64,000 bases of DNA from positions 124,001-188,000 of the forward strand of contig NZ_LR215979.1 in assembly GCF_900683735.1 (NCBI RefSeq), in the 5' to 3' direction. Numbering within the stretch: the stretch's first letter is position 1; each line of letters begins with the position of its first letter. The translations under genes and the position numbers were made by a program. Of the stretch, positions 1-64,000 are shown in pieces. The stretch comes from Fusobacterium ulcerans ATCC 49185 (lineage in GTDB: Bacteria; Fusobacteriota; Fusobacteriia; Fusobacteriales; Fusobacteriaceae). Under the pieces are notes generated by a model. The model did no database searches, was not told where the DNA came from, and saw only the letters and a list, made by a program, of their open reading frames with translations.

Positions 1-513
1 GCTTTAATAGCAGCAGCAACTGATCCAGGACATGTAAATCAAGTATTTACAGGGGCAGCATATGCAGCTGGAGCATTAAAAGCAATGAAAGCAGAGAATA
101 CAGCAGTAAATGTATTGATGAGCCCAACAGGAATAGTAGGAAAAGTAAAAATTTCAACTGGAGAGTTAAGTTCAAAGGAAGAGCCTGCAATAGTTGATGT
201 AGATACAGCAATGGCAATGGTATTAGATATGAGAGCTCAGGGAATAAAATATTTTCCAATGGGAGGTCTAAAATCAAAAGATGAGCTAAAAGCAGTAGCA
301 GAAGCATGTGCAAGACATGGAGTACCAATGATGGAGCCATCAGGTGGAGTAGATTTAAGCAACTTCAAAGAGATTACTAAAATATGTCTGGATGCAGGAG
401 TAGAAAAAGTTATGCCTCATATCTATGGAGCAGTGATAGATAAAGAGAGCGGAAATACAAAAATTGAAGATGTAAAAGCAGTATATCAAATGGTTAAGGA
501 ACTTCTTGATTAA
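1..513 (+). CDS. dgaF: KDGP aldolase family protein (DgaF-like), 5' end cut off
   Basis: The reading frame is open from base 1, so the start lies upstream; 170 residues are visible of a family that is about 240 long. It resembles the 2-dehydro-3-deoxy-phosphogluconate aldolases of the D-glucosaminate pathway (DgaF), which split KDGP into pyruvate and glyceraldehyde 3-phosphate in the cytoplasm. Visible family segments are TDPGHVNQVFTGAAYAAGAL, MSPTGIVGKVKISTG, KYFPMGGLKSKDEL and MEPSGGVDL, the pieces of a TIM-barrel aldolase. The gene ends TAA two bases before the next ATG, so it is probably the penultimate gene of a sugar-acid operon whose PTS and ammonia-lyase genes would lie to the left. 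The family call is firm; the exact sugar acid is inference. Confidence 0.85.
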   Translation, partial: ALIAAATDPGHVNQVFTGAAYAAGALKAMKAENTAVNVLMSPTGIVGKVKISTGELSSKEEPAIVDVDTAMAMVLDMRAQGIKYFPMGGLKSKDELKAVAEACARHGVPMMEPSGGVDLSNFKEITKICLDAGVEKVMPHIYGAVIDKESGNTKIEDVKAVYQMVKELLD

Positions 514-514
514 T

Positions 515-1171
515 ATGAAAGAGATAAAGCTGGTAATCTTTGATATGGATGGACTGCTTTTAGATACAGAAAGACTTTCTAATATTGCCTGGACAGAAGC
601 AGGAAAAAATATGGGAATAGATATCACCTATGATATTTTGAGAAGAATAAAGGGTGGTAATATAAAGAATGCAGAAAGTGTTTTAATGAGTTTTTTAGAT
701 GAAGAAAAATGTGAAAAACTTTTTAGAGAGAAAAAAAGAATACAAGTAAGAGTTGTAGAAGAAGAAGGGATAAGGTTAAAAAAGGGAGTATTAGAATTAT
801 TGACTTTTTTAAAGGAAAAAGAAATAAAAACAGCAGTGGCAACCTCTACAGGAAAAGAGCTGGCAACAAAGGAGCTACAGGATACAGGTATATATAAATA
901 TTTTGATGGATTTGTTTTTGGGGACGAAGTGAAGAATGGGAAACCAAATCCTGAGATATTTTTAGCAGCTTGTAAAAAATTTGATGTTGCTCCAGAAAAT
1001 GCAGTTGTTCTTGAGGATTCTGTGTTAGGATTGAAAGCGGCTGTTTCAGGAGGAATAAAATGTATAGTGGTAGAAGATACTGTACAGCTTACTGAAGAGG
1101 AAAACAGACTGCCATATAGGAAGTATGAAAGTCTGTTGGAAGTGAGAGATTTCTTTAAAGAAGTAATATAA
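515..1171 (+). CDS. HAD-superfamily phosphatase/phosphoglucomutase-like hydrolase
   Basis: A 218-residue HAD subfamily I hydrolase. Motif I is FDMDG near residue 9 (nucleophile Asp plus acid/base Asp), motif II is the ATST segment, motif III is the Lys in KNGKPNPEIF, and motif IV is EDSVLGLKAA. The alpha-helical cap follows motif I, as in beta-phosphoglucomutase and small sugar-phosphate phosphatases. The ATG at 515 gives the usual family N-terminus MKEIKLVIFDMDG. An in-frame TTG at 506 has an AAGGA five bases upstream and would overlap the aldolase gene by 8 bases, so the start is not settled. It is the last gene before a terminator and probably serves the upstream sugar-acid operon. Its substrate cannot be told from sequence. 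Confidence 0.85.
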   Translation: MKEIKLVIFDMDGLLLDTERLSNIAWTEAGKNMGIDITYDILRRIKGGNIKNAESVLMSFLDEEKCEKLFREKKRIQVRVVEEEGIRLKKGVLELLTFLKEKEIKTAVATSTGKELATKELQDTGIYKYFDGFVFGDEVKNGKPNPEIFLAACKKFDVAPENAVVLEDSVLGLKAAVSGGIKCIVVEDTVQLTEEENRLPYRKYESLLEVRDFFKEVI

Positions 1172-1189
1172 ATGGGGAAAGAAAAGAGA

Positions 1190-1220
1190 GGCAGTTGATT
1201 TTAATATCAACTGCCTTCTT
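1190..1220 (+). terminator. Rho-independent terminator after the HAD gene
   Basis: A perfect 10-bp stem, GGCAGTTGAT (1190-1199) with ATCAACTGCC (1206-1215), has a 6-nt loop and is followed by a short T-rich tail. It ends the aldolase/HAD operon. Confidence 0.85.
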
Positions 1221-1277
1221 TAAATATATTATAATAAATATATTATGAAAATAAGTTTATCAGATATATATTTAAGA

Positions 1278-1307
1278 TTGACAAGAGAATTTTAAATGTA
1301 GTAGAAT
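1278..1307 (+). promoter_or_regulatory. Candidate sigma-70-type promoter of the sigma-54 regulator gene
   Basis: TTGACA (1278-1283), an 18-bp spacer and TAGAAT (1302-1307) precede the regulator by about 90 bases. The -35 is consensus and the -10 matches at 5 of 6 positions. Inferred from sequence only. Confidence 0.55.
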
Positions 1308-1394
1308 TACACTATAAATATCTATAAGACAAAATTTTAAATAAAATTACTAAAATAACCTACATTGAAGTATTTAAAATATCTAGGGGGAGAA

Positions 1395-2819
1395 ATGATA
1401 AAAAAGAATAAATTTTTCAATGTAGACCAGGATTTTATTAAAATCTTGGAGTCTTCATATGATGGAATTTATATAACAGATGGGGAAGCAAATACTTTAT
1501 ATTTAAATGAAGCATATGAAAAAATGACAGGAATAAATAGAGAAGAACTTGTTGGAAAGAACATGAAAGATTTAGTTAAAAATAAATTATATGATTCATC
1601 AGGTTCCTTACTTGTACTGCAAACAAAAGATAAGGTTTCATTAAGACAAAAAGTTGTAAAGAGCAACAAGGAGATACTAATAACAAGTACTCCTGTATTT
1701 CATGGAGAAGAGATAATTTATATAGTGACTAATGTAAGAGATATCAGTGATCTTTCTAGTTTACAAAAAAGATTAAAAAAAGTAGAAACATTAAATAAAG
1801 AGTATGAAGAAGCATTAAAGACTATGAAAAACCAGATGTATGGAATTATAAATAATGATGATGTAAGAAGTGATATAATGCTTCGCCTTGTTGAAAAAAT
1901 TTTGAAATTGGCAAAGATAGATGTACCATTAATGCTTGGTGGGGAAACAGGAGTAGGAAAAACATATTTTGCTAAATATATACATATGAACAGCCAAAGA
2001 AAAGATAGAGAATTTATCTCTTTAAATTGTGGAGCAGTTCCCAAAAATCTTATAGAAACAGAGCTTTTTGGATATGTACAAGGTGCTTATACTGGAGCTT
2101 CAAATAAAGGAAAAGTAGGTGTTTTTGAATTGGCTAATGGTTCAACTATATTCTTGGATGAAATAGCTGAATTTGATTTAGAAATGCAGGTAAAACTTTT
2201 AAAAGTTTTAGAAGAGGGAGAAATAAGAAGGGTAGGGTCAGATAAAAATATAAAAGTAGATTTTCGATTAATAACAGCAAGTAATAAGGATTTAAAACAA
2301 ATGGTAAAAGAAGGAAAATTCAGAGAAGATTTATATTATCGAATATCAGCTTTTCCAATAATTATTCCACCATTAAGGGAAAGAAAAGAAGATGTTTTAC
2401 AAATGGTATTATATTTTTTAGGAATATTTAATGAAAAATATAATATGAATAAATATTTCTCATATTCAGCTTTAGAGGAGTTGAAATCTTATTCATGGCC
2501 TGGAAATATAAGAGAATTAAAAAATGTAGTTGAACAGAGTTTAATTTTATCAAATGAAAATGAAATTAAATTTATTATATGGAATGAAAGAGAGGATAAA
2601 AAATCATATATAAACCAAGAGAACGAAAAGGAAGATGTATATATTGAAAATATAGAAAGACTGGTAATTGAAGGGGGATATTCCTTAAAAGAAGTAACAG
2701 AAAAAATTCAGAGAGATTTGATAAAAAAAATGTTGAAAAAAGAGAAAAAACAAAAAATAGTTGCTAAAATATTAAAAGTAGATGAAGCAACAATATCTAG
2801 AAAGATAAAAGATGCATAA
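1395..2819 (+). CDS. Sigma-54-dependent transcriptional regulator (PAS - AAA+ - HTH)
   Basis: A 474-residue bacterial enhancer-binding protein. A PAS sensor domain covers about residues 12-120. The AAA+ domain has Walker A at 182-190 (GGETGVGKT), the sigma-54 contact loop GAYTGA at 230-235 (the Tyr variant of GAFTGA) and Walker B IFLDE at 252-256. The C-terminus carries a Fis-type helix-turn-helix (KQKIVAKILKVDEATISRKI). The start at 1395 has AGGGGGAG just upstream; an in-frame TTG at 1365 lacks a ribosome site. It lies directly before an operon with a -24/-12 promoter, so it almost certainly activates that operon through RpoN, with the PAS domain sensing an unknown small molecule. The domain call is secure; the target is strong inference from position. 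Confidence 0.93.
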   Translation: MIKKNKFFNVDQDFIKILESSYDGIYITDGEANTLYLNEAYEKMTGINREELVGKNMKDLVKNKLYDSSGSLLVLQTKDKVSLRQKVVKSNKEILITSTPVFHGEEIIYIVTNVRDISDLSSLQKRLKKVETLNKEYEEALKTMKNQMYGIINNDDVRSDIMLRLVEKILKLAKIDVPLMLGGETGVGKTYFAKYIHMNSQRKDREFISLNCGAVPKNLIETELFGYVQGAYTGASNKGKVGVFELANGSTIFLDEIAEFDLEMQVKLLKVLEEGEIRRVGSDKNIKVDFRLITASNKDLKQMVKEGKFREDLYYRISAFPIIIPPLRERKEDVLQMVLYFLGIFNEKYNMNKYFSYSALEELKSYSWPGNIRELKNVVEQSLILSNENEIKFIIWNEREDKKSYINQENEKEDVYIENIERLVIEGGYSLKEVTEKIQRDLIKKMLKKEKKQKIVAKILKVDEATISRKIKDA

Positions 2820-2850
2820 ATGCAAGAAATTGCAAATATGCATCTTTTGT
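2811..2850 (+). terminator. Hairpin ending the regulator gene, possibly also an activator-binding site
   Basis: GATGCATA (2811-2818, overlapping the stop codon) pairs with TATGCATC (2837-2844), followed by TTTTGTTTTTT. Inside lies a second dyad, TGCAA-gaaa-TTGCA (2821-2834). ATGCAAGAAA recurs at 2868-2877. The position, about 100-150 bases before the sigma-54 promoter, is where enhancer-binding proteins usually bind, so the repeats may do both jobs. Confidence 0.6.
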
Positions 2851-2933
2851 TTTTTAAAATTGTATTTATGCAAGAAAAAATAAGTTGTGAAAAGAAAAAG
2901 TGCAGAATAGTGGGGAAATGAAAAAAATATACA

Positions 2934-2951
2934 TTGGCATAAACTTTGCTT
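2934..2951 (+). promoter_or_regulatory. Sigma-54 (-24/-12) promoter of the 4-hydroxybutyrate operon
   Basis: TTGGCATAAACTTTGCTT matches the RpoN consensus TTGGCAC-N5-TTGCW. The invariant GG (2936-2937) and GC (2948-2949) are separated by exactly 10 bases. Transcription should begin near 2961, about 30 bases before the first gene. The enhancer-binding protein gene lies immediately upstream. Confidence 0.9.
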
Positions 2952-2989
2952 ATTAATATGTCATAAAATAAAAATGGAGGAAGAAAATA

Positions 2990-4438
2990 ATGGCATTAAA
3001 AAGTGTTGAAGAGTATATTGAAAGTTTAAGAAAATTAAATATGGAAGTATATATGTTTGGAAAAAAAGTGGAAAATCCTGTAGATGATCCAATTATCAGA
3101 CCATCATTAAATTCAGTAGCAATGACTTATGAATTAGCTCAAAAAGAAGAGTATAGTGAACTTATGACAGCAAAATCTACTCTTACAGGTGAGATGATAA
3201 ATAGATTCTGTCATATTCATCACAGTACAGATGATCTTATAAAAAAAGTAAAGATGCAAAGATTGATGGGGCAAAAAACAGGAGCCTGCTTTCAAAGATG
3301 CGTTGGAATGGATGCAATGAATGCTGTATATAGTACTACATTCGATATGGATAAAGAATTAGGAACTGATTATCATGAAAGATTTTTAAAATTTTTAGAG
3401 TATGTTCAAAAAGAAGATTTGGTAGTAGATGGAGCAATGACTGATCCTAAAGGGGATAGAAATCTTTCACCATCTCAACAAAGCGATCCAGATTTATATC
3501 TTCGTATTATAGAAAAGAGAGAAGATGGAATTGTAGTAAGAGGAGCTAAAGCACATCAAACAGGAATAGTAAATTCCCATGAAGTTTTAGTTATGCCAAC
3601 ATGTACAATGAGAAAAGAAGATAAAGATTATGCAGTAGCTTTTTCAATTCCAGTAGATACACAAGGAATAAAAATGATTTATGGAAGACAATCTTGTGAC
3701 ACAAGAAAATTAGAAGCAGGAACATTAGATAGAGGAAATCCAAAATTTGGTGGTCATGAAGCTTTAGTAATATTTGATGACGTTTTTGTTCCAAATGACA
3801 GAATATTTATGTGCGAAGAATATGAATTTTCAGGATTGTTGGTAGAAAGATTTGCTGGTTTTCATAGACAAAGTTATGGAGGATGTAAAGTAGGAGTAGG
3901 AGATGTGTTGATAGGAGCTACTGCATTAGCAGCAGATTATAATGGAATTCCTAAAGCAACACATATCAAAGATAAAATAATAGAAATGCTTCACTTAAAT
4001 GAAACTCTATATTGTGCAGGAATAGCTTGTTCTTGTGAGGGGCATTCTACAGCATCAGGATCATATGAAATAGATATGCTTTTAGCAAATGTATGCAAAC
4101 AGAATGTAACAAGATTTCCATATGAAATAGCAAGACTTGCAGAAGATATAGCAGGAGGACTTTTAGTAACAATGCCTTCTGAAGAGGATTTCAAAGATGA
4201 AGTTTTAGGAAAATATCTAGATAAATATTTAAGAGGAAAAAATGAAGTTCCAACTCTTGATAGAATGAAAGTTTTAAGACTTATAGAAAATATAACTCTA
4301 GGAACAGCAGCAGTAGGATATAGAACAGAATCTATGCATGGAGCTGGATCACCTCAGGCACAAAGAATTATGATAAGCAGACAATCAAATCTTGAAAATA
4401 AAAAGCAGCTTGCTAAGGATATACTTGATATAAAATAG
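2990..4438 (+). CDS. abfD: 4-hydroxybutyryl-CoA dehydratase / vinylacetyl-CoA delta-isomerase
   Basis: A 482-residue flavin and [4Fe-4S] enzyme of the 4-hydroxyphenylacetate 3-monooxygenase fold. It converts 4-hydroxybutyryl-CoA to crotonyl-CoA in the cytoplasm. The cluster ligands known from the Clostridium aminobutyricum enzyme (Cys99, Cys103, His292, Cys299) appear here as C100, C104, H292 and C299, within the segments GACFQRCVGMD and FAGFHRQSYGGCK. The length matches the family (about 490). The start has AGGAAG upstream. It is the first gene after the sigma-54 promoter and is followed by a NifU-like protein and the CoA-transferase that would supply its substrate. The enzyme is oxygen sensitive in known cases, which fits an anaerobe. 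Very secure. Confidence 0.96.
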   Translation: MALKSVEEYIESLRKLNMEVYMFGKKVENPVDDPIIRPSLNSVAMTYELAQKEEYSELMTAKSTLTGEMINRFCHIHHSTDDLIKKVKMQRLMGQKTGACFQRCVGMDAMNAVYSTTFDMDKELGTDYHERFLKFLEYVQKEDLVVDGAMTDPKGDRNLSPSQQSDPDLYLRIIEKREDGIVVRGAKAHQTGIVNSHEVLVMPTCTMRKEDKDYAVAFSIPVDTQGIKMIYGRQSCDTRKLEAGTLDRGNPKFGGHEALVIFDDVFVPNDRIFMCEEYEFSGLLVERFAGFHRQSYGGCKVGVGDVLIGATALAADYNGIPKATHIKDKIIEMLHLNETLYCAGIACSCEGHSTASGSYEIDMLLANVCKQNVTRFPYEIARLAEDIAGGLLVTMPSEEDFKDEVLGKYLDKYLRGKNEVPTLDRMKVLRLIENITLGTAAVGYRTESMHGAGSPQAQRIMISRQSNLENKKQLAKDILDIK

Positions 4439-4459
4439 TTTAAAACTATTGGGGGAAGG

Positions 4460-4759
4460 ATGAAAAAAGAGAAAATTCAAATGATTATAGATACAGAAAT
4501 AACTCCATACTTAGAAACTCATAATGGAGGAGTAGAAATTCTGGAATTTGATGAAAAAATAAATAAACTTTCATTAAGGCTCAGTGGAAAATGTTGTACA
4601 TGTTCAAGTGCTTTGGACACAATAGAAAACTTAATAAAGAAAAAAATATATTCTTACTTCTCAGATATAGATATAGTTGTTGAAACAGGGGTATCTAATG
4701 AATTGCTGGAAATAGCCAAGAAGTATTTGAGGGAGAATAAAAATGAATTGGGAAAATAG
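4460..4759 (+). CDS. Stand-alone NifU C-terminal-domain protein (Fe-S scaffold/carrier)
   Basis: A 99-residue protein formed almost entirely of a NifU-like domain: HNGGVEILEFD at about 21-31 and the cluster-binding CxxC at C45-C48 (GKCCTCSS), with an extra Cys at 46. NifU/NfuA domains carry or transfer [4Fe-4S] clusters. The GGGGGAAGG upstream of 4460 supports the start. Its last 17 bases overlap the start of the CoA-transferase gene, so the two are probably translationally coupled. Placed directly after the [4Fe-4S] dehydratase, it may be a dedicated cluster-loading factor for that enzyme. The domain call is secure; the dedicated role is inference. Confidence 0.85.
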   Translation: MKKEKIQMIIDTEITPYLETHNGGVEILEFDEKINKLSLRLSGKCCTCSSALDTIENLIKKKIYSYFSDIDIVVETGVSNELLEIAKKYLRENKNELGK

Positions 4760-6035
4760 ATATAGTAATAAAATTGTAACAGCAGAAGAAGCATTGAAAA
4801 ATATAAAAGATGGAAATAGAGTTGTAGTAGGGCATGCAGCAGGAGAACCGCAATATCTCTTAAATGTATTAGCAGATAAAGCTGAAAATTATAAAAATGT
4901 AGAAGTGGTACATATGGTATCTCTTACAGAAAGCAGATACGCAGAAAAAATAGAAAATTTTCATCATAATGCTCTATTTGCAGGTAATTCAACAAGAAAA
5001 TTTATAAGTAAAGGAATAGCAGATTATACACCTAGTTTCTTTTATGAAATACCAAAGCTTTTTGATGAAGTTCTTCCAGTAGATGTAGCGTTAATACAAG
5101 TATCCTCTCCTGATGAACATGGGTTTGTAAGTTTGGGAGTATCAGTGGATTATACATTAAAAGCTGCAAAAAGAGCAAAAATATTAATTGCCCAAATCAA
5201 TAAAAAGATGCCTCGAACTTTAGGAGATAGTTTTCTTCATTTAGATGAAATTGATTTTATAGTAAAAAGAGATGAAGAAATATTAGAAATACCTCTTCCT
5301 AAAATAGGAGAAGTGGAAAAGAAAATAGGAGAGTATTGTTCAAGCCTTATCAATGATGGAGATACTCTTCAATTAGGAATAGGAGCAATTCCAGATGCAG
5401 TATTAACTTTTCTTGAATTAAAAAAAGACTTAGGAATACATTCTGAAATGATATCAGATGGAATATTGGAGTTAATAAAAAAAGGGGTCATAACTAACAA
5501 AAAAAAACAAACATTTGTGGGAAAAACATTGGTTACTTTCATAATGGGGAGCAGAAAACTTTATGATTATGTAGATAATAATCCAAATGTAGTTTTTTAT
5601 CCAGTAGATTTTGTAAATCATCCAATAGAAATTGGGAAAAATGATAATATGGTATCAATAAACTCAGCTATTCAAATAGATTTAATGGGGCAAGTAAATG
5701 CAGAGTCAATAGGTTATGATCAATTTAGTGGAACTGGAGGGCAAGTAGACTTTATAAGAGGAACATCTTTCAGTAAAAATGGAAGATCAATAATAGTTAT
5801 ACCTTCAACTGCTAGAAAAGGAAAAATATCAAGAATAGTACCAATTTTAGATGAGGGAGCAGCTATAACTACAACAAGAAATGATGTAGATTATGTTATA
5901 ACAGAATATGGAATAGCAAAACTTAAAGGAAAAACTCTTAGAGAGAGAGGAAAAGAACTTATAAATATAGCTCATCCTGACTTTAGAGAAGAACTTTATG
6001 AAAAATATAAAAAGAAATTTAAACTAGAAAATTAG
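4743..6035 (+). CDS. abfT: 4-hydroxybutyrate CoA-transferase
   Basis: A 430-residue family I-type acetyl-CoA hydrolase/transferase. It should move CoA from acetyl-CoA (or butyryl-CoA) to 4-hydroxybutyrate. The catalytic glutamate lies in GIHSEMISDG as E235, matching the Glu238 reported for clostridial AbfT. The preceding GIGAIPDAVL loop and the C-terminal ITEYGIAKLKGKT and RARELI-like region are typical. Its ATG lies inside the NifU-like gene in another frame, an arrangement that suggests coupling. Neighbours AbfD and 4-hydroxybutyrate dehydrogenase favour this substrate over plain butyrate or acetate, though the family alone would not decide it. Confidence 0.9.
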   Translation: MNWENRYSNKIVTAEEALKNIKDGNRVVVGHAAGEPQYLLNVLADKAENYKNVEVVHMVSLTESRYAEKIENFHHNALFAGNSTRKFISKGIADYTPSFFYEIPKLFDEVLPVDVALIQVSSPDEHGFVSLGVSVDYTLKAAKRAKILIAQINKKMPRTLGDSFLHLDEIDFIVKRDEEILEIPLPKIGEVEKKIGEYCSSLINDGDTLQLGIGAIPDAVLTFLELKKDLGIHSEMISDGILELIKKGVITNKKKQTFVGKTLVTFIMGSRKLYDYVDNNPNVVFYPVDFVNHPIEIGKNDNMVSINSAIQIDLMGQVNAESIGYDQFSGTGGQVDFIRGTSFSKNGRSIIVIPSTARKGKISRIVPILDEGAAITTTRNDVDYVITEYGIAKLKGKTLRERGKELINIAHPDFREELYEKYKKKFKLEN

Positions 6036-6043
6036 GAGGAGAT

Positions 6044-7432
6044 GTGAATTTACAAAAAGAAGTTTTATTTTACAATGAAGAAGCAGTAAATTCATTAGTA
6101 GAAGGAATTAAGAAAAAAAGTGTAAAAAAATCAGAAAAAGATGGAGCGCCATTTGGAAACGATGTAAAAGTGGCCCTAGAATATTTTTTAGATCTTGGGA
6201 AGAAAATGGGAATGAAAACAACTAACTATGATAATTATATAGGAGAAATAGAATTTGGAGAGGGAGAAGAAACTCTTGGAATATTAGGACACATAGATGT
6301 AGTTCCAGAAGGAAATAATTGGACTCATCCCCCATTCGCAGGAAAAATAGTAGATGGAAAAGTATATGGTCGAGGTGCTAGTGATAACAAAGGGCCAGTA
6401 ATAGCTTGTCTATATGCAATGAAGTGTTTGAAAGATCTCAATATAAAATTAAAGAAAAAAGTGAAACTTTTGATAGGATGTGATGAAGAAAATGATTGGG
6501 AATGTATAAAATATTATTTTGATTTTCTCAACAAACCACAGCCTGAGATAGCCTTTACACCAGATGCAATATTTCCTGTTATATTTTCAGAAAAAGGAAT
6601 TTTTCAATTTGATTTTATAAAAAGATCAGACGAATTCAGGGATATTTATTTGGATGGAGGAGTAGCAACAAATTCAGTACCAGATACAGCTAATATAGTA
6701 CTTAAAAATATTAATGAATCTAAATTAAAAAGTTCAATAGAAAAATATAATGAAAATAAAGAATATAAAATTTATTATAAGGAAATAGCAGAAGGGAAGA
6801 TAGAAATATTTTCTCAAGGAAAAGCAGCACATGGAGCTATGGCTGAAATGGGATATAATAGCATCCAAAATTTATTTTGTTTTTTAAAGCAATTTTATAC
6901 AGCTCAAAATGAAATGAAAAATGTAATAGATTTTTTTGATAAATATTTAAAAATGGATATAGAGGGGAAGGAATTAGGACTTAAATTTGTAGATGAAGAA
7001 TCAGGAGATTTAAGTATAAATATCGGGAAAATACATATTATAGACAATGAACTTAGAATATCTTTTGATGTGAGATATCCTGTAAAAATGAAATTAAAAA
7101 CTATTTTAGCTCAAATAAATAAAGTGAAAAAAGAATATGCTTTTGAGATGGAAATAATAAAAAATCAAATGCCTCTCTATAAAGAAAAAGATAGTTACTT
7201 AGTATCTACTTTACTTTCAATATATGAAGATGTAACAGGAGAAAGGGGAGTTCAGCCTATTTCATTAAGTGGAGGAACTTATGCAAGAGCACTAAATAAT
7301 TGTGTTGCATTTGGAGCAAGATTTAAAAATCAAAAGAGTGTGGCTCATCAAGTAGATGAATTTATGGATTTAGAAAACTTTAAGATGCTTTTAAAGATCT
7401 ATGTTGAAACAATATATAAATTAGCAAATTAA
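6044..7432 (+). CDS. M20 family dipeptidase (PepV/Sapep type)
   Basis: A 462-residue metallopeptidase starting at a GTG with AGGAGG four bases upstream. Zinc-site residues are H83 and D85 (GHIDVVPEG), D114 (GRGASDNKG) and E148/E149 (GCDEEN). The lid domain inserted between the halves and the length match PepV, which cleaves unactivated dipeptides including beta-alanyl-histidine in lactobacilli. Inside an operon for C4 hydroxy-acid metabolism a dipeptidase is unexpected. It could release 4-aminobutyrate from a dipeptide such as homocarnosine and so feed the pathway, but this is speculation. The PepV family call is secure. Confidence 0.88.
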   Translation: MNLQKEVLFYNEEAVNSLVEGIKKKSVKKSEKDGAPFGNDVKVALEYFLDLGKKMGMKTTNYDNYIGEIEFGEGEETLGILGHIDVVPEGNNWTHPPFAGKIVDGKVYGRGASDNKGPVIACLYAMKCLKDLNIKLKKKVKLLIGCDEENDWECIKYYFDFLNKPQPEIAFTPDAIFPVIFSEKGIFQFDFIKRSDEFRDIYLDGGVATNSVPDTANIVLKNINESKLKSSIEKYNENKEYKIYYKEIAEGKIEIFSQGKAAHGAMAEMGYNSIQNLFCFLKQFYTAQNEMKNVIDFFDKYLKMDIEGKELGLKFVDEESGDLSINIGKIHIIDNELRISFDVRYPVKMKLKTILAQINKVKKEYAFEMEIIKNQMPLYKEKDSYLVSTLLSIYEDVTGERGVQPISLSGGTYARALNNCVAFGARFKNQKSVAHQVDEFMDLENFKMLLKIYVETIYKLAN

Positions 7433-7453
7433 AATAAAACTGGGAGGAAAAAA

Positions 7454-7960
7454 ATGTCTAAAATTAAAAATGAAGGAAAAAATCAAGAAAAGGATGTTCA
7501 ATTAGTAAGGGGAGCAATAGAACAAAGAGCAGCATGGTTAGGACTTATGTATGAAGAAGCTAAAAAACAAGGTAAAGATATTGAAGATATAGCAAGAAAA
7601 GCTATATTTAAATGTGGATGTGTAAGAGGAAAAGGATTTGAATCTGTAATGAAAGATCATTCTATTCAAGAGTTTAAAAAAGCATGGTTAAATGAAAATA
7701 ATACAAGATTCTTTGAAATGGAAATAGTAGAAGACACAGAAGAAGCATTGAGATTATATTTCCACCATTGTCCATTGGTATCAGGATGGGTAAAACAAGG
7801 ATTTTCAGATGAAGATATAGAAGTACTTTGTGATATAGCAATGGATGGGGATAGAGGAATGGCCTCACCATTTCAAGATGAATTTACATTTGAATTGGGA
7901 AAAACAATAGCTCAAGGAAATTGTGTTTGTGAATTAAACTATATCAAAAATAAAAAATAA
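7454..7960 (+). CDS. L-2-amino-thiazoline-4-carboxylic acid hydrolase family protein
   Basis: A 168-residue cytosolic protein. It shows the features of the ATC-hydrolase family: an AxEQRAAWLGLMYEEA helix near residues 21-36, a LYFHHCPLVSGW segment with C106, the CDIAMDGDRG motif at about 126-135, and a C-terminal ELGKTIAQGNCVCEL with C157/C159. Characterised members open the thiazoline ring of ATC on the way to cysteine, but many homologues sit in other contexts and have unknown substrates. Here it lies between a dipeptidase and 4-hydroxybutyrate dehydrogenase, so a role on a cyclic or amide-linked C4 amine substrate is possible. The actual reaction is unknown. Confidence 0.75.
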   Translation: MSKIKNEGKNQEKDVQLVRGAIEQRAAWLGLMYEEAKKQGKDIEDIARKAIFKCGCVRGKGFESVMKDHSIQEFKKAWLNENNTRFFEMEIVEDTEEALRLYFHHCPLVSGWVKQGFSDEDIEVLCDIAMDGDRGMASPFQDEFTFELGKTIAQGNCVCELNYIKNKK

Positions 7961-7980
7961 AAATATATAAGGGGGAGCAA

Positions 7981-9090
7981 ATGGAGTTTTCTTTAAATTC
8001 TAAAATAGTTGAATTTAAAAATTTTGAAGAATTTAATAAAAAATTTTCTCTGGGAAAGAAAGATCTTATTCTAACTAATGAATTTATATATAATCCTTAT
8101 TTGAAAAAATATAATCTGGAATGTAGTGTAATTTTTCAAGAAAAATATGGAAATGGAGAACCTACAGATACTATGATAGATGCTATATTGAAAGATACAG
8201 CAGATAAGGATATTGAAAGAGTAATCGCTATTGGTGGAGGGACTGTAATAGATATTTCAAAAATTATTATTCTAAAAAATAGTGGAATATCAGCGGATCT
8301 TTTTATGAAGAAAATTGATATAGTAAAGGAAAAAGAGTTAGTGGTAATACCTACAACTTGTGGAACAGGAAGTGAAGTCACTAATATCTCAATAGCTTTT
8401 TTAGAAAAAGAAAATATAAAAATGGGACTTGCCGCACCAGAATTATATCCTGATTATGCAGTTTTAATTCCTGAATTTTTGGAAACACTTCCATATAAAT
8501 TCTTTTGTACTAGTTCAATAGATGCACTTGTTCATGCAACTGAATCATATCTTTCACCTAAAGCTACAGTTTATTCAGAAATGTTTTCAGAAAAGGCTAT
8601 AGAACTTTTGATAAATGGATTTAAATATATAGCTGAAAATGGAGAGGAATCTAGAAAAAATAAACTTATTGAATTTTTACAAGGAAGCAACTTTGCAGGA
8701 ATAGCATTTGGAAATGCAGGATGTGCAGCAGTTCATGCACTTTCTTATCCATTAGGAGGAAGATATCATATTCCACATGGAGAATCAAATCAATTAGTAT
8801 TTATATCTGTATTTAAAAAGTATAAAGAAAAGCAGCCAAATGGAAAAATAGAAAAATTAGAAGTATTTCTTGGAGAAAAATTAGGGGCGGGAAAGGAAGA
8901 TTCGCTTAATGCATTGGAAACATTGCTAGAGAAGATATACCCAAAGAAAAAATTAGAAGAATATGGGGTAGAAAAAGAATCATACAGAGAATTTGCAAAG
9001 GAAGTACTTGAAAAACAGCAGAGATTATTAGCTAATAATTATGTTGAACTTACAGAAGATGAAATAGTGGCAGTTTATGAAAATATATAA
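7981..9090 (+). CDS. 4hbD: 4-hydroxybutyrate dehydrogenase (iron-type alcohol dehydrogenase)
   Basis: A 369-residue group III metal-dependent alcohol dehydrogenase that interconverts succinate semialdehyde and 4-hydroxybutyrate with NAD(H). The nucleotide loop is GGGTVID (85-91). Metal ligands are D181, H185, H252 and H266, in SSIDALVHATE and AAVHALSYPLGGRYHIPHGE. The whole protein, including FILTNEF-like (here LILTNEFIYNPYL), YGNGEPTD and the IPTTCGTGSEVTN segment, closely resembles Clostridium kluyveri 4HbD as I recall it. GGGGGAG precedes the ATG. With the CoA-transferase and dehydratase it makes a complete path from succinate semialdehyde to crotonyl-CoA. No GABA transaminase or succinate semialdehyde dehydrogenase is present in the window. 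Confidence 0.93.
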   Translation: MEFSLNSKIVEFKNFEEFNKKFSLGKKDLILTNEFIYNPYLKKYNLECSVIFQEKYGNGEPTDTMIDAILKDTADKDIERVIAIGGGTVIDISKIIILKNSGISADLFMKKIDIVKEKELVVIPTTCGTGSEVTNISIAFLEKENIKMGLAAPELYPDYAVLIPEFLETLPYKFFCTSSIDALVHATESYLSPKATVYSEMFSEKAIELLINGFKYIAENGEESRKNKLIEFLQGSNFAGIAFGNAGCAAVHALSYPLGGRYHIPHGESNQLVFISVFKKYKEKQPNGKIEKLEVFLGEKLGAGKEDSLNALETLLEKIYPKKKLEEYGVEKESYREFAKEVLEKQQRLLANNYVELTEDEIVAVYENI

Positions 9091-9121
9091 TCTGGAGTAT
9101 TAAAATATTTAGGGAGGAACC

Positions 9122-10552
9122 ATGTGCCAAGCAGCAGCAAAAGCAGATAAAATGAAAAAAGTTAAAAAAGAAAAAGAATTTCCACATACATTTGTTGTTA
9201 TATTTATCTTAATAATAATAGCAGCAGTATTAACATATATAATTCCAGCTGGAGTTTATGAAAGAGTAAAAGATCCAGCAACAGGAAGAATGATAGTAGA
9301 TCCAGCAACTTATCACTTAGTGGAAAAAAATCCTACAAAATTATTTGGAATAGTAGAATCTATACCAAAGGGATTGATAGAAGCAGGATGGAATGTATTT
9401 TTAGTTATTATAATTGGAGGATCATTTACAGTAGTTGAAAAAACAGGAGCAATAAAAGCTTTATTAGGAAAAGTATTAGGTGGAATTAATGAACAAAATA
9501 CTTTTAGAGTATTGCCTTTTATCATGTTTACTTTTGCATGCGTTCCAGCATTTACTGGAAACTCTGAGTGTCTACTTGCTTTTGTTCCTTTAGGGATAAC
9601 AATAGCACGTTCATTGGGATTTGATGCTTTAACAGGAATAGCAATTGTAACAGTTTCTGGAACATCAGGTTTTGCCAGTGGATTATTTAACGCTTTAACT
9701 GTAGGAACAGCTCAAAGAATGATAGGTCTTCCTTTATTCTCAGGATTGTGGTTTAGAGTTATTGGATTTGCACTTTTCTTTGGAAGTGTATGTTTCTGGA
9801 CTATGTGGTATGCTAGAAGAGTAAGAAGCGATATGAAAAATAGTTATTGCTACAATGTAGAACTTACAAATAGTTCAATAGAAAGTGAAGAAATGCCTGA
9901 ATTAACAAAGAAAAATTTAATGATTATTGCAGTGGTTGTTTGTGGAATAGCAGGACTTATCTATTCAGCTATTAATGGTTATGAAGTAAAAACTACTTAT
10001 CCATCTATATTTATGATAATGGGAATGGTAGCAGGATTAGTAAGTGGAATGAACGCTAATGATATAGCTAAAGAATTTGTAGTTGGTGCTAAAACAGTTT
10101 TAGTAGGAGCTTTAGTAGTTGGATTTGCAAGAGGAATATCAGTTATTCTTGCAGATGCTCATATAATAGATTCAATAGTTTATGGTCTTTCATCAGTTTT
10201 AGTAGTATTTCCTAAAACTATTGGAGCAGTATTTATGTATATATGCCAACTTATTATCAACTGTTTTATAATATCAGGAAGTGGACAGGCAGCAGCTACT
10301 ATTCCTATAATGTCACCATTAGGAGATGTACTTGGAGTAACTCAGCAGACAGTAGTGATGGCATTTACTTATGGAGATGGACTCACAAATATTATACTTC
10401 CAATGTCAGCATCTTTAATGGGAGCCTTAGCAATAGGAAATGTTGAATACCCTCAATTTATAAGATTTATATCAAGAATATTTTTTACAAACTTATTAAT
10501 TGGAGCAGGTCTGATAGCTATTGCTTCAATGATAAATTTAGGACCTTTCTAA
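9122..10552 (+). CDS. yfcC: YfcC family (DcuC-like) membrane transporter
   Basis: A 476-residue inner-membrane protein with about a dozen hydrophobic segments, starting after a charged N-terminus (MKKVKKEKEFPHTF). The first membrane helix ends YIIPAGVYER, typical of the YfcC/C4-dicarboxylate anaerobic carrier family (which includes arginine:ornithine-type exchangers). Other family signs are the NSECLLAFVPLG loop and the second-half repeat ISGSGQAAATIPIMSPLGD. The AGGGAGG ribosome site supports the start at 9122. As last gene of the sigma-54 operon it is the likely importer of the operon substrate (an amino acid, dipeptide or C4 acid); which one is not visible in the sequence. Confidence 0.88.
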   Translation: MCQAAAKADKMKKVKKEKEFPHTFVVIFILIIIAAVLTYIIPAGVYERVKDPATGRMIVDPATYHLVEKNPTKLFGIVESIPKGLIEAGWNVFLVIIIGGSFTVVEKTGAIKALLGKVLGGINEQNTFRVLPFIMFTFACVPAFTGNSECLLAFVPLGITIARSLGFDALTGIAIVTVSGTSGFASGLFNALTVGTAQRMIGLPLFSGLWFRVIGFALFFGSVCFWTMWYARRVRSDMKNSYCYNVELTNSSIESEEMPELTKKNLMIIAVVVCGIAGLIYSAINGYEVKTTYPSIFMIMGMVAGLVSGMNANDIAKEFVVGAKTVLVGALVVGFARGISVILADAHIIDSIVYGLSSVLVVFPKTIGAVFMYICQLIINCFIISGSGQAAATIPIMSPLGDVLGVTQQTVVMAFTYGDGLTNIILPMSASLMGALAIGNVEYPQFIRFISRIFFTNLLIGAGLIAIASMINLGPF

Positions 10553-10570
10553 ATTTAATAAAATTAGAAG

Positions 10571-10609
10571 CAAGCTCAGTAATTTTTAATATAACTGAGC
10601 TTGTTTTTT
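10571..10609 (+). terminator. Rho-independent terminator of the sigma-54 operon
   Basis: CAAGCTCAGT (10571-10580) pairs perfectly with ACTGAGCTTG (10594-10603), followed by TTTTTT. It separates the operon from the M24 peptidase gene, although that gene begins only 18 bases after it, so some read-through could serve it. Confidence 0.9.
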
Positions 10610-10626
10610 ATAAAAGGAGATAACTT

Positions 10627-11715
10627 ATGAATAAAAAATACTTGGAAAAAATAAAAGAAAAATTATTAAAAAAAGATATAGATGCCATATTTGTAGCACC
10701 TTCAGAAGACTTAAAACTTTTATTAGGTTATTCTCCCCTTTCTATATCAAGATTTCAAGGGTTAATAATAAAGAATGATGGTGAAATATTTTATATTTGT
10801 AATCTTTTAAATAAAGATGAAATTAGAGAAAAAATTTCAAAAAAAATAAGGATATATTCATGGAATGATGGAGAAGATTATAGTCTTGTAACTAAAGAAA
10901 TATTTGAAGAGAATGGGCTTTTAGGAAAAAAAATTTTAGTAAATTCTACAACATTAGCAAAACATATAATAGAAATATCTGAAAAAATAAATATAAAATT
11001 TGTAAGTGAAGAGAAATTTCTAAATGATCTTAGGATAATAAAAACAGGGGAAGAATTAGAAAAATTAAAAATATCTTCTCAAATAACAGATGAATCCTTT
11101 AAAGAAATATTAAAATATATAAAACCTGGATTGACAGAATTAGCAGTAAAAAATAAACTTAAAGAAATAATAACAGAAAAAGGAGGGGTAAGTAGAAATC
11201 CTTTGGTATGTTTTGGAAAGAATACAGCTTTTCCACATTATAGTGAAACAAATGGAGTTTTACTAACAAAGGATATTGTTTTAATGGATTTTGGTTGTAT
11301 TTATAAAGGATATCATTCAGATATGACTAGAACTATTTTTATTGGTGGAATAACTCAAGAAGAAAAAGAAATATATGAAATAGTTTTAAAAGCAAACTTA
11401 AAAGGAATAGAAAAAGCAAAAGAAAATGTCAAGATAAAAGAAATAGATAATTGTTCAAGGGAGTATATTACAAGTAAAGGGTATGGAAAATATTTTACTA
11501 CAAGGTTAGGACATGGACTTGGGCTTTCAGTACATGAAGAGCCTGAAATAAGCTCCAAAAATAATAGAGAATTAGAAAAAGGAATGGTATTTACAATAGA
11601 ACCAGGGATTTATATAAAGGGTAAATTTGGGATAAGAATAGAGGATGCGATAGCTATAACAGAAAAAGGAGTGGAAGTTTTAAATAATTCTACTAAAAAT
11701 ATAGTTATACTCTAG
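10627..11715 (+). CDS. M24 family Xaa-Pro aminopeptidase/dipeptidase
   Basis: A 362-residue cytosolic metallopeptidase with a creatinase-like N-terminal domain and a pita-bread C-terminal catalytic domain. The dinuclear metal ligands are seen as Asp in LMDFGCIYKGYHSDMTRT (two Asp), His in GHGLGLSVHEEP, Glu in FTIEPGIYI and Glu in GIRIEDAI. The length fits PepQ/YpdF-like enzymes that remove N-terminal residues before proline. AAAAGGAGATAACTT gives the start. No separate promoter is obvious in the short gap after the operon terminator. With the PepV-like enzyme upstream it gives the locus a peptide-degrading flavour. Xaa-Pro specificity is inferred from the family. Confidence 0.88.
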   Translation: MNKKYLEKIKEKLLKKDIDAIFVAPSEDLKLLLGYSPLSISRFQGLIIKNDGEIFYICNLLNKDEIREKISKKIRIYSWNDGEDYSLVTKEIFEENGLLGKKILVNSTTLAKHIIEISEKINIKFVSEEKFLNDLRIIKTGEELEKLKISSQITDESFKEILKYIKPGLTELAVKNKLKEIITEKGGVSRNPLVCFGKNTAFPHYSETNGVLLTKDIVLMDFGCIYKGYHSDMTRTIFIGGITQEEKEIYEIVLKANLKGIEKAKENVKIKEIDNCSREYITSKGYGKYFTTRLGHGLGLSVHEEPEISSKNNRELEKGMVFTIEPGIYIKGKFGIRIEDAIAITEKGVEVLNNSTKNIVIL

Positions 11716-11737
11716 AGATAAAAAATATGAAAATTGA

Positions 11738-11771
11738 AAATCTGAATTATATTCAATATTCAGATTTTTTT
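11738..11771 (+). terminator. Rho-independent terminator after the M24 peptidase
   Basis: AAATCTGAAT (11738-11747) pairs with ATTCAGATTT (11758-11767) and runs into a T tract. Confidence 0.85.
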
Positions 11772-11826
11772 ATATACAGCAGAAAATATAGTTTTAGATA
11801 TAATTTAAGAAAAAATTAGTAAAATT

Positions 11827-11837
11827 TGTGGTATAAT
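11827..11837 (+). promoter_or_regulatory. Extended -10 promoter upstream of dnaE
   Basis: TGGTATAAT, with the -10 at 11832-11837, is an extended -10 element about 47 bases before the dnaE start codon. No good -35 is visible. Confidence 0.45.
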
Positions 11838-11883
11838 ATATCATTAAGGAAAAATAAACTCTAAAAAAGGAGGAGATATTTTT

Positions 11884-14800
11884 ATGATAAAAAACTTTGT
11901 GCATCTTCATCTTCATACTGAGTACAGCCTCCTTGATGGAGTAGGAAAAATAGATGATTATCTGGATAGAGCAAAAGCACTTGGAATGCAGGCGATAGCC
12001 ATAACAGATCATGGAAATCTTTTTGGAGTACTGGAGCTTTACAAAAAAGCAATGAAAAAAGGGATAAAACCTGTAATTGGTTTGGAAGCCTATGTATCAG
12101 AATTTTCTATGCTAGAGAAAGATGGAAGAATATTTCATCTGGTACTTCTTGCTGAAAATAATAAAGGATATCAAAATCTTCTTAAAATAAGCTCTGAAAG
12201 TTATATAAAGGGATTCTATTATAAGCCAAGAATTGATAAAGAGTTTTTAAAGACTCACAGTGAAGGAATAATAGCACTTTCAGCCTGTATGCAGGGAGAG
12301 ATTCCAAGAAGAATGCTGGATAATGAAAGCGAAGAAAAAGTAGATGAGATAGTAAATGAATATATAGATATTTTTGGAAAAGATAATTTTTATATAGAAG
12401 TACAGGCAAATGGAGTAAAAGGACAGACAGCTCTCAATGAAAAGCTTTATGATCTGGCTCAAAAACATCAGTTAAAAATGGTAGCAACAAATGATACCCA
12501 CTATGTAAATGAGGGAGAACATACACTTCAGGATATCCTTATATGTGTTCAAACTGGAACAAAGGTATCTGATGAAAAAAGGATGAGGATAGAAACAGAT
12601 GAACTTTTTCTTAAAAGCAGAGAGCAGATAATAGATGGACTGGGAGCAAAATATCAGGAAGCAGTGAATAATACTGTTGAGATAGCTGAAAGATGTAATG
12701 TAGACATAGAGTTTGGAAAGTTTAAATTTCCAGATTATGAAATACCATCATGTGTAAAAACTATAGAAGAATTTTTAAGAAAACTTGTATACTTTGGTCT
12801 TTCAAAAAGATATCCTCATGGATTGACAATGTCAGTATTAGAAAGAGTGGAATATGAACTTTCAGTTATTGAAAAAATGGGATATGCTGCATATTTCGTA
12901 GTTGTATGGGATTTTATAGACTATGCAAAAAGAAACAGAATACCAATAGGTCCTGGAAGAGGATCAGCTGCAGGAAGTCTTGTAGCATATGCTCTTGGAA
13001 TAACAGAACTTGATCCATTGAATTATAATCTTATCTTTGAAAGATTTTTGAATCCTGAAAGAATATCTATGCCAGATATAGATATAGATATATGTCAGGA
13101 AAGAAGACAGGAAGTAATAGAATATGTTATCAGAAAATATGGAGAGGATAAAGTAGCACAGATTATAACTTTTGGAACAATGAAGGCAAGAGCTGCAATA
13201 AGAGATGTAGGAAGAGTTATGGATACTCCTTTATCTAAAATAGACAGTGTTGCTAAACTGGTTCCATTTAATGCAACTATACAGCAGACTTTAAATAATG
13301 TAGAAGAATTTAAAAATATGTATCTCAATGACCCAGACATACAAAAAGTAATTGATATATCAGCAAGGCTGGAAAATAAAGTGAGACATGCTTCTGTTCA
13401 TGCTGCTGGAATAGTTATAACAAAGGATTCACTGACAGATACAGTTCCTTTATATAGTGACAACAAAAATAAGGTAGTATCTACACAGTATCAAATGAAA
13501 GAATTAGAAGATTTAGGGCTGCTTAAAATGGATTTTTTAGGACTTAGAAATCTTACTAACCTTCAAAGGACAATAGATTATATAAAAGAAGATTTAGGGG
13601 AAGATATAGAATTATCAGATATTCCTCTTAATTCTAAAAAAGTATATGAAATGCTTTCGAGAGGGGATACCTCTGGAGTTTTCCAGATGGAATCTCAAGG
13701 AATAAGAAAAATACTGCTGAAATTAAAACCAGATAGATTTGAAGATATAATAGCACTTTTAGCTTTGTACAGACCGGGACCTTTAGGTTCAGGAATGGTA
13801 GATGATTTTATAAATGGAAAAAATGGAATATCAGAGATAAAATATCCTCATTCATCTCTTGAAGCTACATTGAAAGAAACTTATGGAGTAATACTCTATC
13901 AAGAACAGGTAATGAAAATAGCTAATATAATGGCAAATTACTCTCTAGGAGAAGCAGATCTGTTAAGAAGAGCCATGGGTAAAAAGAATATCCAGATTAT
14001 GGAGGAGAACAGAGAGAAATTTGTAGAAAGATCTATGGAAAATGGATATACAAAAGAAAAATCAATAGAGATGTTTGATTTGATAGATAAGTTTGCTGGA
14101 TATGGATTTAATAAGTCACACTCAGCAGCATATGCTCTTATAGCTTATTGGACGGCATACTTTAAAGCTTATTATATGAAACATTACTATGCCTCTCTTA
14201 TGACTTCAGAAATGAGCCATGTAGAAGACATAGCTTTTTATATGGAAGATGCTAAAGCTCATAATCTGAAACTGCATCTGCCAGATGTAAATAGAGCAAG
14301 TTCAAAATTCCGTGTAGATAAGGAAGGAATAATATTTTCCCTTGCTGCTATCAAGAATGTAGGAGAAGGGGTATCAGCAAAAATACTGGAAGAATGCAAT
14401 GAAAATGGAGATTATAAAAATTTTGAAGACTTTGTAGTTCGTACAAGAAAACATGGCTTGAATAAGAAGGCCTTGGAATCGCTTATATTGGCAGGAGCAT
14501 TAGATAGTCTTCCAGGGAACAGAAGACAGAAATTTGAATCAGTAGATAAAATATTAGACTATGCAACAAGAAAAATAAAAGAGGATGAAATACAGCAGAT
14601 GAATCTTTTTGGAGAAGCTAAATCATCCCTTGGAGTTTTTACTCTTCCACAGGTACCAGAATATTCTTTAGAGGAACTTCTGGCAAGGGAGAAAGAATAT
14701 CTTGGATTCTATTTCAGCGCCCATCCTTTAGATAATTACAGAAGGCTCATAGAAGTGTATAGGCTTTCTAAAATATCAGAATTGAAAGAACTTAAAGAGG

Positions 14801-15309
14801 AAAAAAGTGTGCAGATTTTCAGAACATGTGGTATACTTAGAGAGATAAAAAAAATAGTTACCAAAAAAACTGGGCAAATTATGTGTTTATTTGAATTAGA
14901 GGATTATTATGATAAAATAAATTGTGTGGTTTTTCCAAAAGATTATGCAGAAAATGCCCATATATTTATGGAAGGAAAAACTGTATATATAGAGGGAACG
15001 ATCCAAACAGATTATTTTAAGGGAGCAGAAACTAAAAAGCTGATTGTCAGAAATATAAAATTTTTAGATGATATAGTGAGAGATAAAAGACTTACAGCAT
15101 ATATTCTCCTAAAAGAGGAAGATAAAGACAAATTCAGCAGATTGAAGAAAATAATTCTCTCTTATCCTGGAGATACAAAACTGAGCTTTGCAATAAAAAC
15201 AAAAACAGCTAAAGAAATAAGAGCTACAAAATATAAAATAGCCCCATCAAGACTGTTTATAGATGAAATCATAGATTTGATCGGAATTGATAAGCTCACT
15301 ATAAAATAA
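11884..15309 (+). CDS. dnaE: DNA polymerase III alpha subunit
   Basis: A 1141-residue replicative polymerase catalytic subunit. The N-terminal PHP domain begins HLHLHTEYSLLDG, a PHP motif normally linked to metal-dependent proofreading or structural roles. The C-family polymerase core has GPGRGSAAGSLVAYALGIT and the catalytic acidic cluster PDIDID near residues 397-402, and the thumb/fingers include LYQEQVM and GYGFNKSHSAAYA. An OB-fold nucleic-acid-binding domain follows about residue 980 (IFRTCGILREIKKIV). The start has AAAGGAGGAG upstream and the length is normal for DnaE1. It is transcribed alone, and a separate promoter for the acc cluster follows. Very secure. Confidence 0.97.
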   Translation: MIKNFVHLHLHTEYSLLDGVGKIDDYLDRAKALGMQAIAITDHGNLFGVLELYKKAMKKGIKPVIGLEAYVSEFSMLEKDGRIFHLVLLAENNKGYQNLLKISSESYIKGFYYKPRIDKEFLKTHSEGIIALSACMQGEIPRRMLDNESEEKVDEIVNEYIDIFGKDNFYIEVQANGVKGQTALNEKLYDLAQKHQLKMVATNDTHYVNEGEHTLQDILICVQTGTKVSDEKRMRIETDELFLKSREQIIDGLGAKYQEAVNNTVEIAERCNVDIEFGKFKFPDYEIPSCVKTIEEFLRKLVYFGLSKRYPHGLTMSVLERVEYELSVIEKMGYAAYFVVVWDFIDYAKRNRIPIGPGRGSAAGSLVAYALGITELDPLNYNLIFERFLNPERISMPDIDIDICQERRQEVIEYVIRKYGEDKVAQIITFGTMKARAAIRDVGRVMDTPLSKIDSVAKLVPFNATIQQTLNNVEEFKNMYLNDPDIQKVIDISARLENKVRHASVHAAGIVITKDSLTDTVPLYSDNKNKVVSTQYQMKELEDLGLLKMDFLGLRNLTNLQRTIDYIKEDLGEDIELSDIPLNSKKVYEMLSRGDTSGVFQMESQGIRKILLKLKPDRFEDIIALLALYRPGPLGSGMVDDFINGKNGISEIKYPHSSLEATLKETYGVILYQEQVMKIANIMANYSLGEADLLRRAMGKKNIQIMEENREKFVERSMENGYTKEKSIEMFDLIDKFAGYGFNKSHSAAYALIAYWTAYFKAYYMKHYYASLMTSEMSHVEDIAFYMEDAKAHNLKLHLPDVNRASSKFRVDKEGIIFSLAAIKNVGEGVSAKILEECNENGDYKNFEDFVVRTRKHGLNKKALESLILAGALDSLPGNRRQKFESVDKILDYATRKIKEDEIQQMNLFGEAKSSLGVFTLPQVPEYSLEELLAREKEYLGFYFSAHPLDNYRRLIEVYRLSKISELKELKEEKSVQIFRTCGILREIKKIVTKKTGQIMCLFELEDYYDKINCVVFPKDYAENAHIFMEGKTVYIEGTIQTDYFKGAETKKLIVRNIKFLDDIVRDKRLTAYILLKEEDKDKFSRLKKIILSYPGDTKLSFAIKTKTAKEIRATKYKIAPSRLFIDEIIDLIGIDKLTIK

Positions 15310-15324
15310 CATATGTAATTTTTG

Positions 15325-15353
15325 TTGAAATAAAAGTCTTGTAGTGGTAAAAT
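15325..15353 (+). promoter_or_regulatory. Sigma-70-type promoter of the acc cluster
   Basis: TTGAAA (15325-15330), a 17-bp spacer and TAAAAT (15348-15353) lie 23 bases before the accB-like start, which leaves a very short leader containing GAGGAGG. Confidence 0.7.
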
Positions 15354-15375
15354 ATAAAAAAATGAGGAGGTTTTT

Positions 15376-15789
15376 ATGAGGGGAGATATAAAGGCAGTTG
15401 AAGAATTGATGAAAGTTCTGCATGAGCAGAAACTTACAGAAATATCATATGAGGATTCTAATTTTAAAGTTACAATTAAAGGACCCCTTACTGCAGCAGT
15501 AAAGAAAGAAACAGTAAAAGAAGCTAAAGTTATAGAAAATAAAGAAGCAGTAAAATTTAAAGAGGTACTGTCTGATCATATAGGAAGATATTTCTATATG
15601 AAAAAGAATGGAGAACCTGTAATAGAAGTGGGGCAGAAAATAAAAACTGGACAGGAAATTGGATATGTTTCAACAGTTGGAGTAGATACTACTATTACTT
15701 CAAGTTATTCTGGAACTATAGAAGAAATATATATCGAGAATGGTAATCCAGTAGATTATGGAAGACCACTATTAAAGATCAAAATTTAA
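15376..15789 (+). CDS. accB: AccB-like biotin carboxyl carrier protein lacking the biotinylated lysine
   Basis: A 137-residue protein with the AccB layout. The N-terminal helix (KAVEELMKVLHEQKLTEISYED) resembles AccB, a linker follows, and then the biotinyl/lipoyl domain from about residue 66 with VIEVGQKIKTGQEI and the closing YSGTIEEIYIENGNPVDYGRPLLKI. In true carriers the hairpin between these holds EAMKM, whose Lys carries biotin. Here the aligned residues 99-103 read STVGV, so Gly102 stands where the Lys should be. The reading frame is intact on both sides, which argues against a frameshift. It is followed by an intact accC. It may be a structural or regulatory BCCP homologue, comparable to plant BADC proteins, rather than a working carrier. 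The accB symbol denotes homology only. Confidence 0.88.
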   Translation: MRGDIKAVEELMKVLHEQKLTEISYEDSNFKVTIKGPLTAAVKKETVKEAKVIENKEAVKFKEVLSDHIGRYFYMKKNGEPVIEVGQKIKTGQEIGYVSTVGVDTTITSSYSGTIEEIYIENGNPVDYGRPLLKIKI

Positions 15790-15828
15790 TAATCTGAAAT
15801 GATTTGGATTACCAGGAGGAAAGAAAAT

Positions 15829-17181
15829 ATGTTTAAGAAAATACTTATCGCTAATAGAGGAGAGATAGCAGTCAGGATCATAAGAGCAGCAAAAGAACTG
15901 GGAATAAAAACAGTTGCTGTATATTCAGAAGCTGATAAAGAAAGTCTTCATGTGACTCTTGCAGATGAGGCTGTATGTATAGGAGGAATATCAAGTTCAG
16001 AATCATATCTGAAGATACCAAATATAATAGCAGCAGCAGAGATTACAGGAGCAGATGCTATCCATCCAGGTTATGGATTCCTTTCTGAAAATGCAAGATT
16101 TGGAAAGATATGTGAAATGCATAATATTGCTTTCATAGGACCTAGACCTGAATGTATAATAAAAATGGGAGATAAGGCAACAGCTAGAGCAACTGCCATA
16201 GAAAATGGTGTTCCTATAACTAATGGAACTGGAATAATCAAGAGTATTGCAGAAGCTAAAAAAGAAGTAAATGAAAGAATAACATACCCTGTAATGATCA
16301 AAGCCACTGCTGGTGGTGGAGGGAAAGGTATGAGAATTGCCAGAAATGATGAGGAATTAGCTGCAAATATAGTAGCTGCTCAAAATGAAGCAGAATCTGC
16401 ATTTGGAAATCCAGATGTATATATAGAAAAATTTGTAGAAGATCCTAGACATATAGAAATTCAGATAATGGGAGATAAACATGGAAATGTTATCTACTTA
16501 GGTGAAAGAGACTGTTCTATTCAAAGAAGACATCAAAAGCTTATAGAAGAAGCTCCATCATTTTCGTTACCTTACAATATCAGAAAAGCTATGGGAGAGG
16601 CAGCTGTAACTCTTGCTAAAGCTATAAATTATGACTCAGCAGGAACTTTAGAATTCCTTGTTGATAAAAATAATGATTTCTTCTTTATGGAAATGAATAC
16701 AAGAGTACAGGTAGAGCATACTGTAACTGAGATGGTAACAGGTGTAGATATTATAAAACTTCAAATAAAAGTAGCAGCTGGAGAAAAATTAAACATAGCT
16801 CAGGATGATGTTATATTATATGGGCATGCTATTGAGTGTAGAATCAATGCTGAAGATCCTGAAAATGATTTTCTTCCATCACCAGGAGTACTTACAAAAT
16901 ATATAGTTCCTGGAGGAAATGGAATAAGAGTTGACTCGCATTCATATCAAGGATATGAAATCAGTCCATACTATGATTCAATGATTGGAAAATTAATAGC
17001 TTTTGGAATAAACAGAGAGGAAGCTATTGCAAAAATGAAAAGAGCTCTAAGCGAGTATATAATTGAAGGAATAGATACTACTATTCCATTTCATTTAGAA
17101 GTATTTAACAATGAATTATATCTTGAAGGAAAAACTTCAACTAATTTCATAGAAGAGAATTTTTCTAAAAAAAATAATTAA
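15829..17181 (+). CDS. accC: Biotin carboxylase subunit of acetyl-CoA carboxylase
   Basis: A 450-residue ATP-grasp enzyme that carboxylates carrier-bound biotin with bicarbonate and ATP. The N-terminus is [20 protein letters not shown]. The glycine-rich ATP loop is [14 protein letters not shown], the [16 protein letters not shown] segment contains bicarbonate/ATP contacts, and the catalytic region is [16 protein letters not shown]. All of these look intact. The start at 15829 follows AGGAGGAAAG; the longer in-frame start at 15799 would put that site inside the gene. It forms an operon with the biotin-less AccB homologue. accA and accD are not in the window. A functional carrier must therefore be encoded elsewhere if this enzyme works in fatty-acid synthesis. 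Confidence 0.95.
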
Positions 17182-17243
17182 GTATAGTTTTTTTTAACAA
17201 AATTAGATATAATAGAATTACATAATGCATGGAGGTGTTTTCA

Positions 17244-17624
17244 ATGAATGAATTAGGAAATATAAGAATAGCTGATGATGTAGTGAAAACAATAGCTGCA
17301 AAAGCTGCAGGGGATGTAGAAGGTATTTATAAACTTGCTGGTGGAGTAGTAGATGAAGTTAGTAAGATGTTAGGTAAAAAAAGACCAACTAATGGAGTTA
17401 AAGTAGAAGTAGGAGAAAAAGAGTGCAGCATCGAAGTATTTGTAATCGTAGAATTTGGATATCCAATTTCAGAAGTAGCTCATGAAGTTCAAAAAGCTGT
17501 ATTGAAAGCAGTATCTGAATTAAGTGGACTAAAAGTTGTTGAAGTAAATGTATATGTTCAAGATGTAAAAATCAGAACAGAAGGAACTTCTGAAGAAGAG
17601 GAAGATACAGAAGAAGGATTATAA
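17244..17624 (+). CDS. Asp23/Gls24 (YqhY-like) family protein
   Basis: A 126-residue cytosolic protein of the alkaline-shock Asp23/Gls24 family: IADDVVKTIAAKAAGDVEGIY at the start, VEVGEKECSIEVFVIVEFGYP in the middle, the amphipathic helix after it, NVYVQDVKI, and an acidic C-terminal tail. The start at 17244 follows GGAGGTG. The upstream ATG at 17229 includes the ribosome site and is rejected. In Bacillus the same order accB-accC-yqhY is found, and YqhY is linked genetically to control of acetyl-CoA carboxylase activity. The next gene encodes the membrane anchor of this protein family. Its exact molecular role is not known. Confidence 0.87.
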   Translation: MNELGNIRIADDVVKTIAAKAAGDVEGIYKLAGGVVDEVSKMLGKKRPTNGVKVEVGEKECSIEVFVIVEFGYPISEVAHEVQKAVLKAVSELSGLKVVEVNVYVQDVKIRTEGTSEEEEDTEEGL

Positions 17625-17629
17625 TATAA

Positions 17630-17651
17630 AGAGGCGTCTCAAAGCGCCTCT
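17630..17651 (+). terminator. Intra-operon hairpin (attenuator-like)
   Basis: AGAGGCG (17630-17636) pairs with CGCCTCT (17645-17651) around an 8-nt loop. The T tract after it is poor (TAAACTTTTA), so partial termination or RNA protection between the Asp23-like gene and amaP is more likely than a full stop. Confidence 0.55.
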
Positions 17652-17677
17652 AAACTTTTATTAAAGGTGGTATTATT

Positions 17678-18196
17678 ATGACTAATAAATTTCTTTTTTT
17701 TCTAGGATGGGTAGGAATATTTATATTATCGATCACTGGAATAGTATGTATTGTAATGCCGGATTTTATTGTAAAATTTAATCCATTAGACTCAACAAAA
17801 ACTAATGTTGCTATTGTTGTTATATGTGTAGCATATTTCTTGCTTTGTATCTTAAAACTTTTCTCTATGTTTGAAAAAACTGGTGATTATGAAATAAAAA
17901 CAGAAAATGGAAAAGTAACTATATCAGCAGCTTCTGTTACAAATTTTGTAAAAGAAATGTTATCTAGAGATAAAGATGTAGAAGGTATTAAAGTTTTTAC
18001 AGGAAAAAGAGGAAGAAAATTCTTTGTGAAAATAAAACTTGATATGCTTACAGATGGAAATATTGCAGAAAAGACTGCTTCTATTCAAGATGGATTGAAA
18101 AAAAGATTGGCTGATAAGATGGGATTAGAAGTTGATACTGTTGAAGTACAAATTTCTAAACTGTCAATAAAATCTCAAGATACTTCAGAAGAATAG
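17678..18196 (+). CDS. amaP: AmaP-like alkaline shock response membrane anchor protein
   Basis: A 172-residue inner-membrane protein with two N-terminal membrane segments (about residues 5-27 and 45-63) and a cytosolic Asp23-like domain from about 70 (YEIKTENGKVTISAASVTNFV, then VKIKLDM and VDTVEVQISKLSIK). In Gram-positive bacteria AmaP tethers Asp23 to the membrane. The preceding gene encodes the soluble Asp23-family partner and the next a DUF2273 small membrane protein, the usual trio. AAAGGTGG precedes the start. The family call is good; function in a Gram-negative-type envelope is inference. Confidence 0.82.
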   Translation: MTNKFLFFLGWVGIFILSITGIVCIVMPDFIVKFNPLDSTKTNVAIVVICVAYFLLCILKLFSMFEKTGDYEIKTENGKVTISAASVTNFVKEMLSRDKDVEGIKVFTGKRGRKFFVKIKLDMLTDGNIAEKTASIQDGLKKRLADKMGLEVDTVEVQISKLSIKSQDTSEE

Positions 18197-18208
18197 AGGT
18201 GATCATAT

Positions 18209-18433
18209 ATGTTAGCTGAAATGCTTGAAAAGTTATTAGTATCCCTTGTAAATAATTGGAAAAAATATTTAGGGTGCTTTATAGGATTTGTTTTAGGAAT
18301 TCTCCTTGTGGAGTATGGTCTGCCTAAAACAGTTTTTATAATAGTTCTAAGTATTATAGGATATAAAATGGGAGATATGACATTTATAAAAAGAATTAAA
18401 AAATTTATATTAGAGAAAATAAAAGAGGATTAG
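18209..18433 (+). CDS. DUF2273 small integral membrane protein
   Basis: A 74-residue protein with two hydrophobic stretches (KYLGCFIGFVLGILLVEYGL and TVFIIVLSIIGYKMGD) and a basic, charged C-terminus. This matches the DUF2273 proteins regularly found beside Asp23 and AmaP genes. It starts 12 bases after amaP with GAGGTGATC upstream. It is thought to be part of the Asp23 membrane complex, but no activity is known. Confidence 0.8.
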   Translation: MLAEMLEKLLVSLVNNWKKYLGCFIGFVLGILLVEYGLPKTVFIIVLSIIGYKMGDMTFIKRIKKFILEKIKED

Positions 18434-18445
18434 AAAGGAAATTTA

Positions 18446-18844
18446 ATGAGTAGAAGATTAGCGAGGGAAGAGTTATTTAAGTTAGTATTTGAAGGGGAAA
18501 TAAATGAAGAAAATACTAAAGATATATTAGAAAGTTATTTAAAAAGAGAAGAAATTCTTCAAAATGAAAATGAGATAACTTTTATTAAAAAATATATGAA
18601 TGGAATAGCTGAAAACAATGATAAGATCCTAAAAACAATAGAAGAAAAAATAACAGGATGGAGTTTTGAAAGAATAGGAAATGTAGAAAAAGCTCTTTTA
18701 AAAATTTCTGTTTACGAGATCTTATGTGAAGATACACCTCACGAGATAGTTATAAATGAAGCAGTGGAACTTGCAAAAATGTATGGAGATGAAAAAACAT
18801 CTGAATTCATAAATGGAGTCCTTGCTAAGGTAGTTAATAACTAA
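18446..18844 (+). CDS. nusB: Transcription antitermination factor NusB
   Basis: A 132-residue all-helical protein that binds boxA RNA with NusE (S10) in rRNA antitermination complexes. Family features are MSRRLAREELFKLVFE at the start, the central WSFERIGNVEKALLKISVYEIL segment and the C-terminal HEIVINEAVELAKMYGDEKTSEFINGVLAKV. AGAAAGGAAA gives the ribosome site. It is the last gene of the acc cluster, the same accBC-Asp23-nusB order known in Firmicutes, and is followed by a strong terminator. Confidence 0.95.
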   Translation: MSRRLAREELFKLVFEGEINEENTKDILESYLKREEILQNENEITFIKKYMNGIAENNDKILKTIEEKITGWSFERIGNVEKALLKISVYEILCEDTPHEIVINEAVELAKMYGDEKTSEFINGVLAKVVNN

Positions 18845-18863
18845 ATACTAAAAATGAAATCAA

Positions 18864-18892
18864 AACAGCCGTTTTTGCGGCTGTTTTTTTTA
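18864..18892 (+). terminator. Strong Rho-independent terminator after nusB
   Basis: AACAGCCG (18864-18871) and CGGCTGTT (18878-18885) form a GC-rich stem with a 6-nt loop, followed by eight or more T. Confidence 0.95.
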
Positions 18893-18961
18893 TGCATTAT
18901 AAAACCATAACCAATATATTAATCTAAAAGATTTAAAGATAAAGAATTAAATAAAAAACTA

Positions 18962-18990
18962 TTGACATTTAGTATAAAAAATAGTAAATT
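18962..18990 (+). promoter_or_regulatory. Candidate promoter upstream of the M20/AbgT operon
   Basis: TTGACA (18962-18967), 17 bases and TAAATT (18985-18990). A second possible -10, TATAAT at 18996-19001, overlaps the palindrome that follows. The intergenic stretch 18893-19161 also holds a short decayed-looking reading frame but no intact gene. Confidence 0.5.
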
Positions 18991-18999
18991 TAAAATATA

Positions 19000-19019
19000 A
19001 TACATTCTATAGAATGTAT
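19000..19019 (+). promoter_or_regulatory. 20-bp perfect palindrome, likely repressor operator
   Basis: ATACATTCTA followed at once by its reverse complement TAGAATGTAT. It overlaps or directly follows the -10 region, which is the position where a dimeric repressor would block transcription of the M20/AbgT genes. There is no T tract, so it is not a terminator. Confidence 0.65.
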
Positions 19020-19050
19020 AAAAAATAGGAGGAAAGTATGAAAAATATTG

Positions 19051-19138
19051 ATGACTAAAGCAGTTATGTCAATAGTAGAAATAAATCTTGGAATAAAATA
19101 AGGGAAAGAGTTCTTAAAAAGTATCTTTGGAAAAATAT
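19051..19138 (+). pseudogene. Possible decayed short gene before the M20 peptidase
   Basis: A strong TAGGAGGAAAG precedes an ATG at 19038 that gives only 6 codons (MKNIDD). It overlaps ATG 19051 in the +1 frame, which reads MTKAVMSIVEINLGIK then TAA (19099-19101). The same frame continues GKEFLKSIFGKI to another TAA at about 19138. The residue pattern looks protein-like across the stop, so this may be a broken gene start or a leader peptide. No family is recognised. Confidence 0.3.
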
Positions 19139-19161
19139 AATATTCATCTGGGAGGGATATA

Positions 19162-20280
19162 ATGAAAAATTTTAATATGAAAGAGTATATTACAGAACTA
19201 GAAAAAATAGTAAATATAGAAAGTGATAGTAAAAATATAAAAGGTGTTGCTGAAGTAGCAGATTATTTTTATGATAAATATAAAAAATTATTTTTAAATG
19301 TGGAGAAAATCCAAAACTATTCAGAGGTAGGTCCTTGTTTAAAAGTAACAAATACAAATGAAGAAAATTATGATGTGCTTTTTTTAGGGCATATGGATAC
19401 AGTTTTTCCAAAGGGAACAATAGAAGAAAGACCTTTTAAAAAAGAGGGGAATAAAGTATTTGGACCAGGGGTAATAGATATGAAAGGACCATTACTTTCA
19501 TTGTATTATGCTGTAAAGGAATTAGTTGATAAAGAAAATTTAAAAAAGTTCTGTATTTTATTAAATAGTGAAGAAGAAATTGGTTCAAAACACTATGGAG
19601 AATTAATAGAAAGAATAGCAGAAAAAAGCAAATATACTCTGGTGATAGAGCATGCAAGACCAGATGGGGCATTGGTAATAGAAAGAAAAGGTTCTGGAGG
19701 ATATGATATAGAATTTACTGGAAAAGCTTCCCATGCAGGAAGTGCTCCTGAAAAAGGGAGAAATGCTATAAGTGAAATGGCATATTGGATAAATAAATTG
19801 AATGAAGTTACTGATTTTGAAAAGGGGACTACTATTAATTGTGGTATAGCAAATGGGGGAACAGCAAAAAATGTAGTGGCAGAAAAAGCTTATCTTGGAA
19901 TGGAATTTAGAGTAAAAAAAGTTGAAGCTGTTGAAGAAATAATCAAGAAAATAGAGGATTTGAAAAAACATGCTGAGGAAAAAGAAATAAAATTAAAAAT
20001 TATAGGAGGACTAAATAGAGGCCCAATGGTTTTTAATGAAAAAAGCAAGAAATTATTTGAAATAATAAAAGAGGCAGGAAAAGAATTAGAAATTGAAATA
20101 AAAGGGGTTTCAAGTGGGGGAGGGTCAGATGGAAATATTACATCAAGTGTTGGAAGTCCTACAATAGATGGATTAGGGCCTATTGGAGGTGGACAGCATA
20201 GTGTAGATGAATATTTAGAATTAGATTCTGTTGAAGAAAGGATAGAGCTAATAGTAAGAATAATGGAAAAATTAAATTAA
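19162..20280 (+). CDS. M20 family metallopeptidase (carboxypeptidase G2-like)
   Basis: A 372-residue zinc peptidase. The metal and catalytic residues are H77 and D79 (LGHMDTVFP), D106 (GPGVIDMKGP), E137/E138 (NSEEEIGS), with the later zinc ligands in VIEHARPDGAL and the C-terminal GGGQHSVDE. The dimerisation lid starts with RKGSGGYDIEFTGKASHAGSAPEKG. The organisation resembles glutamate carboxypeptidase (CPG2). GGGAGGG lies upstream of the ATG. It is cotranscribed with an AbgT-type transporter 22 bases downstream, so the pair may import and cleave an acyl-glutamate or similar peptide. The substrate is not proven by sequence. Confidence 0.9.
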   Translation: MKNFNMKEYITELEKIVNIESDSKNIKGVAEVADYFYDKYKKLFLNVEKIQNYSEVGPCLKVTNTNEENYDVLFLGHMDTVFPKGTIEERPFKKEGNKVFGPGVIDMKGPLLSLYYAVKELVDKENLKKFCILLNSEEEIGSKHYGELIERIAEKSKYTLVIEHARPDGALVIERKGSGGYDIEFTGKASHAGSAPEKGRNAISEMAYWINKLNEVTDFEKGTTINCGIANGGTAKNVVAEKAYLGMEFRVKKVEAVEEIIKKIEDLKKHAEEKEIKLKIIGGLNRGPMVFNEKSKKLFEIIKEAGKELEIEIKGVSSGGGSDGNITSSVGSPTIDGLGPIGGGQHSVDEYLELDSVEERIELIVRIMEKLN

Positions 20281-20302
20281 AACATATTGGGAGGGGAATT
20301 AT

Positions 20303-21856
20303 ATGCAAGGAAAAAATAAAGGGTTATTTAACAAATTTTTAGATGGGGTAGAAACAGTTGGGAATAAACTTCCTCATCCTGGAACAATATTTCTTATTTT
20401 TGCAATAATGGTAGTTATAATTTCTCATTTTGCATTTTTAAGTGGAGCTGAAGTAACTTTTAAAGCAATAAATAAAGATCATCAATTAGTGGATAAAACT
20501 GTGAAAGCAGTTAGTTTATTGACACCAGATGGAATAAGATGGATGTTTAAGTCTATTGTAAAAAACTTTACTGGATTTGCACCTTTAGGAATGGTATTAG
20601 TAGCCATGTTTGGAGTAGGAGTAGCAGAAGAAACTGGATTATTGACAGTAATGTTGAGAAAACTTGTTTTGAGCGCTCCTAAATCAATAATTACTGCTGT
20701 AATTGTTTTTGCAGGAGTAATGTCAAATATAGCAGCAGATGCAGGATATGTTGTTCTTGTACCATTGGGAGCATTGATATTTTTAAGTTTTGGCCGTCAT
20801 CCACTAGCTGGGTTGGCAGCAGGTTTTGCTGGGGTATCTGGAGGATTTTCAGCCAATTTGTTGATTGGAACTCTTGACCCACTTTTAGGGGGAATAAGTA
20901 CAGAAGCTGCAAGATTATTAGATCCTAATTATACTGTATTTCCAACAGCTAACTATTATTTCATGGCAGTATCATGCATTTTAATTACAATAATAGGAAC
21001 TTTAATAACAGAAAAAATAGTAGAACCAAGATTAGGGAAATATGAAGGAGATCAAAAAGTAGAAATAACTGAAATAACTCCAATAGAACAGAGGGGATTA
21101 AAAGCAGCTGGATTATCATTGCTAGCTTTCTTTATATTTATAGGATGTCTAACTATTCCAGAAAGCGGAATTTTAAGAAATCCAATAAATCATTCTTTAA
21201 CAGATCATTCTCCATTGATGGATAGTATGGTTCCAATAATTAGTTTAGGGTTTATGATACCAGGGATTTTTTATGGAATATTTTCTAAAAAAATAAAGAG
21301 TGATAAAGATGTAATTAAAGGAATGAAAAATTCAATGGCTTCAATGTCTGGGTATATCAGTATTGTATTTTTTGCTAGTCAGTTTATTGCATATTTTAAA
21401 TACTCTAATTTGGGAACTATTTTAGCAGTTAACGGAGCAGATTTTTTAAAGGAAACAGGTTTTACAGGTCTTCCTCTAGTAATGGCATTCATTCTTCTCT
21501 CTGCATTTATGAATTTATTTATGGGATCAGCTTCAGCAAAATGGACTATCATGGCTCCCATATTTGTACCTATGTTTATGGGAATAGGGTTTGCACCAGA
21601 GTTTACACAAGTTGTATATAGAATAGGGGATTCTACAACTAATATTATCACTCCTTTGATGTCAAATTTTGCAACAGTAATTGCTTTTGGTCAAAGATAT
21701 AATGATAAACTTGGGATAGGAACACTTATATCTATGATGATTCCTTATACAATTTTATTCATGATTTTCTGGACTATATTGCTGGTAATATGGTATGTGT
21801 TTAATTTGCCATTAGGACCAGATGGAGTTATTCACTTAACTAATATGATTTTCTAA
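20303..21856 (+). CDS. abgT: AbgT family transporter
   Basis: A 517-residue inner-membrane protein with about 11-13 hydrophobic segments. It carries AbgT-family features: the N-terminal FLDGVETVGNKLPHPGTIFLIFA, the first half GAGVAEETGLL-like (here GVGVAEETGLLTVMLRK), the re-entrant FAGVSGGFSANLLIGTLDPLLGG and the second-half GSASAKWTIMAPIFVPM with IGDSTTNIITPLM. Characterised members import p-aminobenzoyl-glutamate or export sulfonamides. Pairing with an M20 peptidase mirrors the abgAB-abgT arrangement. GGGAGGGG precedes the ATG. Substrate assignment is inference; the family is secure. Confidence 0.92.
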   Translation: MQGKNKGLFNKFLDGVETVGNKLPHPGTIFLIFAIMVVIISHFAFLSGAEVTFKAINKDHQLVDKTVKAVSLLTPDGIRWMFKSIVKNFTGFAPLGMVLVAMFGVGVAEETGLLTVMLRKLVLSAPKSIITAVIVFAGVMSNIAADAGYVVLVPLGALIFLSFGRHPLAGLAAGFAGVSGGFSANLLIGTLDPLLGGISTEAARLLDPNYTVFPTANYYFMAVSCILITIIGTLITEKIVEPRLGKYEGDQKVEITEITPIEQRGLKAAGLSLLAFFIFIGCLTIPESGILRNPINHSLTDHSPLMDSMVPIISLGFMIPGIFYGIFSKKIKSDKDVIKGMKNSMASMSGYISIVFFASQFIAYFKYSNLGTILAVNGADFLKETGFTGLPLVMAFILLSAFMNLFMGSASAKWTIMAPIFVPMFMGIGFAPEFTQVVYRIGDSTTNIITPLMSNFATVIAFGQRYNDKLGIGTLISMMIPYTILFMIFWTILLVIWYVFNLPLGPDGVIHLTNMIF

Positions 21857-21873
21857 ATATTGTGATGATTATT

Positions 21874-21911
21874 AGGCTGTAAGTATAGAAATATATTTAC
21901 AGTCTTTTTTT
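21874..21911 (+). terminator. Rho-independent terminator after abgT
   Basis: AGGCTGTAAGTATA pairs with TATATTTACAGTCT (with G-T wobbles), then a run of seven T. Confidence 0.8.
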
Positions 21912-22182
21912 ATATAATAAAAAAAATCACAGAAAAATATGTGATGGAAAAGTTTTAATTGTATAAAAGATATTTAAAATTTTATATGCTGAATTATAAA
22001 ACATACTTAAAATTAAATGAATACATAAAGGTCTTTTTTACATATAAATATGAACTTTGAGATTTAAATCAATCTTTATAAAAGCAGGAGTATACATAAA
22101 AGCAACTCTTGGTTGATAGATTAATATATTTTTTTATGATAAAATTATAAAATATGAGTAAAATGATAGAGGAAGGGAAAAT
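21912..22182. other. Gene-free AT-rich intergenic region
   Basis: No reading frame of note. It holds a candidate promoter for the next gene, TTGATA (22113-22118), 16 bases, TATGAT (22135-22140). I see no stable hairpin, repeat or RNA gene. Confidence 0.6.
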
Positions 22183-22887
22183 ATGATAGAACTAGAAAAA
22201 CATCCAGTTGAAACAGAAGCAGGAGATCAATTTAGAGAATGTATTATAATGACAGCTTCAAAAAATCAAAAATTGAAAATGAGAGATCTTTTAGAAATGA
22301 GCAGGGAAATTGGTTTTTTAATTGAAGAATCTCAGCATGCAGATTATTTCGATCCTTTTGCTATCATGCTGGCAGAACTTTTTACAGAATATCAGAATTA
22401 TGGAAGATTTCCTAATTGGATATATAATATGGATGATGTCAAAGAAGTTGTTATAGATGAGAAAACAAAAGACTTGCTTCTACAAGTTCTTGACGATATT
22501 TATAATGAGAACAAAGTAGAGGGAAGAGAAAGAAATATCTGTATTCAATGGGAAAAAACTGAAATGAGTGAAATCTGGAAAAAGTATTTGGAGTCTTTGA
22601 TATATTCTTTAAAAAAAGCTGTTCCTTATAAAGAAACAGAAGAGGAAATAATTGAAAGAAAAAAGAAAGAAGAAAAAGAAAATAAATCTGGAAAGGGAAT
22701 AATTTTATTTTTTGTATTGATGTTTGGAATCATATTTATAATGGGAGTCTATATATTATATAATTCAGTAATGCTTTTAAGAACAGAAAAAATTCTACAA
22801 GGAATAGTAGCTTTATTATTTTCAGCAATAACTTTATTTTTCTCAGGAAAATTGTTTTTTGGTTTTTTTAAGAGTTTATTTAAATAG
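22183..22887 (+). CDS. Hypothetical protein with two C-terminal membrane helices
   Basis: A 234-residue protein not recognised by me. Residues 1-150 look soluble and mixed charged, with an acidic stretch around QHADYFDPFAIMLAELFTEYQNYGRFPNWI. A highly charged coil follows (KETEEEIIERKKKEEKENKSGKG split around residue 160-175). Then come two hydrophobic segments, ILFFVLMFGIIFIMGVYILY and IVALLFSAITLFFSGKLFFG, and a short basic tail. The topology suggests a cytosolic domain anchored from the C-terminal side. GAGGAAGGG precedes the ATG. A tiny membrane-protein gene follows and could be cotranscribed. No function can be proposed. Confidence 0.7.
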   Translation: MIELEKHPVETEAGDQFRECIIMTASKNQKLKMRDLLEMSREIGFLIEESQHADYFDPFAIMLAELFTEYQNYGRFPNWIYNMDDVKEVVIDEKTKDLLLQVLDDIYNENKVEGRERNICIQWEKTEMSEIWKKYLESLIYSLKKAVPYKETEEEIIERKKKEEKENKSGKGIILFFVLMFGIIFIMGVYILYNSVMLLRTEKILQGIVALLFSAITLFFSGKLFFGFFKSLFK

Positions 22888-22912
22888 GAAATAATAACAC
22901 AAAGGGAGAGGT

Positions 22913-23032
22913 ATGATCAAAAATATACATATAGGAAGAATTTATAGAAAAAAGATTAAATTTAGGATAAGAATAATTACTGCTCTATTGATAGTATCAA
23001 CAGTAATAATGTTATATTACAGATACAAATAA
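22913..23032 (+). CDS. Small single-pass basic membrane protein, 39 residues
   Basis: ATG at 22913 with AAAGGGAGAGGT just upstream, TAA at 23030-23032. The product begins MIKNIHIGRIYRKKIKFR, a strongly basic stretch (positive-inside rule), followed by one hydrophobic helix RIITALLIVSTVIMLYY and a basic end RYK. The ribosome site and the membrane-helix pattern suggest a real small protein. It lies 25 bases after the preceding unknown membrane protein and may share its transcript. No homologue is known to me. Confidence 0.55.
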   Translation: MIKNIHIGRIYRKKIKFRIRIITALLIVSTVIMLYYRYK

Positions 23033-23146
23033 ATTTTATAAAATAACAAGTGGGAAAGAATAAATTCTCCTTACTATTAAAATAATTCAAAATAAAGTAT
23101 AATATATTCAAAGTAATTTTATAATTAATGGAAAAGAGGGATATAA

Positions 23147-23617
23147 ATGAGAAAAATATTGTTTTCAATATTCATATTTTCTTTAAGTATGATAGCTATG
23201 GCTGTCAGTGGAAAAGTAATCAAAGTATCTGATGGAGATACTATTTTGCTTCAATCTGGAAGTCAGAGGATAAAAGTAAGAATGTATGGAATAGATGCTC
23301 CTGAATTAAAACAGAACTATGGAGAAGATTCTAAAAATTATTTAGAAAAAAGAATATTGAATAAAAATGTTGATGTAAAAGTGATAAATGAAGATAAGTA
23401 TGGCCGTAAAGTAGGAAAAGTGTTTTACAAGAATAAAGATATAAATTTAGAAATGATAAAAACAGGAAATGCTTGGTTTTATGAATATCATGCTAAAAAA
23501 GAAAAAGAATATAGAAAAGCATCTAAAAGTGCTCAGGAACAAAAATTGGGGCTATGGAAAGATAAAAATCCACAGAATCCAAGGAATTTTAGATTAGAAC
23601 ACAGAAGAGAGGATTAA
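23147..23617 (+). CDS. Exported thermonuclease (SNase-like) family protein
   Basis: A 156-residue protein with a cleavable-looking signal peptide (MRKILFSIFIFSLSMIAMAVS, about 20 residues). Its staphylococcal-nuclease domain has the calcium-site Asp in KVSDGDTI, the conserved RMYGIDAPEL with catalytic Arg, the Glu in the following helix region, and YGRKVGKVF with the second catalytic Arg. It should cleave DNA or RNA in the periplasm or outside the cell with Ca2+. The gene ends 4 bases before the M32 carboxypeptidase start, suggesting one transcript. The family call is secure; the biological role (nutrient scavenging or biofilm DNA) is inference. Confidence 0.9.
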   Translation: MRKILFSIFIFSLSMIAMAVSGKVIKVSDGDTILLQSGSQRIKVRMYGIDAPELKQNYGEDSKNYLEKRILNKNVDVKVINEDKYGRKVGKVFYKNKDINLEMIKTGNAWFYEYHAKKEKEYRKASKSAQEQKLGLWKDKNPQNPRNFRLEHRRED

Positions 23618-23621
23618 AAAT

Positions 23622-25121
23622 ATGAAAAAAGAGATAAAAAGATTTAGAGAATTAATTAAAGAAAAAAAACTGATAGATTCATCATTGGGAATATTGCAAT
23701 GGGATTTAGAAACAACTACTCCAAGAAAAGGAAAGGAACTTCTTTCTGAGATGGTAGGATATCTAAGTATGAAAAGCTATGATATAGTTACCTCAGAAGA
23801 ATTTTTAAATCTTGTGAAATTTTTAAAAGCAAATGAGAAGGAATTAGATGATATTCAAAGAAAAGAAATAGATGATATGGCTGAAGAGATAGAGAAAATA
23901 AGTAAAATACCTCCTCATGAATATCAAGAGTATTCAGAACTGACTGCTAAAACTCAAGGTGTGTGGGAAGAGGCAAAGGCTAAAAATGATTTTAATATGT
24001 TTAAAGAAAATTTAAAAAAGATATTTGAATTTAATATAAAATTTGCAGAATATCAAGGGAAAAAGGATAAAAAAATATATGATATAATTTTAGATGAGTA
24101 TGAAAGAGGAATGAATACAGAAAAGCTGGATGAGTTTTTTGGAGCATTGAGAGCAGAGATAGTTCCACTTCTAAAAAAGATAATGGAAAAAAATAAAAAC
24201 AGTAAGATATCAAGTTTAAAGGCAAAAGTAAATGTTGATGAACAGAAAAAATTCAATAGATTTTTAAGCGAATATTTGGGATTTGATTTTGACAGAGGAG
24301 TAACAGCTGAAAGTGAACATCCTTTCACACTGAATCTGGATAAGAATGATGTAAGGCTTACTACTAAATATATAGATGATATGCCTTTTTCTTCAATATT
24401 CAGCACTATTCATGAAACAGGGCATGGAATATATGAACAGCAGGTAGGAGATGATTTACAAGGAACTACTTTAGCTACTGGTGGTTCTATGGGGCTTCAT
24501 GAATCTCAATCGAGATTTTATGAGAATATGATAGGAAGAAGTATGAGTTTCTGGAAGGGAATATATGATAAAAACATAGATATATTTCCACTTCTTAAAG
24601 AAATAAAAATAGATGAGCTATACAGGGAGATAAACAGAGTAGAACCTTCTTTTATAAGAACAGAGGCAGATGAGCTTACATATTCACTTCATATAATGAT
24701 TAGATATGAAATAGAAAAAGGAATAATTAATGGAGAGATAGAGATAGATAATCTTCCAGAAGTGTGGAATGAAAAGATGAAAGAGTATCTAGGAGTAGTA
24801 CCAGAAACAGATAGAGAGGGAGTACTGCAGGATGTGCATTGGGCATGCGGGCTTATTGGATATTTTCCATCTTATGCACTGGGAAATGTATATGCTGCTC
24901 AATTATATAATACTATGAAAAAAGATATGGATGTAAGTTCTCTTCTTGAAAATGGTAAACTAGACAGGATAAAAGGATGGCTGAGAGATAGAATACATAT
25001 TTATGGAAAACTAAGAGAAACAGCTGAACTTATTCAAGAGATAACTGGAGAAGAGCTTGAACCAAAATACTATATAGAATATTTAAAAGAAAAATATTCA
25101 AAAATATATGATCTCGACTAA
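23622..25121 (+). CDS. M32 family thermostable-type carboxypeptidase
   Basis: A 499-residue helical metallocarboxypeptidase of the Taq/Pfu family. The zinc motif HEXXH appears as HETGH in STIHETGHGIYEQQ near residue 264, and the third-ligand region is GLHESQSRFYENMIGR. Other family signatures are the DLETTTPRKG segment near the start, RTEADELTYSLHIMIRYEIE and DREGVLQDVHWACGLIGYFPSYALGN. The length matches the family (about 500). No signal peptide, so it is cytosolic and trims C-terminal residues of peptides. It overlaps slightly, or is closely followed by, the DUF2207 gene. Confidence 0.94.
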   Translation: MKKEIKRFRELIKEKKLIDSSLGILQWDLETTTPRKGKELLSEMVGYLSMKSYDIVTSEEFLNLVKFLKANEKELDDIQRKEIDDMAEEIEKISKIPPHEYQEYSELTAKTQGVWEEAKAKNDFNMFKENLKKIFEFNIKFAEYQGKKDKKIYDIILDEYERGMNTEKLDEFFGALRAEIVPLLKKIMEKNKNSKISSLKAKVNVDEQKKFNRFLSEYLGFDFDRGVTAESEHPFTLNLDKNDVRLTTKYIDDMPFSSIFSTIHETGHGIYEQQVGDDLQGTTLATGGSMGLHESQSRFYENMIGRSMSFWKGIYDKNIDIFPLLKEIKIDELYREINRVEPSFIRTEADELTYSLHIMIRYEIEKGIINGEIEIDNLPEVWNEKMKEYLGVVPETDREGVLQDVHWACGLIGYFPSYALGNVYAAQLYNTMKKDMDVSSLLENGKLDRIKGWLRDRIHIYGKLRETAELIQEITGEELEPKYYIEYLKEKYSKIYDLD

Positions 25122-25140
25122 ACAACAGGAGGGGAAACAT

Positions 25141-27000
25141 TTGAAAAGACTAAGGAACATTTATTTGATTATAGCTGTATTTTTCACAATTTTTTCGGTT
25201 ATATTTTCAGCACCATCATATAAAATAGACAGTCTGGATATAACAGCTAAAATACAGGAAGATGGGTCAGTGATTATCGAAGAGATAGCTCTGTATAATG
25301 CCAGTGAAATAAATGGAGTATTATATAATATTGATGCTAAAGGATATGGAAAATTACAGTCATTAGAGGTTTTCTATGAAAAAAATGGAGAATTTGTTTC
25401 AGCAGTAAATAGCAGAGGAACTGCTTCAGGAATGTATACTGTATCAACAAGTGATGATCTTTACAAGATAAAACTTTATTCTCCTATGAGAAATGAAAAA
25501 AGATATTTTGGATTCAGATATGTTTTGCCAAGAGGTGTAACAGTATATGAGGATATAGCTCAATTTAACAGAAAAATGGTAGGAAGAGGCTGGGAGAACA
25601 GTATAAAAGACGTTTCTGTAAAAGTGATACTTCCTAAAGAGGTAGATAAGGATAAAATACATGCTTTTGGACATGGACCACTTACAGGAAATATAGAGAT
25701 ATTAAATGGGAAAGAAATACTTTTTACATTGAAAAATTATAGACCAGGAGAATTTGTTGAAACAAATATACTTTTTCCAAAAGAGATAGTCAGCAAAATA
25801 AATCCAAGCTATATAAAAAAAGCAAAAGGTTATGAAAGTATAATGGCTATGGAAAAAAACTTAGCTGAAGAGTCAAACAGAGAAAGAGATAGAGCAGTAA
25901 GAGGAATGATTTTAAATAGAGGTGTTTTCTATGGAGGAGTGGCTTGGTGGCTGTTTTTAATGATATTTATTTACTTGAAAAATGGTAAAAAATATAAAGT
26001 AACTAATCCTTATGGAGAATATTTCAGAGAGCTTCCAGATGATTATACTCCAGCTGTAGCAGGAACATTAGTATCAAGAAAAATGTATCCAGCTCCAACA
26101 CATCTTTTTGCCACTGTAATGGACTTGGTAAGAAAAGATTATTTAGAAATGGAAGAAATAAATGAAGTTAATTCAAAGGGAAAAAGTGTTAAAAAAACTA
26201 TATTGAAAAAAATAAGAGAAGGAACTTCAGAGCTAAAAGATTATGAAAAATTAGTTTTAAAATGGTATATAAATGAACTTGGAGATGGAGAAAAAGTAGT
26301 ATTGGAAGATGTAGAAAAATATGTTAGTAAAAATCTTACAAATGCTAAAAAATTTAATGCTAATTTTGAGAAATGGAAAACCTTTGTGTATACTGATATG
26401 CTTTCTAAGGGATTAAAGCAGGACAAAAGAAATAAATTGGCTGTAGCTCTTGGGGTTATAACAGGAATACTTTTATTTATTGGAGGAATGGTACTCATAG
26501 TTATATTCCAAGATCCTAAATTTATGTTATTTAATTTTCTTGGAATCCCATTAATAGTATTTTCAGCAGCAGTGAGCAGACCAAGCAAAGAAAAAGAGGA
26601 AGCATACTCAAGATGGAAAGCTTTTAAGAAATTCCTTGTAGACTACAGTAATTTAGAGGAGGCAAAATTAGCTTCAATACATTTATGGGAACATTACTTT
26701 GTATATGCAATAGCTCTTGGGGTAGCTGAAAAAGTAGCAGCAGGATATAAGAAAATAGCTGCACTAAGGGGAGAAGAGGATATTAATTTAAGAGTTGGAA
26801 GAAATAGAATGACTCTTATGAATACATATCTTTATACTAGAGCTTTTAGAACTATGGAAAGTTCAACAGTAAAGGCTGCATCCCGTTCTATGAGCGAAGT
26901 TGCAAAATCTACAAGATCTTCCTCAAGTGGTAGTGGCGGAGGATTCAGCAGAGGCTCTTCTGGCGGTGGAGGAAGCCGTGGCGGAGGGGGAGCTTTCTAG
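25141..27000 (+). CDS. DUF2207 domain membrane protein with Gly/Ser-rich tail
   Basis: A 619-residue protein starting at a TTG (25141) with AGGAGGGG upstream; the longer in-frame ATG at 25108 lies inside the M32 gene and lacks a site. A signal peptide (LIIAVFFTIFSVIFS) leads into an exported beta-rich DUF2207 domain of about 220 residues, beginning IDSLDITAKIQEDGSVIIEE. A membrane helix near WWLFLMIFIYL follows, then a cytosolic part, two more membrane helices (ALGVITGILLFIGGMVLIVI, LGIPLIVFSAA) and a C-terminal stretch of Gly and Ser repeats (GSGGGFSRG, GGGGSRGGGGAF). Proteins of this kind are regularly paired with LemA, as here. Function unknown. Confidence 0.85.
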   Translation: MKRLRNIYLIIAVFFTIFSVIFSAPSYKIDSLDITAKIQEDGSVIIEEIALYNASEINGVLYNIDAKGYGKLQSLEVFYEKNGEFVSAVNSRGTASGMYTVSTSDDLYKIKLYSPMRNEKRYFGFRYVLPRGVTVYEDIAQFNRKMVGRGWENSIKDVSVKVILPKEVDKDKIHAFGHGPLTGNIEILNGKEILFTLKNYRPGEFVETNILFPKEIVSKINPSYIKKAKGYESIMAMEKNLAEESNRERDRAVRGMILNRGVFYGGVAWWLFLMIFIYLKNGKKYKVTNPYGEYFRELPDDYTPAVAGTLVSRKMYPAPTHLFATVMDLVRKDYLEMEEINEVNSKGKSVKKTILKKIREGTSELKDYEKLVLKWYINELGDGEKVVLEDVEKYVSKNLTNAKKFNANFEKWKTFVYTDMLSKGLKQDKRNKLAVALGVITGILLFIGGMVLIVIFQDPKFMLFNFLGIPLIVFSAAVSRPSKEKEEAYSRWKAFKKFLVDYSNLEEAKLASIHLWEHYFVYAIALGVAEKVAAGYKKIAALRGEEDINLRVGRNRMTLMNTYLYTRAFRTMESSTVKAASRSMSEVAKSTRSSSSGSGGGFSRGSSGGGGSRGGGGAF

Positions 27001-27043
27001 CAAGGGAAGCTTTATAAAATAAAAATATTAAAGGAGTAAAAAT

Positions 27044-27586
27044 ATGATAATTCTTATAGTTGTAATTGTTTTATTAGTTCTTTTAACTGTATCTTATCAA
27101 AATAAATTTGTTAAACTTCATGAAAGAGTAAAAAATTCTTGGAGCCAAATAGATGTACAGCTTCAAAAGAGAGTGGATTTAATACCTAACTTAGTAGAAA
27201 CTGTAAAAGGATATGCTACACATGAAAAAGAAACATTAGATGCTGTAATTTCGGCAAGAACTCGTTATACAACAGCTTCTACAGTAGATGAAAAGATGAA
27301 AGCCAGTGGAGAATTAAGTGGACTTTTAAGCAGACTGATGGTAGTATCAGAGAGTTATCCTGACCTTAAAGCAAACACTAATTTTATGGACTTACAAAAA
27401 CAACTGAAAGATATAGAAGATAAAATAGGATATGCACGTCAATTTTACAATGACACTGTTACATCATATAATCAAAGTATAAAAATGATACCTGGAAGCA
27501 TTTTTGCAGGAATATTTAAATTTACAGAGGAACCTTTATTCAAAGCAGCAGAGGGAGCAAAAGAGGTCCCTAAAGTTAAATTTTAA
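27044..27586 (+). CDS. lemA: LemA family protein
   Basis: A 180-residue protein with one N-terminal membrane helix (MIILIVVIVLLVLLTVSY). A four-helix LemA domain follows: VKNSWSQIDVQLQKRVDLIPNLV near residue 30, then YATHEKETLDAVISAR, SYPDLKANTNFMDLQKQLKDIEDKIGYARQFYN and the Pro-containing SIKMIPGSIFAG. Almost all family motifs are in place. The helix would put the domain outside the inner membrane. It is cotranscribed with the DUF2207 gene, the usual partner in many bacteria. Its biochemical function is not established. Confidence 0.95.
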   Translation: MIILIVVIVLLVLLTVSYQNKFVKLHERVKNSWSQIDVQLQKRVDLIPNLVETVKGYATHEKETLDAVISARTRYTTASTVDEKMKASGELSGLLSRLMVVSESYPDLKANTNFMDLQKQLKDIEDKIGYARQFYNDTVTSYNQSIKMIPGSIFAGIFKFTEEPLFKAAEGAKEVPKVKF

Positions 27587-27610
27587 TTTTAAAAATAACT
27601 ATTGACAATG

Positions 27611-27675
27611 CTTTCTCTATAGCAAACAGATAAAATTAAAAAAATCTGTTTATTATAGAGGAAGTTTTTTATTTT
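27611..27675 (+). terminator. Long-stem terminator after lemA
   Basis: CTTTCTCTATA (27611-27621) pairs with TATAGAGGAAG (27654-27664, one G-T). After a 2-nt internal loop, AAACAGAT (27624-27631) pairs with ATCTGTTT (27644-27651). TTTTTTATTTTTT follows. Confidence 0.85.
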
Positions 27676-27754
27676 TTGAAAAAATTAAGAAAATAAATAA
27701 AATAACATATAATTTTAGAATAGTTATCATTATAAAGTAAAATGATTTAAAAAA

Positions 27755-27783
27755 TTGACTTTTACAGATAAAAAGAATACAAT
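27755..27783 (+). promoter_or_regulatory. Sigma-70-type promoter of the 2-hydroxycarboxylate transporter
   Basis: TTGACT (27755-27760), a 17-bp spacer and TACAAT (27778-27783), 57 bases before the start codon. Confidence 0.75.
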
Positions 27784-27839
27784 AAGATATATAGTATTTA
27801 AAAATATTTGCTAATTTACTAAAATGGGGAGGGGTTATT

Positions 27840-29111
27840 ATGAAAGAAAAGTTTAAACTTGCAGGCTTGGAAATGAAATATTTTATTCCCATAGTCATAA
27901 TACTTACAGCAGCAGTAGCTTTAGGAAAACTTCCAAAAGGAATGCTTGGGGCATTTCCTATAATGATAGCTATTGGAGCTATTTTGGATTATATTGGAAA
28001 CAAAACTCCAATAGTAAAAGATTATCTTGGTGGAGGGCCTATAGTTATAATATTTGCTTCAGCTGCATTGGTTTATTTTAATATACTTCCAAGTAATGAA
28101 ACAAAGATAATTAAAGACTTTATGACAACACAGAGTTTTCTTGACTTCTATATTGCAGCATTGATAGTTGGAAGTATTATGGGAATGAACAGAAAACTTT
28201 TGATAAAGGCTGCAATGGGATATCTTCCTGTTATTATAGGAGGAGTAGTTGTTTCAATACTATTCACTGGGGTAATAGGATATATTTCTGGGTATGGCTT
28301 TGTTAATGCAGTTTTCTATATTGCAATTCCTATAATGGGAGGAGGAATGGGAGCTGGAGCAGTACCATTATCACAAATTTTTGGACAGGCTCTTAATAAG
28401 CAGCCAACAGAATTATTGGCAGTAATGGTTCCAGCAGTGGCACTGGGAAATGCTCTGGCAATAGTAGCTGCAGGGTTATTGGATAAATTAGGGAAAAGAT
28501 TTCCAAGTCTTACTGGAAATGGGAAACTTTTAAAAGCTCAAGATGCTGAAATGACAGAAGAGAAAAAACATACACCGCTTCAATATGAAGAGCTTGGAAT
28601 GGGGCTTCTTATGGCTACATCATTCTTTATTTTTGGAAATATTCTAAGTAAATTTATACCTATTCATGCATATGCTTTAATGATAATTTCAGTAGCAATT
28701 GTAAAAATATTAGGAGTAGTAAATGAATATTATGAAGAATGTTGTGCTAAATGGTTTAACTTTATAATGAAAAACTTTACATCAGCTCTTTTAGTAGGAA
28801 TAGGAATAGCCTATACAAGTTTAAAAGAGGTAATAGAAGCATTCAGCCCAATATATCTTTTATTAGTTGCTGCCACAGTAATTGGAGCAATTGTAGGAAC
28901 TGCTATTGTAGGACATTTGATAGGGTTCTATGTAATAGAAGGTTCTATAACAGCTGGATTATGTATGGCAAATATGGGTGGAACTGGAGATGTGGCAGTT
29001 ATGTCAGCAGCTCACAGAATGGAACTTATGCCTTTCTCACAAATTTCATCAAGAATAGGGGGAGCTTTCATGCTTCTGCTTACCTCAATCTTGATAAATT
29101 TATTGAATTAG
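27840..29111 (+). CDS. 2-hydroxycarboxylate transporter (CitS/CimH-type symporter)
   Basis: A 423-residue inner-membrane protein of the 2HCT family, which carries citrate, malate or lactate with Na+ or H+. The two re-entrant-loop GGxG motifs, diagnostic of the family, are visible as IMGGGMGAGAVPLS in the first half and MANMGGTGDVAVMSAA in the second. About eleven hydrophobic segments are present and the length is normal. GGGGAGGGG lies before the ATG. It has its own promoter and terminator, so it stands alone. No citrate lyase or malolactic enzyme genes are next to it, so the exact substrate is open. Confidence 0.92.
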   Translation: MKEKFKLAGLEMKYFIPIVIILTAAVALGKLPKGMLGAFPIMIAIGAILDYIGNKTPIVKDYLGGGPIVIIFASAALVYFNILPSNETKIIKDFMTTQSFLDFYIAALIVGSIMGMNRKLLIKAAMGYLPVIIGGVVVSILFTGVIGYISGYGFVNAVFYIAIPIMGGGMGAGAVPLSQIFGQALNKQPTELLAVMVPAVALGNALAIVAAGLLDKLGKRFPSLTGNGKLLKAQDAEMTEEKKHTPLQYEELGMGLLMATSFFIFGNILSKFIPIHAYALMIISVAIVKILGVVNEYYEECCAKWFNFIMKNFTSALLVGIGIAYTSLKEVIEAFSPIYLLLVAATVIGAIVGTAIVGHLIGFYVIEGSITAGLCMANMGGTGDVAVMSAAHRMELMPFSQISSRIGGAFMLLLTSILINLLN

Positions 29112-29136
29112 ATTTATTTGATTATAAATAAATGAT

Positions 29137-29187
29137 AAATGGGGAGAATCTTGATGGATGTATATGGATTTCTCTCCATTTTTTTAT
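29137..29187 (+). terminator. Rho-independent terminator after the 2HCT transporter
   Basis: AAATGGGGAGAATC (29137-29150) pairs with GATTTCTCTCCATTT (from 29167) with one bulge and one G-T, followed by a T-rich run. Confidence 0.75.
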
Positions 29188-29348
29188 TTTAAAAGATAAT
29201 TTATGTGTAGAATAAAGATTAAAAATAAAGTTAATTATATGTTGATTTTTTTAGAAAAATGTTTTATTATGTAAAAATATATATATCTAAAAAATTAATA
29301 AAAAGATTTAAAGTAAAGTCATTAATCATAAGGAAGGAGGTAAATTGG

Positions 29349-30065
29349 ATGAATGATAATTTTACTATGAACCTTAGTGTTTATGAGATAGGCTTGAGAA
29401 TAGGAATGGCTATCATTATAGGTGGTATGATAGGTTATGAAAGAGGTCATAATAACAGACCTGCTGGATTTAGGACTCATATACTTGTATGTTTGGGAGC
29501 AGCAGTAGTTTCTATGGTGCAGGATCATTTGAGAATAAACATAGTCAGATTTGCTATGGAAAATGGAAATGTAGCTCAGGTTATAAAAACTGACTTAGGA
29601 AGAATAGGTGCTCAGGTAGTAAGTGGGATAGGTTTTCTAGGAGCGGGAACTATAATGAGAGATAAGGGAACTATAGGTGGACTTACAACAGCAGCTTCTA
29701 TCTGGGTAACTGGATGTATAGGATTGGGAGTAGGATGGGGATTCTATAGTATGTCTTTTCTTTCAGGGCTTGCAGTTCTTTTAGTTCTTATAACATTGAA
29801 GAAAGTAGAAAGAAGATTTATTGATGATAGGACAATTTCAAAAATAGAAATAGAATATGATGCTGAAATTAATAATGGAATGTATTATTCCAACACTAAT
29901 GAAATATTTAAAGAGTTTAGTATAAGAGTGAGAAGTATGAAAAAAGATCCTAATGAAAATAGAATATTATATACCCTTGTTATTCCAAGACAGTATAGTA
30001 TTTTAGATCTTACATCTGAATTCTCCAAGAATAAAGAAGTAACTTCAATAAAAATAATTAAATAA
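29349..30065 (+). CDS. MgtC/SapB family membrane protein
   Basis: A 238-residue protein with a membrane domain of about five helices carrying the family signature: IGGMIGYERGHNNRPAGFRTHILVCLGAA, then GRIGAQVVSGIGFLGAGTIMR and GLTTAASIWVTGCIGLGVGWG. A cytosolic ACT-like tail of about 80 residues follows. The start at 29349 has AGGAAGGAGG eight bases upstream; the longer reading frame from 29259 is AT-rich and has no ribosome site. MgtC-type proteins affect Mg2+ homeostasis, acid tolerance and ATP synthase in other bacteria. No Mg2+ riboswitch was recognised upstream. The role here is not known. Confidence 0.9.
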   Translation: MNDNFTMNLSVYEIGLRIGMAIIIGGMIGYERGHNNRPAGFRTHILVCLGAAVVSMVQDHLRINIVRFAMENGNVAQVIKTDLGRIGAQVVSGIGFLGAGTIMRDKGTIGGLTTAASIWVTGCIGLGVGWGFYSMSFLSGLAVLLVLITLKKVERRFIDDRTISKIEIEYDAEINNGMYYSNTNEIFKEFSIRVRSMKKDPNENRILYTLVIPRQYSILDLTSEFSKNKEVTSIKIIK

Positions 30066-30070
30066 AAAAT

Positions 30071-30113
30071 GAGGGCCAGATTCAAAATTATATCTATTTG
30101 AAATAAGACCCTC
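30071..30113. terminator. Bidirectional terminator between convergent mgtC-like and SLC13 genes
   Basis: GAGGG (30071-30075) and CCCTC (30109-30113) enclose TTCAAA/TTTGAA. The hairpin is flanked by AAAAAA on the left and TTTTT on the right, so it can end transcripts on both strands. Confidence 0.75.
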
Positions 30114-30119
30114 TTTTTA

Positions 30120-31568
30120 TTACATCAGTATTGAAGCTATAGGATATCCCACAAAGATAGTAACTATTACTGCAACTGCCATAAAGATAAATCCATATTT
30201 AAACATATCAGTAGACTCTACCCATTCTGATCCAATAGCTATGGCAATGTGCGGCATAGCTGGAGGAGTAGCAAAAGCAAAAGCAGACATCATTCCAATA
30301 ATAGAAACAATTGCTGGAGCTGATACTGCTCCATTAGTTGCCTGCACCAAAGGAATAGCAACAGTAGTGACAACTGTAACAGTAACCATATTAGAAGAGA
30401 AGTTTGTCTGAATACAAGCCCATAGAGTAAATATGAGAACAAGAAGCATAGGACTTACTTCTTTTAATATAGGAGTCAAAGTTTCTACAAGATATTGAGC
30501 CAATCCTACATGTTGATTTGTCATAGCACTTCCTAAAGCCAGTGTACCAGCAGCCATTATAATACTTGACCATTGTACCCCTTTTCTCATTCCTTCAGCA
30601 AAATTCAATACTGGTTTTTCATCAAAAGACATTATAGAATAGCAGATAACTCCAAGCATAGGAGGCATAGCAGTTCCCATAGATGAGATTTTTTTGCATA
30701 TTACAGGAAAATAAGGCTTCAATATACTAGGAAGTACCCATAGGGCAACTATTATACAAAATACTCCAAGGATAGCTTTTTCCTTTTTCTCCATTGGTTT
30801 TATTTCACTCTTTAAAGAAGAAACATCTATATTTTTTATTTTTGTCATGTCGGGATTAAGAATAAATCTGAATATAAGAATTAGGAAAACTGTGCATATA
30901 ATTCCTACAGGAACAGCAAAAGCCATATATTCAGCATAGCCTATAGTCAATCCAGTAGCAGTAGTATAAAATCCCATAGCCATAATACTGAAGACATGAG
31001 CTATAGGAGTCATTCCAGCAGCAACAGATACACAAAATGCAAGGCTGATCATGAGCATTTTTCCTATTTTATCACCTTTTTTTAGCCCTAATATTTCATT
31101 GATTTTTTCTAGTATAGGAAGAAAAACAACAAACAATACAGATGGAGATACAAAACATCCAATAAATATTATTGCTGAAATAAAAGATATAACAAAAAGC
31201 CATGGACCTTTTTTAGCTATTGGGCTTGTTATGAATGAAACAGCACATCTTTTTAAAAATGGAGTTTCTGCTAAAACATAAGTACATAGAAATGTACACA
31301 TTAAAAAAGCAAAGGTATCATTTCCAAAAGAACTTAGAAAAACATTTTTAAATCCAATTTCTGGAATTAATCCTATTGCAGTTATGCAAAGCAAACTAGG
31401 CCAGTCAATGGCAACAGTAAGCCATAGTAATAAACTTCCAAGAAATATTCCTATTACATTCATTCCAAGTGGTTTCATTCCAACTGGAAGTGGAAGATGT
31501 TTTATAAACAAAATTAAAAGTAATGCAAGAAAGATACAAGAATATCTTTTTACACTTTTAGCAGACAT
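30120..31568 (-). CDS. SLC13/DASS-type anion transporter
   Basis: A 482-residue inner-membrane protein with about 12-14 hydrophobic segments. The repeated DASS-like halves are visible: the first-half motif around FGNDTFAFLMCTFLCTYVLAET and GCFVSPSVLFVVFLPIL, with AAGMTPIAHVFSIMAMG, and the second half QTNFSSNMVTVTVVTTVAIPL with FAFATPPAMPHIAIAIG. The family transports dicarboxylates, citrate or sulfate, usually with Na+. GAGGGGGA precedes the ATG on the minus strand. A consensus promoter lies upstream, and the gene is alone between two terminators. The specific substrate cannot be told. Confidence 0.87.
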   Translation of the reverse strand: MSAKSVKRYSCIFLALLLILFIKHLPLPVGMKPLGMNVIGIFLGSLLLWLTVAIDWPSLLCITAIGLIPEIGFKNVFLSSFGNDTFAFLMCTFLCTYVLAETPFLKRCAVSFITSPIAKKGPWLFVISFISAIIFIGCFVSPSVLFVVFLPILEKINEILGLKKGDKIGKMLMISLAFCVSVAAGMTPIAHVFSIMAMGFYTTATGLTIGYAEYMAFAVPVGIICTVFLILIFRFILNPDMTKIKNIDVSSLKSEIKPMEKKEKAILGVFCIIVALWVLPSILKPYFPVICKKISSMGTAMPPMLGVICYSIMSFDEKPVLNFAEGMRKGVQWSSIIMAAGTLALGSAMTNQHVGLAQYLVETLTPILKEVSPMLLVLIFTLWACIQTNFSSNMVTVTVVTTVAIPLVQATNGAVSAPAIVSIIGMMSAFAFATPPAMPHIAIAIGSEWVESTDMFKYGFIFMAVAVIVTIFVGYPIASILM

Positions 31569-31641
31569 AAATTTTCCCCCTCTGTTTTACAGCAATATTA
31601 TTCTCTATAAATAATTTCAATAATTCATAGAGTTGTTGAAA

Positions 31642-31670
31642 ATTATATCCTTATAAGACCTCTTTGTCAA
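31642..31670 (-). promoter_or_regulatory. Near-consensus promoter of the SLC13 gene
   Basis: On the minus strand TTGACA (31665-31670), exactly 17 bases, TATAAT (31642-31647): a perfect match to both hexamers, about 75 bases before the start codon. Confidence 0.85.
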
Positions 31671-31678
31671 TTTAAATC

Positions 31679-31706
31679 AAAAAATCAGGAGTATTTTACT
31701 CCTGAT
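31679..31706 (-). terminator. Terminator of the MORN-type lipoprotein gene
   Basis: A perfect 10-bp stem, ATCAGGAGTA (31684-31693) with TACTCCTGAT (31697-31706) and a 3-nt loop. Read on the minus strand it is followed by TTTTTT. It sits about 110 bases beyond the lipoprotein stop codon. Confidence 0.8.
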
Positions 31707-31815
31707 AGTTCTAAAATTGTTGTTATTATTCAAATAATATAAAAAAATATAAAATAGTGTACACAATATAGTGAAATAAATATGGAATAATGATAAAATG
31801 TTAAAAAATAAAATC

Positions 31816-32259
31816 TTATTCTTGAATGATTTCTAAAATTTTTCCATTATCGTATTTTATTTCTTTGATTTTTTCTCCCTCTTTTGAGTATTCCAAGTAG
31901 ATTCCATTAGGTTCTCCAGAAACATAATTTGTTTCTAAAACAATCTGTCCATTGAAGTGATATTTATTATATGGACCATTGAGTTTTCCATCTTTATATT
32001 CACTGTCTATGTATATTTGTCCATTTCTATAGAAATGCACATATTTTCCATCAAGTTTCCCATTTTTATAACTCATTAAAAGAAGTATTTGTCCATTGTC
32101 ATATTTTCTTAAAATTTTACCAGAATAGGGCTTACTTTCATTAATTATATAAACTATTCCATTTCTTTCCTGTTTTTTAGAGATGTCTACTTCCCTTTCT
32201 TTTTCGTAGCAGCTGCTAAGTAATATTATTGAAAAAATAAGCAGTAAAAGTTTCTTCAT
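31816..32259 (-). CDS. Lipoprotein with MORN/YwqK-type repeats
   Basis: A 147-residue protein with a lipoprotein signal (MKKLLLLIFSIILLSSC; Cys17 would be lipidated). Several repeats follow of the pattern YxNGxxxxxxxYKNGKLxGxYxxF, as in LMSYKNGKLDGKYVHFYRNG, IDSEYKDGKLNGPYNKYHFNG and VSGEPNGIYLEYSKEG. Databases often label such proteins as YwqK family antitoxins, but no toxin gene is next to it. The repeats form beta-hairpins and often contact membranes or partners. AGGAGG precedes the ATG. It has its own promoter and terminator. Function unknown. Confidence 0.82.
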   Translation of the reverse strand: MKKLLLLIFSIILLSSCYEKEREVDISKKQERNGIVYIINESKPYSGKILRKYDNGQILLLMSYKNGKLDGKYVHFYRNGQIYIDSEYKDGKLNGPYNKYHFNGQIVLETNYVSGEPNGIYLEYSKEGEKIKEIKYDNGKILEIIQE

Positions 32260-32290
32260 TTAGCTTCCTCCATAGATGTAAATTATTATA

Positions 32291-32320
32291 ATTATAGCAT
32301 AAACATATGATTTTTACCAA
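32291..32320 (-). promoter_or_regulatory. Extended -10 promoter of the lipoprotein gene
   Basis: Minus strand: TTGGTA (32315-32320), 18 bases, TATAAT (32291-32296) with TG one base upstream of the -10. Confidence 0.7.
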
Positions 32321-32322
32321 TC

Positions 32323-32347
32323 AAAAAGAGGAGATATAATCTCCCCT
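32323..32347 (-). terminator. Terminator of the gal operon
   Basis: AGAGGAGAT (32327-32335) pairs with ATCTCCCCT (32339-32347) with one G-T. Read on the minus strand, TTTTTGATT follows. Confidence 0.8.
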
Positions 32348-32362
32348 ATTAAAATTTATAGA

Positions 32363-33352
32363 TTAATCCTCATACCCTTCTGGATGATTTTTATGCCATG
32401 TCCATGCTGTATCAATTATTTTTTCAAGAGTATTATATTTAGGTTTCCATTTTAATTCTTTCATAGCTTTGTCAGAACTTGCTACAAGTTTAGCAGGATC
32501 TCCAGCTCTTCTAGGTGAAACTATTGCTGGAATAGGATGATTAGTTACTTTTCTGGCAACTTCAATAACTTCTTTTACAGAGAATCCCTCTCCATTTCCT
32601 AAGTTGAATATTTCGCTTTCTCCTCCATTGTTTAATCTTTTAAGAGCAAGGATATGTGCATCAGCAAGGTCCATTACATGAATATAATCTCTGATACAAG
32701 TACCATCAGCAGTAGGATAGTCATCTCCATATATTCCAATATGTTCTCTTTTACCAAGAGCTACTTGAAGTATAATTGGGATAAGATGGCTCTCAGGGCT
32801 GTGATCTTCTCCTATTTCACCAGAGGGATGAGCACCAGCGACATTGAAATATCTTAAAGCTGTATATTTTATTCCATAAGCCTTATCACACCATTTAAGC
32901 ATTTTTTCAACAGCAAGCTTGCTTTCTCCATATGGATTAGTAGGGAAAGTTGTATCACTTTCAAGGATGGGTACATTTTCAGGTTCTCCATATGTAGCAG
33001 CAGTTGATGAGAAAACTATTTTATTAACATTATGTTTTTTCATAGCTTTTAGTAAACATAAAGTTCCATAAAAATTATTTTCAAAATATTTTAAAGGTTC
33101 TTCTACACTTTCACCAACTAAAGAGAAAGCAGCAAAATCAATTACACCATCTATCTTATTATCTTTAAAAACTCTTTCCATAAACTCATCATCTCTTAAA
33201 TCTCCAAGAACAAGTTTTGCTTTTTCATGAACTGCATCAACATGACCAGTTTGAAGATTATCAAGCACAATTACCTCTTCTCCACTGTCAATAAGAGCTC
33301 TAGTAACATGACTTCCAATATACCCAGCTCCACCACAAACTAAAATTGCCAT
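32363..33352 (-). CDS. galE: UDP-glucose 4-epimerase
   Basis: A 329-residue short-chain dehydrogenase/reductase that interconverts UDP-galactose and UDP-glucose with bound NAD. The Rossmann motif is GGAGYIGSH at residues 6-14. The catalytic pair Tyr-x-x-x-Lys is in NPYGESKLAVE, with the Ser/Thr of FSSTAATYG upstream. The nucleotide-sugar region LRYFNVAGAHPSGEIGEDH is typical of GalE. It is the last gene of the galK-galT-galE operon on the minus strand, and AAGGAGGATAAA precedes the ATG. Secure. Confidence 0.96.
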   Translation of the reverse strand: MAILVCGGAGYIGSHVTRALIDSGEEVIVLDNLQTGHVDAVHEKAKLVLGDLRDDEFMERVFKDNKIDGVIDFAAFSLVGESVEEPLKYFENNFYGTLCLLKAMKKHNVNKIVFSSTAATYGEPENVPILESDTTFPTNPYGESKLAVEKMLKWCDKAYGIKYTALRYFNVAGAHPSGEIGEDHSPESHLIPIILQVALGKREHIGIYGDDYPTADGTCIRDYIHVMDLADAHILALKRLNNGGESEIFNLGNGEGFSVKEVIEVARKVTNHPIPAIVSPRRAGDPAKLVASSDKAMKELKWKPKYNTLEKIIDTAWTWHKNHPEGYED

Positions 33353-33411
33353 TTTATCCTCCTTAGAAAATATTTTTCTATATTATACATCATATTTTTA
33401 AAAATATTAAC

Positions 33412-34932
33412 CTAATTCATGTTAATATATTGAACAAATCTTAATAAACCTTTTTCTCCCTCTAGGTTTCTTTTGTACACCCCAGCATCTTCAAGAACTT
33501 TGGAGAAAGTCATTCCTACTTCATCTTTTAAGATACTTTCTACATTTTTAGAAGTTATTTCAAAATATTTCTTCTTAATATTAACAGCCCAGTTTAAATG
33601 CTTCTCAACTTTAGGGTCATTTTTAATTTTAGTTTCAAAATCAGCTTCTGTAAGATATTTTCCAAGTATTTCAAGTTCTTCTTTCAGTCTTCCTGGAAGT
33701 ACAGCAAGTCCCATAACTTCAATAAGACCTATATTTTCCTTTTTTATATTATGCACATCTTCATGTGGATGAAATATTCCTAAAGGATGTTCTTCACTTG
33801 TTCTGTTATTTCTAAGAACAAGGTCAAGCTCAAAATCTTTTTCTCTCCTTCTTCCAATAGGAGTAACAGTATTATGAGGTGTATCTTCAGAGAATGCGTA
33901 TATTCCTAGAGATTCATCACTATATCTTCTCCAGTTATCAAGTATTTTTACTGCAAGCTCTACCAGTTTTTTTCTATCAGGACTTTTTATTCTTATAACT
34001 GACATAGGCCATTTAACTATACCAGCTTCAACATCTTCAAATCCTTTAAAAATTATGGTTTTTTCTATAGGAGATTTTGCCATTGGAAATTCATGGTGTC
34101 CTCCTTGATAATGGTCATGGCTTAAAATTGATCCTCCAACAATAGGAAGGTCAGCATTTGATCCTACAAAATAATGAGGAACCTGTTCAATAAAAGCTGT
34201 TATTCTATTAAAAGCATCTTTGTTTATTTTCATAGGTCTGTGTTCACCAGAAAAAATAATGGCATGTTCATTATAATAAACATATGGAGAATATTGAAGA
34301 AACCATTGTTCTCCTTCTAAGAAAAATGGAAGAACTCTGTGATTTTGTCTGGCTGGGTGATTTAATCTTCCAGCATATCCAACATTTTCATAACATAAAA
34401 GACATTTAGGATATGATGATGGAGGAAGAAGTCTTTCTTTAGCTATATCTCTTGGATCTTTTTCTGGTTTTGAAAGATTTACAGTTATCTCCATATCACC
34501 ATATTCTGTATTTGAATACCAGTGCATATTTTTTGCTATTCTGTCTGTTCTTATATAGTTAGTCTTTTGAGCAAATTCATAGTAATTATCAGTAGCCTTT
34601 TCTATTCCTCCAAGACTTGATATTTTTATAAATTTATCTATTACATGAGTGGCAGATGGAGTTATTTTCCCCATTATTTCTGTATCGAAAAGATCTTTTA
34701 CAACAATACTATCTTCAATTATGCCTTTTTCTACAGCCCAGTTACATATATTTTCCAGTATTTCATTTGGATATTGAGGTATAGTTTTAGAAGAGATATC
34801 CACATCTTCCCAGTCTTTAAGTTTTAAAAGAGACATAATTTCATTTCTGGATATAATTTCATCATATTTTCCTATAAGATCATTTTTTAATCCATAAGCT
34901 AACAGCAATTTTACTTCTTCAAATATATTCAT
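33412..34932 (-). CDS. galT: UDP-glucose-hexose-1-phosphate uridylyltransferase, type 2
   Basis: A 506-residue GalT of the long Gram-positive-type (class II) family, not the 350-residue HIT-type found in enterics. Family features include the N-terminal EVKLLLAYGLKNDLI, the PPSSYPKCLLCYENVGYAGR segment, the LPFFLEGEQWFLQYSPYVYYNEHAI core, and the nucleotide-binding GGSILSHDHYQGGHHEFPM, whose His residues include the likely uridylylated one. It moves UMP from UDP-glucose to galactose 1-phosphate in the Leloir pathway. The galK stop abuts its ATG (shared base 34932), so the two are translationally coupled. Confidence 0.95.
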   Translation of the reverse strand: MNIFEEVKLLLAYGLKNDLIGKYDEIISRNEIMSLLKLKDWEDVDISSKTIPQYPNEILENICNWAVEKGIIEDSIVVKDLFDTEIMGKITPSATHVIDKFIKISSLGGIEKATDNYYEFAQKTNYIRTDRIAKNMHWYSNTEYGDMEITVNLSKPEKDPRDIAKERLLPPSSYPKCLLCYENVGYAGRLNHPARQNHRVLPFFLEGEQWFLQYSPYVYYNEHAIIFSGEHRPMKINKDAFNRITAFIEQVPHYFVGSNADLPIVGGSILSHDHYQGGHHEFPMAKSPIEKTIIFKGFEDVEAGIVKWPMSVIRIKSPDRKKLVELAVKILDNWRRYSDESLGIYAFSEDTPHNTVTPIGRRREKDFELDLVLRNNRTSEEHPLGIFHPHEDVHNIKKENIGLIEVMGLAVLPGRLKEELEILGKYLTEADFETKIKNDPKVEKHLNWAVNIKKKYFEITSKNVESILKDEVGMTFSKVLEDAGVYKRNLEGEKGLLRFVQYINMN

Positions 34933-36107
34933 TAAAAATCACCTAACTTTCTGCTTCCATCACCAATTTTAGCAACATAGAAATCAGCAGTTAATCCAGT
35001 TTTACCTTTATATTTTTCTCCAACAGATTTTATAAATTCATCAATAAATTCATCTTTTACAATACTTACAGTACAACCTCCAAAACCAGCACCAGTCATA
35101 CGAGAACCTATTACACCTTTTGCTTCCCATGCAGCTTCTACTAGAGAATCAAGCTCAAACCCTGTTACCTCATAGTCATCTCTTAAAGAAATATGAGATT
35201 GATTCATAAGTTTTCCAAAAGCGTCAACGTCTCCAGAGTTTAATTTTTCAACAGCTATTTTAGTTCTTTCATTTTCAGTTACAGCATGAGTTGCTCTTTT
35301 TAGTTGTTCTTCATCAGTTATGAAATGTTTCGCTTTATTAAATTTTTCTACTGAAAGTTCTCCAAGATTTCTTATGTTAATTCCATTTTCATTTAAGACT
35401 TTAACAGCTGCTTCACAAGAATTTCTTCTTTCATTATATTTAGAATCAGCAAGACCTCTTTTCTTATTTGTATTAGCTATAACTATTGAAGCACCATTTA
35501 ATTCTACAGGAGCATAGTGATATTCAAGAGTGTTGCAGTCTAAAAGAATAGCATTATCTTTTTTACCCATTCCAATAGCAAACTGATCCATTATTCCACA
35601 ATTTACTCCTATAAATTCATTTTCAGATTTTTGAGAAAGTTTTACCATTTCTATCATATCTATATCAAGATTAAAGATTTCTTTTAAGATAACTGATGTA
35701 AGAAGTTCTATTGAAGCTGAAGAAGAAAGTCCAGCACCATTTGGAATATTTCCAAAGAACAATACATCAAATCCTTTGTCTATTTTATATCCAGCATTTA
35801 TGAAAGTTTTTATTACCCCTTTAGGATAATTAGCCCAATTATCTGATGGAGTATTTATAAGTTTATCTAAAGAAAATTCTTTTGTTCCTAATTTATTAAA
35901 GTTTTTAGAATACATTCTAAAAACATTATCTTCTCTTCTTTTTACAACAGCATAAGTACCAAAATCTAATGCACAAGGAAATACGAATCCACCATTATAG
36001 TCAGTATGTTCTCCAATAAGATTTACTCTTCCAGGAGAAAAGAATACTTCAACAGCTCCTGAATAATTAAATAGAGTTTTAAAATCTTGTACTAATCCTT
36101 TTATCAT
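34932..36107 (-). CDS. galK: Galactokinase
   Basis: A 391-residue GHMP kinase that phosphorylates galactose at C1. The GalK signature FSPGRVNLIGEHTDYNGGFVF is near residue 24 (split here from its flanks), the ATP loop is NGAGLSSSASIE, and the third motif is RMTGAGFGGC near the C-terminus. The ATG at 36107 gives the normal family start (MIKGLVQDFK); a weak in-frame start lies at 36128. GGAGG lies 12 bases before 36107. It is the first gene of the galKTE operon, divergent from a ROK repressor that likely controls it. Secure. Confidence 0.96.
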   Translation of the reverse strand: MIKGLVQDFKTLFNYSGAVEVFFSPGRVNLIGEHTDYNGGFVFPCALDFGTYAVVKRREDNVFRMYSKNFNKLGTKEFSLDKLINTPSDNWANYPKGVIKTFINAGYKIDKGFDVLFFGNIPNGAGLSSSASIELLTSVILKEIFNLDIDMIEMVKLSQKSENEFIGVNCGIMDQFAIGMGKKDNAILLDCNTLEYHYAPVELNGASIVIANTNKKRGLADSKYNERRNSCEAAVKVLNENGINIRNLGELSVEKFNKAKHFITDEEQLKRATHAVTENERTKIAVEKLNSGDVDAFGKLMNQSHISLRDDYEVTGFELDSLVEAAWEAKGVIGSRMTGAGFGGCTVSIVKDEFIDEFIKSVGEKYKGKTGLTADFYVAKIGDGSRKLGDF

Positions 36108-36162
36108 AATTATATTCAACCTCCGCAAATTCTTTTCTAAAAATCTAGCCTACCTTAATATA

Positions 36163-36190
36163 AGTATATAGTATAAATTGATTTTAACAA
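36163..36190 (-). promoter_or_regulatory. Candidate promoter of the galKTE operon
   Basis: Minus strand: TTGTTA (36185-36190), 16 bases, TATACT (36163-36168). The -35 lies inside TTTTAACAA (36182-36190), half of an inverted repeat whose other half (TTGTTAAAA, 36250-36258) lies in the divergent promoter. Confidence 0.55.
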
Positions 36191-36241
36191 CTAAAATTAT
36201 GAAAAAACACCACAACTTTATAAACTAAGTAAAATAAGATT

Positions 36242-36270
36242 TTGGAGTTTTGTTAAAAATATTGTATAAT
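36242..36270 (+). promoter_or_regulatory. Promoter of the ROK regulator gene, overlapping an inverted-repeat arm
   Basis: TTGGAG (36242-36247), 17 bases, TATAAT (36265-36270). The spacer contains TTGTTAAAA (36250-36258), complementary in orientation to TTTTAACAA at 36182-36190, so one regulator could cover both divergent promoters. Confidence 0.6.
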
Positions 36271-36298
36271 ATAGTATACAGAAAAAAGGGGGTAGAAT

Positions 36299-37465
36299 AT
36301 GAAATCAACAAGTGTAAAAATGAAAGCTTTAGAACTCATAAAAAATGCAGATGGAATTTCTAGAATAGAGTTGGCTAAAGAATTAGATATTACCCCAGCA
36401 GGAATTGGAAAAATTGTAAATGGATTTTTAAATAAAGGTATTATAAAAGAATACAGTGAAGGAATTTCTACTGGAGGAAGAAAACCCCTTATATTAAGAA
36501 TAAATGAAGAAAATATAGGGAAAATATTAGGAATATCATTAGCACCAAGATTTATTCAAATATCAGTAGGGGATATAAATGGAAAAATATTAAAAACTAA
36601 AAGATATTCATTGAAAAAAAGACTGGCTCAAAAAGAAAATAATATATTTAAAGCTGTTGAAGTTCTTATAAAAAGAGAATTAAGAAATGAAGAGATAACT
36701 ATAATATCTGTTATAATAAATGGAATGGTGGATAGTGAAGCTGGGATATCAATATTTTCTCCACATTATAATTGGAAAAATATAAAGCTTAAAGAATTAT
36801 TGGAGAAGAAATTTAATAAAAGAGTTTTTATAGAGAATGATGTAAGAGGTATGGCTCTTACTGAAAAAATATTTGGTTCTTGCAGGGAAAAGCATAATTT
36901 TGTTGTACTGAATATTGGTGATGGAGTAGGAGGAAGTATCTTTCTTAATGATTCTCTTTATCAAGGGTATGGATCTATGTCAGGAGAATTAGGACATATG
37001 GTGGTAAAAAGAAATAGCTCTGAAAAATGTTCGTGTGGAAAGAGGGGATGTCTTGAAACAGAGGTATCCAATGTAGCAGTTATTAAAAAAGTAATATCTC
37101 AGATAAAATTGAACAATTATAGCAGCCTTAAAAATATTCTTAATGAAAAGGGAAGCTTGGATATAGGAGATATAATAAATGCTGTAAAAGAAAAGGATAT
37201 GCTTACTTTAAATATAATGAACGAAGCAATCTATCTCACTGCTCATGCTATTGATGGAATAATTTCAGTAATTAATCCTGAAAAAATAATTCTTTTTGGT
37301 GCAGTGTTCAAAAGCAGTTTTTTATTCAAAACCCTTGTCAATGAAGTGAAAAAAGTAACTTTAGATGAACAAAATTATGAAATAAAAGTATCAGAATTTT
37401 CAGATAATATTTATGAAGTATCACCATTTGCAGTGGTTAATTATAATATATTTAAAGAGTTATAA
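36299..37465 (+). CDS. ROK family transcriptional repressor, likely controlling gal genes
   Basis: A 388-residue NagC/XylR-type protein. A winged helix-turn-helix covers residues 10-55 (SRIELAKELDITPAGIGKIVNGFL). A ROK sugar-binding domain follows with the N-terminal phosphate-like loop, VVLNIGDGVGGSIFLNDSLY, the ExGH motif GELGHMVV, and the zinc-binding CSCGKRGCLE (CxCGxxGC) near residue 244. It sits divergent from galKTE with overlapping promoter/operator signals, so galactose-responsive repression is the likely role, although the family binds many sugars. AAAAGGGGG precedes the ATG. Confidence 0.88.
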   Translation: MKSTSVKMKALELIKNADGISRIELAKELDITPAGIGKIVNGFLNKGIIKEYSEGISTGGRKPLILRINEENIGKILGISLAPRFIQISVGDINGKILKTKRYSLKKRLAQKENNIFKAVEVLIKRELRNEEITIISVIINGMVDSEAGISIFSPHYNWKNIKLKELLEKKFNKRVFIENDVRGMALTEKIFGSCREKHNFVVLNIGDGVGGSIFLNDSLYQGYGSMSGELGHMVVKRNSSEKCSCGKRGCLETEVSNVAVIKKVISQIKLNNYSSLKNILNEKGSLDIGDIINAVKEKDMLTLNIMNEAIYLTAHAIDGIISVINPEKIILFGAVFKSSFLFKTLVNEVKKVTLDEQNYEIKVSEFSDNIYEVSPFAVVNYNIFKEL

Positions 37466-37482
37466 AAATAAGGGGAAGTATA

Positions 37483-38118
37483 ATGGGAATTAGCAATGTA
37501 GGTTATTCAATAAAGAGAAAAAATAGATTAGCTGCATTTCTTTTTATAATGGGAGCAATATTAATTTTTTTAGGATATGTATCTTACTTTGGAGGCTCTG
37601 TATCAGTAGCTATAGATATTACAGTAATGTGGCTATTGACTGGTCTTTCTTTTTTCTTGGTGACAGCAGCATCTTGTTTAATAATAAAATCAGAAAAAGA
37701 TAGTTATTTAGGTTATTTAAAAGATTATTGTGAAAAATCTTCAAATTATGAATATACTTGGCAGAAAATAAATGAACTATGCAGTGAAAAACCATTGATA
37801 AAAAATGTTTGGATAAATGAAAAATGGATGCTTTTTAGAATTGAAAAATATTTATATATCATAGATATTGATAATATAGTATGGATCTATTTGGAAGAAG
37901 CGAGAAGTAATTACAGCAGAAAACCTATCTATGGACTGTGTATTGCAGAAGAAACAAAAAATAAGTATTGTATTCCTGTCAATGAAAATGAAATATGGAT
38001 TATAGACTATTTATTTAAAATACATAAACGATCTTTATTTGGGTATAATGAAGAATGGCAGCAGTTATTTGAAAATGATTTTGAAAAATTTAAACGATTT
38101 GCAAGAAAAGTAAGTTAG
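37483..38118 (+). CDS. Hypothetical membrane protein with two N-terminal helices
   Basis: A 211-residue protein I do not recognise. Two membrane segments lie near residues 16-36 (AAFLFIMGAILIFLGYVSYF) and 45-65 (ITVMWLLTGLSFFLVTAASCL). A cytosolic-looking domain of about 140 residues follows, rich in Trp, Tyr and Glu (KYLYIIDIDNIVWIYLEEAR; ENEIWIIDYLFKIHKRSLFGYNEEWQQLF). The pattern of alternating hydrophobic strands may be a PH-like or beta fold, but this is a guess. It follows the ROK gene by 18 bases with AGGGGAAG before the ATG, so it is probably cotranscribed. Function unknown. Confidence 0.7.
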   Translation: MGISNVGYSIKRKNRLAAFLFIMGAILIFLGYVSYFGGSVSVAIDITVMWLLTGLSFFLVTAASCLIIKSEKDSYLGYLKDYCEKSSNYEYTWQKINELCSEKPLIKNVWINEKWMLFRIEKYLYIIDIDNIVWIYLEEARSNYSRKPIYGLCIAEETKNKYCIPVNENEIWIIDYLFKIHKRSLFGYNEEWQQLFENDFEKFKRFARKVS

Positions 38119-38192
38119 AGAATAGAATAAATTGAAAAAATATTTATAATTAAAAAATGCTGTAAGATTCTGAAGAAAAAATTTGATAAATA

Positions 38193-38229
38193 AAAAACTG
38201 ACAAGAAGAAAAACTTCAAGTCAGTTTTT
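38193..38229. terminator. Bidirectional terminator
   Basis: AAAAACTGAC (38193-38202) pairs with GTCAGTTTTT (38220-38229), with an inner GAAG/CTTC pairing. A and T tracts on either side allow termination of both converging transcripts. Confidence 0.85.
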
Positions 38230-38269
38230 AAGTTATTAGACTATTTTTAAATTACAGAAGCTAATCTTA

Positions 38270-38572
38270 TTATTTTTTCAAAGCGTCAGCTACAGCTTCT
38301 TTGAATCCTTGAGAAGTATAAGTAGCACCTGCTACATCATCGACTTCAACAGATTGTTTAGCTATAATTTCAGAAGTTAGTTTTTCAATAGCTGGTTCAG
38401 CTATTCTTTTAGTGTCTTTCATTTCTAAAACTTTGATGGCAACAATTTTGTCTCCATCTTTTTCCACAGAAACTTTAATTTCATCTTTATATCCAAATCC
38501 TATTCCTTCTGATGTTGCAAAAACAGCAACTGAAGATATAACTATTAAAGCAGAAATAAGTAATTTTTTCAT
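38270..38572 (-). CDS. Exported FMN-binding domain protein
   Basis: A 100-residue protein with a signal peptide (MKKLLISALIVISSVAVFA). Its mature part is a minimal FMN-binding domain: GFGYKDEIKVSVEKDGDKIVAIKVLEMKDT-like start, then the flavinylation motif VDDVAGATYTS near the C-terminus. The motif fits D-x-x-(S/T)-G-A-T except that Ala replaces Ser/Thr. The Thr is where ApbE-type flavin transferases attach FMN covalently in related exported proteins. AGGAGGAAC lies before the ATG. The gene is 29 bases after an exported TSCPD-domain gene on the same strand. A role in extracytoplasmic electron transfer is inferred from the family. Confidence 0.85.
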   Translation of the reverse strand: MKKLLISALIVISSVAVFATSEGIGFGYKDEIKVSVEKDGDKIVAIKVLEMKDTKRIAEPAIEKLTSEIIAKQSVEVDDVAGATYTSQGFKEAVADALKK

Positions 38573-38601
38573 TTTGTTCCTCCTATAAATTTAAGTAATT
38601 T

Positions 38602-39054
38602 TTAAGATAAAGAAGCTTGACAAAGACCACAACCAGAACAAACATGACCAGCAAAAGCTACTTTATTAGCAGCTGCTTTTTGAGCTTTTCTGACTTCAAT
38701 TAAAGGACCCTCTCCTTCTCCAGTAACATGTTGTTTTAGCATTTCAACTAAGTTATCCATGCATGAAGTATATCCTGCCAAAGGAGCTCCAGAACAATAA
38801 TTATCATCTAAAAGTTCAATTACTTTAGTTACTTCCATACCAGGCAGCAGTTTCCCAATTGCAGCAAGGTTTCCAGGACACCCTTTTACAGCAGAAAATG
38901 ATTCAATTTTACCATCTTTAACAGAAACAGTCATTTCAGTAGAACATACTCCATAAGTTTTTTCAGTAAAAGTTACATCTTTGTTAATAACTTCAGAAAG
39001 AGATATTTGTTGAATCAACAAAACTCCTGCAAGAATTACAATAGATTTTTTCAT
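38602..39054 (-). CDS. Exported TSCPD-domain protein with C-terminal CxxCxxC tail
   Basis: A 150-residue protein. Residues 1-20 are a signal-peptide-like segment (KKSIVILAGVLLIQQ). Residues 30-110 match the TSCPD domain family (TIGR03905 type), with GVCSTEMTVSVKDGKIESF, KGCPGNLAAIGKLLPGM and GYTSCMDNL (Met replaces Pro of the name motif). Cysteines of the domain are C37, C59, C87 and C98. A linker leads to an added tail HVCSGCGLCQ with C139, C142 and C145. Family members I know are short cytosolic proteins, so export and the tail are unusual. GGGAGGAATG precedes the start. It could hold metal, Fe-S or thiol chemistry outside the inner membrane; function is unknown. Confidence 0.75.
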   Translation of the reverse strand: MKKSIVILAGVLLIQQISLSEVINKDVTFTEKTYGVCSTEMTVSVKDGKIESFSAVKGCPGNLAAIGKLLPGMEVTKVIELLDDNYCSGAPLAGYTSCMDNLVEMLKQHVTGEGEGPLIEVRKAQKAAANKVAFAGHVCSGCGLCQASLS

Positions 39055-39456
39055 TATTAATACATTCCTCCCAAGAAAAAAGTTAAAATAATAGATAACA
39101 TATAGATATTATATACAATAAATTCTGAAAAAAAGCAATAAAAAAATATTTTATATGCACTTAAATACTATGAAAAAAATTTGTACAGTTCCTCTTTTTT
39201 CTTTTTTATAATATTCAAATATTAACAGATTCTTTTCTAAGTCTCTGGTTGTCATGATGTATTTATTTTTTTGCTTTTTTAATTAATTTTAAAGTATTTT
39301 TAAAATATTCAAAAAAATTCTGAAAAACTTTTTAAATATAAATTATAAATTCAAAATAAATTTTAAATAAAATTGTTTATATGTCCGAATATAGCGTAAA
39401 AATAATAAGATAATTTGTTATAATGTATTATCAAATTTAATGAAGGAGGATACATT
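39055..39456. other. Divergent AT-rich intergenic region with operator-like dyad
   Basis: No gene is visible. Near the right end the -10 element TATAAT (39419-39424, extended by TGT) lies between GATAAT (39409-39414) and ATTATC (39427-39432), and AATTTG/CAAATT arms lie in the same place. This dyad around the promoter of the CCG-domain gene looks like a repressor site. The middle of the region is simply T-rich. Confidence 0.5.
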
Positions 39457-40158
39457 ATGAGTATAAATATAATTTCTAGTATAGATATTATGAATATTGA
39501 TATGAATAAATGTTATTTTAATCCTGGATGTGCATTAAGTATACATAGTTCAAATTCAGAATTAAAAATTCTTAAATTTTTAAATAAGTATTTTGGAGAA
39601 GTAAAAATGCATAATGTTTGTTGTCGTCATAATCCAAAATTGCCTCATGGATCAACTATCATAAATAATTGTGCAGGGTGTGATCGACGTTTCCGTTCAT
39701 TATATGAAGGAATTCAGACAATTAGTTTATGGGAAATTATTGATAGTATCAAAGATTTGCCACTTCCTGTTTATGATAATTTAATTGTTTCTGTCCAAGA
39801 TTCTTGCTCTTTTAGATGTAAACCTCAAGTTCATACAGCTGTACGAAATCTACTTCAAAAAATGAATATAAAAATTATTGAATCTAAATTCAATGGAACA
39901 AAATCTATTTGTTGTGGAGATACTTTTTATTCAAAGCTTTCAATAAAGGAAGTCAATAAACTACAGAAAAAAAGAGCTGATCAAATGCCTTGTCAAAATG
40001 TTGTTGTTTATTGTGTTTCTTGCATTAAGTCTATGGCAATTGGAGGGAAAATACCACACCATATGATTGATTTGATTTTAAATGAACCAACAGAACCAAA
40101 AGAAATAAATTTGGATCTTTATCATGATGCACTTTCGAAATATATAAATTTACATTAA
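39457..40158 (+). CDS. HdrB/LutA-like protein with two CCG (cysteine-rich) modules
   Basis: A 233-residue cytosolic protein with a duplicated CX(29-34)CCX(n)CxxC pattern. Module one has C25, C55-C56 (HNVCCRHNP) and C72/C75 (NCAGC). Module two has C117/C121 (DSCSFRC), C152-C153 followed by Gly (SICCGD) and C186/C189 (YCVSC). Such CCG domains bind noncubane [4Fe-4S] clusters in heterodisulfide reductase HdrB, or carry Fe-S in LutA and GlpC. Only the second module keeps the exact CCG. GAAGGAGG precedes the ATG. It stands alone, divergent from the exported FMN and TSCPD proteins, with a promoter dyad of its own. The electron partner is unknown. Confidence 0.82.
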   Translation: MSINIISSIDIMNIDMNKCYFNPGCALSIHSSNSELKILKFLNKYFGEVKMHNVCCRHNPKLPHGSTIINNCAGCDRRFRSLYEGIQTISLWEIIDSIKDLPLPVYDNLIVSVQDSCSFRCKPQVHTAVRNLLQKMNIKIIESKFNGTKSICCGDTFYSKLSIKEVNKLQKKRADQMPCQNVVVYCVSCIKSMAIGGKIPHHMIDLILNEPTEPKEINLDLYHDALSKYINLH

Positions 40159-40240
40159 CTAAAATATCTCAAAGCACATAAATAACTTTATACCTTTATT
40201 TCAAAATAGCAAATTAATGTGATTTTAAATTTTATTTAAG

Positions 40241-40273
40241 AAGAGCTAGAGATAATACTAGCTCTTTTTTCTA
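40241..40273 (+). terminator. Rho-independent terminator after the CCG-domain gene
   Basis: AAGAGCTAG (40241-40249) pairs with CTAGCTCTT (40258-40266), followed by TTTT. Confidence 0.9.
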
Positions 40274-40324
40274 TTTTTTGAAATTTTTTTATGATTTTAT
40301 AAACTGATTTTAAAGACTTTTATT

Positions 40325-40459
40325 TATTGAAAAGGTATTAGATTCAAACTTTGGTTAATATTTAAAATGGTAGATATCTACTTGCTAGAATTTGTAAGAG
40401 AAGGTATAAATTATACCTTTTAGTAGTAACCAAGTAGCACCCGCTGAAAATATTCAATA
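40325..40459. ncRNA. Candidate structured RNA before obgE (nested inverted repeats)
   Basis: Nested pairings can be seen. TATTGAA (40325-40331) pairs with TTCAATA (40453-40459). ACTTTGGTTA (40348-40357) pairs with TAACCAAGT (40427-40435, one bulge). Between them lie the palindrome GTAGATATCTAC (40370-40381) and the hairpin AAGGTAT/ATACCTT (40401-40407 with 40413-40419). A possible promoter (TTGAAA 40278, TAAACT 40300) precedes it. The strand is not certain, and no known riboswitch, 6S or SRP RNA motif was recognised. The AGCACCCGC single-stranded segment at 40435-40443 is unusually GC-rich for this genome. Confidence 0.4.
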
Positions 40460-40496
40460 GAGATAAGTACAGATAAACAGAGAGCTTGAAAAAAAC

Positions 40497-40525
40497 TTGT
40501 AAAAAGATATAAATTAAGGTAAAAT
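40497..40525 (+). promoter_or_regulatory. Candidate promoter of obgE
   Basis: TTGTAA (40497-40502), 17 bases, TAAAAT (40520-40525), 43 bases before the obgE start. Confidence 0.6.
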
Positions 40526-40544
40526 ATATTGATAGTAAATTTGA

Positions 40545-41855
<1,311 letters not shown>

Positions 41856-41873
41856 TAAATATATAAAAACATG

Positions 41874-41904
41874 AAAGCTGAATTTACATTATTCAGCTTT
41901 TTTG
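41874..41904 (+). terminator. Terminator between obgE and miaA
   Basis: AAAGCTGAAT (41874-41883) pairs with ATTCAGCTTT (41891-41900), followed by TTT. Confidence 0.85.
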
Positions 41905-41924
41905 TGATTTAGAAAGGAAAATAG

Positions 41925-42827
41925 ATGTTGAAGGGACTAGTCATTGCAGGGCCTACAGGGGTAGGGAAGACAGATTTATCTATTAAACTGGCCAAGTTGA
42001 TGAAGGCAGATATATTTTCAGCAGATTCAGCTCAGGTATATAAGGGAATGAATATAGGAACAGCTAAAATTACTGCTGAAGAGATGCAGGGAATAAAACA
42101 CTATATGCTTGATATAGTAGAACCTGTAAAAAAATATAATGTTGGAGATTATCAAAAAGATGTGGATAACATTTTAAAAGGAAAAGAAGCAGAGGGGAAA
42201 AATATTATTCTTACAGGGGGAACAGGACTGTATATAAGTTCTATAACTGAGGGATTATCCTCTTTACCAGCGGGGAATCCAATACTTCGAGAAGAGCTTT
42301 TAAAAAAAGATATAGATGAACTTTATAATGAACTTACAGCTGTAGATCCAGAAGCAGCACTTGAGATACATAAAAATAATAGAAGAAGAGTAGAACGAGC
42401 CCTTGAAGTTTTTAAACTGACAGGAGAAAAATTTTCTGTTCTGTCTAAGAAAAATATCAAAGGAAATAATTATAATTTTTTAAAAGTAGCTTTAGAAAGA
42501 AACAGAGATATTCTCTATGAGAGAATAAATATAAGAGTAGATATAATGCTGGAAAAAGGTCTTCTGGAAGAAGTAGAAGAATTATATAAAAAGTATGGAG
42601 AAAATTTAAAAAAAATAAATATTATAGGTTATACACAATTAATAGACTATTTTAACAATAACTGTACCTTTGAAGAGGCAGTTGAAAATATCAAAAGAGA
42701 TTCAAGAAGATATGCAAAAAGACAGTTTACTTGGTTTAAAAATGACCCTTCATATACCTGGTATGATCTAGACAAGATGAATGAAGAGGAAATAGTAAAT
42801 AAAATAACAACTGAATTAAAGTTATGA
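41925..42827 (+). CDS. miaA: tRNA dimethylallyltransferase
   Basis: A 300-residue enzyme that adds a dimethylallyl group to A37 of tRNAs reading U-starting codons. The P-loop is AGPTGVGKTDLS at residues 7-18, the DSAQVYKGMNIGTAK motif follows at about 34-48, then the LTGGTGLYI segment, and RRRVERALEVFKLTG with RYAKRQFTWFKND near the C-terminus. AGAAAGGAAAATAG gives the start. The length is normal. It sits after the obgE terminator and before a lipoprotein gene. Secure. Confidence 0.96.
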   Translation: MLKGLVIAGPTGVGKTDLSIKLAKLMKADIFSADSAQVYKGMNIGTAKITAEEMQGIKHYMLDIVEPVKKYNVGDYQKDVDNILKGKEAEGKNIILTGGTGLYISSITEGLSSLPAGNPILREELLKKDIDELYNELTAVDPEAALEIHKNNRRRVERALEVFKLTGEKFSVLSKKNIKGNNYNFLKVALERNRDILYERINIRVDIMLEKGLLEEVEELYKKYGENLKKINIIGYTQLIDYFNNNCTFEEAVENIKRDSRRYAKRQFTWFKNDPSYTWYDLDKMNEEEIVNKITTELKL

Positions 42828-42915
42828 TTAACTGCAATCAAGTGTAATTAAATTCTTGATAAAAACATAGTGATATGGTATTATTAATAGTAATAGGGAT
42901 TAGGTGTATGTAATT

Positions 42916-43434
42916 ATGAGAAAGATTTTTATTTGGATAATTTCAATCTTTTTTTTGACAGGATGTTCTAATTTGATAAATAAAAAAGTTGAAAATGAGT
43001 ATGAAAAACAATATGTATACTTATATGAAAACTGGGAATTGGAAAATCTTAAAAAACAACTTAATGAGAACAAAATGACTCAAGGGGAAAATTCCTTGAT
43101 TATTAAGTATCAAAAGTTATTAACTGAAAGAGAAAAAGATAAAATCGCTCTAGAAACATTGATAGAGAAGATAAAGATAGATTTACAAAAGGGTGATACA
43201 GAAAGTTTACAGAAAACGCTTAATTTTTCTTTGAAGAATGTTTTTTTAGGGAATGAAATAGAAAAAATAGATTTTTCCCAAATGAATATATTTGTTACTA
43301 AGCCAAAATTTTATAAGAAAAACGCTAGTAATATAACTGCATTTAATTTTGAAGATAGAACTATATACTTTGATGTAAAATTTTTATTAGAAAAAGGGGA
43401 ATGGAAAATAACAGAATTTAAAGAGAGAAGGTGA
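42916..43434 (+). CDS. Hypothetical lipoprotein
   Basis: A 172-residue protein with a lipoprotein signal peptide (MRKIFIWIISIFFLTGC; Cys17 would be lipidated). The start at 42916 has AGGTG about nine bases upstream; an in-frame GTG at 42904 gives a longer, less likely N-terminus. The mature part is charged and helical up to about residue 110 (ENEYEKQYVYLYENWELENL, LLTEREKDKIALETLIEKI), then beta-like to the end (ITAFNFEDRTIYFDVKFLLEKGEWKITEF). It is followed after 7 bases by the anti-sigma-type kinase gene, so it may be the sensory or envelope member of that module. No family recognised. Confidence 0.72.
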   Translation: MRKIFIWIISIFFLTGCSNLINKKVENEYEKQYVYLYENWELENLKKQLNENKMTQGENSLIIKYQKLLTEREKDKIALETLIEKIKIDLQKGDTESLQKTLNFSLKNVFLGNEIEKIDFSQMNIFVTKPKFYKKNASNITAFNFEDRTIYFDVKFLLEKGEWKITEFKERR

Positions 43435-43441
43435 TAGGAGA

Positions 43442-43834
43442 GTGAAAAATATCATTAGGATGTCAATCCCATCTTCTTTAGAGAATTTATCTCTTATTAG
43501 AGCTTTGGTAAAAACTTATTTAGAAGTTCAACATATAAATGAGAAAGATATATTTCAGCTGTTGTCTGTGGTAGATGAACTTTCAACAAATGTGGTGGAA
43601 CATGGATATAAGTATAAGCCAGGAGACATTATTCTAGAAATACAGAAATCAAATGATGTAATACAATTGATAGTGGAAGATAATGGAATCGGTTTTGATG
43701 AGGAAAAATTGAGTAAAGAAGAAGGCGGGATGGGGCTGTATATAGCAAGAGCCATAGCTGACAATTTTAAAATTGAAAAAAAATTGAATGGAACACTTTT
43801 TAAGATAGAAAAGAGAATTAAGGAGGCTGTATAA
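43442..43834 (+). CDS. RsbW/SpoIIAB-type anti-sigma kinase (HATPase)
   Basis: A 130-residue GHKL ATPase starting at GTG with GATAGGAGA just upstream. The N box is LLSVVDELSTNVVEHGYK near residue 40, the G1 box is VEDNGIGFDEEKL near 79, and the G2 box is GGMGLYIARAIADNF near 98. These match the serine kinases that phosphorylate STAS-domain anti-anti-sigma factors. The next gene encodes such a STAS protein four bases downstream. No sigma factor gene follows, so the target is unknown; it could be a sigma factor elsewhere or a different partner. The family call is secure. Confidence 0.88.
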   Translation: MKNIIRMSIPSSLENLSLIRALVKTYLEVQHINEKDIFQLLSVVDELSTNVVEHGYKYKPGDIILEIQKSNDVIQLIVEDNGIGFDEEKLSKEEGGMGLYIARAIADNFKIEKKLNGTLFKIEKRIKEAV

Positions 43835-43837
43835 AAA

Positions 43838-44185
43838 ATGGTAGAAAATTTTGATATAATCGAAAAAAATGTTGGGGATATAAAAGTTATAAAAGTAGTT
43901 GGAGAATTAGATGCTTTAGTAGCTCCAAAATTAAAAGAAAGAATAACAAAGCTTGTTGAGATGGACACAATAAAATTCATAATCGATTTTGAAGAATTAG
44001 TTCACATAAACAGTCTGGCTATGGGAATCCTAAGAGGAAAATTAAGAGTAGTAAAAGAAATAGGTGGGGACATCAAACTTATAAAATTAAACGAGAATAT
44101 TAAGACTATATTTGAAATGATAGGATTAGACGAAATATTCGAAATATACGAAACAGAAGATGAGGCAGTAGAAAGCTTCAAATAA
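43838..44185 (+). CDS. STAS-domain anti-anti-sigma factor (RsbV/SpoIIAA type)
   Basis: A 115-residue single STAS domain. It begins DIIEKNVGDIKVIKVVGELDALVAP and has the phosphorylation loop FEELVHINSLAMGIL. Aligned with SpoIIAA (MDSSGLGV, phosphorylated on Ser58), Ser59 is kept here. The preceding Asp is replaced by Asn and the SG pair by LA, so phosphorylation may be tuned differently. AGGAGGC precedes the ATG and the gene follows the kinase by 4 bases. It is the classic partner of the RsbW-like protein. The downstream gene is rny, with only 28 bases between. Confidence 0.88.
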   Translation: MVENFDIIEKNVGDIKVIKVVGELDALVAPKLKERITKLVEMDTIKFIIDFEELVHINSLAMGILRGKLRVVKEIGGDIKLIKLNENIKTIFEMIGLDEIFEIYETEDEAVESFK

Positions 44186-44213
44186 AAATAAAAAAATGGA
44201 GAAAGGATAAATT

Positions 44214-45779
44214 ATGAATATAGGAATAAGTATAGGATTGGCGATAATCGGACTTAGTATCATCATTTCACTGATGTATAAAAAGTCTGTTATAGATAAA
44301 AAAATAAATGAGTTAAATGACTTAGAAGATGAGGTTACAAAATCAAAAATAAAAGCTAAAGAAATAATAGAATTAGCTGAAAAAGAAGCATTAGCAAAGG
44401 GAAAAGAGATAGAGTTAAAAGCTAAAGAGCATGTGTATCAATTAAAAGAGGAAGCTGAAAGAGAGATAAAAAACTCTAAGAATGAACTTCTTCAAAAGGA
44501 AGCAAGACTTACTAAAAAAGAGGAAACTCTTGATAATAAGATAGAAAAATTAGAAGTTAAGAGTCAGGAACTTGAAAAAACAACTGAAGAACTTGAGTTA
44601 AAAAGAGAAGAAATAGATAAAATAAGATTACAGCAGGAAAATGAACTTGAAAGAATATCAGGACTTTCAAAAGTGGAAGCAAGAGATATCCTTATAGCAA
44701 AATTGAGAGATGATCTTACTCATGAAACTGCAGTAGCTATTAAAGAGTATGAGTGTAAACTTGAAGATGAAAAAGACAGAATATCTAGAAGAATACTTTC
44801 AACTTCTATTGGTAAAGCATCAGCTGATTATGTGGTAGATGCAACTGTTTCAGTTGTAAACCTTCCTAATGATGAAATGAAAGGAAGAATAATTGGAAGA
44901 GAAGGAAGAAATATTAGAGCTATTGAAGCTTTAACAGGTGTAGATATTATAATAGATGATACTCCAGAAGCAGTAGTACTTTCTAGTTTTGATGGAGTAA
45001 AAAGAGAAATAGCAAGAATAGCTATAGAAAAACTTATTACTGATGGAAGAATTCATCCTGGTAAAATTGAAGAAGTAGTAAATAAAGCTAAAAAAGAAAT
45101 AGAGAAAGAAATAGTGGATGCTGGAGAAGAAGCATTAATCGAATTAGGAATACCAGCAATGCACCCTGAAGTAATAAGAACTTTAGGAAGATTGAAATTC
45201 AGAACAAGTTATGGACAAAATGTACTTACTCATTCAATCGAGGTAGCTAAATTATCAGCTAACCTAGCAGCTGAGATAGGTGCAGATACAGAATTGGCAA
45301 AAAGAGCAGGACTTTTACACGATATAGGAAAAGTTCTTGAAAATGATATAGAAGCTTCTCATGCTATTATTGGTGGAGAATTTTTAAGAAAATTTGGAGA
45401 GAAATCAGATGTAATAAATGCTGTTATGGCTCATCATAATGAAGTAGAGTTTGAAACTGTTGAAGCTATACTTGTACAAGCAGCAGATGCTATATCAGCA
45501 TCAAGACCAGGAGCAAGAAGAGAAACTCTTACTGCTTATCTAAAAAGACTGGAAAATTTAGAAGAAATAGCAAATTCATTTAATGGAGTTGAATCATCTT
45601 ATGCTATACAAGCTGGAAGAGAAATCAGAATAATAATTAATCCAGATTCTATAAGTGATGATGCAGCAACTAAAATGTCTAGAGATGTAGCTAAGAAAAT
45701 TGAGGAAACAATGCAGTATCCTGGACAAATAAAAGTAACTATTGTTAGAGAAACTAGAGCAGTAGAATACGCTAAATAA
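44214..45779 (+). CDS. rny: Ribonuclease Y
   Basis: A 521-residue membrane-bound endoribonuclease that starts mRNA decay. It has an N-terminal membrane helix (ISIGLAIIGLSIIISLMYK) and a long charged coiled coil from about 25 to 205. A KH domain follows with GRIIGREGRNIRAIEALTG near residue 225, then an HD domain with the catalytic pair in GLLHDIGKVLE. The length matches the family. AGAAAGG precedes the ATG. It is adjacent to the ymdB gene, the same pairing as in Bacillus. Secure. Confidence 0.97.
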   Translation: MNIGISIGLAIIGLSIIISLMYKKSVIDKKINELNDLEDEVTKSKIKAKEIIELAEKEALAKGKEIELKAKEHVYQLKEEAEREIKNSKNELLQKEARLTKKEETLDNKIEKLEVKSQELEKTTEELELKREEIDKIRLQQENELERISGLSKVEARDILIAKLRDDLTHETAVAIKEYECKLEDEKDRISRRILSTSIGKASADYVVDATVSVVNLPNDEMKGRIIGREGRNIRAIEALTGVDIIIDDTPEAVVLSSFDGVKREIARIAIEKLITDGRIHPGKIEEVVNKAKKEIEKEIVDAGEEALIELGIPAMHPEVIRTLGRLKFRTSYGQNVLTHSIEVAKLSANLAAEIGADTELAKRAGLLHDIGKVLENDIEASHAIIGGEFLRKFGEKSDVINAVMAHHNEVEFETVEAILVQAADAISASRPGARRETLTAYLKRLENLEEIANSFNGVESSYAIQAGREIRIIINPDSISDDAATKMSRDVAKKIEETMQYPGQIKVTIVRETRAVEYAK

Positions 45780-45805
45780 GAAAAAAATGTAATAGAAAAT
45801 AATCG

Positions 45806-45845
45806 CCCCACTGAAATATATGTTTAATATTTTAGTGGGGTTTTA
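45806..45845 (+). terminator. Rho-independent terminator after rny
   Basis: CCCCACTGAAATAT (45806-45819) pairs with ATATTTTAGTGGGG (45827-45840), with one G-T, followed by TTTT. Confidence 0.9.
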
Positions 45846-45906
45846 AAATTAGAGAAAAAATGATATAATTTGTGTTGGATAAAACGTTATAGAAAGAAGG
45901 ACGAAA

Positions 45907-46698
45907 ATGAAAGTTTTAATAGTTGGAGATATAGTAGGAAATCCAGGAAGAGAAACATTAAAAACATATTTAGAAAGAAAGAAAAAAGATTATGATTTAG
46001 TTATAGTAAATGGAGAAAACTCAGCAGCAGGATTTGGAATAACAGGTAAACTGGCAGATCAATTATTTGGCTGGGGTTGTGATGTTATAACTGGAGGAAA
46101 TCATATCTGGGATAAAAAAGAATTCTATGATTACCTTGATAAAACAGATAAGGTATTAAGACCAGCAAATTACCCAGATGGAGTACCAGGAGTAGGACAC
46201 ACTATAGTAAAGGATAGAAATGGAAATAAAGTTGGGATTATATCTCTTCAAGGAAGAGTTTTTATGCCGCCTATTGACTGTCCATTTAAAAAAGCAAAAG
46301 AACTGATAGAAGAGATAAAAAAAGAAACAAAAATTATCATAATAGATTTTCATGCTGAAGCTACATCAGAAAAAATAGCTATGGGATGGCATGTAGATGG
46401 ATATGCTTCAGTAATATATGGAACACATACACATATTCAGACAGCAGATAATAAGATACTTCCAGAAGGAACAGGATACATAACTGATGTAGGTATGACT
46501 GGTTCAGATAATGGAGTTATAGGAATGTCTGTTGAGTCAATACTTCCAAAGTTTTTAAATGCACTTCCTCAGAGATTTGAAATAGCTGAAGGAAACGAAA
46601 GATTAAATGGAATAGAAGTAGAGATAGATATGGAAACAGGAGAATGTAAAAGTATAGAGAGAATAAATAAATCACTTACTGAAATAAGTTTTAGTTAA
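45907..46698 (+). CDS. ymdB: YmdB family metallophosphoesterase (2',3'-cNMP-type)
   Basis: A 263-residue enzyme of the TIGR00282 family. The metal-binding Asp/Asn/His motifs are GDIVGNPGRETL at the start, VNGENSAAGFGI, GGNHIWDKKE, DFHAEATSEK and YGTHTHIQTAD with its His residues. Characterised members hydrolyse cyclic nucleotide monophosphates and influence biofilm formation, and interact with RNase Y in B. subtilis; rny is directly upstream here. AGAAGGACG precedes the ATG. The TAA of this gene overlaps an in-frame ATG of the next by one base (TAATG). Confidence 0.93.
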   Translation: MKVLIVGDIVGNPGRETLKTYLERKKKDYDLVIVNGENSAAGFGITGKLADQLFGWGCDVITGGNHIWDKKEFYDYLDKTDKVLRPANYPDGVPGVGHTIVKDRNGNKVGIISLQGRVFMPPIDCPFKKAKELIEEIKKETKIIIIDFHAEATSEKIAMGWHVDGYASVIYGTHTHIQTADNKILPEGTGYITDVGMTGSDNGVIGMSVESILPKFLNALPQRFEIAEGNERLNGIEVEIDMETGECKSIERINKSLTEISFS

Positions 46699-46709
46699 TG
46701 GAGATGAGA

Positions 46710-47642
46710 ATGAAAGTAGTAGAAATAAAAGTAATTTATGAAAGTGACAATATAGAAAAAGCTACAAAAGAAATATCAGATATATTTTATGATTTTGGAG
46801 TTACAGGATTAAAGATAGAGGAACCTCTTTCTCATAAAAATCCATTAGACTTTTATAAAAATGAAAAAGATTTTTTAATGGTGGATCATGCTATATCAGC
46901 TTATTTTCCATTGAATCCATATTCTGAAAAAAGAAAAATTGCTATATTAGAAAGATTTCAAGAGCAATTTTCAGAAAGAGATGATATAATATATACTGTT
47001 GATTTTTATGAATATGATGAGGAAGATTATCAAAACAGCTGGAAGAAATATCTTTTTCCTGAAAAAGTGAGTGAAAAGTTTGTAGTTAAACCTACTTGGA
47101 GAGAGTATGAACCAGAAAGTGATGAACTTATAATAGAACTTGATCCAGGAAGAGCCTTTGGAACAGGATCACACCCTACAACATCTCTTTGTCTTAAATT
47201 AATGGAAGAAAACATTAAAGAGGGGGACAGTGTTATAGATGTAGGAACAGGGTCAGGGATATTGATGATAGCAGCTGACAGACTTGGGGCTTCTGAGATA
47301 TATGGAACAGATATTGATGAACTAGCTGTAGAATCAGCAAAAGAAAATCTTGAACTTAATAAAATAGATGAAAATAAAGCTAAAGTATTTAAAGGTGATC
47401 TCATATCTGTAGTTGAAGATAAAAAATTTGATGTAGTAGTAGCTAATATATTGGCAGATGTACTTTTAATTCTGCTGAATGATATATCTAAAGTAGTAAA
47501 AAAAGATGGATTAATAATTTTTTCTGGTATTATTGAAGATAAATGCGAAATTTTGAAAAAAGAAGTAGAGGCATTAGGATTTAAGGTATTGGAAATAAAA
47601 GCTGATAAAGAATGGAGAGCAATGCTTATAAAAGCTAATTAA
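46710..47642 (+). CDS. prmA: Ribosomal protein L11 methyltransferase
   Basis: A 310-residue SAM-dependent methyltransferase that trimethylates L11. The N-terminal substrate-recognition domain is about 120 residues, followed by the catalytic domain with the SAM motif DVGTGSGILMIAA near residue 172 and DVVVANILADVLLILL in place of the usual VxNILA motif. The GRAFGTGSHPTTSL segment is also typical. The start at 46710 is preceded by GGAGATGAG; the ATG at 46698 overlaps the upstream stop codon and lacks a ribosome site. Secure. Confidence 0.94.
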   Translation: MKVVEIKVIYESDNIEKATKEISDIFYDFGVTGLKIEEPLSHKNPLDFYKNEKDFLMVDHAISAYFPLNPYSEKRKIAILERFQEQFSERDDIIYTVDFYEYDEEDYQNSWKKYLFPEKVSEKFVVKPTWREYEPESDELIIELDPGRAFGTGSHPTTSLCLKLMEENIKEGDSVIDVGTGSGILMIAADRLGASEIYGTDIDELAVESAKENLELNKIDENKAKVFKGDLISVVEDKKFDVVVANILADVLLILLNDISKVVKKDGLIIFSGIIEDKCEILKKEVEALGFKVLEIKADKEWRAMLIKAN

Positions 47643-47657
47643 TAATCAGGGGGAAAA

Positions 47658-48317
47658 ATGGAAGAATTCATAGTAACAGTAGATGGACCAGCAGGAAGCG
47701 GGAAAAGTACAATAGCTAAAATAGTTGCAGCTAAATATGGACTTACATATTTAGATACAGGAGCAATGTACAGAATGATTGCTCTTTATGCTTTGGAAAA
47801 CGGTGTAAATCTTGAAGATGAAAAAAGTGTAGAGGCAATGCTGGAAAATACAAAACTGGATATTGTAGGAAATAAATTTTTTCTTAATGGAAAAGATGTG
47901 TCAGAAGAAATAAGAACTCCTGAAGTGAGTGGAATAGTTTCTCCAGTGGCAGCAATAAAAGCTGTAAGAGTAAAACTGGTAGAATTGCAAAGAGAAATAA
48001 GCAAAGGAAAGAAAACTATTTTAGATGGAAGAGATATTGGAACTGTGGTTTTCCCAAATGCACAAGTGAAGATATTTTTAGTTGCTTCACCAGAAGAGAG
48101 AGCAAGAAGAAGACTTAATGAATATAAAGAAAAAGGGATAGAAGCTGATTTTGAATCTGTGATAACTTCTATAAAAGAAAGAGATCATATAGATTCTACA
48201 AGAAAAGAAAGCCCTCTTATGAAAGCAGATGATGCTGTGGAAATAGACAGCAGTGTAATGACAATAGATGAAGTAGTTCAAGCTATATCTGAATGCATAG
48301 ACAAGAAGGTAAATTAA
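47658..48317 (+). CDS. cmk: Cytidylate kinase
   Basis: A 219-residue (d)CMP kinase. The P-loop is DGPAGSGKSTIAK at residues 8-20, the NMP-binding region includes LDTGAMYRMIAL, and the lid contains LDGRDIGTVVFPNA and RARRRLNEYKEKG. Residues match the bacterial type I/II enzyme. AGGGGGAAAA precedes the ATG. It is tightly spaced with waaA (the waaA ATG follows its stop codon at once). Secure. Confidence 0.96.
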   Translation: MEEFIVTVDGPAGSGKSTIAKIVAAKYGLTYLDTGAMYRMIALYALENGVNLEDEKSVEAMLENTKLDIVGNKFFLNGKDVSEEIRTPEVSGIVSPVAAIKAVRVKLVELQREISKGKKTILDGRDIGTVVFPNAQVKIFLVASPEERARRRLNEYKEKGIEADFESVITSIKERDHIDSTRKESPLMKADDAVEIDSSVMTIDEVVQAISECIDKKVN

Positions 48318-49559
48318 ATGTTGTACAATATTTTAAGAGCTTTAATTATGCCGTTTTTATATGTGTATATGCTTGTAAATAAAGAAAAAAAAGAATTTTT
48401 TCATAAGAGAATAAATCAGAATATAGATATATTAAAAAAAGAGGAATATATTTGGGTGCATTGTTCTTCAGTAGGAGAAGTGAATCTTTCAGAAGCATTA
48501 GTAAAAAAAATACTATCTGAAAGAAAAGAAAGAATATTTCTTACAGTAATGACAGATACTGGGATGGGAACAGCAAAAGAGAAATATAAAAACAGTGAAA
48601 GAGTAGATATACTATATTTTCCTTTAGATGATAAAAAAATCATAAAAAATATACTTGAAAGAATAAAAATGAGAATACTTATTCTTATTGAAACTGAAAT
48701 ATGGCCAAATCTTATCAATGAATGTCATAAAAAAGGGAAAGTAATAGTAGTTAATGGAAGAATATCAGATAGAAGTTTTGGAAGATATGAAAAATTAAGT
48801 TTTTATCTTAGAGGACTTTTTGAAAATGTAGATGGATTCTATATGCAGTCAAAACTTGATAGTGAAAGAATAATTAAGATAGGAGCAGTTGCAAATAAAG
48901 TAGAAACTCTTGGAAATCTGAAATTTGATATAGACCTTGAAAGGTTTGATAAAAAGACTAAAGATGAATTGAAAAACTTTTTAGGGGTATCTGGAAGAAA
49001 AGTTTTTACTGCAGGAAGTACAAGAACTGGAGAGAATGAAGTCATTCTTGAAGTGTTCAAGAAACTTACAAACACAATACTTATACTAGTGCCAAGACAT
49101 ATTGAAAGAGTCCCTGTAATAGAGGAATTGATAAAAAAAGAGGGATTGACATACAAGAAATATAGCAAAATAGATAGTGACAATTTTGAAAAAACTGATA
49201 TAATACTTGTGGATAAAATTGGAGTATTGAGAAAGTTATACTCAATTGCTGATATAGCATTTGTTGGAGGAACGCTTGTAGATATAGGAGGACATAGTCT
49301 TTTAGAGCCGCTTTTCTATGAAAAGACACCAATATTTGGACCATACCTGCAAAATGTAAAGGATATTTCAAAAGAAATATTAAAGAAAAACATAGGTTAT
49401 AAAGTGGAAAATATAGATGAGTTTTTGGAAGCTATAAATAAAATAGAAAAAAATACTGATATGTATAAAAAAAATATAGAGGCTTTTTTTAAAGAAAACA
49501 GCAGAACAGCTGATAAAATTTTAAAAAAAATAGATAAACTTTTAGAAGTGGAGGATTAA
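48318..49559 (+). CDS. waaA: 3-deoxy-D-manno-octulosonic acid (Kdo) transferase
   Basis: A 413-residue glycosyltransferase of the GT30 family that adds Kdo to lipid A precursors on the cytosolic face of the inner membrane. A hydrophobic N-terminal segment (ILRALIMPFLYVYMLV) is followed by IWVHCSSVGEVNLSEALVK, RILILIETEIWPNLI near residue 115, VNGRISDRSFGRY, FTAGSTRTGENEVIL and the C-terminal FVGGTLVDIGGHSLLEPLFYEKTPIFGPY. Presence of this gene shows an outer membrane with lipopolysaccharide, as in Fusobacteria. The ATG follows the cmk stop directly and overlaps with trmB at the other end. Confidence 0.96.
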   Translation: MLYNILRALIMPFLYVYMLVNKEKKEFFHKRINQNIDILKKEEYIWVHCSSVGEVNLSEALVKKILSERKERIFLTVMTDTGMGTAKEKYKNSERVDILYFPLDDKKIIKNILERIKMRILILIETEIWPNLINECHKKGKVIVVNGRISDRSFGRYEKLSFYLRGLFENVDGFYMQSKLDSERIIKIGAVANKVETLGNLKFDIDLERFDKKTKDELKNFLGVSGRKVFTAGSTRTGENEVILEVFKKLTNTILILVPRHIERVPVIEELIKKEGLTYKKYSKIDSDNFEKTDIILVDKIGVLRKLYSIADIAFVGGTLVDIGGHSLLEPLFYEKTPIFGPYLQNVKDISKEILKKNIGYKVENIDEFLEAINKIEKNTDMYKKNIEAFFKENSRTADKILKKIDKLLEVED

Positions 49560-50260
49560 TGGTAAACGATAGCATAAAAGATGATTTATGGAAACATTTT
49601 TTCAAAAATCCAAGAAAAAATTATAATCCATATATATTAAGACTTCTTGACTATCCAGAGTATATTATTTTTGATAAAGAAATCATGGATTCATACAAGG
49701 GAAGATGGAAAGAGTTTTTTAAAAATGATAATCCTGTTTATCTTGAGATAGGTTCTGGAAGTGGAAACTTTGCTCAAGGTATGGCAATGAGATATCCAGA
49801 AAGAAACCATATAGGGCTTGAACTTAGATTCAAGAGGCTTGTACTTTCTGCAACTAAAGTAAAAAGAGATAACTCTAAAAATGTTTTATTTTTGAGAAGA
49901 AGAGGAGAAGAGGTACTTTCTCTTATTGCTGAAAATGAAATAGAAGGAGTATATGTAAATTTTCCTGATCCATGGGAAGAAAATGAAAAGAATAGAGTAG
50001 TACAGGAAAGTTTCTTTAAAATACTTGATGTAGTGTTAAAAAAAGGTGGGAAATTTTTCTTTAAGACTGACCATGATAAATATTATCAAGATGTCATTGA
50101 TCTTGTAAATATAATAGATGGATATGAAGTAATATATCATACACCAGATCTTCATAATAGTGAAAAAGCGGCAGATAATATTAAAACTGAATTTGAACAG
50201 CTGTTTTTATGCAAGCATAACAAAAACATCAATTATATTGAGATAGAAAAAACAAAATAA
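49559..50260 (+). CDS. trmB: tRNA (guanine-N7-)-methyltransferase
   Basis: A 233-residue SAM methyltransferase for G46 of tRNA. The SAM motif is LEIGSGSGNFAQGMA near residue 63, the KNVLFLRRRGEEVLSL segment follows, and the catalytic/tRNA-binding VNFPDPWEENEKNRVVQESF is near residue 142. The length is usual. Its ATG shares one base with the waaA stop (49559). The end segment FKTDHDKYYQDVIDLV is also typical. Secure. Confidence 0.95.
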   Translation: MVNDSIKDDLWKHFFKNPRKNYNPYILRLLDYPEYIIFDKEIMDSYKGRWKEFFKNDNPVYLEIGSGSGNFAQGMAMRYPERNHIGLELRFKRLVLSATKVKRDNSKNVLFLRRRGEEVLSLIAENEIEGVYVNFPDPWEENEKNRVVQESFFKILDVVLKKGGKFFFKTDHDKYYQDVIDLVNIIDGYEVIYHTPDLHNSEKAADNIKTEFEQLFLCKHNKNINYIEIEKTK

Positions 50261-50269
50261 CCGTAATAG

Positions 50270-51559
<1,290 letters not shown>

Positions 51560-51573
51560 TATTATATCTATAG

Positions 51574-51622
51574 AAGAGGTTGATTCAGAAGAGAATTTTA
51601 GAACTTTAATCAACCTCTTTTC
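51574..51622 (+). terminator. Rho-independent terminator after purA
   Basis: AAGAGGTTGATT (51574-51585) pairs perfectly with AATCAACCTCTT (51608-51619) and is followed by TTTTC. Confidence 0.9.
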
Positions 51623-51660
51623 TATAACTTACAAAAAATAATAATGTAAAGAAAAAACAC

Positions 51661-51689
51661 TTGACATAAATTATAAAATTTTATATAAT
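51661..51689 (+). promoter_or_regulatory. Perfect-consensus promoter of ylxM-ffh-rpsP
   Basis: TTGACA (51661-51666), exactly 17 bases, TATAAT (51684-51689). Transcription should start near 51696, only about 5-8 bases before the ylxM ATG (51701 or 51704), so the transcript would be nearly leaderless. Confidence 0.9.
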
Positions 51690-51700
51690 ACATTGGTGAT

Positions 51701-52015
51701 ATGATGGAGTTAGATGAGTTTTTAGAAGTTTCAACTCTTTTAGATTATTATAAAAATCTTCTTAGTGACAAACAGAGAGAATATCTTATAAATCATTTTG
51801 AAGATGATCTTTCGCTGTCTGAGATTGCTAAAAATAATGATGTGAGCAGACAGGCTGTTTATGATAATATCAAAAGAGGGATCAAATTATTGAAAGATTA
51901 TGAAGAAAAACTAGGTTTTCATGAAAGAGAAAAACAGGTTTATCAAGAACTTTTGGAACTAAAAAAAGATTTCAAAAAAGAAAAATTGAACGATATAATT
52001 GAAAAGCTATTTTAG
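51701..52015 (+). CDS. ylxM: YlxM-type DNA-binding protein of the SRP locus
   Basis: A 104-residue helix-turn-helix protein of the YlxM/p13 family. LSDKQREYLINHFEDDLSLSEIAKNNDVSRQAVYDNIKRG shows the whole motif between residues 22 and 60 (written here as neighbouring short pieces: SLSEIAKNND then VSRQAVYDNI). The family is always linked to ffh and stimulates SRP activity or assembly in some bacteria. It begins at 51701 (or ATG 51704) with only GGTG upstream. The rest of the protein is charged and helical. ffh starts 12 bases after its stop codon. Confidence 0.9.
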   Translation: MMELDEFLEVSTLLDYYKNLLSDKQREYLINHFEDDLSLSEIAKNNDVSRQAVYDNIKRGIKLLKDYEEKLGFHEREKQVYQELLELKKDFKKEKLNDIIEKLF

Positions 52016-52027
52016 GTAGAGGTGGAT

Positions 52028-53368
52028 ATGTTAGATAATTTAGGTTCTAGATTTCAGGAAATTTTTAAAAAAGTAAGAGGTCATGGAAAACTAAGTGAAA
52101 GTAATATAAAAGAAGCTTTGAAAGAAGTAAGAATGTCATTACTGGAAGCTGACGTCAATTACAAAGTTGTAAAGGATTTTACAAATAAGATACTTGAAAA
52201 ATCTGTGGGAACAGATGTATTGAAAGGTATAAATCCAGGTCAGCAGTTTATCAAAGTTGTTAATGATGAGCTTGTTGAACTTCTTGGAGGAACAAATTCA
52301 AGACTTACTAAGGGAGTAAGAAATCCCACTGTATTGATGCTTTCTGGATTACAAGGGGCAGGAAAAACTACTTTTGCAGCAAAATTAGCTAACTATTTGA
52401 AGAAACAGGGTGAATCTGTTTTGATGGTAGGGGCTGATGTATACAGACCAGCAGCTATAAAACAGCTTCAGGTATTAGGAGAACAGATAGATGTTCCTGT
52501 ATATGCAGAAGAGGACAATAAAGATGCAGTAGCTATCTGTGAACATGGACTGGCTAGGGCAAAAGAATTGAACTCAACATACATGATAATAGATACAGCT
52601 GGAAGACTTCATATAGATGAAAAACTTATGGATGAACTTAGAAATATAAAGAAAGCTGTAAGACCTCAGGAAATATTATTGGTAGTAGATGCTATGATAG
52701 GACAGGATGCTGTTAATCTGGCAGAATCTTTCAACAATGTACTTAGTATAGATGGAATAGTACTTACAAAACTAGATGGAGATACAAGAGGAGGAGCAGC
52801 CCTTTCTATAAAATCTGTTGTAGGTAAGCCTATTAAATTTGTAGGAGTTGGAGAAAGAATAGACGATATAGAACTTTTCCATCCAGAAAGACTTGTATCA
52901 AGAATCTTAGGAATGGGAGATGTAGTATCATTAGTTGAAAAGGCACAAAGTGCTATAGATGAAGAAGATGCAAAGTCGCTGGAAGAGAAGATAAGAACAC
53001 AGAAGTTTGACTTAAATGACTTCTTGAAACAGCTTCAAAATATAAAAAAATTAGGTTCTCTTGGAAGTATCTTGAAAATGATACCAGGAATGGGACAGAT
53101 TGGAGATTTAGCTCCTGCTGAAAAAGAAATGAAAAAAGTAGAAGCGATAATTCAATCAATGACTAAAGAGGAAAGAAAGAAACCTGATATACTTAAAGCA
53201 AACAGAAAGAAAAGAATAGCTTTAGGAAGTGGTACAGAAGTTGCTGATATCAACAGACTCTTAAAACAGTTTGAGCAGATGAAAGGCATGATGAAGATGT
53301 TTAGTGGTGGAAAAATGCCACAGTTCCCTGGAATGAAAGGTGGAAAGGGAGGAAAATTCCCTTTTTAA
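52028..53368 (+). CDS. ffh: Signal recognition particle protein Ffh
   Basis: A 446-residue SRP GTPase that binds signal sequences co-translationally. The N domain spans about 1-90, the G domain has G1 GLQGAGKTTFAAKL near residue 107, DTAGRLHIDEKL near 190, and TKLDGDTRGGAAL near 246. The methionine-rich M domain (MIPGMGQIGDL, MKGMMKMFSGGKMP) ends the protein. The ATG at 52028 is preceded by AGAGGTGG; an in-frame GTG at 52022 overlaps that site. The partner 4.5S RNA gene was not found in this window. Secure. Confidence 0.96.
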   Translation: MLDNLGSRFQEIFKKVRGHGKLSESNIKEALKEVRMSLLEADVNYKVVKDFTNKILEKSVGTDVLKGINPGQQFIKVVNDELVELLGGTNSRLTKGVRNPTVLMLSGLQGAGKTTFAAKLANYLKKQGESVLMVGADVYRPAAIKQLQVLGEQIDVPVYAEEDNKDAVAICEHGLARAKELNSTYMIIDTAGRLHIDEKLMDELRNIKKAVRPQEILLVVDAMIGQDAVNLAESFNNVLSIDGIVLTKLDGDTRGGAALSIKSVVGKPIKFVGVGERIDDIELFHPERLVSRILGMGDVVSLVEKAQSAIDEEDAKSLEEKIRTQKFDLNDFLKQLQNIKKLGSLGSILKMIPGMGQIGDLAPAEKEMKKVEAIIQSMTKEERKKPDILKANRKKRIALGSGTEVADINRLLKQFEQMKGMMKMFSGGKMPQFPGMKGGKGGKFPF

Positions 53369-53410
53369 AAAATAAATAAAATTCAAAGAAATAAAAGGAG
53401 ATGTGAAACA

Positions 53411-53674
53411 ATGTTAAAATTAAGACTTACAAGATTAGGAGACAAAAAAAGACCTTCTTATAGAATCGTAGCTATGGAAGCTTTATCAAAAAGAGATGGG
53501 CAGGCTATCGCTTACTTAGGAAACTATTTCCCATTAGAAGATTCTAGAGTAGTATTAAAAGAAGAGGAAATCATTAAATTCCTAAGCAATGGAGCACAAC
53601 CTACTAGAACTGTAAAATCAATTTTAGTTAAGGCTGGAGTATGGACAAAATTCGAAGAAACTAAAAGAAAATAG
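53411..53674 (+). CDS. rpsP: 30S ribosomal protein S16
   Basis: An 87-residue protein. The S16 start LKLRLTRLGDKKRPSYRIV, then KRDGQAIAYLGNYFP and the C-terminal FLSNGAQPTRTVKSILVKAGV are all present. It binds 16S rRNA during 30S assembly. AAAGGAGATG precedes the ATG. It follows ffh by 42 bases, the same order as in Firmicutes, but no rimM or trmD follows; a terminator does. Secure. Confidence 0.97.
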   Translation: MLKLRLTRLGDKKRPSYRIVAMEALSKRDGQAIAYLGNYFPLEDSRVVLKEEEIIKFLSNGAQPTRTVKSILVKAGVWTKFEETKRK

Positions 53675-53693
53675 TCTAAAAATATTATAAAGG

Positions 53694-53727
53694 GAGGCTT
53701 TATACCAAGGTGTAGAGCCTCTTTTTC
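53694..53727 (+). terminator. Rho-independent terminator after rpsP
   Basis: GAGGCTTTATACC (from 53694) pairs with GGTGTAGAGCCTC (ending 53721) with two G-T pairs, followed by TTTTT. Confidence 0.9.
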
Positions 53728-53738
53728 TAATCTTTAGT

Positions 53739-53767
53739 TAGACAATAATTAAAAGATTTGGTATAAT
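53739..53767 (+). promoter_or_regulatory. Promoter of tex and the kinase-like gene
   Basis: TAGACA (53739-53744), 17 bases, TATAAT (53762-53767), about 49 bases before the tex start. Confidence 0.75.
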
Positions 53768-53815
53768 ATAGAGAAATTCGTGTGAAAATTTATAATAATT
53801 TTAAGAAGGGGAAAT

Positions 53816-55981
53816 ATGGAAAAAATATATAATGTAGTAGCCAAAAACTTAGGTCTAAAAATATCTCAAGTTACTAATACAATGCAGCTTTTAGATGAAG
53901 GAGCAACAGTACCCTTCATTTCAAGATATAGAAAAGAAGTGACTGAAAATTTAGATGAGATAGAAATAGGAAAAATACTTGAAACTGTAACTTATCTTAG
54001 AAATCTAGAAAAAAGAAAAGAAGAGGTAATCAGATTAATTGAAGAGCAGGGAAAACTTACTGAAGAGATACAAAAAAGTATTGAAGCTGCTGAAAAACTT
54101 CAAGAAGTAGAAGATATATACTTCCCTTATAGAAAGAAAAGAAAAACTAAAGCAGATATAGCTAAAGAAAGAGGATTAGAACCTCTTGCTGATGAAATGA
54201 TGAAGCTTCCATCTATGGAAAAAGTAATGGAAAAAGCTCATGAATTTATAACAGAAGAAGTTCCAGCAGCAGAGGATGCTGTAGAAGGGGCTATGCTTAT
54301 AATTGCTCAAAATATATCTGAAACTCCAGTATATAGAGAGCAGATCAGAGAGATAATGCTTAAATCTGGAATTTTAGTTACAAAAGAAACAAAAAAAGCT
54401 AAAGAGCTAGATGTAAAAAAAGTATATGGAGATTATTATGAATACAGAGAACCTGTATCAAAAATGCCTCCACATAGAATCCTTGCTGTAAATAGAGGAG
54501 AAAAGGAAGATATTCTTTCAGTTTCTGTAACTCTTGATGAAATGAGCAGAAGCAGAGTAGAAACTCTTATTCTTAGAGATTTTCTTAATAAGAATCTAAA
54601 GGAAACTTATCTTAAAATAATAGGAGATTCTTTAGACAGACTTATTCTTCCATCAATAGAAAGAGAAGTAAGAAATATACTTACTGACAAAGCTGAACTT
54701 GAAGCAATAGCTGTATTTAAAGAAAATCTTAAAAATCTTTTAATGCAGGCACCTCTGAAAGAGAAAAGCGTACTGGCTCTTGATCCAGGATATAGAACAG
54801 GGTGTAAAGTGGCAGTAATAGATAAAAATGGTTTTTACAGAGAAAAAGATGTTTTCTTCCTTGTTGAAGAAATGCACTCTCCAAAACAGTTAGCTGATGC
54901 TGAAAAAAGAATAGTAGATTATGTAAAAAAATATGAAATAGATATAATTGTTATAGGAAATGGAACTGCTTCAAGAGAAACAGAAAGTTTTGTTGCTGAT
55001 GTAATAAAGAAAAACCATCTTTCTGCAAAGTACCTTATAGCAAATGAAGCAGGAGCCTCAATATATTCTGCATCTAAAATAGCAGCAGAAGAATTTCCTG
55101 ATTTAGATGTTACAGTAAGAGGGGCTATTTCAATTGGTAGAAGAGTACAGGATCCACTTGCTGAACTTGTAAAAATAGATCCTAAATCAATAGGTGTAGG
55201 AATGTATCAGCATGATGTTAATCAAGGACGTCTTGATGAATCACTTGATTCTGTAATAACTTATGTGGTAAATAATGTAGGAGCTAATCTTAATACTGCT
55301 TCTTGGGCGTTGTTATCTCATATATCAGGAATAAAAAAGAATATAGCAAAAAATATTGTTGATTACAGAAAAGAGAATGGAAACTTTGGAAATAGAAAAC
55401 AACTTCTAAAGGTAAAGGGAGTAGGAGCAAAAGCTTATGAGCAAATGGCTGGATTCCTTGTTATACCTGATGGGGAAAATGTCCTTGATAATACAATAAT
55501 TCACCCAGAATCATATCATATAGCAAAAGAAATATTGGAAAAAGTAGGATTTACATTGGAAAACTATAGAGAAGATTTAAATGGTGCAAGAGAAAAGCTT
55601 AAATCTTTTGACTATACTTCATTTGCAAAAGAAAAAGAATATGGAGTAGAAACTGTAAAGGATATATACCAATCTCTTATTAGAGATAGGAGAGATCCTA
55701 GAGATAGTTTTGAAAAACCTTTATTAAAATCAGATATACTTAAAATAGAAAATTTACAAGTAGGAATGGAAATAGAAGGAACAGTAAGAAACGTTGTTAA
55801 ATTCGGGGCTTTTGTGGATATTGGGCTAAAGAATGATGCACTGCTTCATATTTCTGAAATATCTAATAAATTCATAGATGATCCAAGCAAAGTTCTTTCA
55901 GTGGGACAAATTATAAAAGTAAGGATTAAAGATATAGATAAAGAAAGGGAAAGAGTTGCATTAACTAAAAAGGAGATTTAA
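53816..55981 (+). CDS. tex: Tex family RNA-binding transcription accessory protein
   Basis: A 721-residue protein. The N-terminal helical domain contains the VPFISRYRKEVTENLDE segment near residue 30. A YqgF/RNase H-like domain has LALDPGYRTGCKVAVID near residue 320. Helix-hairpin-helix regions follow around NLNTASWALLSHISGIKKNIA and LLKVKGVGAKAYEQMAGFL, and a C-terminal S1 RNA-binding domain (VGMEIEGTVRNVVKFGAFVDIG) ends the protein. The length matches the family. AAGGGGAAAT precedes the ATG. Tex binds nucleic acids and affects transcription and ribosomal or toxin gene expression elsewhere. Secure family call. Confidence 0.95.
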   Translation: MEKIYNVVAKNLGLKISQVTNTMQLLDEGATVPFISRYRKEVTENLDEIEIGKILETVTYLRNLEKRKEEVIRLIEEQGKLTEEIQKSIEAAEKLQEVEDIYFPYRKKRKTKADIAKERGLEPLADEMMKLPSMEKVMEKAHEFITEEVPAAEDAVEGAMLIIAQNISETPVYREQIREIMLKSGILVTKETKKAKELDVKKVYGDYYEYREPVSKMPPHRILAVNRGEKEDILSVSVTLDEMSRSRVETLILRDFLNKNLKETYLKIIGDSLDRLILPSIEREVRNILTDKAELEAIAVFKENLKNLLMQAPLKEKSVLALDPGYRTGCKVAVIDKNGFYREKDVFFLVEEMHSPKQLADAEKRIVDYVKKYEIDIIVIGNGTASRETESFVADVIKKNHLSAKYLIANEAGASIYSASKIAAEEFPDLDVTVRGAISIGRRVQDPLAELVKIDPKSIGVGMYQHDVNQGRLDESLDSVITYVVNNVGANLNTASWALLSHISGIKKNIAKNIVDYRKENGNFGNRKQLLKVKGVGAKAYEQMAGFLVIPDGENVLDNTIIHPESYHIAKEILEKVGFTLENYREDLNGAREKLKSFDYTSFAKEKEYGVETVKDIYQSLIRDRRDPRDSFEKPLLKSDILKIENLQVGMEIEGTVRNVVKFGAFVDIGLKNDALLHISEISNKFIDDPSKVLSVGQIIKVRIKDIDKERERVALTKKEI

Positions 55982-55984
55982 TTG

Positions 55985-58393
55985 ATGAGAATAAAAAAGA
56001 ATTCTCTTCTTATTAAAATAATATTTTATAATGATATAGCAATAATGATAACTTCTGTTACTATTGCTCTTTTTCTGATTTTCATTTCTTTTGAAAGTCT
56101 TGAAAAAAAAATAGTGGATTCAGGAAGAGATAAAATAATTCTTTTGAGTAGAGGGTATAATGCTGCTATTATAAATGCAAAAGATGATCTTTTTCAAGTA
56201 TCCAGAAATATAAATGTACTTGCAGGAAAAAATCTGAATAACACACTTACATATAATACAGTAGCTAAACTCATAAGAAATCAGCTTACAAAGAAAAATC
56301 TCAAGATGTATTCTGAAAGTTTAATTACAATAGTTTCTGCTGATGGAACTACATTGGGAGAATCAGGAAATGGAAAAGATTACTTCAGAATAGATGAAAG
56401 AAGCAGACATATACTTGAAAGGAATCTTTCAAGAAGTGAAAGCGAAATGAGTAATTATTATTTTTCAAAAGTTGGGAAGGATATATATGCAAGAATACTT
56501 TTACCTTTTTCTTCTGAAAGAAATAATAATGATAAGAAAAAGTTTATAGTAATGACTATGCCTATAAATGATAATGTTTTAAATGAACTTAGAAATTTTG
56601 TAGGTTTGACTGATGAAGATAAAATATTTCTTGTAGTTGATAATACATATCAATTAGGGGATATGGATCTGAAAAAAGGTGAAAGATTTTTTAAGAAAAA
56701 GCTAAATTTAGAGTATGACTATTTTTATGGAAGAAAAACTATAAATAATAATTCATATTATCTATCAATGTATAATATCCATAATTATAATAAACAATAT
56801 ATAGGAAATATAGGAATAGCTCTCTCAGGAGAAAGTATACTTAAAACAAAAGTTAAAGTTTCTTTTTCAATATTACTGATAGTAGTAGGACTTATAGTTA
56901 CAAGTACAACTATTTGTGCACGTATATTCTATGAACTTTTGTCTCCTCTTAATGAAATTATAGATGCTGCTGAAGGGATAAGCAAAGGAAATTATGATTT
57001 TACATTGAAAAATGAAGATGTTGAAGAAATAAGAACACTTTCTAAATCTTTTGAACAGATGGCTGAAAGCATTAGAAATAATGAAAAAATGATGAAGGAA
57101 AAAAATATAAAACTGCAGGAAAATCTTAATAGAATTGATGCTATTGAAAAAATACTTATGGGATTGCAGATAGAAGATGACATAACTCTAACTGTACGAA
57201 GTCTGCAGGCAGCATTTACTTCTGAAATGGGACTAGGTTACAGCAGAGCTATGTATTTCAGATATAGCAGAGAGATAGATACTCTTGTGGGAGAATGTTC
57301 TCATGTAAATAATGTAGTAAAAACTAATATGATGAAAACTGAAAAAGAGGAAAGTGATGGATTTGAATTCCAAATAAGCACTTTAACTAAATTAGTTGCT
57401 CTTATTAAGATTCCATTTAAAGATGACAATCTTTTAGGAAAAGCTTTGAAAGAGAAAAGAATTATTTATCATAATGATAAAGGATATAAATATAATCTTG
57501 GAAATGACTTGTTTAAAAGTTTGGGAATTAATAATTTCCTGATATTTCCTATATACAGTGAATCTAGAAATTATGGATGTATTCTTGTAGATTATTTTGG
57601 AAAAGATAATGTAATTTCTCAGGAAGAAGCAGAACTTATGACATTGTTATGTATAAATACTTCTATTAGAATTGGAAATAAAATGCTGGAAGAAGAAAAA
57701 ATAGACTATGAAAGAACTGCTACTATTGGAAAACTTGCAGATAGATTTTTTGGCAGAAGAGAAGATTCTTTGAAAAAAGTAATTTCTATTGTTGAAAGAA
57801 TGGCAGAATGCGACTATAATAATAGTTGTCTTAGAAATGGAATAAATTCTATTAGAGAAGAAGTGATTAAAATAAAACATGAAAATGCTATATTGAAAGA
57901 ATATTCTAAGAGTTATGAAAATAATATGGAAGTAATAGAATTTGAGAAATTTTTATATGATGTTACAGAAAAAATGCAGCCTGATTTAGAGGCAAATAAT
58001 ATAACTCTTTCTATGTTTATTAACTATAATGGAAAGATAATGGGAGATAAAAAGCAGCTTGAAAAGGTTTTCCATGAGTTAATAAAAAATGCTAAGCAAG
58101 CTGTTATAAATAAAAATACAAGTAGTAAAAAAATTAATTTAATTGTAACAAAAGATAAAAATATAGATAAAATAAGGATAAATATAATAGATAATGGAAT
58201 AGGTATGACTGAAGAACAGCTTTCTAATGTATTTGATCCATTTATAAGTTTTAATGAAAATACTCCAGGATTAGGGCTTGCAATAGTACAGAGAATTATA
58301 AAAGATCATCATGGAGTAATCAAATTCTCATCTAAGATAGATGAGGGAACAGATGTAAAAATAACTTTAAATGTATATAAGGAGGAGATTTAA
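55985..58393 (+). CDS. Membrane sensor histidine-kinase-like protein lacking the phospho-acceptor His
   Basis: An 802-residue protein: membrane helix near 15-38, an extracytoplasmic sensor domain to about 292, a second helix ([20 protein letters not shown]), HAMP near 320-370, a GAF-like domain about 395-560 and a GHKL ATPase domain at the end with N box [13 protein letters not shown]1 [12 protein letters not shown] and G2 [13 protein letters not shown]. The dimerisation helix region reads [21 protein letters not shown]. Kinases of this type normally read A-x-x-G-x-L-A-x-x-x-A-H-E-I-N-N-P-L, so Gly590 stands at the His position. No response regulator gene is adjacent. Start at ATG 55985, after the tex stop; TTG 55982 is possible. 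The ATPase fold is intact but His autophosphorylation at the usual site is not possible. Confidence 0.85.
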
Positions 58394-58395
58394 CA

Positions 58396-61197
58396 ATGAG
58401 CGAAAAAGATTATGGTGCTACATTGAACCTTCCGAAGACGAGCTTTCAAATGAAAGCTAATCTTCCGAACAAGGAACCAAAATTTATAAAAATGTGGCAG
58501 GAAAAGGATATTTATTCAAAAGGCTTGAAGAAAGGCACTCAAACTTTCATTCTGCATGATGGACCGCCATATGCAAATGGTGAAATTCACATAGGGCATG
58601 CTTTGAATAAAATTCTTAAAGATATAATCTTGAAATATAAAAGATTGAGAGGGTACAAAGTACCATATGTACCTGGATGGGATACACATGGACTTCCTAT
58701 TGAATTAAAAGTTACAGAGAAATTGGGTTCAAAAGCAAAAGAGATGTCAGCAGTAGAAATCAGAGAATTATGTGCTGAATATGCTAAAAAATGGGTTGGA
58801 ATCCAAAAAGAAGGATTTGTTAGATTAGGAATATTAGGAGATTGGGAAAATCCATATCTTACATTAAATCCTGAATATGAAGCAAAACAATTAGAAGTAT
58901 TTGGAGAGCTTTATGAAAATGGATATATATTCAAAGGGTTGAAACCTATATACTGGTCACCAGTAACAGAAACAGCTCTTGCAGAAGCAGAGATAGAATA
59001 TAAAAATGTATCATCACCTTCAATATATGTAAGAATGAAGGCTAACGCTGATCTTTTAGAAAGATTAGGACTTACTGAAGAAGCATGGGTAGTAATATGG
59101 ACAACTACTCCTTGGACTTTGCCTGCAAATGTTGCTATAAGTTTAAATCCAGATTTTGAGTATGGTGTATATAAAACTGAAAAAGGAAATCTGATATTAG
59201 GAAAAGATCTTGCAGAAAAAGCATTTACTGAAATGGATCTTGAGCAGTTTGAATTAATAAAAGAATTCCAAGGAAAAGATTTAGAAAGAACTACATATCA
59301 GCATCCATTCCTTGATAGAACAGGAATGATTATACTTGGTACTCATGTAACTGCTGATGCAGGAACAGGTTGTGTTCATACAGCCCCTGGGCATGGACAA
59401 GATGACTATGTAGTAGGAACTAGATATGGACTTCCAGTTATTTCTCCAATCAATAATAAAGGAGTACTAACAGAGGAAGCAGGAGAGTTTGCTGGATTAT
59501 TCTATGCACAAGCTAATAAAGCAATTTGTGCTCACTTAGAAAAATCAGGGCATTTAATGAAATTAAAAATGATAGAACACTCTTATCCACATGACTGGAG
59601 ATCAAAAACTCCTGTTATATTCAGAGCTACTGAGCAATGGTTCGTAAATGTAGAAGGATCAGATATAAGAGAGAGAGCTTTAAAAGCCTTAGATGATGTA
59701 GAATTCATACCAGCATGGGGAAGAAACAGAATTGGTTCTATGCTTGAAACAAGACCTGACTGGTGTATCTCAAGACAAAGAGTATGGGGAGTGCCAATTC
59801 CAGTATTCTTTAATGAAGCAAATGGAAAAGAGATATTCAATAAAGAAATACTTGCAAGAGTAGTTGAAATAGTTAAAAAAGAGGGAACAGCAGCTTGGCT
59901 TAAATATACAGCTGAAGAACTTATTGGTGAAGAACTGATGGAAAAATATGAACTTAAAGGTTTAGAACTTAGAAAAGAAACAAATATTATGGACGTTTGG
60001 TTTGACTCAGGAGTATCTCATAGAGCAGTGCTTGAAACAAGAGGAGATCTTTTACATAGACCAGCAGATATGTATTTAGAAGGATCAGACCAGCACAGAG
60101 GATGGTTCCAGACATCACTTCTGACTTCTATAGGTTCTACACATGATGCTCCATTCAAAAAGATACTGACTCACGGATTTGTAAATGATGGAGAAGGTAA
60201 GAAAATGTCTAAATCAGTTGGAAATACAGTAGTTCCATCTGATGTAATAAAACTATATGGAGCAGATATACTTAGATTATGGTGTGCTTCAGTAGATTAC
60301 AGAGAAGATGTAAAAATATCTGACAATATCTTAAAACAAATGGCTGAAGCTTACAGAAGAGTAAGAAATACAGCAAGATATATATTAGGAAACAGCAATG
60401 ACTTTGATCCTAATACAGATAAAGTTCCATATGAGCAACTAATGGAAATAGACAAATGGGCATTAAATAAGTTAGAGATATTAAAAAGAAAAGTTACTGA
60501 AAATTATGATAGATATGAATTTTACAATCTTTTTCAAGAGATTCATTATTTTGCTGGAATAGATATGTCTGCATTTTATCTTGACATAATAAAAGATAGA
60601 TTATACACTGAAGGAACTAATTCAATAGAGAGAAGAGCAGCTCAAACTGTTATGACAGAAATTTTAGTTACTCTTACTAAGATGATAACTCCTATACTTT
60701 CATTCACTTCAGAAGAAATATGGGAAACTTTACCAGAAGTATTGAAAGACAGTGAATCAGTTTTATTGACAGACTGGTATGAAGAAAATGATCAATATCT
60801 AAATCCAGAGATAGAAAATAAATGGGTAGAGATAATTAAAGTAAGAAAAGAAGCTAATAAAATACTTGAAAAAGCAAGACAAGGAGAAAATAGAATAATT
60901 GGAAATTCACTGGATGCTAAAGTGATACTTCATTCAACAGATGCAGAAGTACAAAAGTTCTTAGTTGAAAATAGAGAGAAACTTGAACTTGCTCTTATCG
61001 TTTCAGAAGTAGAAATTGCAGAAAATGTAGATGATACTTTTGTAAGAGGAGAAGAGGCTCAAGATCTTTACATCAAAGTACTTCATGCTGATGGAGAAAA
61101 GTGTGAAAGATGCTGGAAATATTCTACTGAACTTGGAAAAGACCCTGAACATCCAACTCTTTGTCCAAGATGTGCAAGCGTACTAAAGAATAGCTAG
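58396..61197 (+). CDS. ileS: Isoleucyl-tRNA synthetase
   Basis: A 933-residue class Ia synthetase. The HIGH motif is at 65-68 ([12 protein letters not shown]), the editing domain contains [20 protein letters not shown] and [16 protein letters not shown], and KMSKS is at about 603-607. The C-terminal zinc finger [24 protein letters not shown] ends the protein (written here as CERCWKY and CPRC). This is the bacterial-type enzyme. AAGGAGGAGATTT gives the ribosome site, which lies inside the last codons of the kinase-like gene. No T-box leader is present because the gene follows another gene at 3 bases. Secure. Confidence 0.97.
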
Positions 61198-61205
61198 GAG
61201 AAAAT

Positions 61206-61661
61206 ATGATCTATATAATTTTAGTCTTTATACTGGTTCTATTAGACCAAATATCTAAATACATTGTGGATAAGAACTTTTTTGAGGGAGATACTATTGG
61301 TGTACTGACTGATTTTTTCCACTTTACATATGTGAAAAATAGAGGGATAGCCTTTGGAATGTTTCAAGGGAAGCTTGATATAATAAGCATAGCTACAGTT
61401 ATAGCAATTGTAGCTATTGCATATTATTTGTATAAGGGCAGAAATAAAATGTCTTTATTAGAAAAATTAGGATTTACTTTTGTTTTGGCTGGAGCAATAG
61501 GAAATATGATAGATAGAATATGGAGAGGATTTGTCATTGATATGATAGACTTTAGAGGTATTTGGTCTTTTGTTTTCAATCTAGCTGATGTATGGATAAA
61601 TATAGGAGTTGTATTGATACTTCTAGATTACTTTTTTGCAGAAAAAAAGAAGAAAAAATAG
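61206..61661 (+). CDS. lspA: Lipoprotein signal peptidase (signal peptidase II)
   Basis: A 151-residue inner-membrane aspartyl protease with four membrane helices. [14 protein letters not shown] at the start is usual. The catalytic Asp pair lies in [21 protein letters not shown] and [11 protein letters not shown], with NRGIAFGMF between. It cleaves the prolipoprotein signal before lipidated Cys; at least two lipoproteins (31816-32259 and 42916-43434) are in this window. The gene overlaps an in-frame extension of the next gene but glyQ starts only at 61675. Secure. Confidence 0.95.
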
Positions 61662-61674
61662 AGGAGGATTAAAA

Positions 61675-62544
61675 ATGACATTTCAAGAGATAATTTTTGC
61701 TCTTCAAAAATACTGGAGTTCTAAAGGATGCGTATTAGGAAATCCTTATGACATCGAAAAAGGTGCAGGAACATTTAACCCTAACACATTCTTAATGTCT
61801 TTAGGACCTGAACCATGGAATGTTGCTTATGTAGAGCCATCAAGAAGACCAAAAGATGGAAGATATGGAGAAAACCCTAACAGAGTTTATCAACATCATC
61901 AATTTCAGGTTATAATGAAGCCATCTCCATTAAATATTCAGGAACTTTATCTTGAAAGTTTAAGAGTATTGGGAATTGACCCTGAAAAACATGATATTCG
62001 TTTTGTTGAAGATGACTGGGAATCACCAACTCTTGGAGCTTGGGGACTTGGTTGGGAAGTATGGCTTGATGGTATGGAAGTTACTCAGTTTACATATTTC
62101 CAACAAGTAGGAGGATTAGAATTAGATCCTATACCTGTAGAAATAACTTATGGATTAGAAAGACTTGCTCTTTATATCCAAAATAAAGAAAATGTATACG
62201 ATCTTGAATGGGCACCTGGAGTAAAATATGGAGATATGAGATTCCAGTTTGAATATGAAAACTCAAAATATTCATTTGAATTAGCAGACTTAGAAAGTCA
62301 TTTCAAATGGTTTGATGAATATGAAAAAGAAGCAGCTAAAATTTTAGATGCAGGATTGGTTCTGCCAGCTTATGATTATGTATTAAAATGCTCTCATACA
62401 TTCAACGTTTTAGATTCAAGAGGAGCTATATCTACAACTGAGAGAATGGCTTACATCTTAAGAGTTAGAAACTTAGCAAGAAGATGTGCTGAGGTTTATG
62501 TACAAAATAGAAAGGATCTAGGTTACCCTCTTTTAAAAAAATAG
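61675..62544 (+). CDS. glyQ: Glycyl-tRNA synthetase alpha subunit
   Basis: A 289-residue class II synthetase catalytic subunit of the alpha2-beta2 bacterial glycyl-tRNA synthetase. Visible motifs are [19 protein letters not shown] at the start, [19 protein letters not shown] (motif 2 region), [20 protein letters not shown] and [12 protein letters not shown] (motif 3). The start at 61675 follows GAGGAGG; an ORF start at 61636 overlaps lspA. The beta subunit gene follows. Secure. Confidence 0.97.
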
Positions 62545-62603
62545 TTGATTTTTGAGAAAATTATTTTATTAGAGTGGATTGAAATGGAAGAGGAGGAAGA
62601 ACA

Positions 62604-64000
62604 TTGAGATTACTATTTGAAATTGGAATGGAAGAACTGCCTGCAAGGTTTCTAAATCAGGCATTGAAAGATTTAAAAAATAATTTAGAAGCAAAACTTA
62701 AAGATGGAAGAATTAGCTTTAAAGATATAAAAACTTATGGAACTCCTAGAAGATTGGTTTTAGATGTTCACGAATTAGGGGAACAACAGGAAGATCTAAA
62801 TATAGTTAATATGGGACCAGCTAAAAATGTAGCTTATGGAAGTAATGGAGAAATATCAAGAGCAGGGCTTGGATTTGCTAAATCACAAGGAATAGAAGCA
62901 GAAGATCTTGAAATAGTAAGCACTCCAAAAGGTGAATATATAGCTGCAAGAAAATTTATGAAAGGAAAAGAAACTAAAGAGCTTCTTCCTGAAATATTAA
63001 AAAGTCTTGTATTAGAATTAAACTTCCAAAAATCTATGACTTGGTCAGATAAAAAATTAAGATTTGCAAGACCTGTACAATGGTTCTTAGCACTTTGTGA
63101 TAACGAAGTGGTAAAATTTGAAATTGAAGGAATGGAAAGTGGAAATAAATCTAGAGGACATAGATTCTTTGGGAAAGAGTTTGAAGTAAATACCATAGAT
63201 GAATATTTTGAAAAAATAAGAGAAAATAATGTAATAATAGACATTGAAGAAAGAAAAGCTCTTATTAAAAAGCTTATCAATGAAAATTGCACAAACTCTG
63301 GAGAACAAGTACTTATAGAAGATGAGCTTTTAGATGAAGTAACTAATCTAATAGAATATCCATGTCCTATAGTTGGAAGCTTTAACTCAGATTTCTTGGA
63401 AGTACCACAGGAAGTACTTATAATATCAATGGAAGTACATCAAAGATATTTCCCTATACTTGATTCAAATGGAAAACTTCTGCCTAAATTTGTAGTTGTT
63501 AGAAATGGTGTAGAAACTTCTGAACAAGTAAGAAAAGGAAATGAAAAAGTATTATCTGCAAGACTTGCTGATGCTAGATTCTTCTATCAGGAAGATTTAA
63601 AATCACCTCTTGCTGACAATGTAGAAAAATTAAAAACAGTAGTATTCCAAAAAGATCTTGGAACTATCTATTCTAAAATAGAAAGAGCAACTGAAATAGC
63701 TAAATATTTAATAGATACTCTTGGATATAATGACAGAAAAGACAGTATTTTAAGAACTGTATTACTGGCTAAAGCTGACCTTGTTTCTAATATGATAGGA
63801 GAAAAGGAATTTACTAAACTTCAAGGATTTATGGGAGCAGACTATGCACTGAAATCTGGAGAGGGAGAAAAAGTTTCTCTTGGTATAAAAGAACACTATT
63901 ACCCAAGATTTCAAGGAGATAATCTTCCTACAGAATTAGAAGGAATAGTAGCAGGAATATCTGACAGAATAGATACATTAGTGGGATGTTTTGGTGTAGG
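62604..64000 (+). CDS. glyS: Glycyl-tRNA synthetase beta subunit, 3' end cut off
   Basis: A TTG at 62604 with GAGGAGGAAG upstream starts a frame that stays open to the window end (465 complete codons). The N-terminus reads [21 protein letters not shown], the standard GlyS start, followed by [49 protein letters not shown] and the metal-site-like [18 protein letters not shown]. This subunit binds tRNA-Gly and contains the HD-like domain starting near the window end ([11 protein letters not shown]). No terminator lies between glyQ and glyS, so they are cotranscribed. The family is about 690 residues, so roughly a third is missing. Confidence 0.95.

What the first reader, a model, noticed from the sequence alone, without database searches (positions are those of the whole stretch)
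2934..10552. Sigma-54-controlled 4-hydroxybutyrate operon in a Fusobacterium-type genome
The -24/-12 promoter (GG-N10-GC exactly spaced) lies between a PAS-containing enhancer-binding protein and a seven-gene operon with abfD, abfT and 4hbD. RpoN control of a C4-acid fermentation in Fusobacteria is, to my knowledge, not described, and this operon also contains genes that are not in the clostridial version.
Basis: partly seen in the sequence, partly recalled or inferred. Interest (0 to 1): 0.75.

Follow-up and report, generated by a model that had tools for sequence, protein, structure and literature searches.

The report
Sigma-54-controlled 4-hydroxybutyrate operon, apparently mobile
A gut-type Fusobacterium relative carries an inserted gene block that probably lets it ferment a four-carbon acid toward butyrate, switched on by a special sigma factor and a dedicated activator; nearly the same block sits on a fish-gut bacterium's plasmid.

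Summary
A perfect -24/-12 sigma-54 promoter lies at 2934-2950, between a PAS-AAA+ activator gene and seven genes (abfD, nifU-like, abfT, pepV, ATC_hydrolase-family, 4hbD, DcuC/YfcC-family), and the genome has rpoN. The box is in all 10 fusobacterial abfD loci that have this activator next to them and in none of 8 that do not. Tandem TTGCA-N4-TGCAA sites upstream are a likely activator-binding site; they recur in clostridial relatives. The novelty claim is only partly right. Sigma-54 control of abfD-nifU-hyp-ach-golB by the activator XanR was predicted for Clostridium in 2019, and nifU is in that operon too. What the clostridial loci lack is the pepV-ATC_hydrolase pair, with a YfcC carrier in place of another membrane protein. 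New here: the block (1222-11782) occupies a site that is empty in related genomes; its activator and six of its seven operon genes are on a 664-kb Cetobacterium somerae plasmid at about 86% DNA identity; the genome has a second, different abfD operon with its own activator; and in Fusobacterium vincentii SB055 rpoN lies inside the equivalent cluster. The inducer and true substrate are unknown, and there are no expression data.

The parts
1222..11782 (.). inserted block of 10,561 bp between a HAD-hydrolase gene and dnaE
   Evidence: Left flank matches the G026 empty site up to 1221, right flank from 11783. HAD and dnaE are neighbours in G026 and G027; in G028 a 492-aa transposase-like ORF sits there.
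1395..2819 (+). sigma-54 enhancer-binding protein, PAS + AAA+ + HTH, GAYTGA loop; ortholog group of clostridial XanR
   Evidence: Pfam Sigma54_activat 1.6e-64, PAS 7.9e-12; loop; tree.
2812..2825 (+). putative activator site 1, ATGCATAAATGCAA (1 mismatch to TTGCA-N4-TGCAA)
   Evidence: overlaps the activator's stop codon.
2807..2848 (.). 42-bp near-palindrome holding sites 1 and 2; could also be a terminator hairpin of the activator gene
   Evidence: sequence; 2820-2848 is 29/29 identical in Cetobacterium.
2830..2843 (+). putative activator site 2, TTGCAAATATGCAT (1 mismatch)
2860..2873 (+). putative activator site 3, TTGTATTTATGCAA (1 mismatch)
2934..2950 (+). -24/-12 sigma-54 promoter TTGGCATAAACTTTGCT; start inferred near 2961
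2990..4438 (+). abfD, 4-hydroxybutyryl-CoA dehydratase
   Evidence: Best PDB match 1u8v, E 2e-233; C100, C104, H292, C299 aligned with the same residues there.
4460..4759 (+). NifU C-terminal-like Fe-S scaffold protein
   Evidence: PF01106 1.2e-14; missing from the Cetobacterium copy.
4743..6035 (+). abfT, 4-hydroxybutyrate CoA-transferase
   Evidence: PDB 3eh7 9e-156 and 3gk7 6e-140.
6044..7432 (+). PepV / Sapep-type M20 dipeptidase
   Evidence: PRK07318 PepV above its cut-off; PDB 3khx, 1lfw.
7454..7960 (+). ATC_hydrolase-family protein (PF14196), substrate unknown
   Evidence: Pfam 2.3e-20; no convincing PDB relative.
7981..9090 (+). 4hbD, Fe-containing 4-hydroxybutyrate dehydrogenase-like
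   Evidence: Fe-ADH; best PDB match 30sm 'Cvir-Hbd2', E 1.8e-117.
9122..10552 (+). DcuC/YfcC-family membrane carrier
   Evidence: PF03606 8e-73.
10627..11715 (+). M24 aminopeptidase-like passenger of the insert; membership in the operon unclear
   Evidence: no match at E 1e-30 in 9 related genomes; homology to the Cetobacterium block ends before it, at 10553.

Best explanation
A sigma-54-dependent, activator-specific catabolic operon of the XanR-abfD type. The PAS-bearing activator binds tandem TTGCA-N4-TGCAA sites at about 2812-2873. On an unknown signal it uses ATP to open sigma-54 RNA polymerase at 2934-2950 (inferred from anatomy and conservation). The operon imports a C4 compound or a small conjugate of one (YfcC carrier; PepV and the ATC_hydrolase-family enzyme releasing it: inferred, weak). 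4HbD interconverts succinate semialdehyde and 4-hydroxybutyrate, AbfT adds CoA, and AbfD makes crotonyl-CoA for butyrate formation; the NifU-like protein may help load AbfD's Fe-S cluster (assigned by family, not assayed). The block is an accessory insert that has moved between Fusobacteriaceae as a unit (shown: empty site, plasmid copy; direction inferred).
For: rpoN is present. The box scores 11-12 of 12 in 10 of 10 fusobacterial abfD loci with the adjacent activator and at most 9 in 8 of 8 without it. In 70 scorable loci of 80 from named genomes, a box of 11 or more is in 18 of 24 with an activator within 6 kb and 5 of 46 without. Upstream sites: 15 of 22 box-bearing non-fusobacterial loci against 2 of 42 box-less ones. 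The window and Cetobacterium intergenic regions are identical at 29/29 (2820-2848) and 14/17 (box) but only 24/53 in the spacer. The activators form one group with clostridial abf-linked activators, 95/96 support with one unrelated long-branch row inside. The clostridial neighbours AMP-ligase, LuxE, LuxC match XanR's published second target. Enzyme identities. Mobility.
Against: No expression, footprint or growth data. The activator loop is GAYTGA rather than GAFTGA. Each upstream site in the window has one mismatch, and two lie in a palindrome that could be a terminator. No upstream sites were found in 3 box-bearing fusobacterial loci (L028, L033, L034). The operon has no gene that obviously makes succinate semialdehyde or 4-hydroxybutyrate. 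The ATC_hydrolase-family and PepV roles are guesses. The NifU-like gene is absent from the Cetobacterium copy.
Confidence: 0.82

Rival explanations
1. The operon is transcribed by sigma-70 polymerase; the activator acts like TyrR, independent of sigma-54, and the box is a relic.
For: Some fusobacterial PF00158 proteins have lost the loop (GAFLGA, GSFEGA, GTFIGA, GAFQGA), and Francke 2011 proposes sigma-70 dependence for the F. nucleatum one. The sigma-70-type scan finds many sites, as many as shuffles do.
Against: This activator keeps GAYTGA, rpoN is present, and the box follows the activator across lineages.
Confidence: 0.07
2. Regulation is as proposed, but the pathway is not 4-hydroxybutyrate fermentation of free GABA or succinate: it serves a peptide-like or sulfur-containing substrate, with AbfD handling a by-product.
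For: The pepV, ATC_hydrolase-family and YfcC genes are kept together in two genera. In G009 ATC_hydrolase-family genes lie beside a serine-dehydratase/cysteine-desulfidase-like gene and an rpoN copy.
Against: abfD, abfT and 4hbD form a coherent 4-hydroxybutyrate set with strong matches to characterised enzymes.
Confidence: 0.3
3. The second copy is a decaying, unexpressed insert.
For: It is absent from the syntenic site in related genomes, and the genome already has another abfD operon.
Against: All ORFs are intact, and the regulatory sites are more conserved than the spacer between the two genera.
Confidence: 0.06

Closest known systems
XanR / sigma-54 regulon abfD-nifU-hyp-ach-golB of Clostridium (Nie et al. 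2019, PMC6615313)
   Same: activator of the same clade, -24/-12 box, abfD first, nifU-like second, CoA-transferase; the C. drakei locus L085 has this order
   Different: here pepV, ATC_hydrolase-family, 4hbD and a YfcC carrier replace the other membrane protein; no acp-caiC-luxEC beside it; different phylum; inserted and plasmid-borne
4-aminobutyrate/4-hydroxybutyrate pathway of Clostridium aminobutyricum (AbfD 1u8v, AbfT 3gk7)
   Same: same dehydratase with Fe-S ligand residues aligned, same CoA-transferase family
   Different: extra genes and sigma-54 control; no transaminase or succinyl-CoA reductase in the operon
Second abfD operon of the same genome (C1:884653) and of G026, G027, G028
   Same: own activator, box (11 of 12), abfD-nifU-abfT order
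   Different: 81% AbfD and 50% activator identity; followed by a membrane protein without a Pfam match and a 79-aa protein; no 4hbD, pepV or ATC_hydrolase-family gene
Cetobacterium somerae plasmid p1 block (NZ_CP143320.1)
   Same: activator plus six of the seven operon genes in the same order, 84-87% DNA identity, box 11 of 12
   Different: no nifU-like gene; no M24 gene

Membership tests
sigma-54-dependent promoter | GG-N10-GC within TTGGCAY-N5-TTGCW | tested here: met
sigma-54-dependent promoter | rpoN in the genome | tested here: met
sigma-54-dependent promoter | transcription needs sigma-54 and starts about 12 nt after GC | not testable with these tools
   needs 5' mapping and a deletion
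bacterial enhancer-binding protein | AAA+ domain with GAFTGA-type loop | tested here: met
   PF00158; GAYTGA, Phe replaced by Tyr. That Tyr is tolerated is recalled, not tested
XanR regulon | activator orthologous to clostridial XanR | tested here: met
   same supported group as activators of Clostridium loci whose gene order matches Nie's XanR targets; the XanR label is inferred from gene order, their sequences and supplement were not seen
XanR regulon | same binding-site motif | tested here: inconclusive
   TTGCA-N4-TGCAA shared with clostridial loci; the published logo is a figure and was not seen
XanR regulon | target abfD-nifU-hyp-ach-golB | tested here: inconclusive
   abfD-nifU-CoA-transferase present; hyp absent, last gene replaced
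4-hydroxybutyryl-CoA dehydratase | Fe-S ligands and fold of AbfD, not HpaB hydroxylase | tested here: met
   1u8v 778 bits against 134 bits for the best hydroxylase; C100, C104, H292, C299 (ligand roles recalled)
complete GABA-to-crotonyl-CoA operon | gene for GABA transaminase or succinyl-CoA reductase in the operon | tested here: not met
   none among the seven genes; rest of the genome not searched for it

The most novel reading that the evidence does not exclude
In Fusobacteriaceae the abfD operon and its activator form a cassette that moves as a unit, in some lineages with its own sigma factor. In F. vincentii SB055 activator, promoter, operon and rpoN make one cluster. There the only intergenic exact box and the only intact-loop activator are both in that cluster, so sigma-54 may exist in that genome just to run 4-hydroxybutyrate fermentation. 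The window's block is the cassette form that relies on a resident rpoN.
Probability: 0.4. Interest if true: 0.68.

Novelty: new variant of a known kind. Interest (0 to 1): 0.5.

Why it matters
Fusobacteria are butyrate- and ammonia-producing gut and mouth bacteria whose use of sigma-54 is almost undescribed in the papers I could search. This gives a defined promoter, activator site and regulon that can be tested directly. It also suggests that C4-acid fermentation in the group is an accessory trait that moves with its own switch, which would explain its patchy occurrence (17 of 98 genomes). A sigma factor packaged with one operon would be an unusually small, self-contained sigma-54 circuit.

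Tried and rejected
Considered and rejected: (1) that AbfD is an HpaB hydroxylase, as Pfam and NCBIfam labels suggest; PDB scores and the cysteine/histidine ligands say dehydratase. (2) That the box is a chance match. (3) That the M24 gene and dnaE belong to the operon; homology to the plasmid block stops at 10553 and dnaE is part of the empty site.

Led nowhere: search for the M24 protein in 9 relatives found none, with no positive control; terminal repeats at the insert ends gave only short A+T-rich matches, so no mobile-element type can be named; no convincing PDB relative for the ATC_hydrolase-family protein; paper searches on that enzyme gave nothing on its substrate; base composition of the insert is only slightly lower than its flanks. 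The sigma-70 and terminator scans were no better than shuffles.

Caveats on counts: one search scored 70 of 80 loci; 10 had no abfD ORF left by my overlap filter (L084, L089, L106, L107, L117, L129, L135, L137, L142, L147). L127 was dropped as the same contig as L028. L036 and L021 hold two parts of one split gene. ORF starts are longest-ORF starts, which can misplace the scan (L122 scored 11 or more and 9 or less). Related sequences are not independent, so the Fisher value is too favourable. The activator-site motif was read from fusobacterial loci first; the other loci are the independent test. Shuffles kept base composition only; one search used a first-order Markov model and is weaker (67 of 20,000 reach 2 sites).

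Full report
What is there. A perfect -24/-12 element, TTGGCATAAACTTTGCT, stands at 2934-2950; it begins 56 bases before the abfD start codon. Before it is a PAS-AAA+ activator gene (1395-2819); after it are seven same-strand genes up to 10552. The genome, one contig of 3,839,419 bases, has one strong rpoN. The exact pattern TTGGCAYNNNNNTTGCW occurs 12 times in it, the reversed control 0 times. In 11 of those 12 an ORF with a ribosome-binding-site-like stretch follows within 54 to 321 bases. The family is Fusobacteriaceae: genome G052, called same family as the window's genome, has the same 16,093-base contig as a record named Fusobacteriaceae.

Is it functional? Of 98 Fusobacteriota genomes searched, 17 have abfD and 48 have rpoN over the cut-off. 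I scored 18 fusobacterial abfD upstream regions, counting the window's. The 10 with an adjacent ortholog of the activator all have a box of 11 or 12 out of 12; the 8 without it have at most 9. Among 80 abfD loci from named genomes, 70 could be scored. A box of 11 or more is in 18 of 24 with an activator-like gene within 6 kb and in 5 of 46 without. PAS-activator, box and abfD therefore go together in Clostridium, Sedimentibacter, Anaerosalibacter, Lachnospiraceae and a Calditrichales genome.

Activator sites. Upstream of the box are three copies of TTGCA-N4-TGCAA with one mismatch each, at 2812, 2830 and 2860. The genome's second abfD operon has two exact copies (of 7 exact places genome-wide; control 1). 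In loci outside Fusobacteriota the motif is present in 15 of 22 with a box and 2 of 42 without. Between the window and the Cetobacterium copy, 2820-2848 is identical at 29 of 29 positions and the box at 14 of 17, while the spacer matches at 24 of 53. Against this: three box-bearing fusobacterial loci (L028, L033, L034) show no such site, and two of the window's sites lie in a 42-bp palindrome that could be a terminator.

Activator family. The loop is GAYTGA in the window and Cetobacterium proteins, GAFTGA or GSFTGA in the relatives read. In the tree, window and Cetobacterium activators are sister to those of the Fusobacterium core operon, F. vincentii, G038 and G016 (100/99). These fall with clostridial abf-linked activators at 95/96, though one unrelated long-branch row (L219) sits inside that group. 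In C. drakei (L085) the activator is preceded by AMP-ligase, LuxE and LuxC genes and followed by abfD-nifU-hyp-abfT-membrane protein. That is the gene order Nie et al. list for XanR (abfD-nifU-hyp-ach-golB and acp-caiC-luxEC; Table 1 and sections 7, 9 and 11 read; supplement and figures not seen). I therefore call the activator XanR-type; the label is inferred. Their EMSA set did not include abfD. A 2025 survey (PMC12316311, passages only) also notes COG2368, which includes this dehydratase, as sigma-54-regulated mainly in Clostridia.

Enzymes. AbfD's best solved relative is 1u8v of the GABA pathway, with its four cluster ligands in register (ligand roles recalled). AbfT matches 4-hydroxybutyrate CoA-transferases 3eh7 and 3gk7. 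The alcohol dehydrogenase matches 'Cvir-Hbd2' 30sm. PepV matches Sapep and PepV dipeptidases. The ATC_hydrolase-family protein has no convincing PDB relative, and its family occurs in only 5 of 98 Fusobacteriota genomes. None of the 80 named abfD loci has a match to PepV or the ATC_hydrolase protein; one (L108) has a 31%-identical YfcC-type carrier beside its activator.

An inserted, shared block. In G026 and G027 the genes on either side of the block (HAD hydrolase and dnaE) are neighbours; in G028 a 492-aa transposase-like ORF occupies the gap. The flanks match G026 up to 1221 and from 11783. The activator and the operon without the nifU-like gene lie on the 664-kb plasmid p1 of Cetobacterium somerae from catfish intestine. 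DNA identity is 84-87%, starting at 1393 and ending at 10553, the ends of the coding block. Protein identities are 83-95%. The plasmid has no rpoN; the Cetobacterium chromosome was not examined. Direction and vehicle of transfer are not known.

Two operons in one genome. A second abfD operon at C1:884653 (AbfD 81%, activator 50% identical) matches that of G026, G027 and G028. It ends in a membrane protein with 8 hydropathy-predicted spans and no Pfam match, and a 79-aa protein. The AbfD tree puts window plus Cetobacterium within the fusobacterial set of 9 (99), separate from the core copies.

rpoN in the cluster. In F. vincentii SB055 (record NZ_CP084075.1) the order is activator-abfD-nifU-abfT-membrane protein-79-aa-type protein-rpoN. 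The other two strong PF00158 proteins there have broken loops, GAFLGA and GSFEGA; a fourth match is weak (E 1.9e-6). Two of the record's three exact boxes lie inside ORFs. Francke 2011 (passages) reports no sigma-54 in F. nucleatum ATCC 25586. In G038 rpoN is next to the activator; its genus-mate G037 has neither rpoN nor abfD. Against a general rule: many fusobacteria have rpoN without abfD.

Literature on novelty: searches (listings only) showed no paper on sigma-54 control of 4-hydroxybutyrate genes in Fusobacteria. Most subscription papers are not held, so this is weak evidence of absence.

Verdict. It is a new variant of a predicted clostridial regulon, not a new kind. The mobile block and the rpoN-bearing cluster are the more surprising parts.

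Noticed in passing
L168:6342-14081 (F. vincentii SB055, NZ_CP084075.1): activator, abfD, nifU, abfT, membrane protein, small protein and rpoN in one cluster with a perfect box; the 2.1-Mb record is labelled a plasmid but is chromosome-sized.
   Followed up: partly
L022:7496-13915 (G000:C1, around 884653): second abfD operon in the same genome with its own activator and an 11/12 box.
   Followed up: yes
L068:3271-10925 and L069:3408-9161: rpoN-like gene, activator and ATC_hydrolase-family gene(s) with carrier and dehydrogenase-like genes in one cluster in two Fusobacteriaceae without abfD: another rpoN-plus-target arrangement.
   Followed up: partly
L164:2473-3951: a transposase-like ORF occupies, in G028, the same HAD-dnaE gap that holds the window's insert, so this gap seems to accept insertions repeatedly.
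   Followed up: partly
L108:2625-9697: Lachnospiraceae abfD-abfT with activator, a YfcC-type carrier and an amidohydrolase on the other strand: independent link of this carrier type to an abfD cluster.
   Followed up: no
window 31376-31389: one of the genome's 7 exact TTGCA-N4-TGCAA sites lies inside an ORF (30120-31568, - strand), far from any abfD gene; probably chance.
   Followed up: no
L065, L066, L063, L058, L062, L064: other exact sigma-54 boxes in this genome precede genes that by eye look like carriers and amino-acid catabolic enzymes; names not searched.
   Followed up: partly

Follow-up and report, generated by a model that had tools for sequence, protein, structure and literature searches.

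A lysine-less AccB paralogue next to accC in Fusobacteriota, a candidate non-catalytic subunit of acetyl-CoA carboxylase

What might the product of a gene in the accB position do when the residue that would carry biotin is missing? Such a gene lies at positions 15376-15789 (+) of the window, the 64,000-nucleotide stretch of the Fusobacterium ulcerans ATCC 49185 genome analysed here. Based on its open reading frame and domain models, it encodes a 137-aa lysine-less AccB paralogue made of an N-terminal AccB helix region (residues ~1-35), a linker (~36-60) and a biotinyl-type barrel (~61-137). Codons and alignment place the beta-hairpin of the barrel at 15670-15684 (+), where residues 99-103 (TCA ACA GTT GGA GTA) read STVGV instead of EAMKM. 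Gly102 (codon GGA, 15679-15681, +) stands where carriers have the biotin-acceptor lysine and aligns on Lys122 of the E. coli BCCP, and residues 90-134 of the protein contain no lysine. An earlier note on this DNA had described an AccB homologue with Gly102 in place of the biotin-carrying lysine, a preserved BCCP fold with its N-terminal AccB region, and a clean frame. The alignment to E. coli Lys122 confirms the first of these points, the open reading frame is indeed clean and intact, and the second agrees with the profile comparison that follows.

Compared with PDB sequences, the family profile has its best match in full-length E. coli BCCP (4hr7_B, positions 2-136, E 7e-18), a match that covers both the N-terminal region and the biotinyl barrel. 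The 4hr7 structure shows E. coli BCCP in complex with biotin carboxylase and is the best relative by sequence and by fold; the AlphaFold model used for the fold search was of low confidence (mean pLDDT 57, built from 4 sequences), and its top matches were E. coli BCCP, again 4hr7. Pfam Biotin_lipoyl matches the window protein with 41.1 bits. The AccB model TIGR00531 scores 56.7 bits, half of its curated cut-off of 115.2, and the acceptor lysine of an (E)AMKM-type hairpin is replaced by glycine, so that the protein falls outside AccB on both counts. RnfC_N also matches (window 15376-15786; 30.6 bits, cut-off 25.6), more weakly than Biotin_lipoyl, perhaps through a common nature as barrel-sandwich domains that lack an acceptor lysine. 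This model matches 9 of 25 family members, compared with 25 of 25 for Biotin_lipoyl and the BCCP models, and a 137-aa protein without any other domain does not qualify as RnfC.

The gene is followed on the same strand, 39 bases past its stop codon, by accC (biotin carboxylase, 15829-17181), the sole accC-type gene of the genome. Next come an Asp23-family protein (17229-17624, +) in the place of yqhY in the accBC-yqhY operon, another Asp23-like protein, which has hydrophobic segments at its N-terminus (17678-18196, +; a weak match, below the cut-off) and a nusB homologue (18446-18844, +) identified by sequence and gene order. The latter is probably the last gene of the cluster, and a terminator-like hairpin lies 3' of it (18862-18887, +). 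Upstream, a promoter-like TTGAAA-17-TAAAAT in which TG precedes the second hexamer (15325-15353, +) ends 22 bases before the ATG; this is a consensus match only, and promoter-like sites in the region as a whole are no commoner than in shuffles.

The glycine is conserved throughout the phylum. It occupies the lysine column in 80 of 80 alignable members from Fusobacteriota, and lysine is found there in 36 of 36 true AccB paralogues, a set that was chosen by having EAMK, all non-EAMK AccB-like sequences of these loci having joined the lysine-less set; the split exceeds chance. All four glycine codons are used among the 80 members (GGA 52, GGT 17, GGG 8, GGC 3). Three columns are invariant in 25 diverse members, Gly102 among them, and the alignment of members contains no conserved lysine at the hairpin tip across the phylum. 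The closest, unsaturated pairs gave dN/dS values of 0.11-0.34, similar to true AccB; the all-pairs values (dS up to 1.2, median 0.70) were set aside because distant pairs are near saturation and align poorly. The lysine-less protein is thus under purifying selection in close pairs. It evolves faster than true AccB or AccC, with identities between family ends of ~25-30% compared with ~40-45% and ~71%, respectively. Members from the Leptotrichia-like family and from two further genomes (G062 and G097) have a truncated 'thumb' loop in the barrel or lack it altogether (A1 columns 106-112, residues ~78-83 of the window protein); the loop is mostly retained in the family of the window.

Is there another protein in the cell that could carry the biotin? 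The earlier note had called for a check on a second BCCP with the motif, and the window genome (3.84 Mb, single contig) has one: a 155-aa true AccB with EAMKLMNE (C1:807170-807634) that adjoins folD and an ACT/HTH-type gene and is ~29% identical to the lysine-less protein. Biotin_lipoyl has three matches in this genome, namely the lysine-less protein, the true AccB and the carrier subunit of an apparent membrane CoA-ester decarboxylase. The genome encodes two biotin/lipoate ligase family proteins and a single copy each of accC (that of the window), accA and accD. A complete acetyl-CoA carboxylase can thus be built in which the other AccB is the carrier. The same single copies led us to reject a horizontally acquired second acetyl-CoA carboxylase as an explanation.

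Carriers of other arrangements were seen elsewhere in the phylum. One genome (G062) encodes an EAMKLMNE AccB-type domain as the C-terminus of a 611-aa protein (L104:1436-3268), the front of which resembles the carboxyltransferase of oxaloacetate decarboxylase alpha or pyruvate carboxylase B. Another (G063, C94) has a 612-aa frame at the corresponding match, the likeness being one of frame length. As accC is single in both genomes, two carboxylases may share one carrier. Four Leptotrichia-like genomes (G070, G071, G076 and G078; L077, L082, L084 and L085) encode an extra AccB with EAMKLMNE in an apparent 5-oxoprolinase-type (pxp) cluster and an extra accC-type gene at another locus; we set both aside as separate from the lysine-less AccB system.

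We found the lysine-less gene in 82 of 98 Fusobacteriota genomes, a count that includes one copy truncated by a contig end (G025) and one split by a frameshift (G027). The split copy (L020:1364-1791) has its frameshift at a run of A, as judged against near relatives, and is probably a long-read error. The accC gene lies directly downstream on the same strand in 79 of 79 testable members, with gaps of -8 to 126 bp, and 52 longer loci contain the Asp23 gene in 50 cases and nusB in 48. Completeness is 90% or more in 82 genomes: 68 of these have the lysine-less gene as well as accC, 14 have neither, and none has one without the other; the genomes are related, so that Fisher p-values overstate their independence. 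The 14 genomes without the pair belong to six genera in three families. True AccB follows the same presence and absence pattern as accC in these genomes, one draft excepted, and no examined locus of true AccB has accC as a neighbour. In three genomes of one genus (G016, G017 and G018; genus code g4), accA is present and accC, lysine-less AccB and true AccB are all absent. A scan for relatives outside the phylum with two peptide patterns, which miss most known members, returned three loci, all from Fusobacteriota, and so argues only weakly for absence elsewhere. The plasmid collection gave weak matches only (~23-40% identity), and the four records inspected at sequence level (from E. coli, Paucilactobacillus, Neochlamydia and Neisseria) all have the lysine. 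The earlier note had assigned this BCCP homologue without lysine to the accBC operon and likened it to plant BADC proteins, which it described as dampening acetyl-CoA carboxylase; the operon placement and the likeness are supported and strengthened by the phylum-wide conservation, the invariable linkage to accC and the separate, functional-looking AccB, and dampening is one of the rival readings below.

The lysine-less AccB is, in our reading, likely to bind AccC as a dedicated, non-catalytic subunit of the acetyl-CoA carboxylase and to work in the manner of BADC. It would be produced together with AccC; both the N-terminal helix region and the barrel of the AccB fold are kept, but it cannot carry biotin. 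It would most likely sit on AccC, alone or beside true AccB, organise or stabilise the biotin carboxylase subcomplex and set the number of true carriers able to engage it, and catalysis would be left to the separate AccB with EAMKLMNE. AccC is proposed as the partner because of the adjacency of the two genes, the co-loss with accC, and the retained N-terminal region and barrel; the neighbourhood is suggestive of an interaction but proves none, and we infer AccC binding, a function as scaffold and whether activity would rise or fall. The fast divergence of the family is a counterpoint to a dedicated subunit, as it would likewise be expected of a loosely constrained protein.

A serious rival, although an unlikely one, is that the biotin-free protein fills AccB sites on AccC and thereby throttles malonyl-CoA synthesis, its ratio to true AccB acting as a control knob, which is how plant BADC was originally read. 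The AccB fold, the operon shared with AccC and the true AccB encoded elsewhere suit such a competitive dampener as well, and an inhibitory model of BADC is cited in PMC11926652. An optional brake would however be expected to be lost occasionally with accC kept, and no such loss was seen in the 68 well-covered genomes. Because accC is never retained without the lysine-less gene in well-covered genomes, we favour the assembly role over the dampener; the obligate co-occurrence with accC, small genomes included, agrees with an assembly subunit no less than with a dampener. E. coli AccB is a reported repressor of accBC, and the lysine-less protein might have kept this gene-regulatory side activity, with the operon rather than the enzyme as its target. 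Its gene is the first of the accC operon and the N-terminal AccB region is retained, but conservation and selection extend beyond the N-terminus to the barrel and Pfam detected no DNA-binding feature, which leaves autoregulation improbable.

Two further readings can be given still less weight. The protein could be a different type of carrier, either modified on some other residue or serving another partner (for instance with an RnfC-like barrel function), as the RnfC_N match above its cut-off in the window protein and those in 9 of 25 members might indicate. We regard this as highly improbable, since the hairpin and residues 90-134 are without lysine, no tip lysine is conserved across the phylum, Biotin_lipoyl and BCCP models match every one of the 25 members and accC is always adjacent; a biotin lysine elsewhere in the protein is excluded or very unlikely. 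Decay or sequencing error could account for the lost lysine and for the broken frame beside the run of A in G027. Both were rejected, their likelihood being negligible in view of an identical glycine in 80 genomes, clean frames and dN/dS of 0.11-0.34 in close pairs.

How old is the dedicated-subunit candidate? We removed the motif columns and built a tree that contains 43 lysine-less proteins together with 37 true AccB from Fusobacteriota and 6 AccB from other lineages. In this motif-free tree, a branch with support 100/98 separates all lysine-less proteins from the rest; L101, a lysine-less protein on a long branch, is of unsure placement. The simplest reading would be a single loss of the lysine ahead of the radiation of the phylum. 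The lysine-less proteins share with E. coli an acidic-aromatic pair (D/E, Y/F) at positions 147-148 (E. coli numbering), and most true AccB of Fusobacteriota have lysine at 148 and often also at 147. One may speculate that the lysine-less copy is the original AccB of the accBC operon, which would fit the acidic-aromatic residues shared with E. coli. The broader proposal, in which AccC of the whole phylum needs an obligate, non-catalytic pseudo-carrier subunit for its assembly or control and this subunit arose once before the radiation, independently of BADC, when the AccB copy next to accC lost its biotin lysine, has in our estimate about an even chance of being correct.

Metabolic models and drug-target lists should not take the accB-position gene of the accBC operon in Fusobacteriota for the biotin carrier, as the true AccB is encoded elsewhere. 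If the proposed role is true, a BADC-type non-catalytic carrier homologue is no plant invention, and a simple bacterial system of few purified proteins would be available to settle the dispute between inhibitor and assembly glue. Our results suggest that a non-catalytic helper subunit, of a kind described so far in plants only, is built into the fat-making enzyme of these bacteria; we found no description of a bacterial lysine-less AccB in the open-access literature.

Plant BADC hairpins may likewise have a glycine at the acceptor position. BADC is a BCCP homologue with 25-30% identity to the BCCP of the same plant, lacks the biotinylation motif, coexists with true BCCP and is described as unique to the plant enzyme, and it is disputed, one set of studies seeing in it a 'glue' of BC-BCCP assembly and another an inhibitor (PMC11926652). 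Like BADC1-3 of the plastid heteromeric ACCase, the lysine-less AccB has no biotinylation motif, is ~29% identical to the AccB of its own genome and occurs together with a true AccB, so that it agrees with the description of BADC in both motif and company. Unlike BADC1-3, it is bacterial, lies immediately 5' of accC, is single-copy and is found phylum-wide. If the inference holds, it would work like BADC, to which it is likened by description and not by sequence; the matched PDB sequences include no BADC chain.

With AccB/BCCP (TIGR00531) it shares the fold, the N-terminal helix region and the place ahead of accC and Asp23/YqhY, and it differs in the invariant glycine at the acceptor lysine, the low model score and the thumb, which some Fusobacteriota have lost. 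The accBC-yqhY operon of Bacillus subtilis is listed for Fusobacteria as well, in a source that in the part consulted does not mention the missing lysine of the accB-position gene (PMC5437119). The gene order is common to both loci, but in Fusobacteriota the accB-position gene encodes no biotin carrier. A structural role of a BCCP barrel in the assembly of biotin carboxylase, apart from biotin carriage, has a precedent in Chloroflexus aurantiacus BC1: there the barrel connects BC dimers, and BC activity falls when the barrel is disrupted (PMC11077971). Unlike the lysine-less AccB, the barrel of Chloroflexus BC1 is fused to BC and is biotinylated on Lys553.
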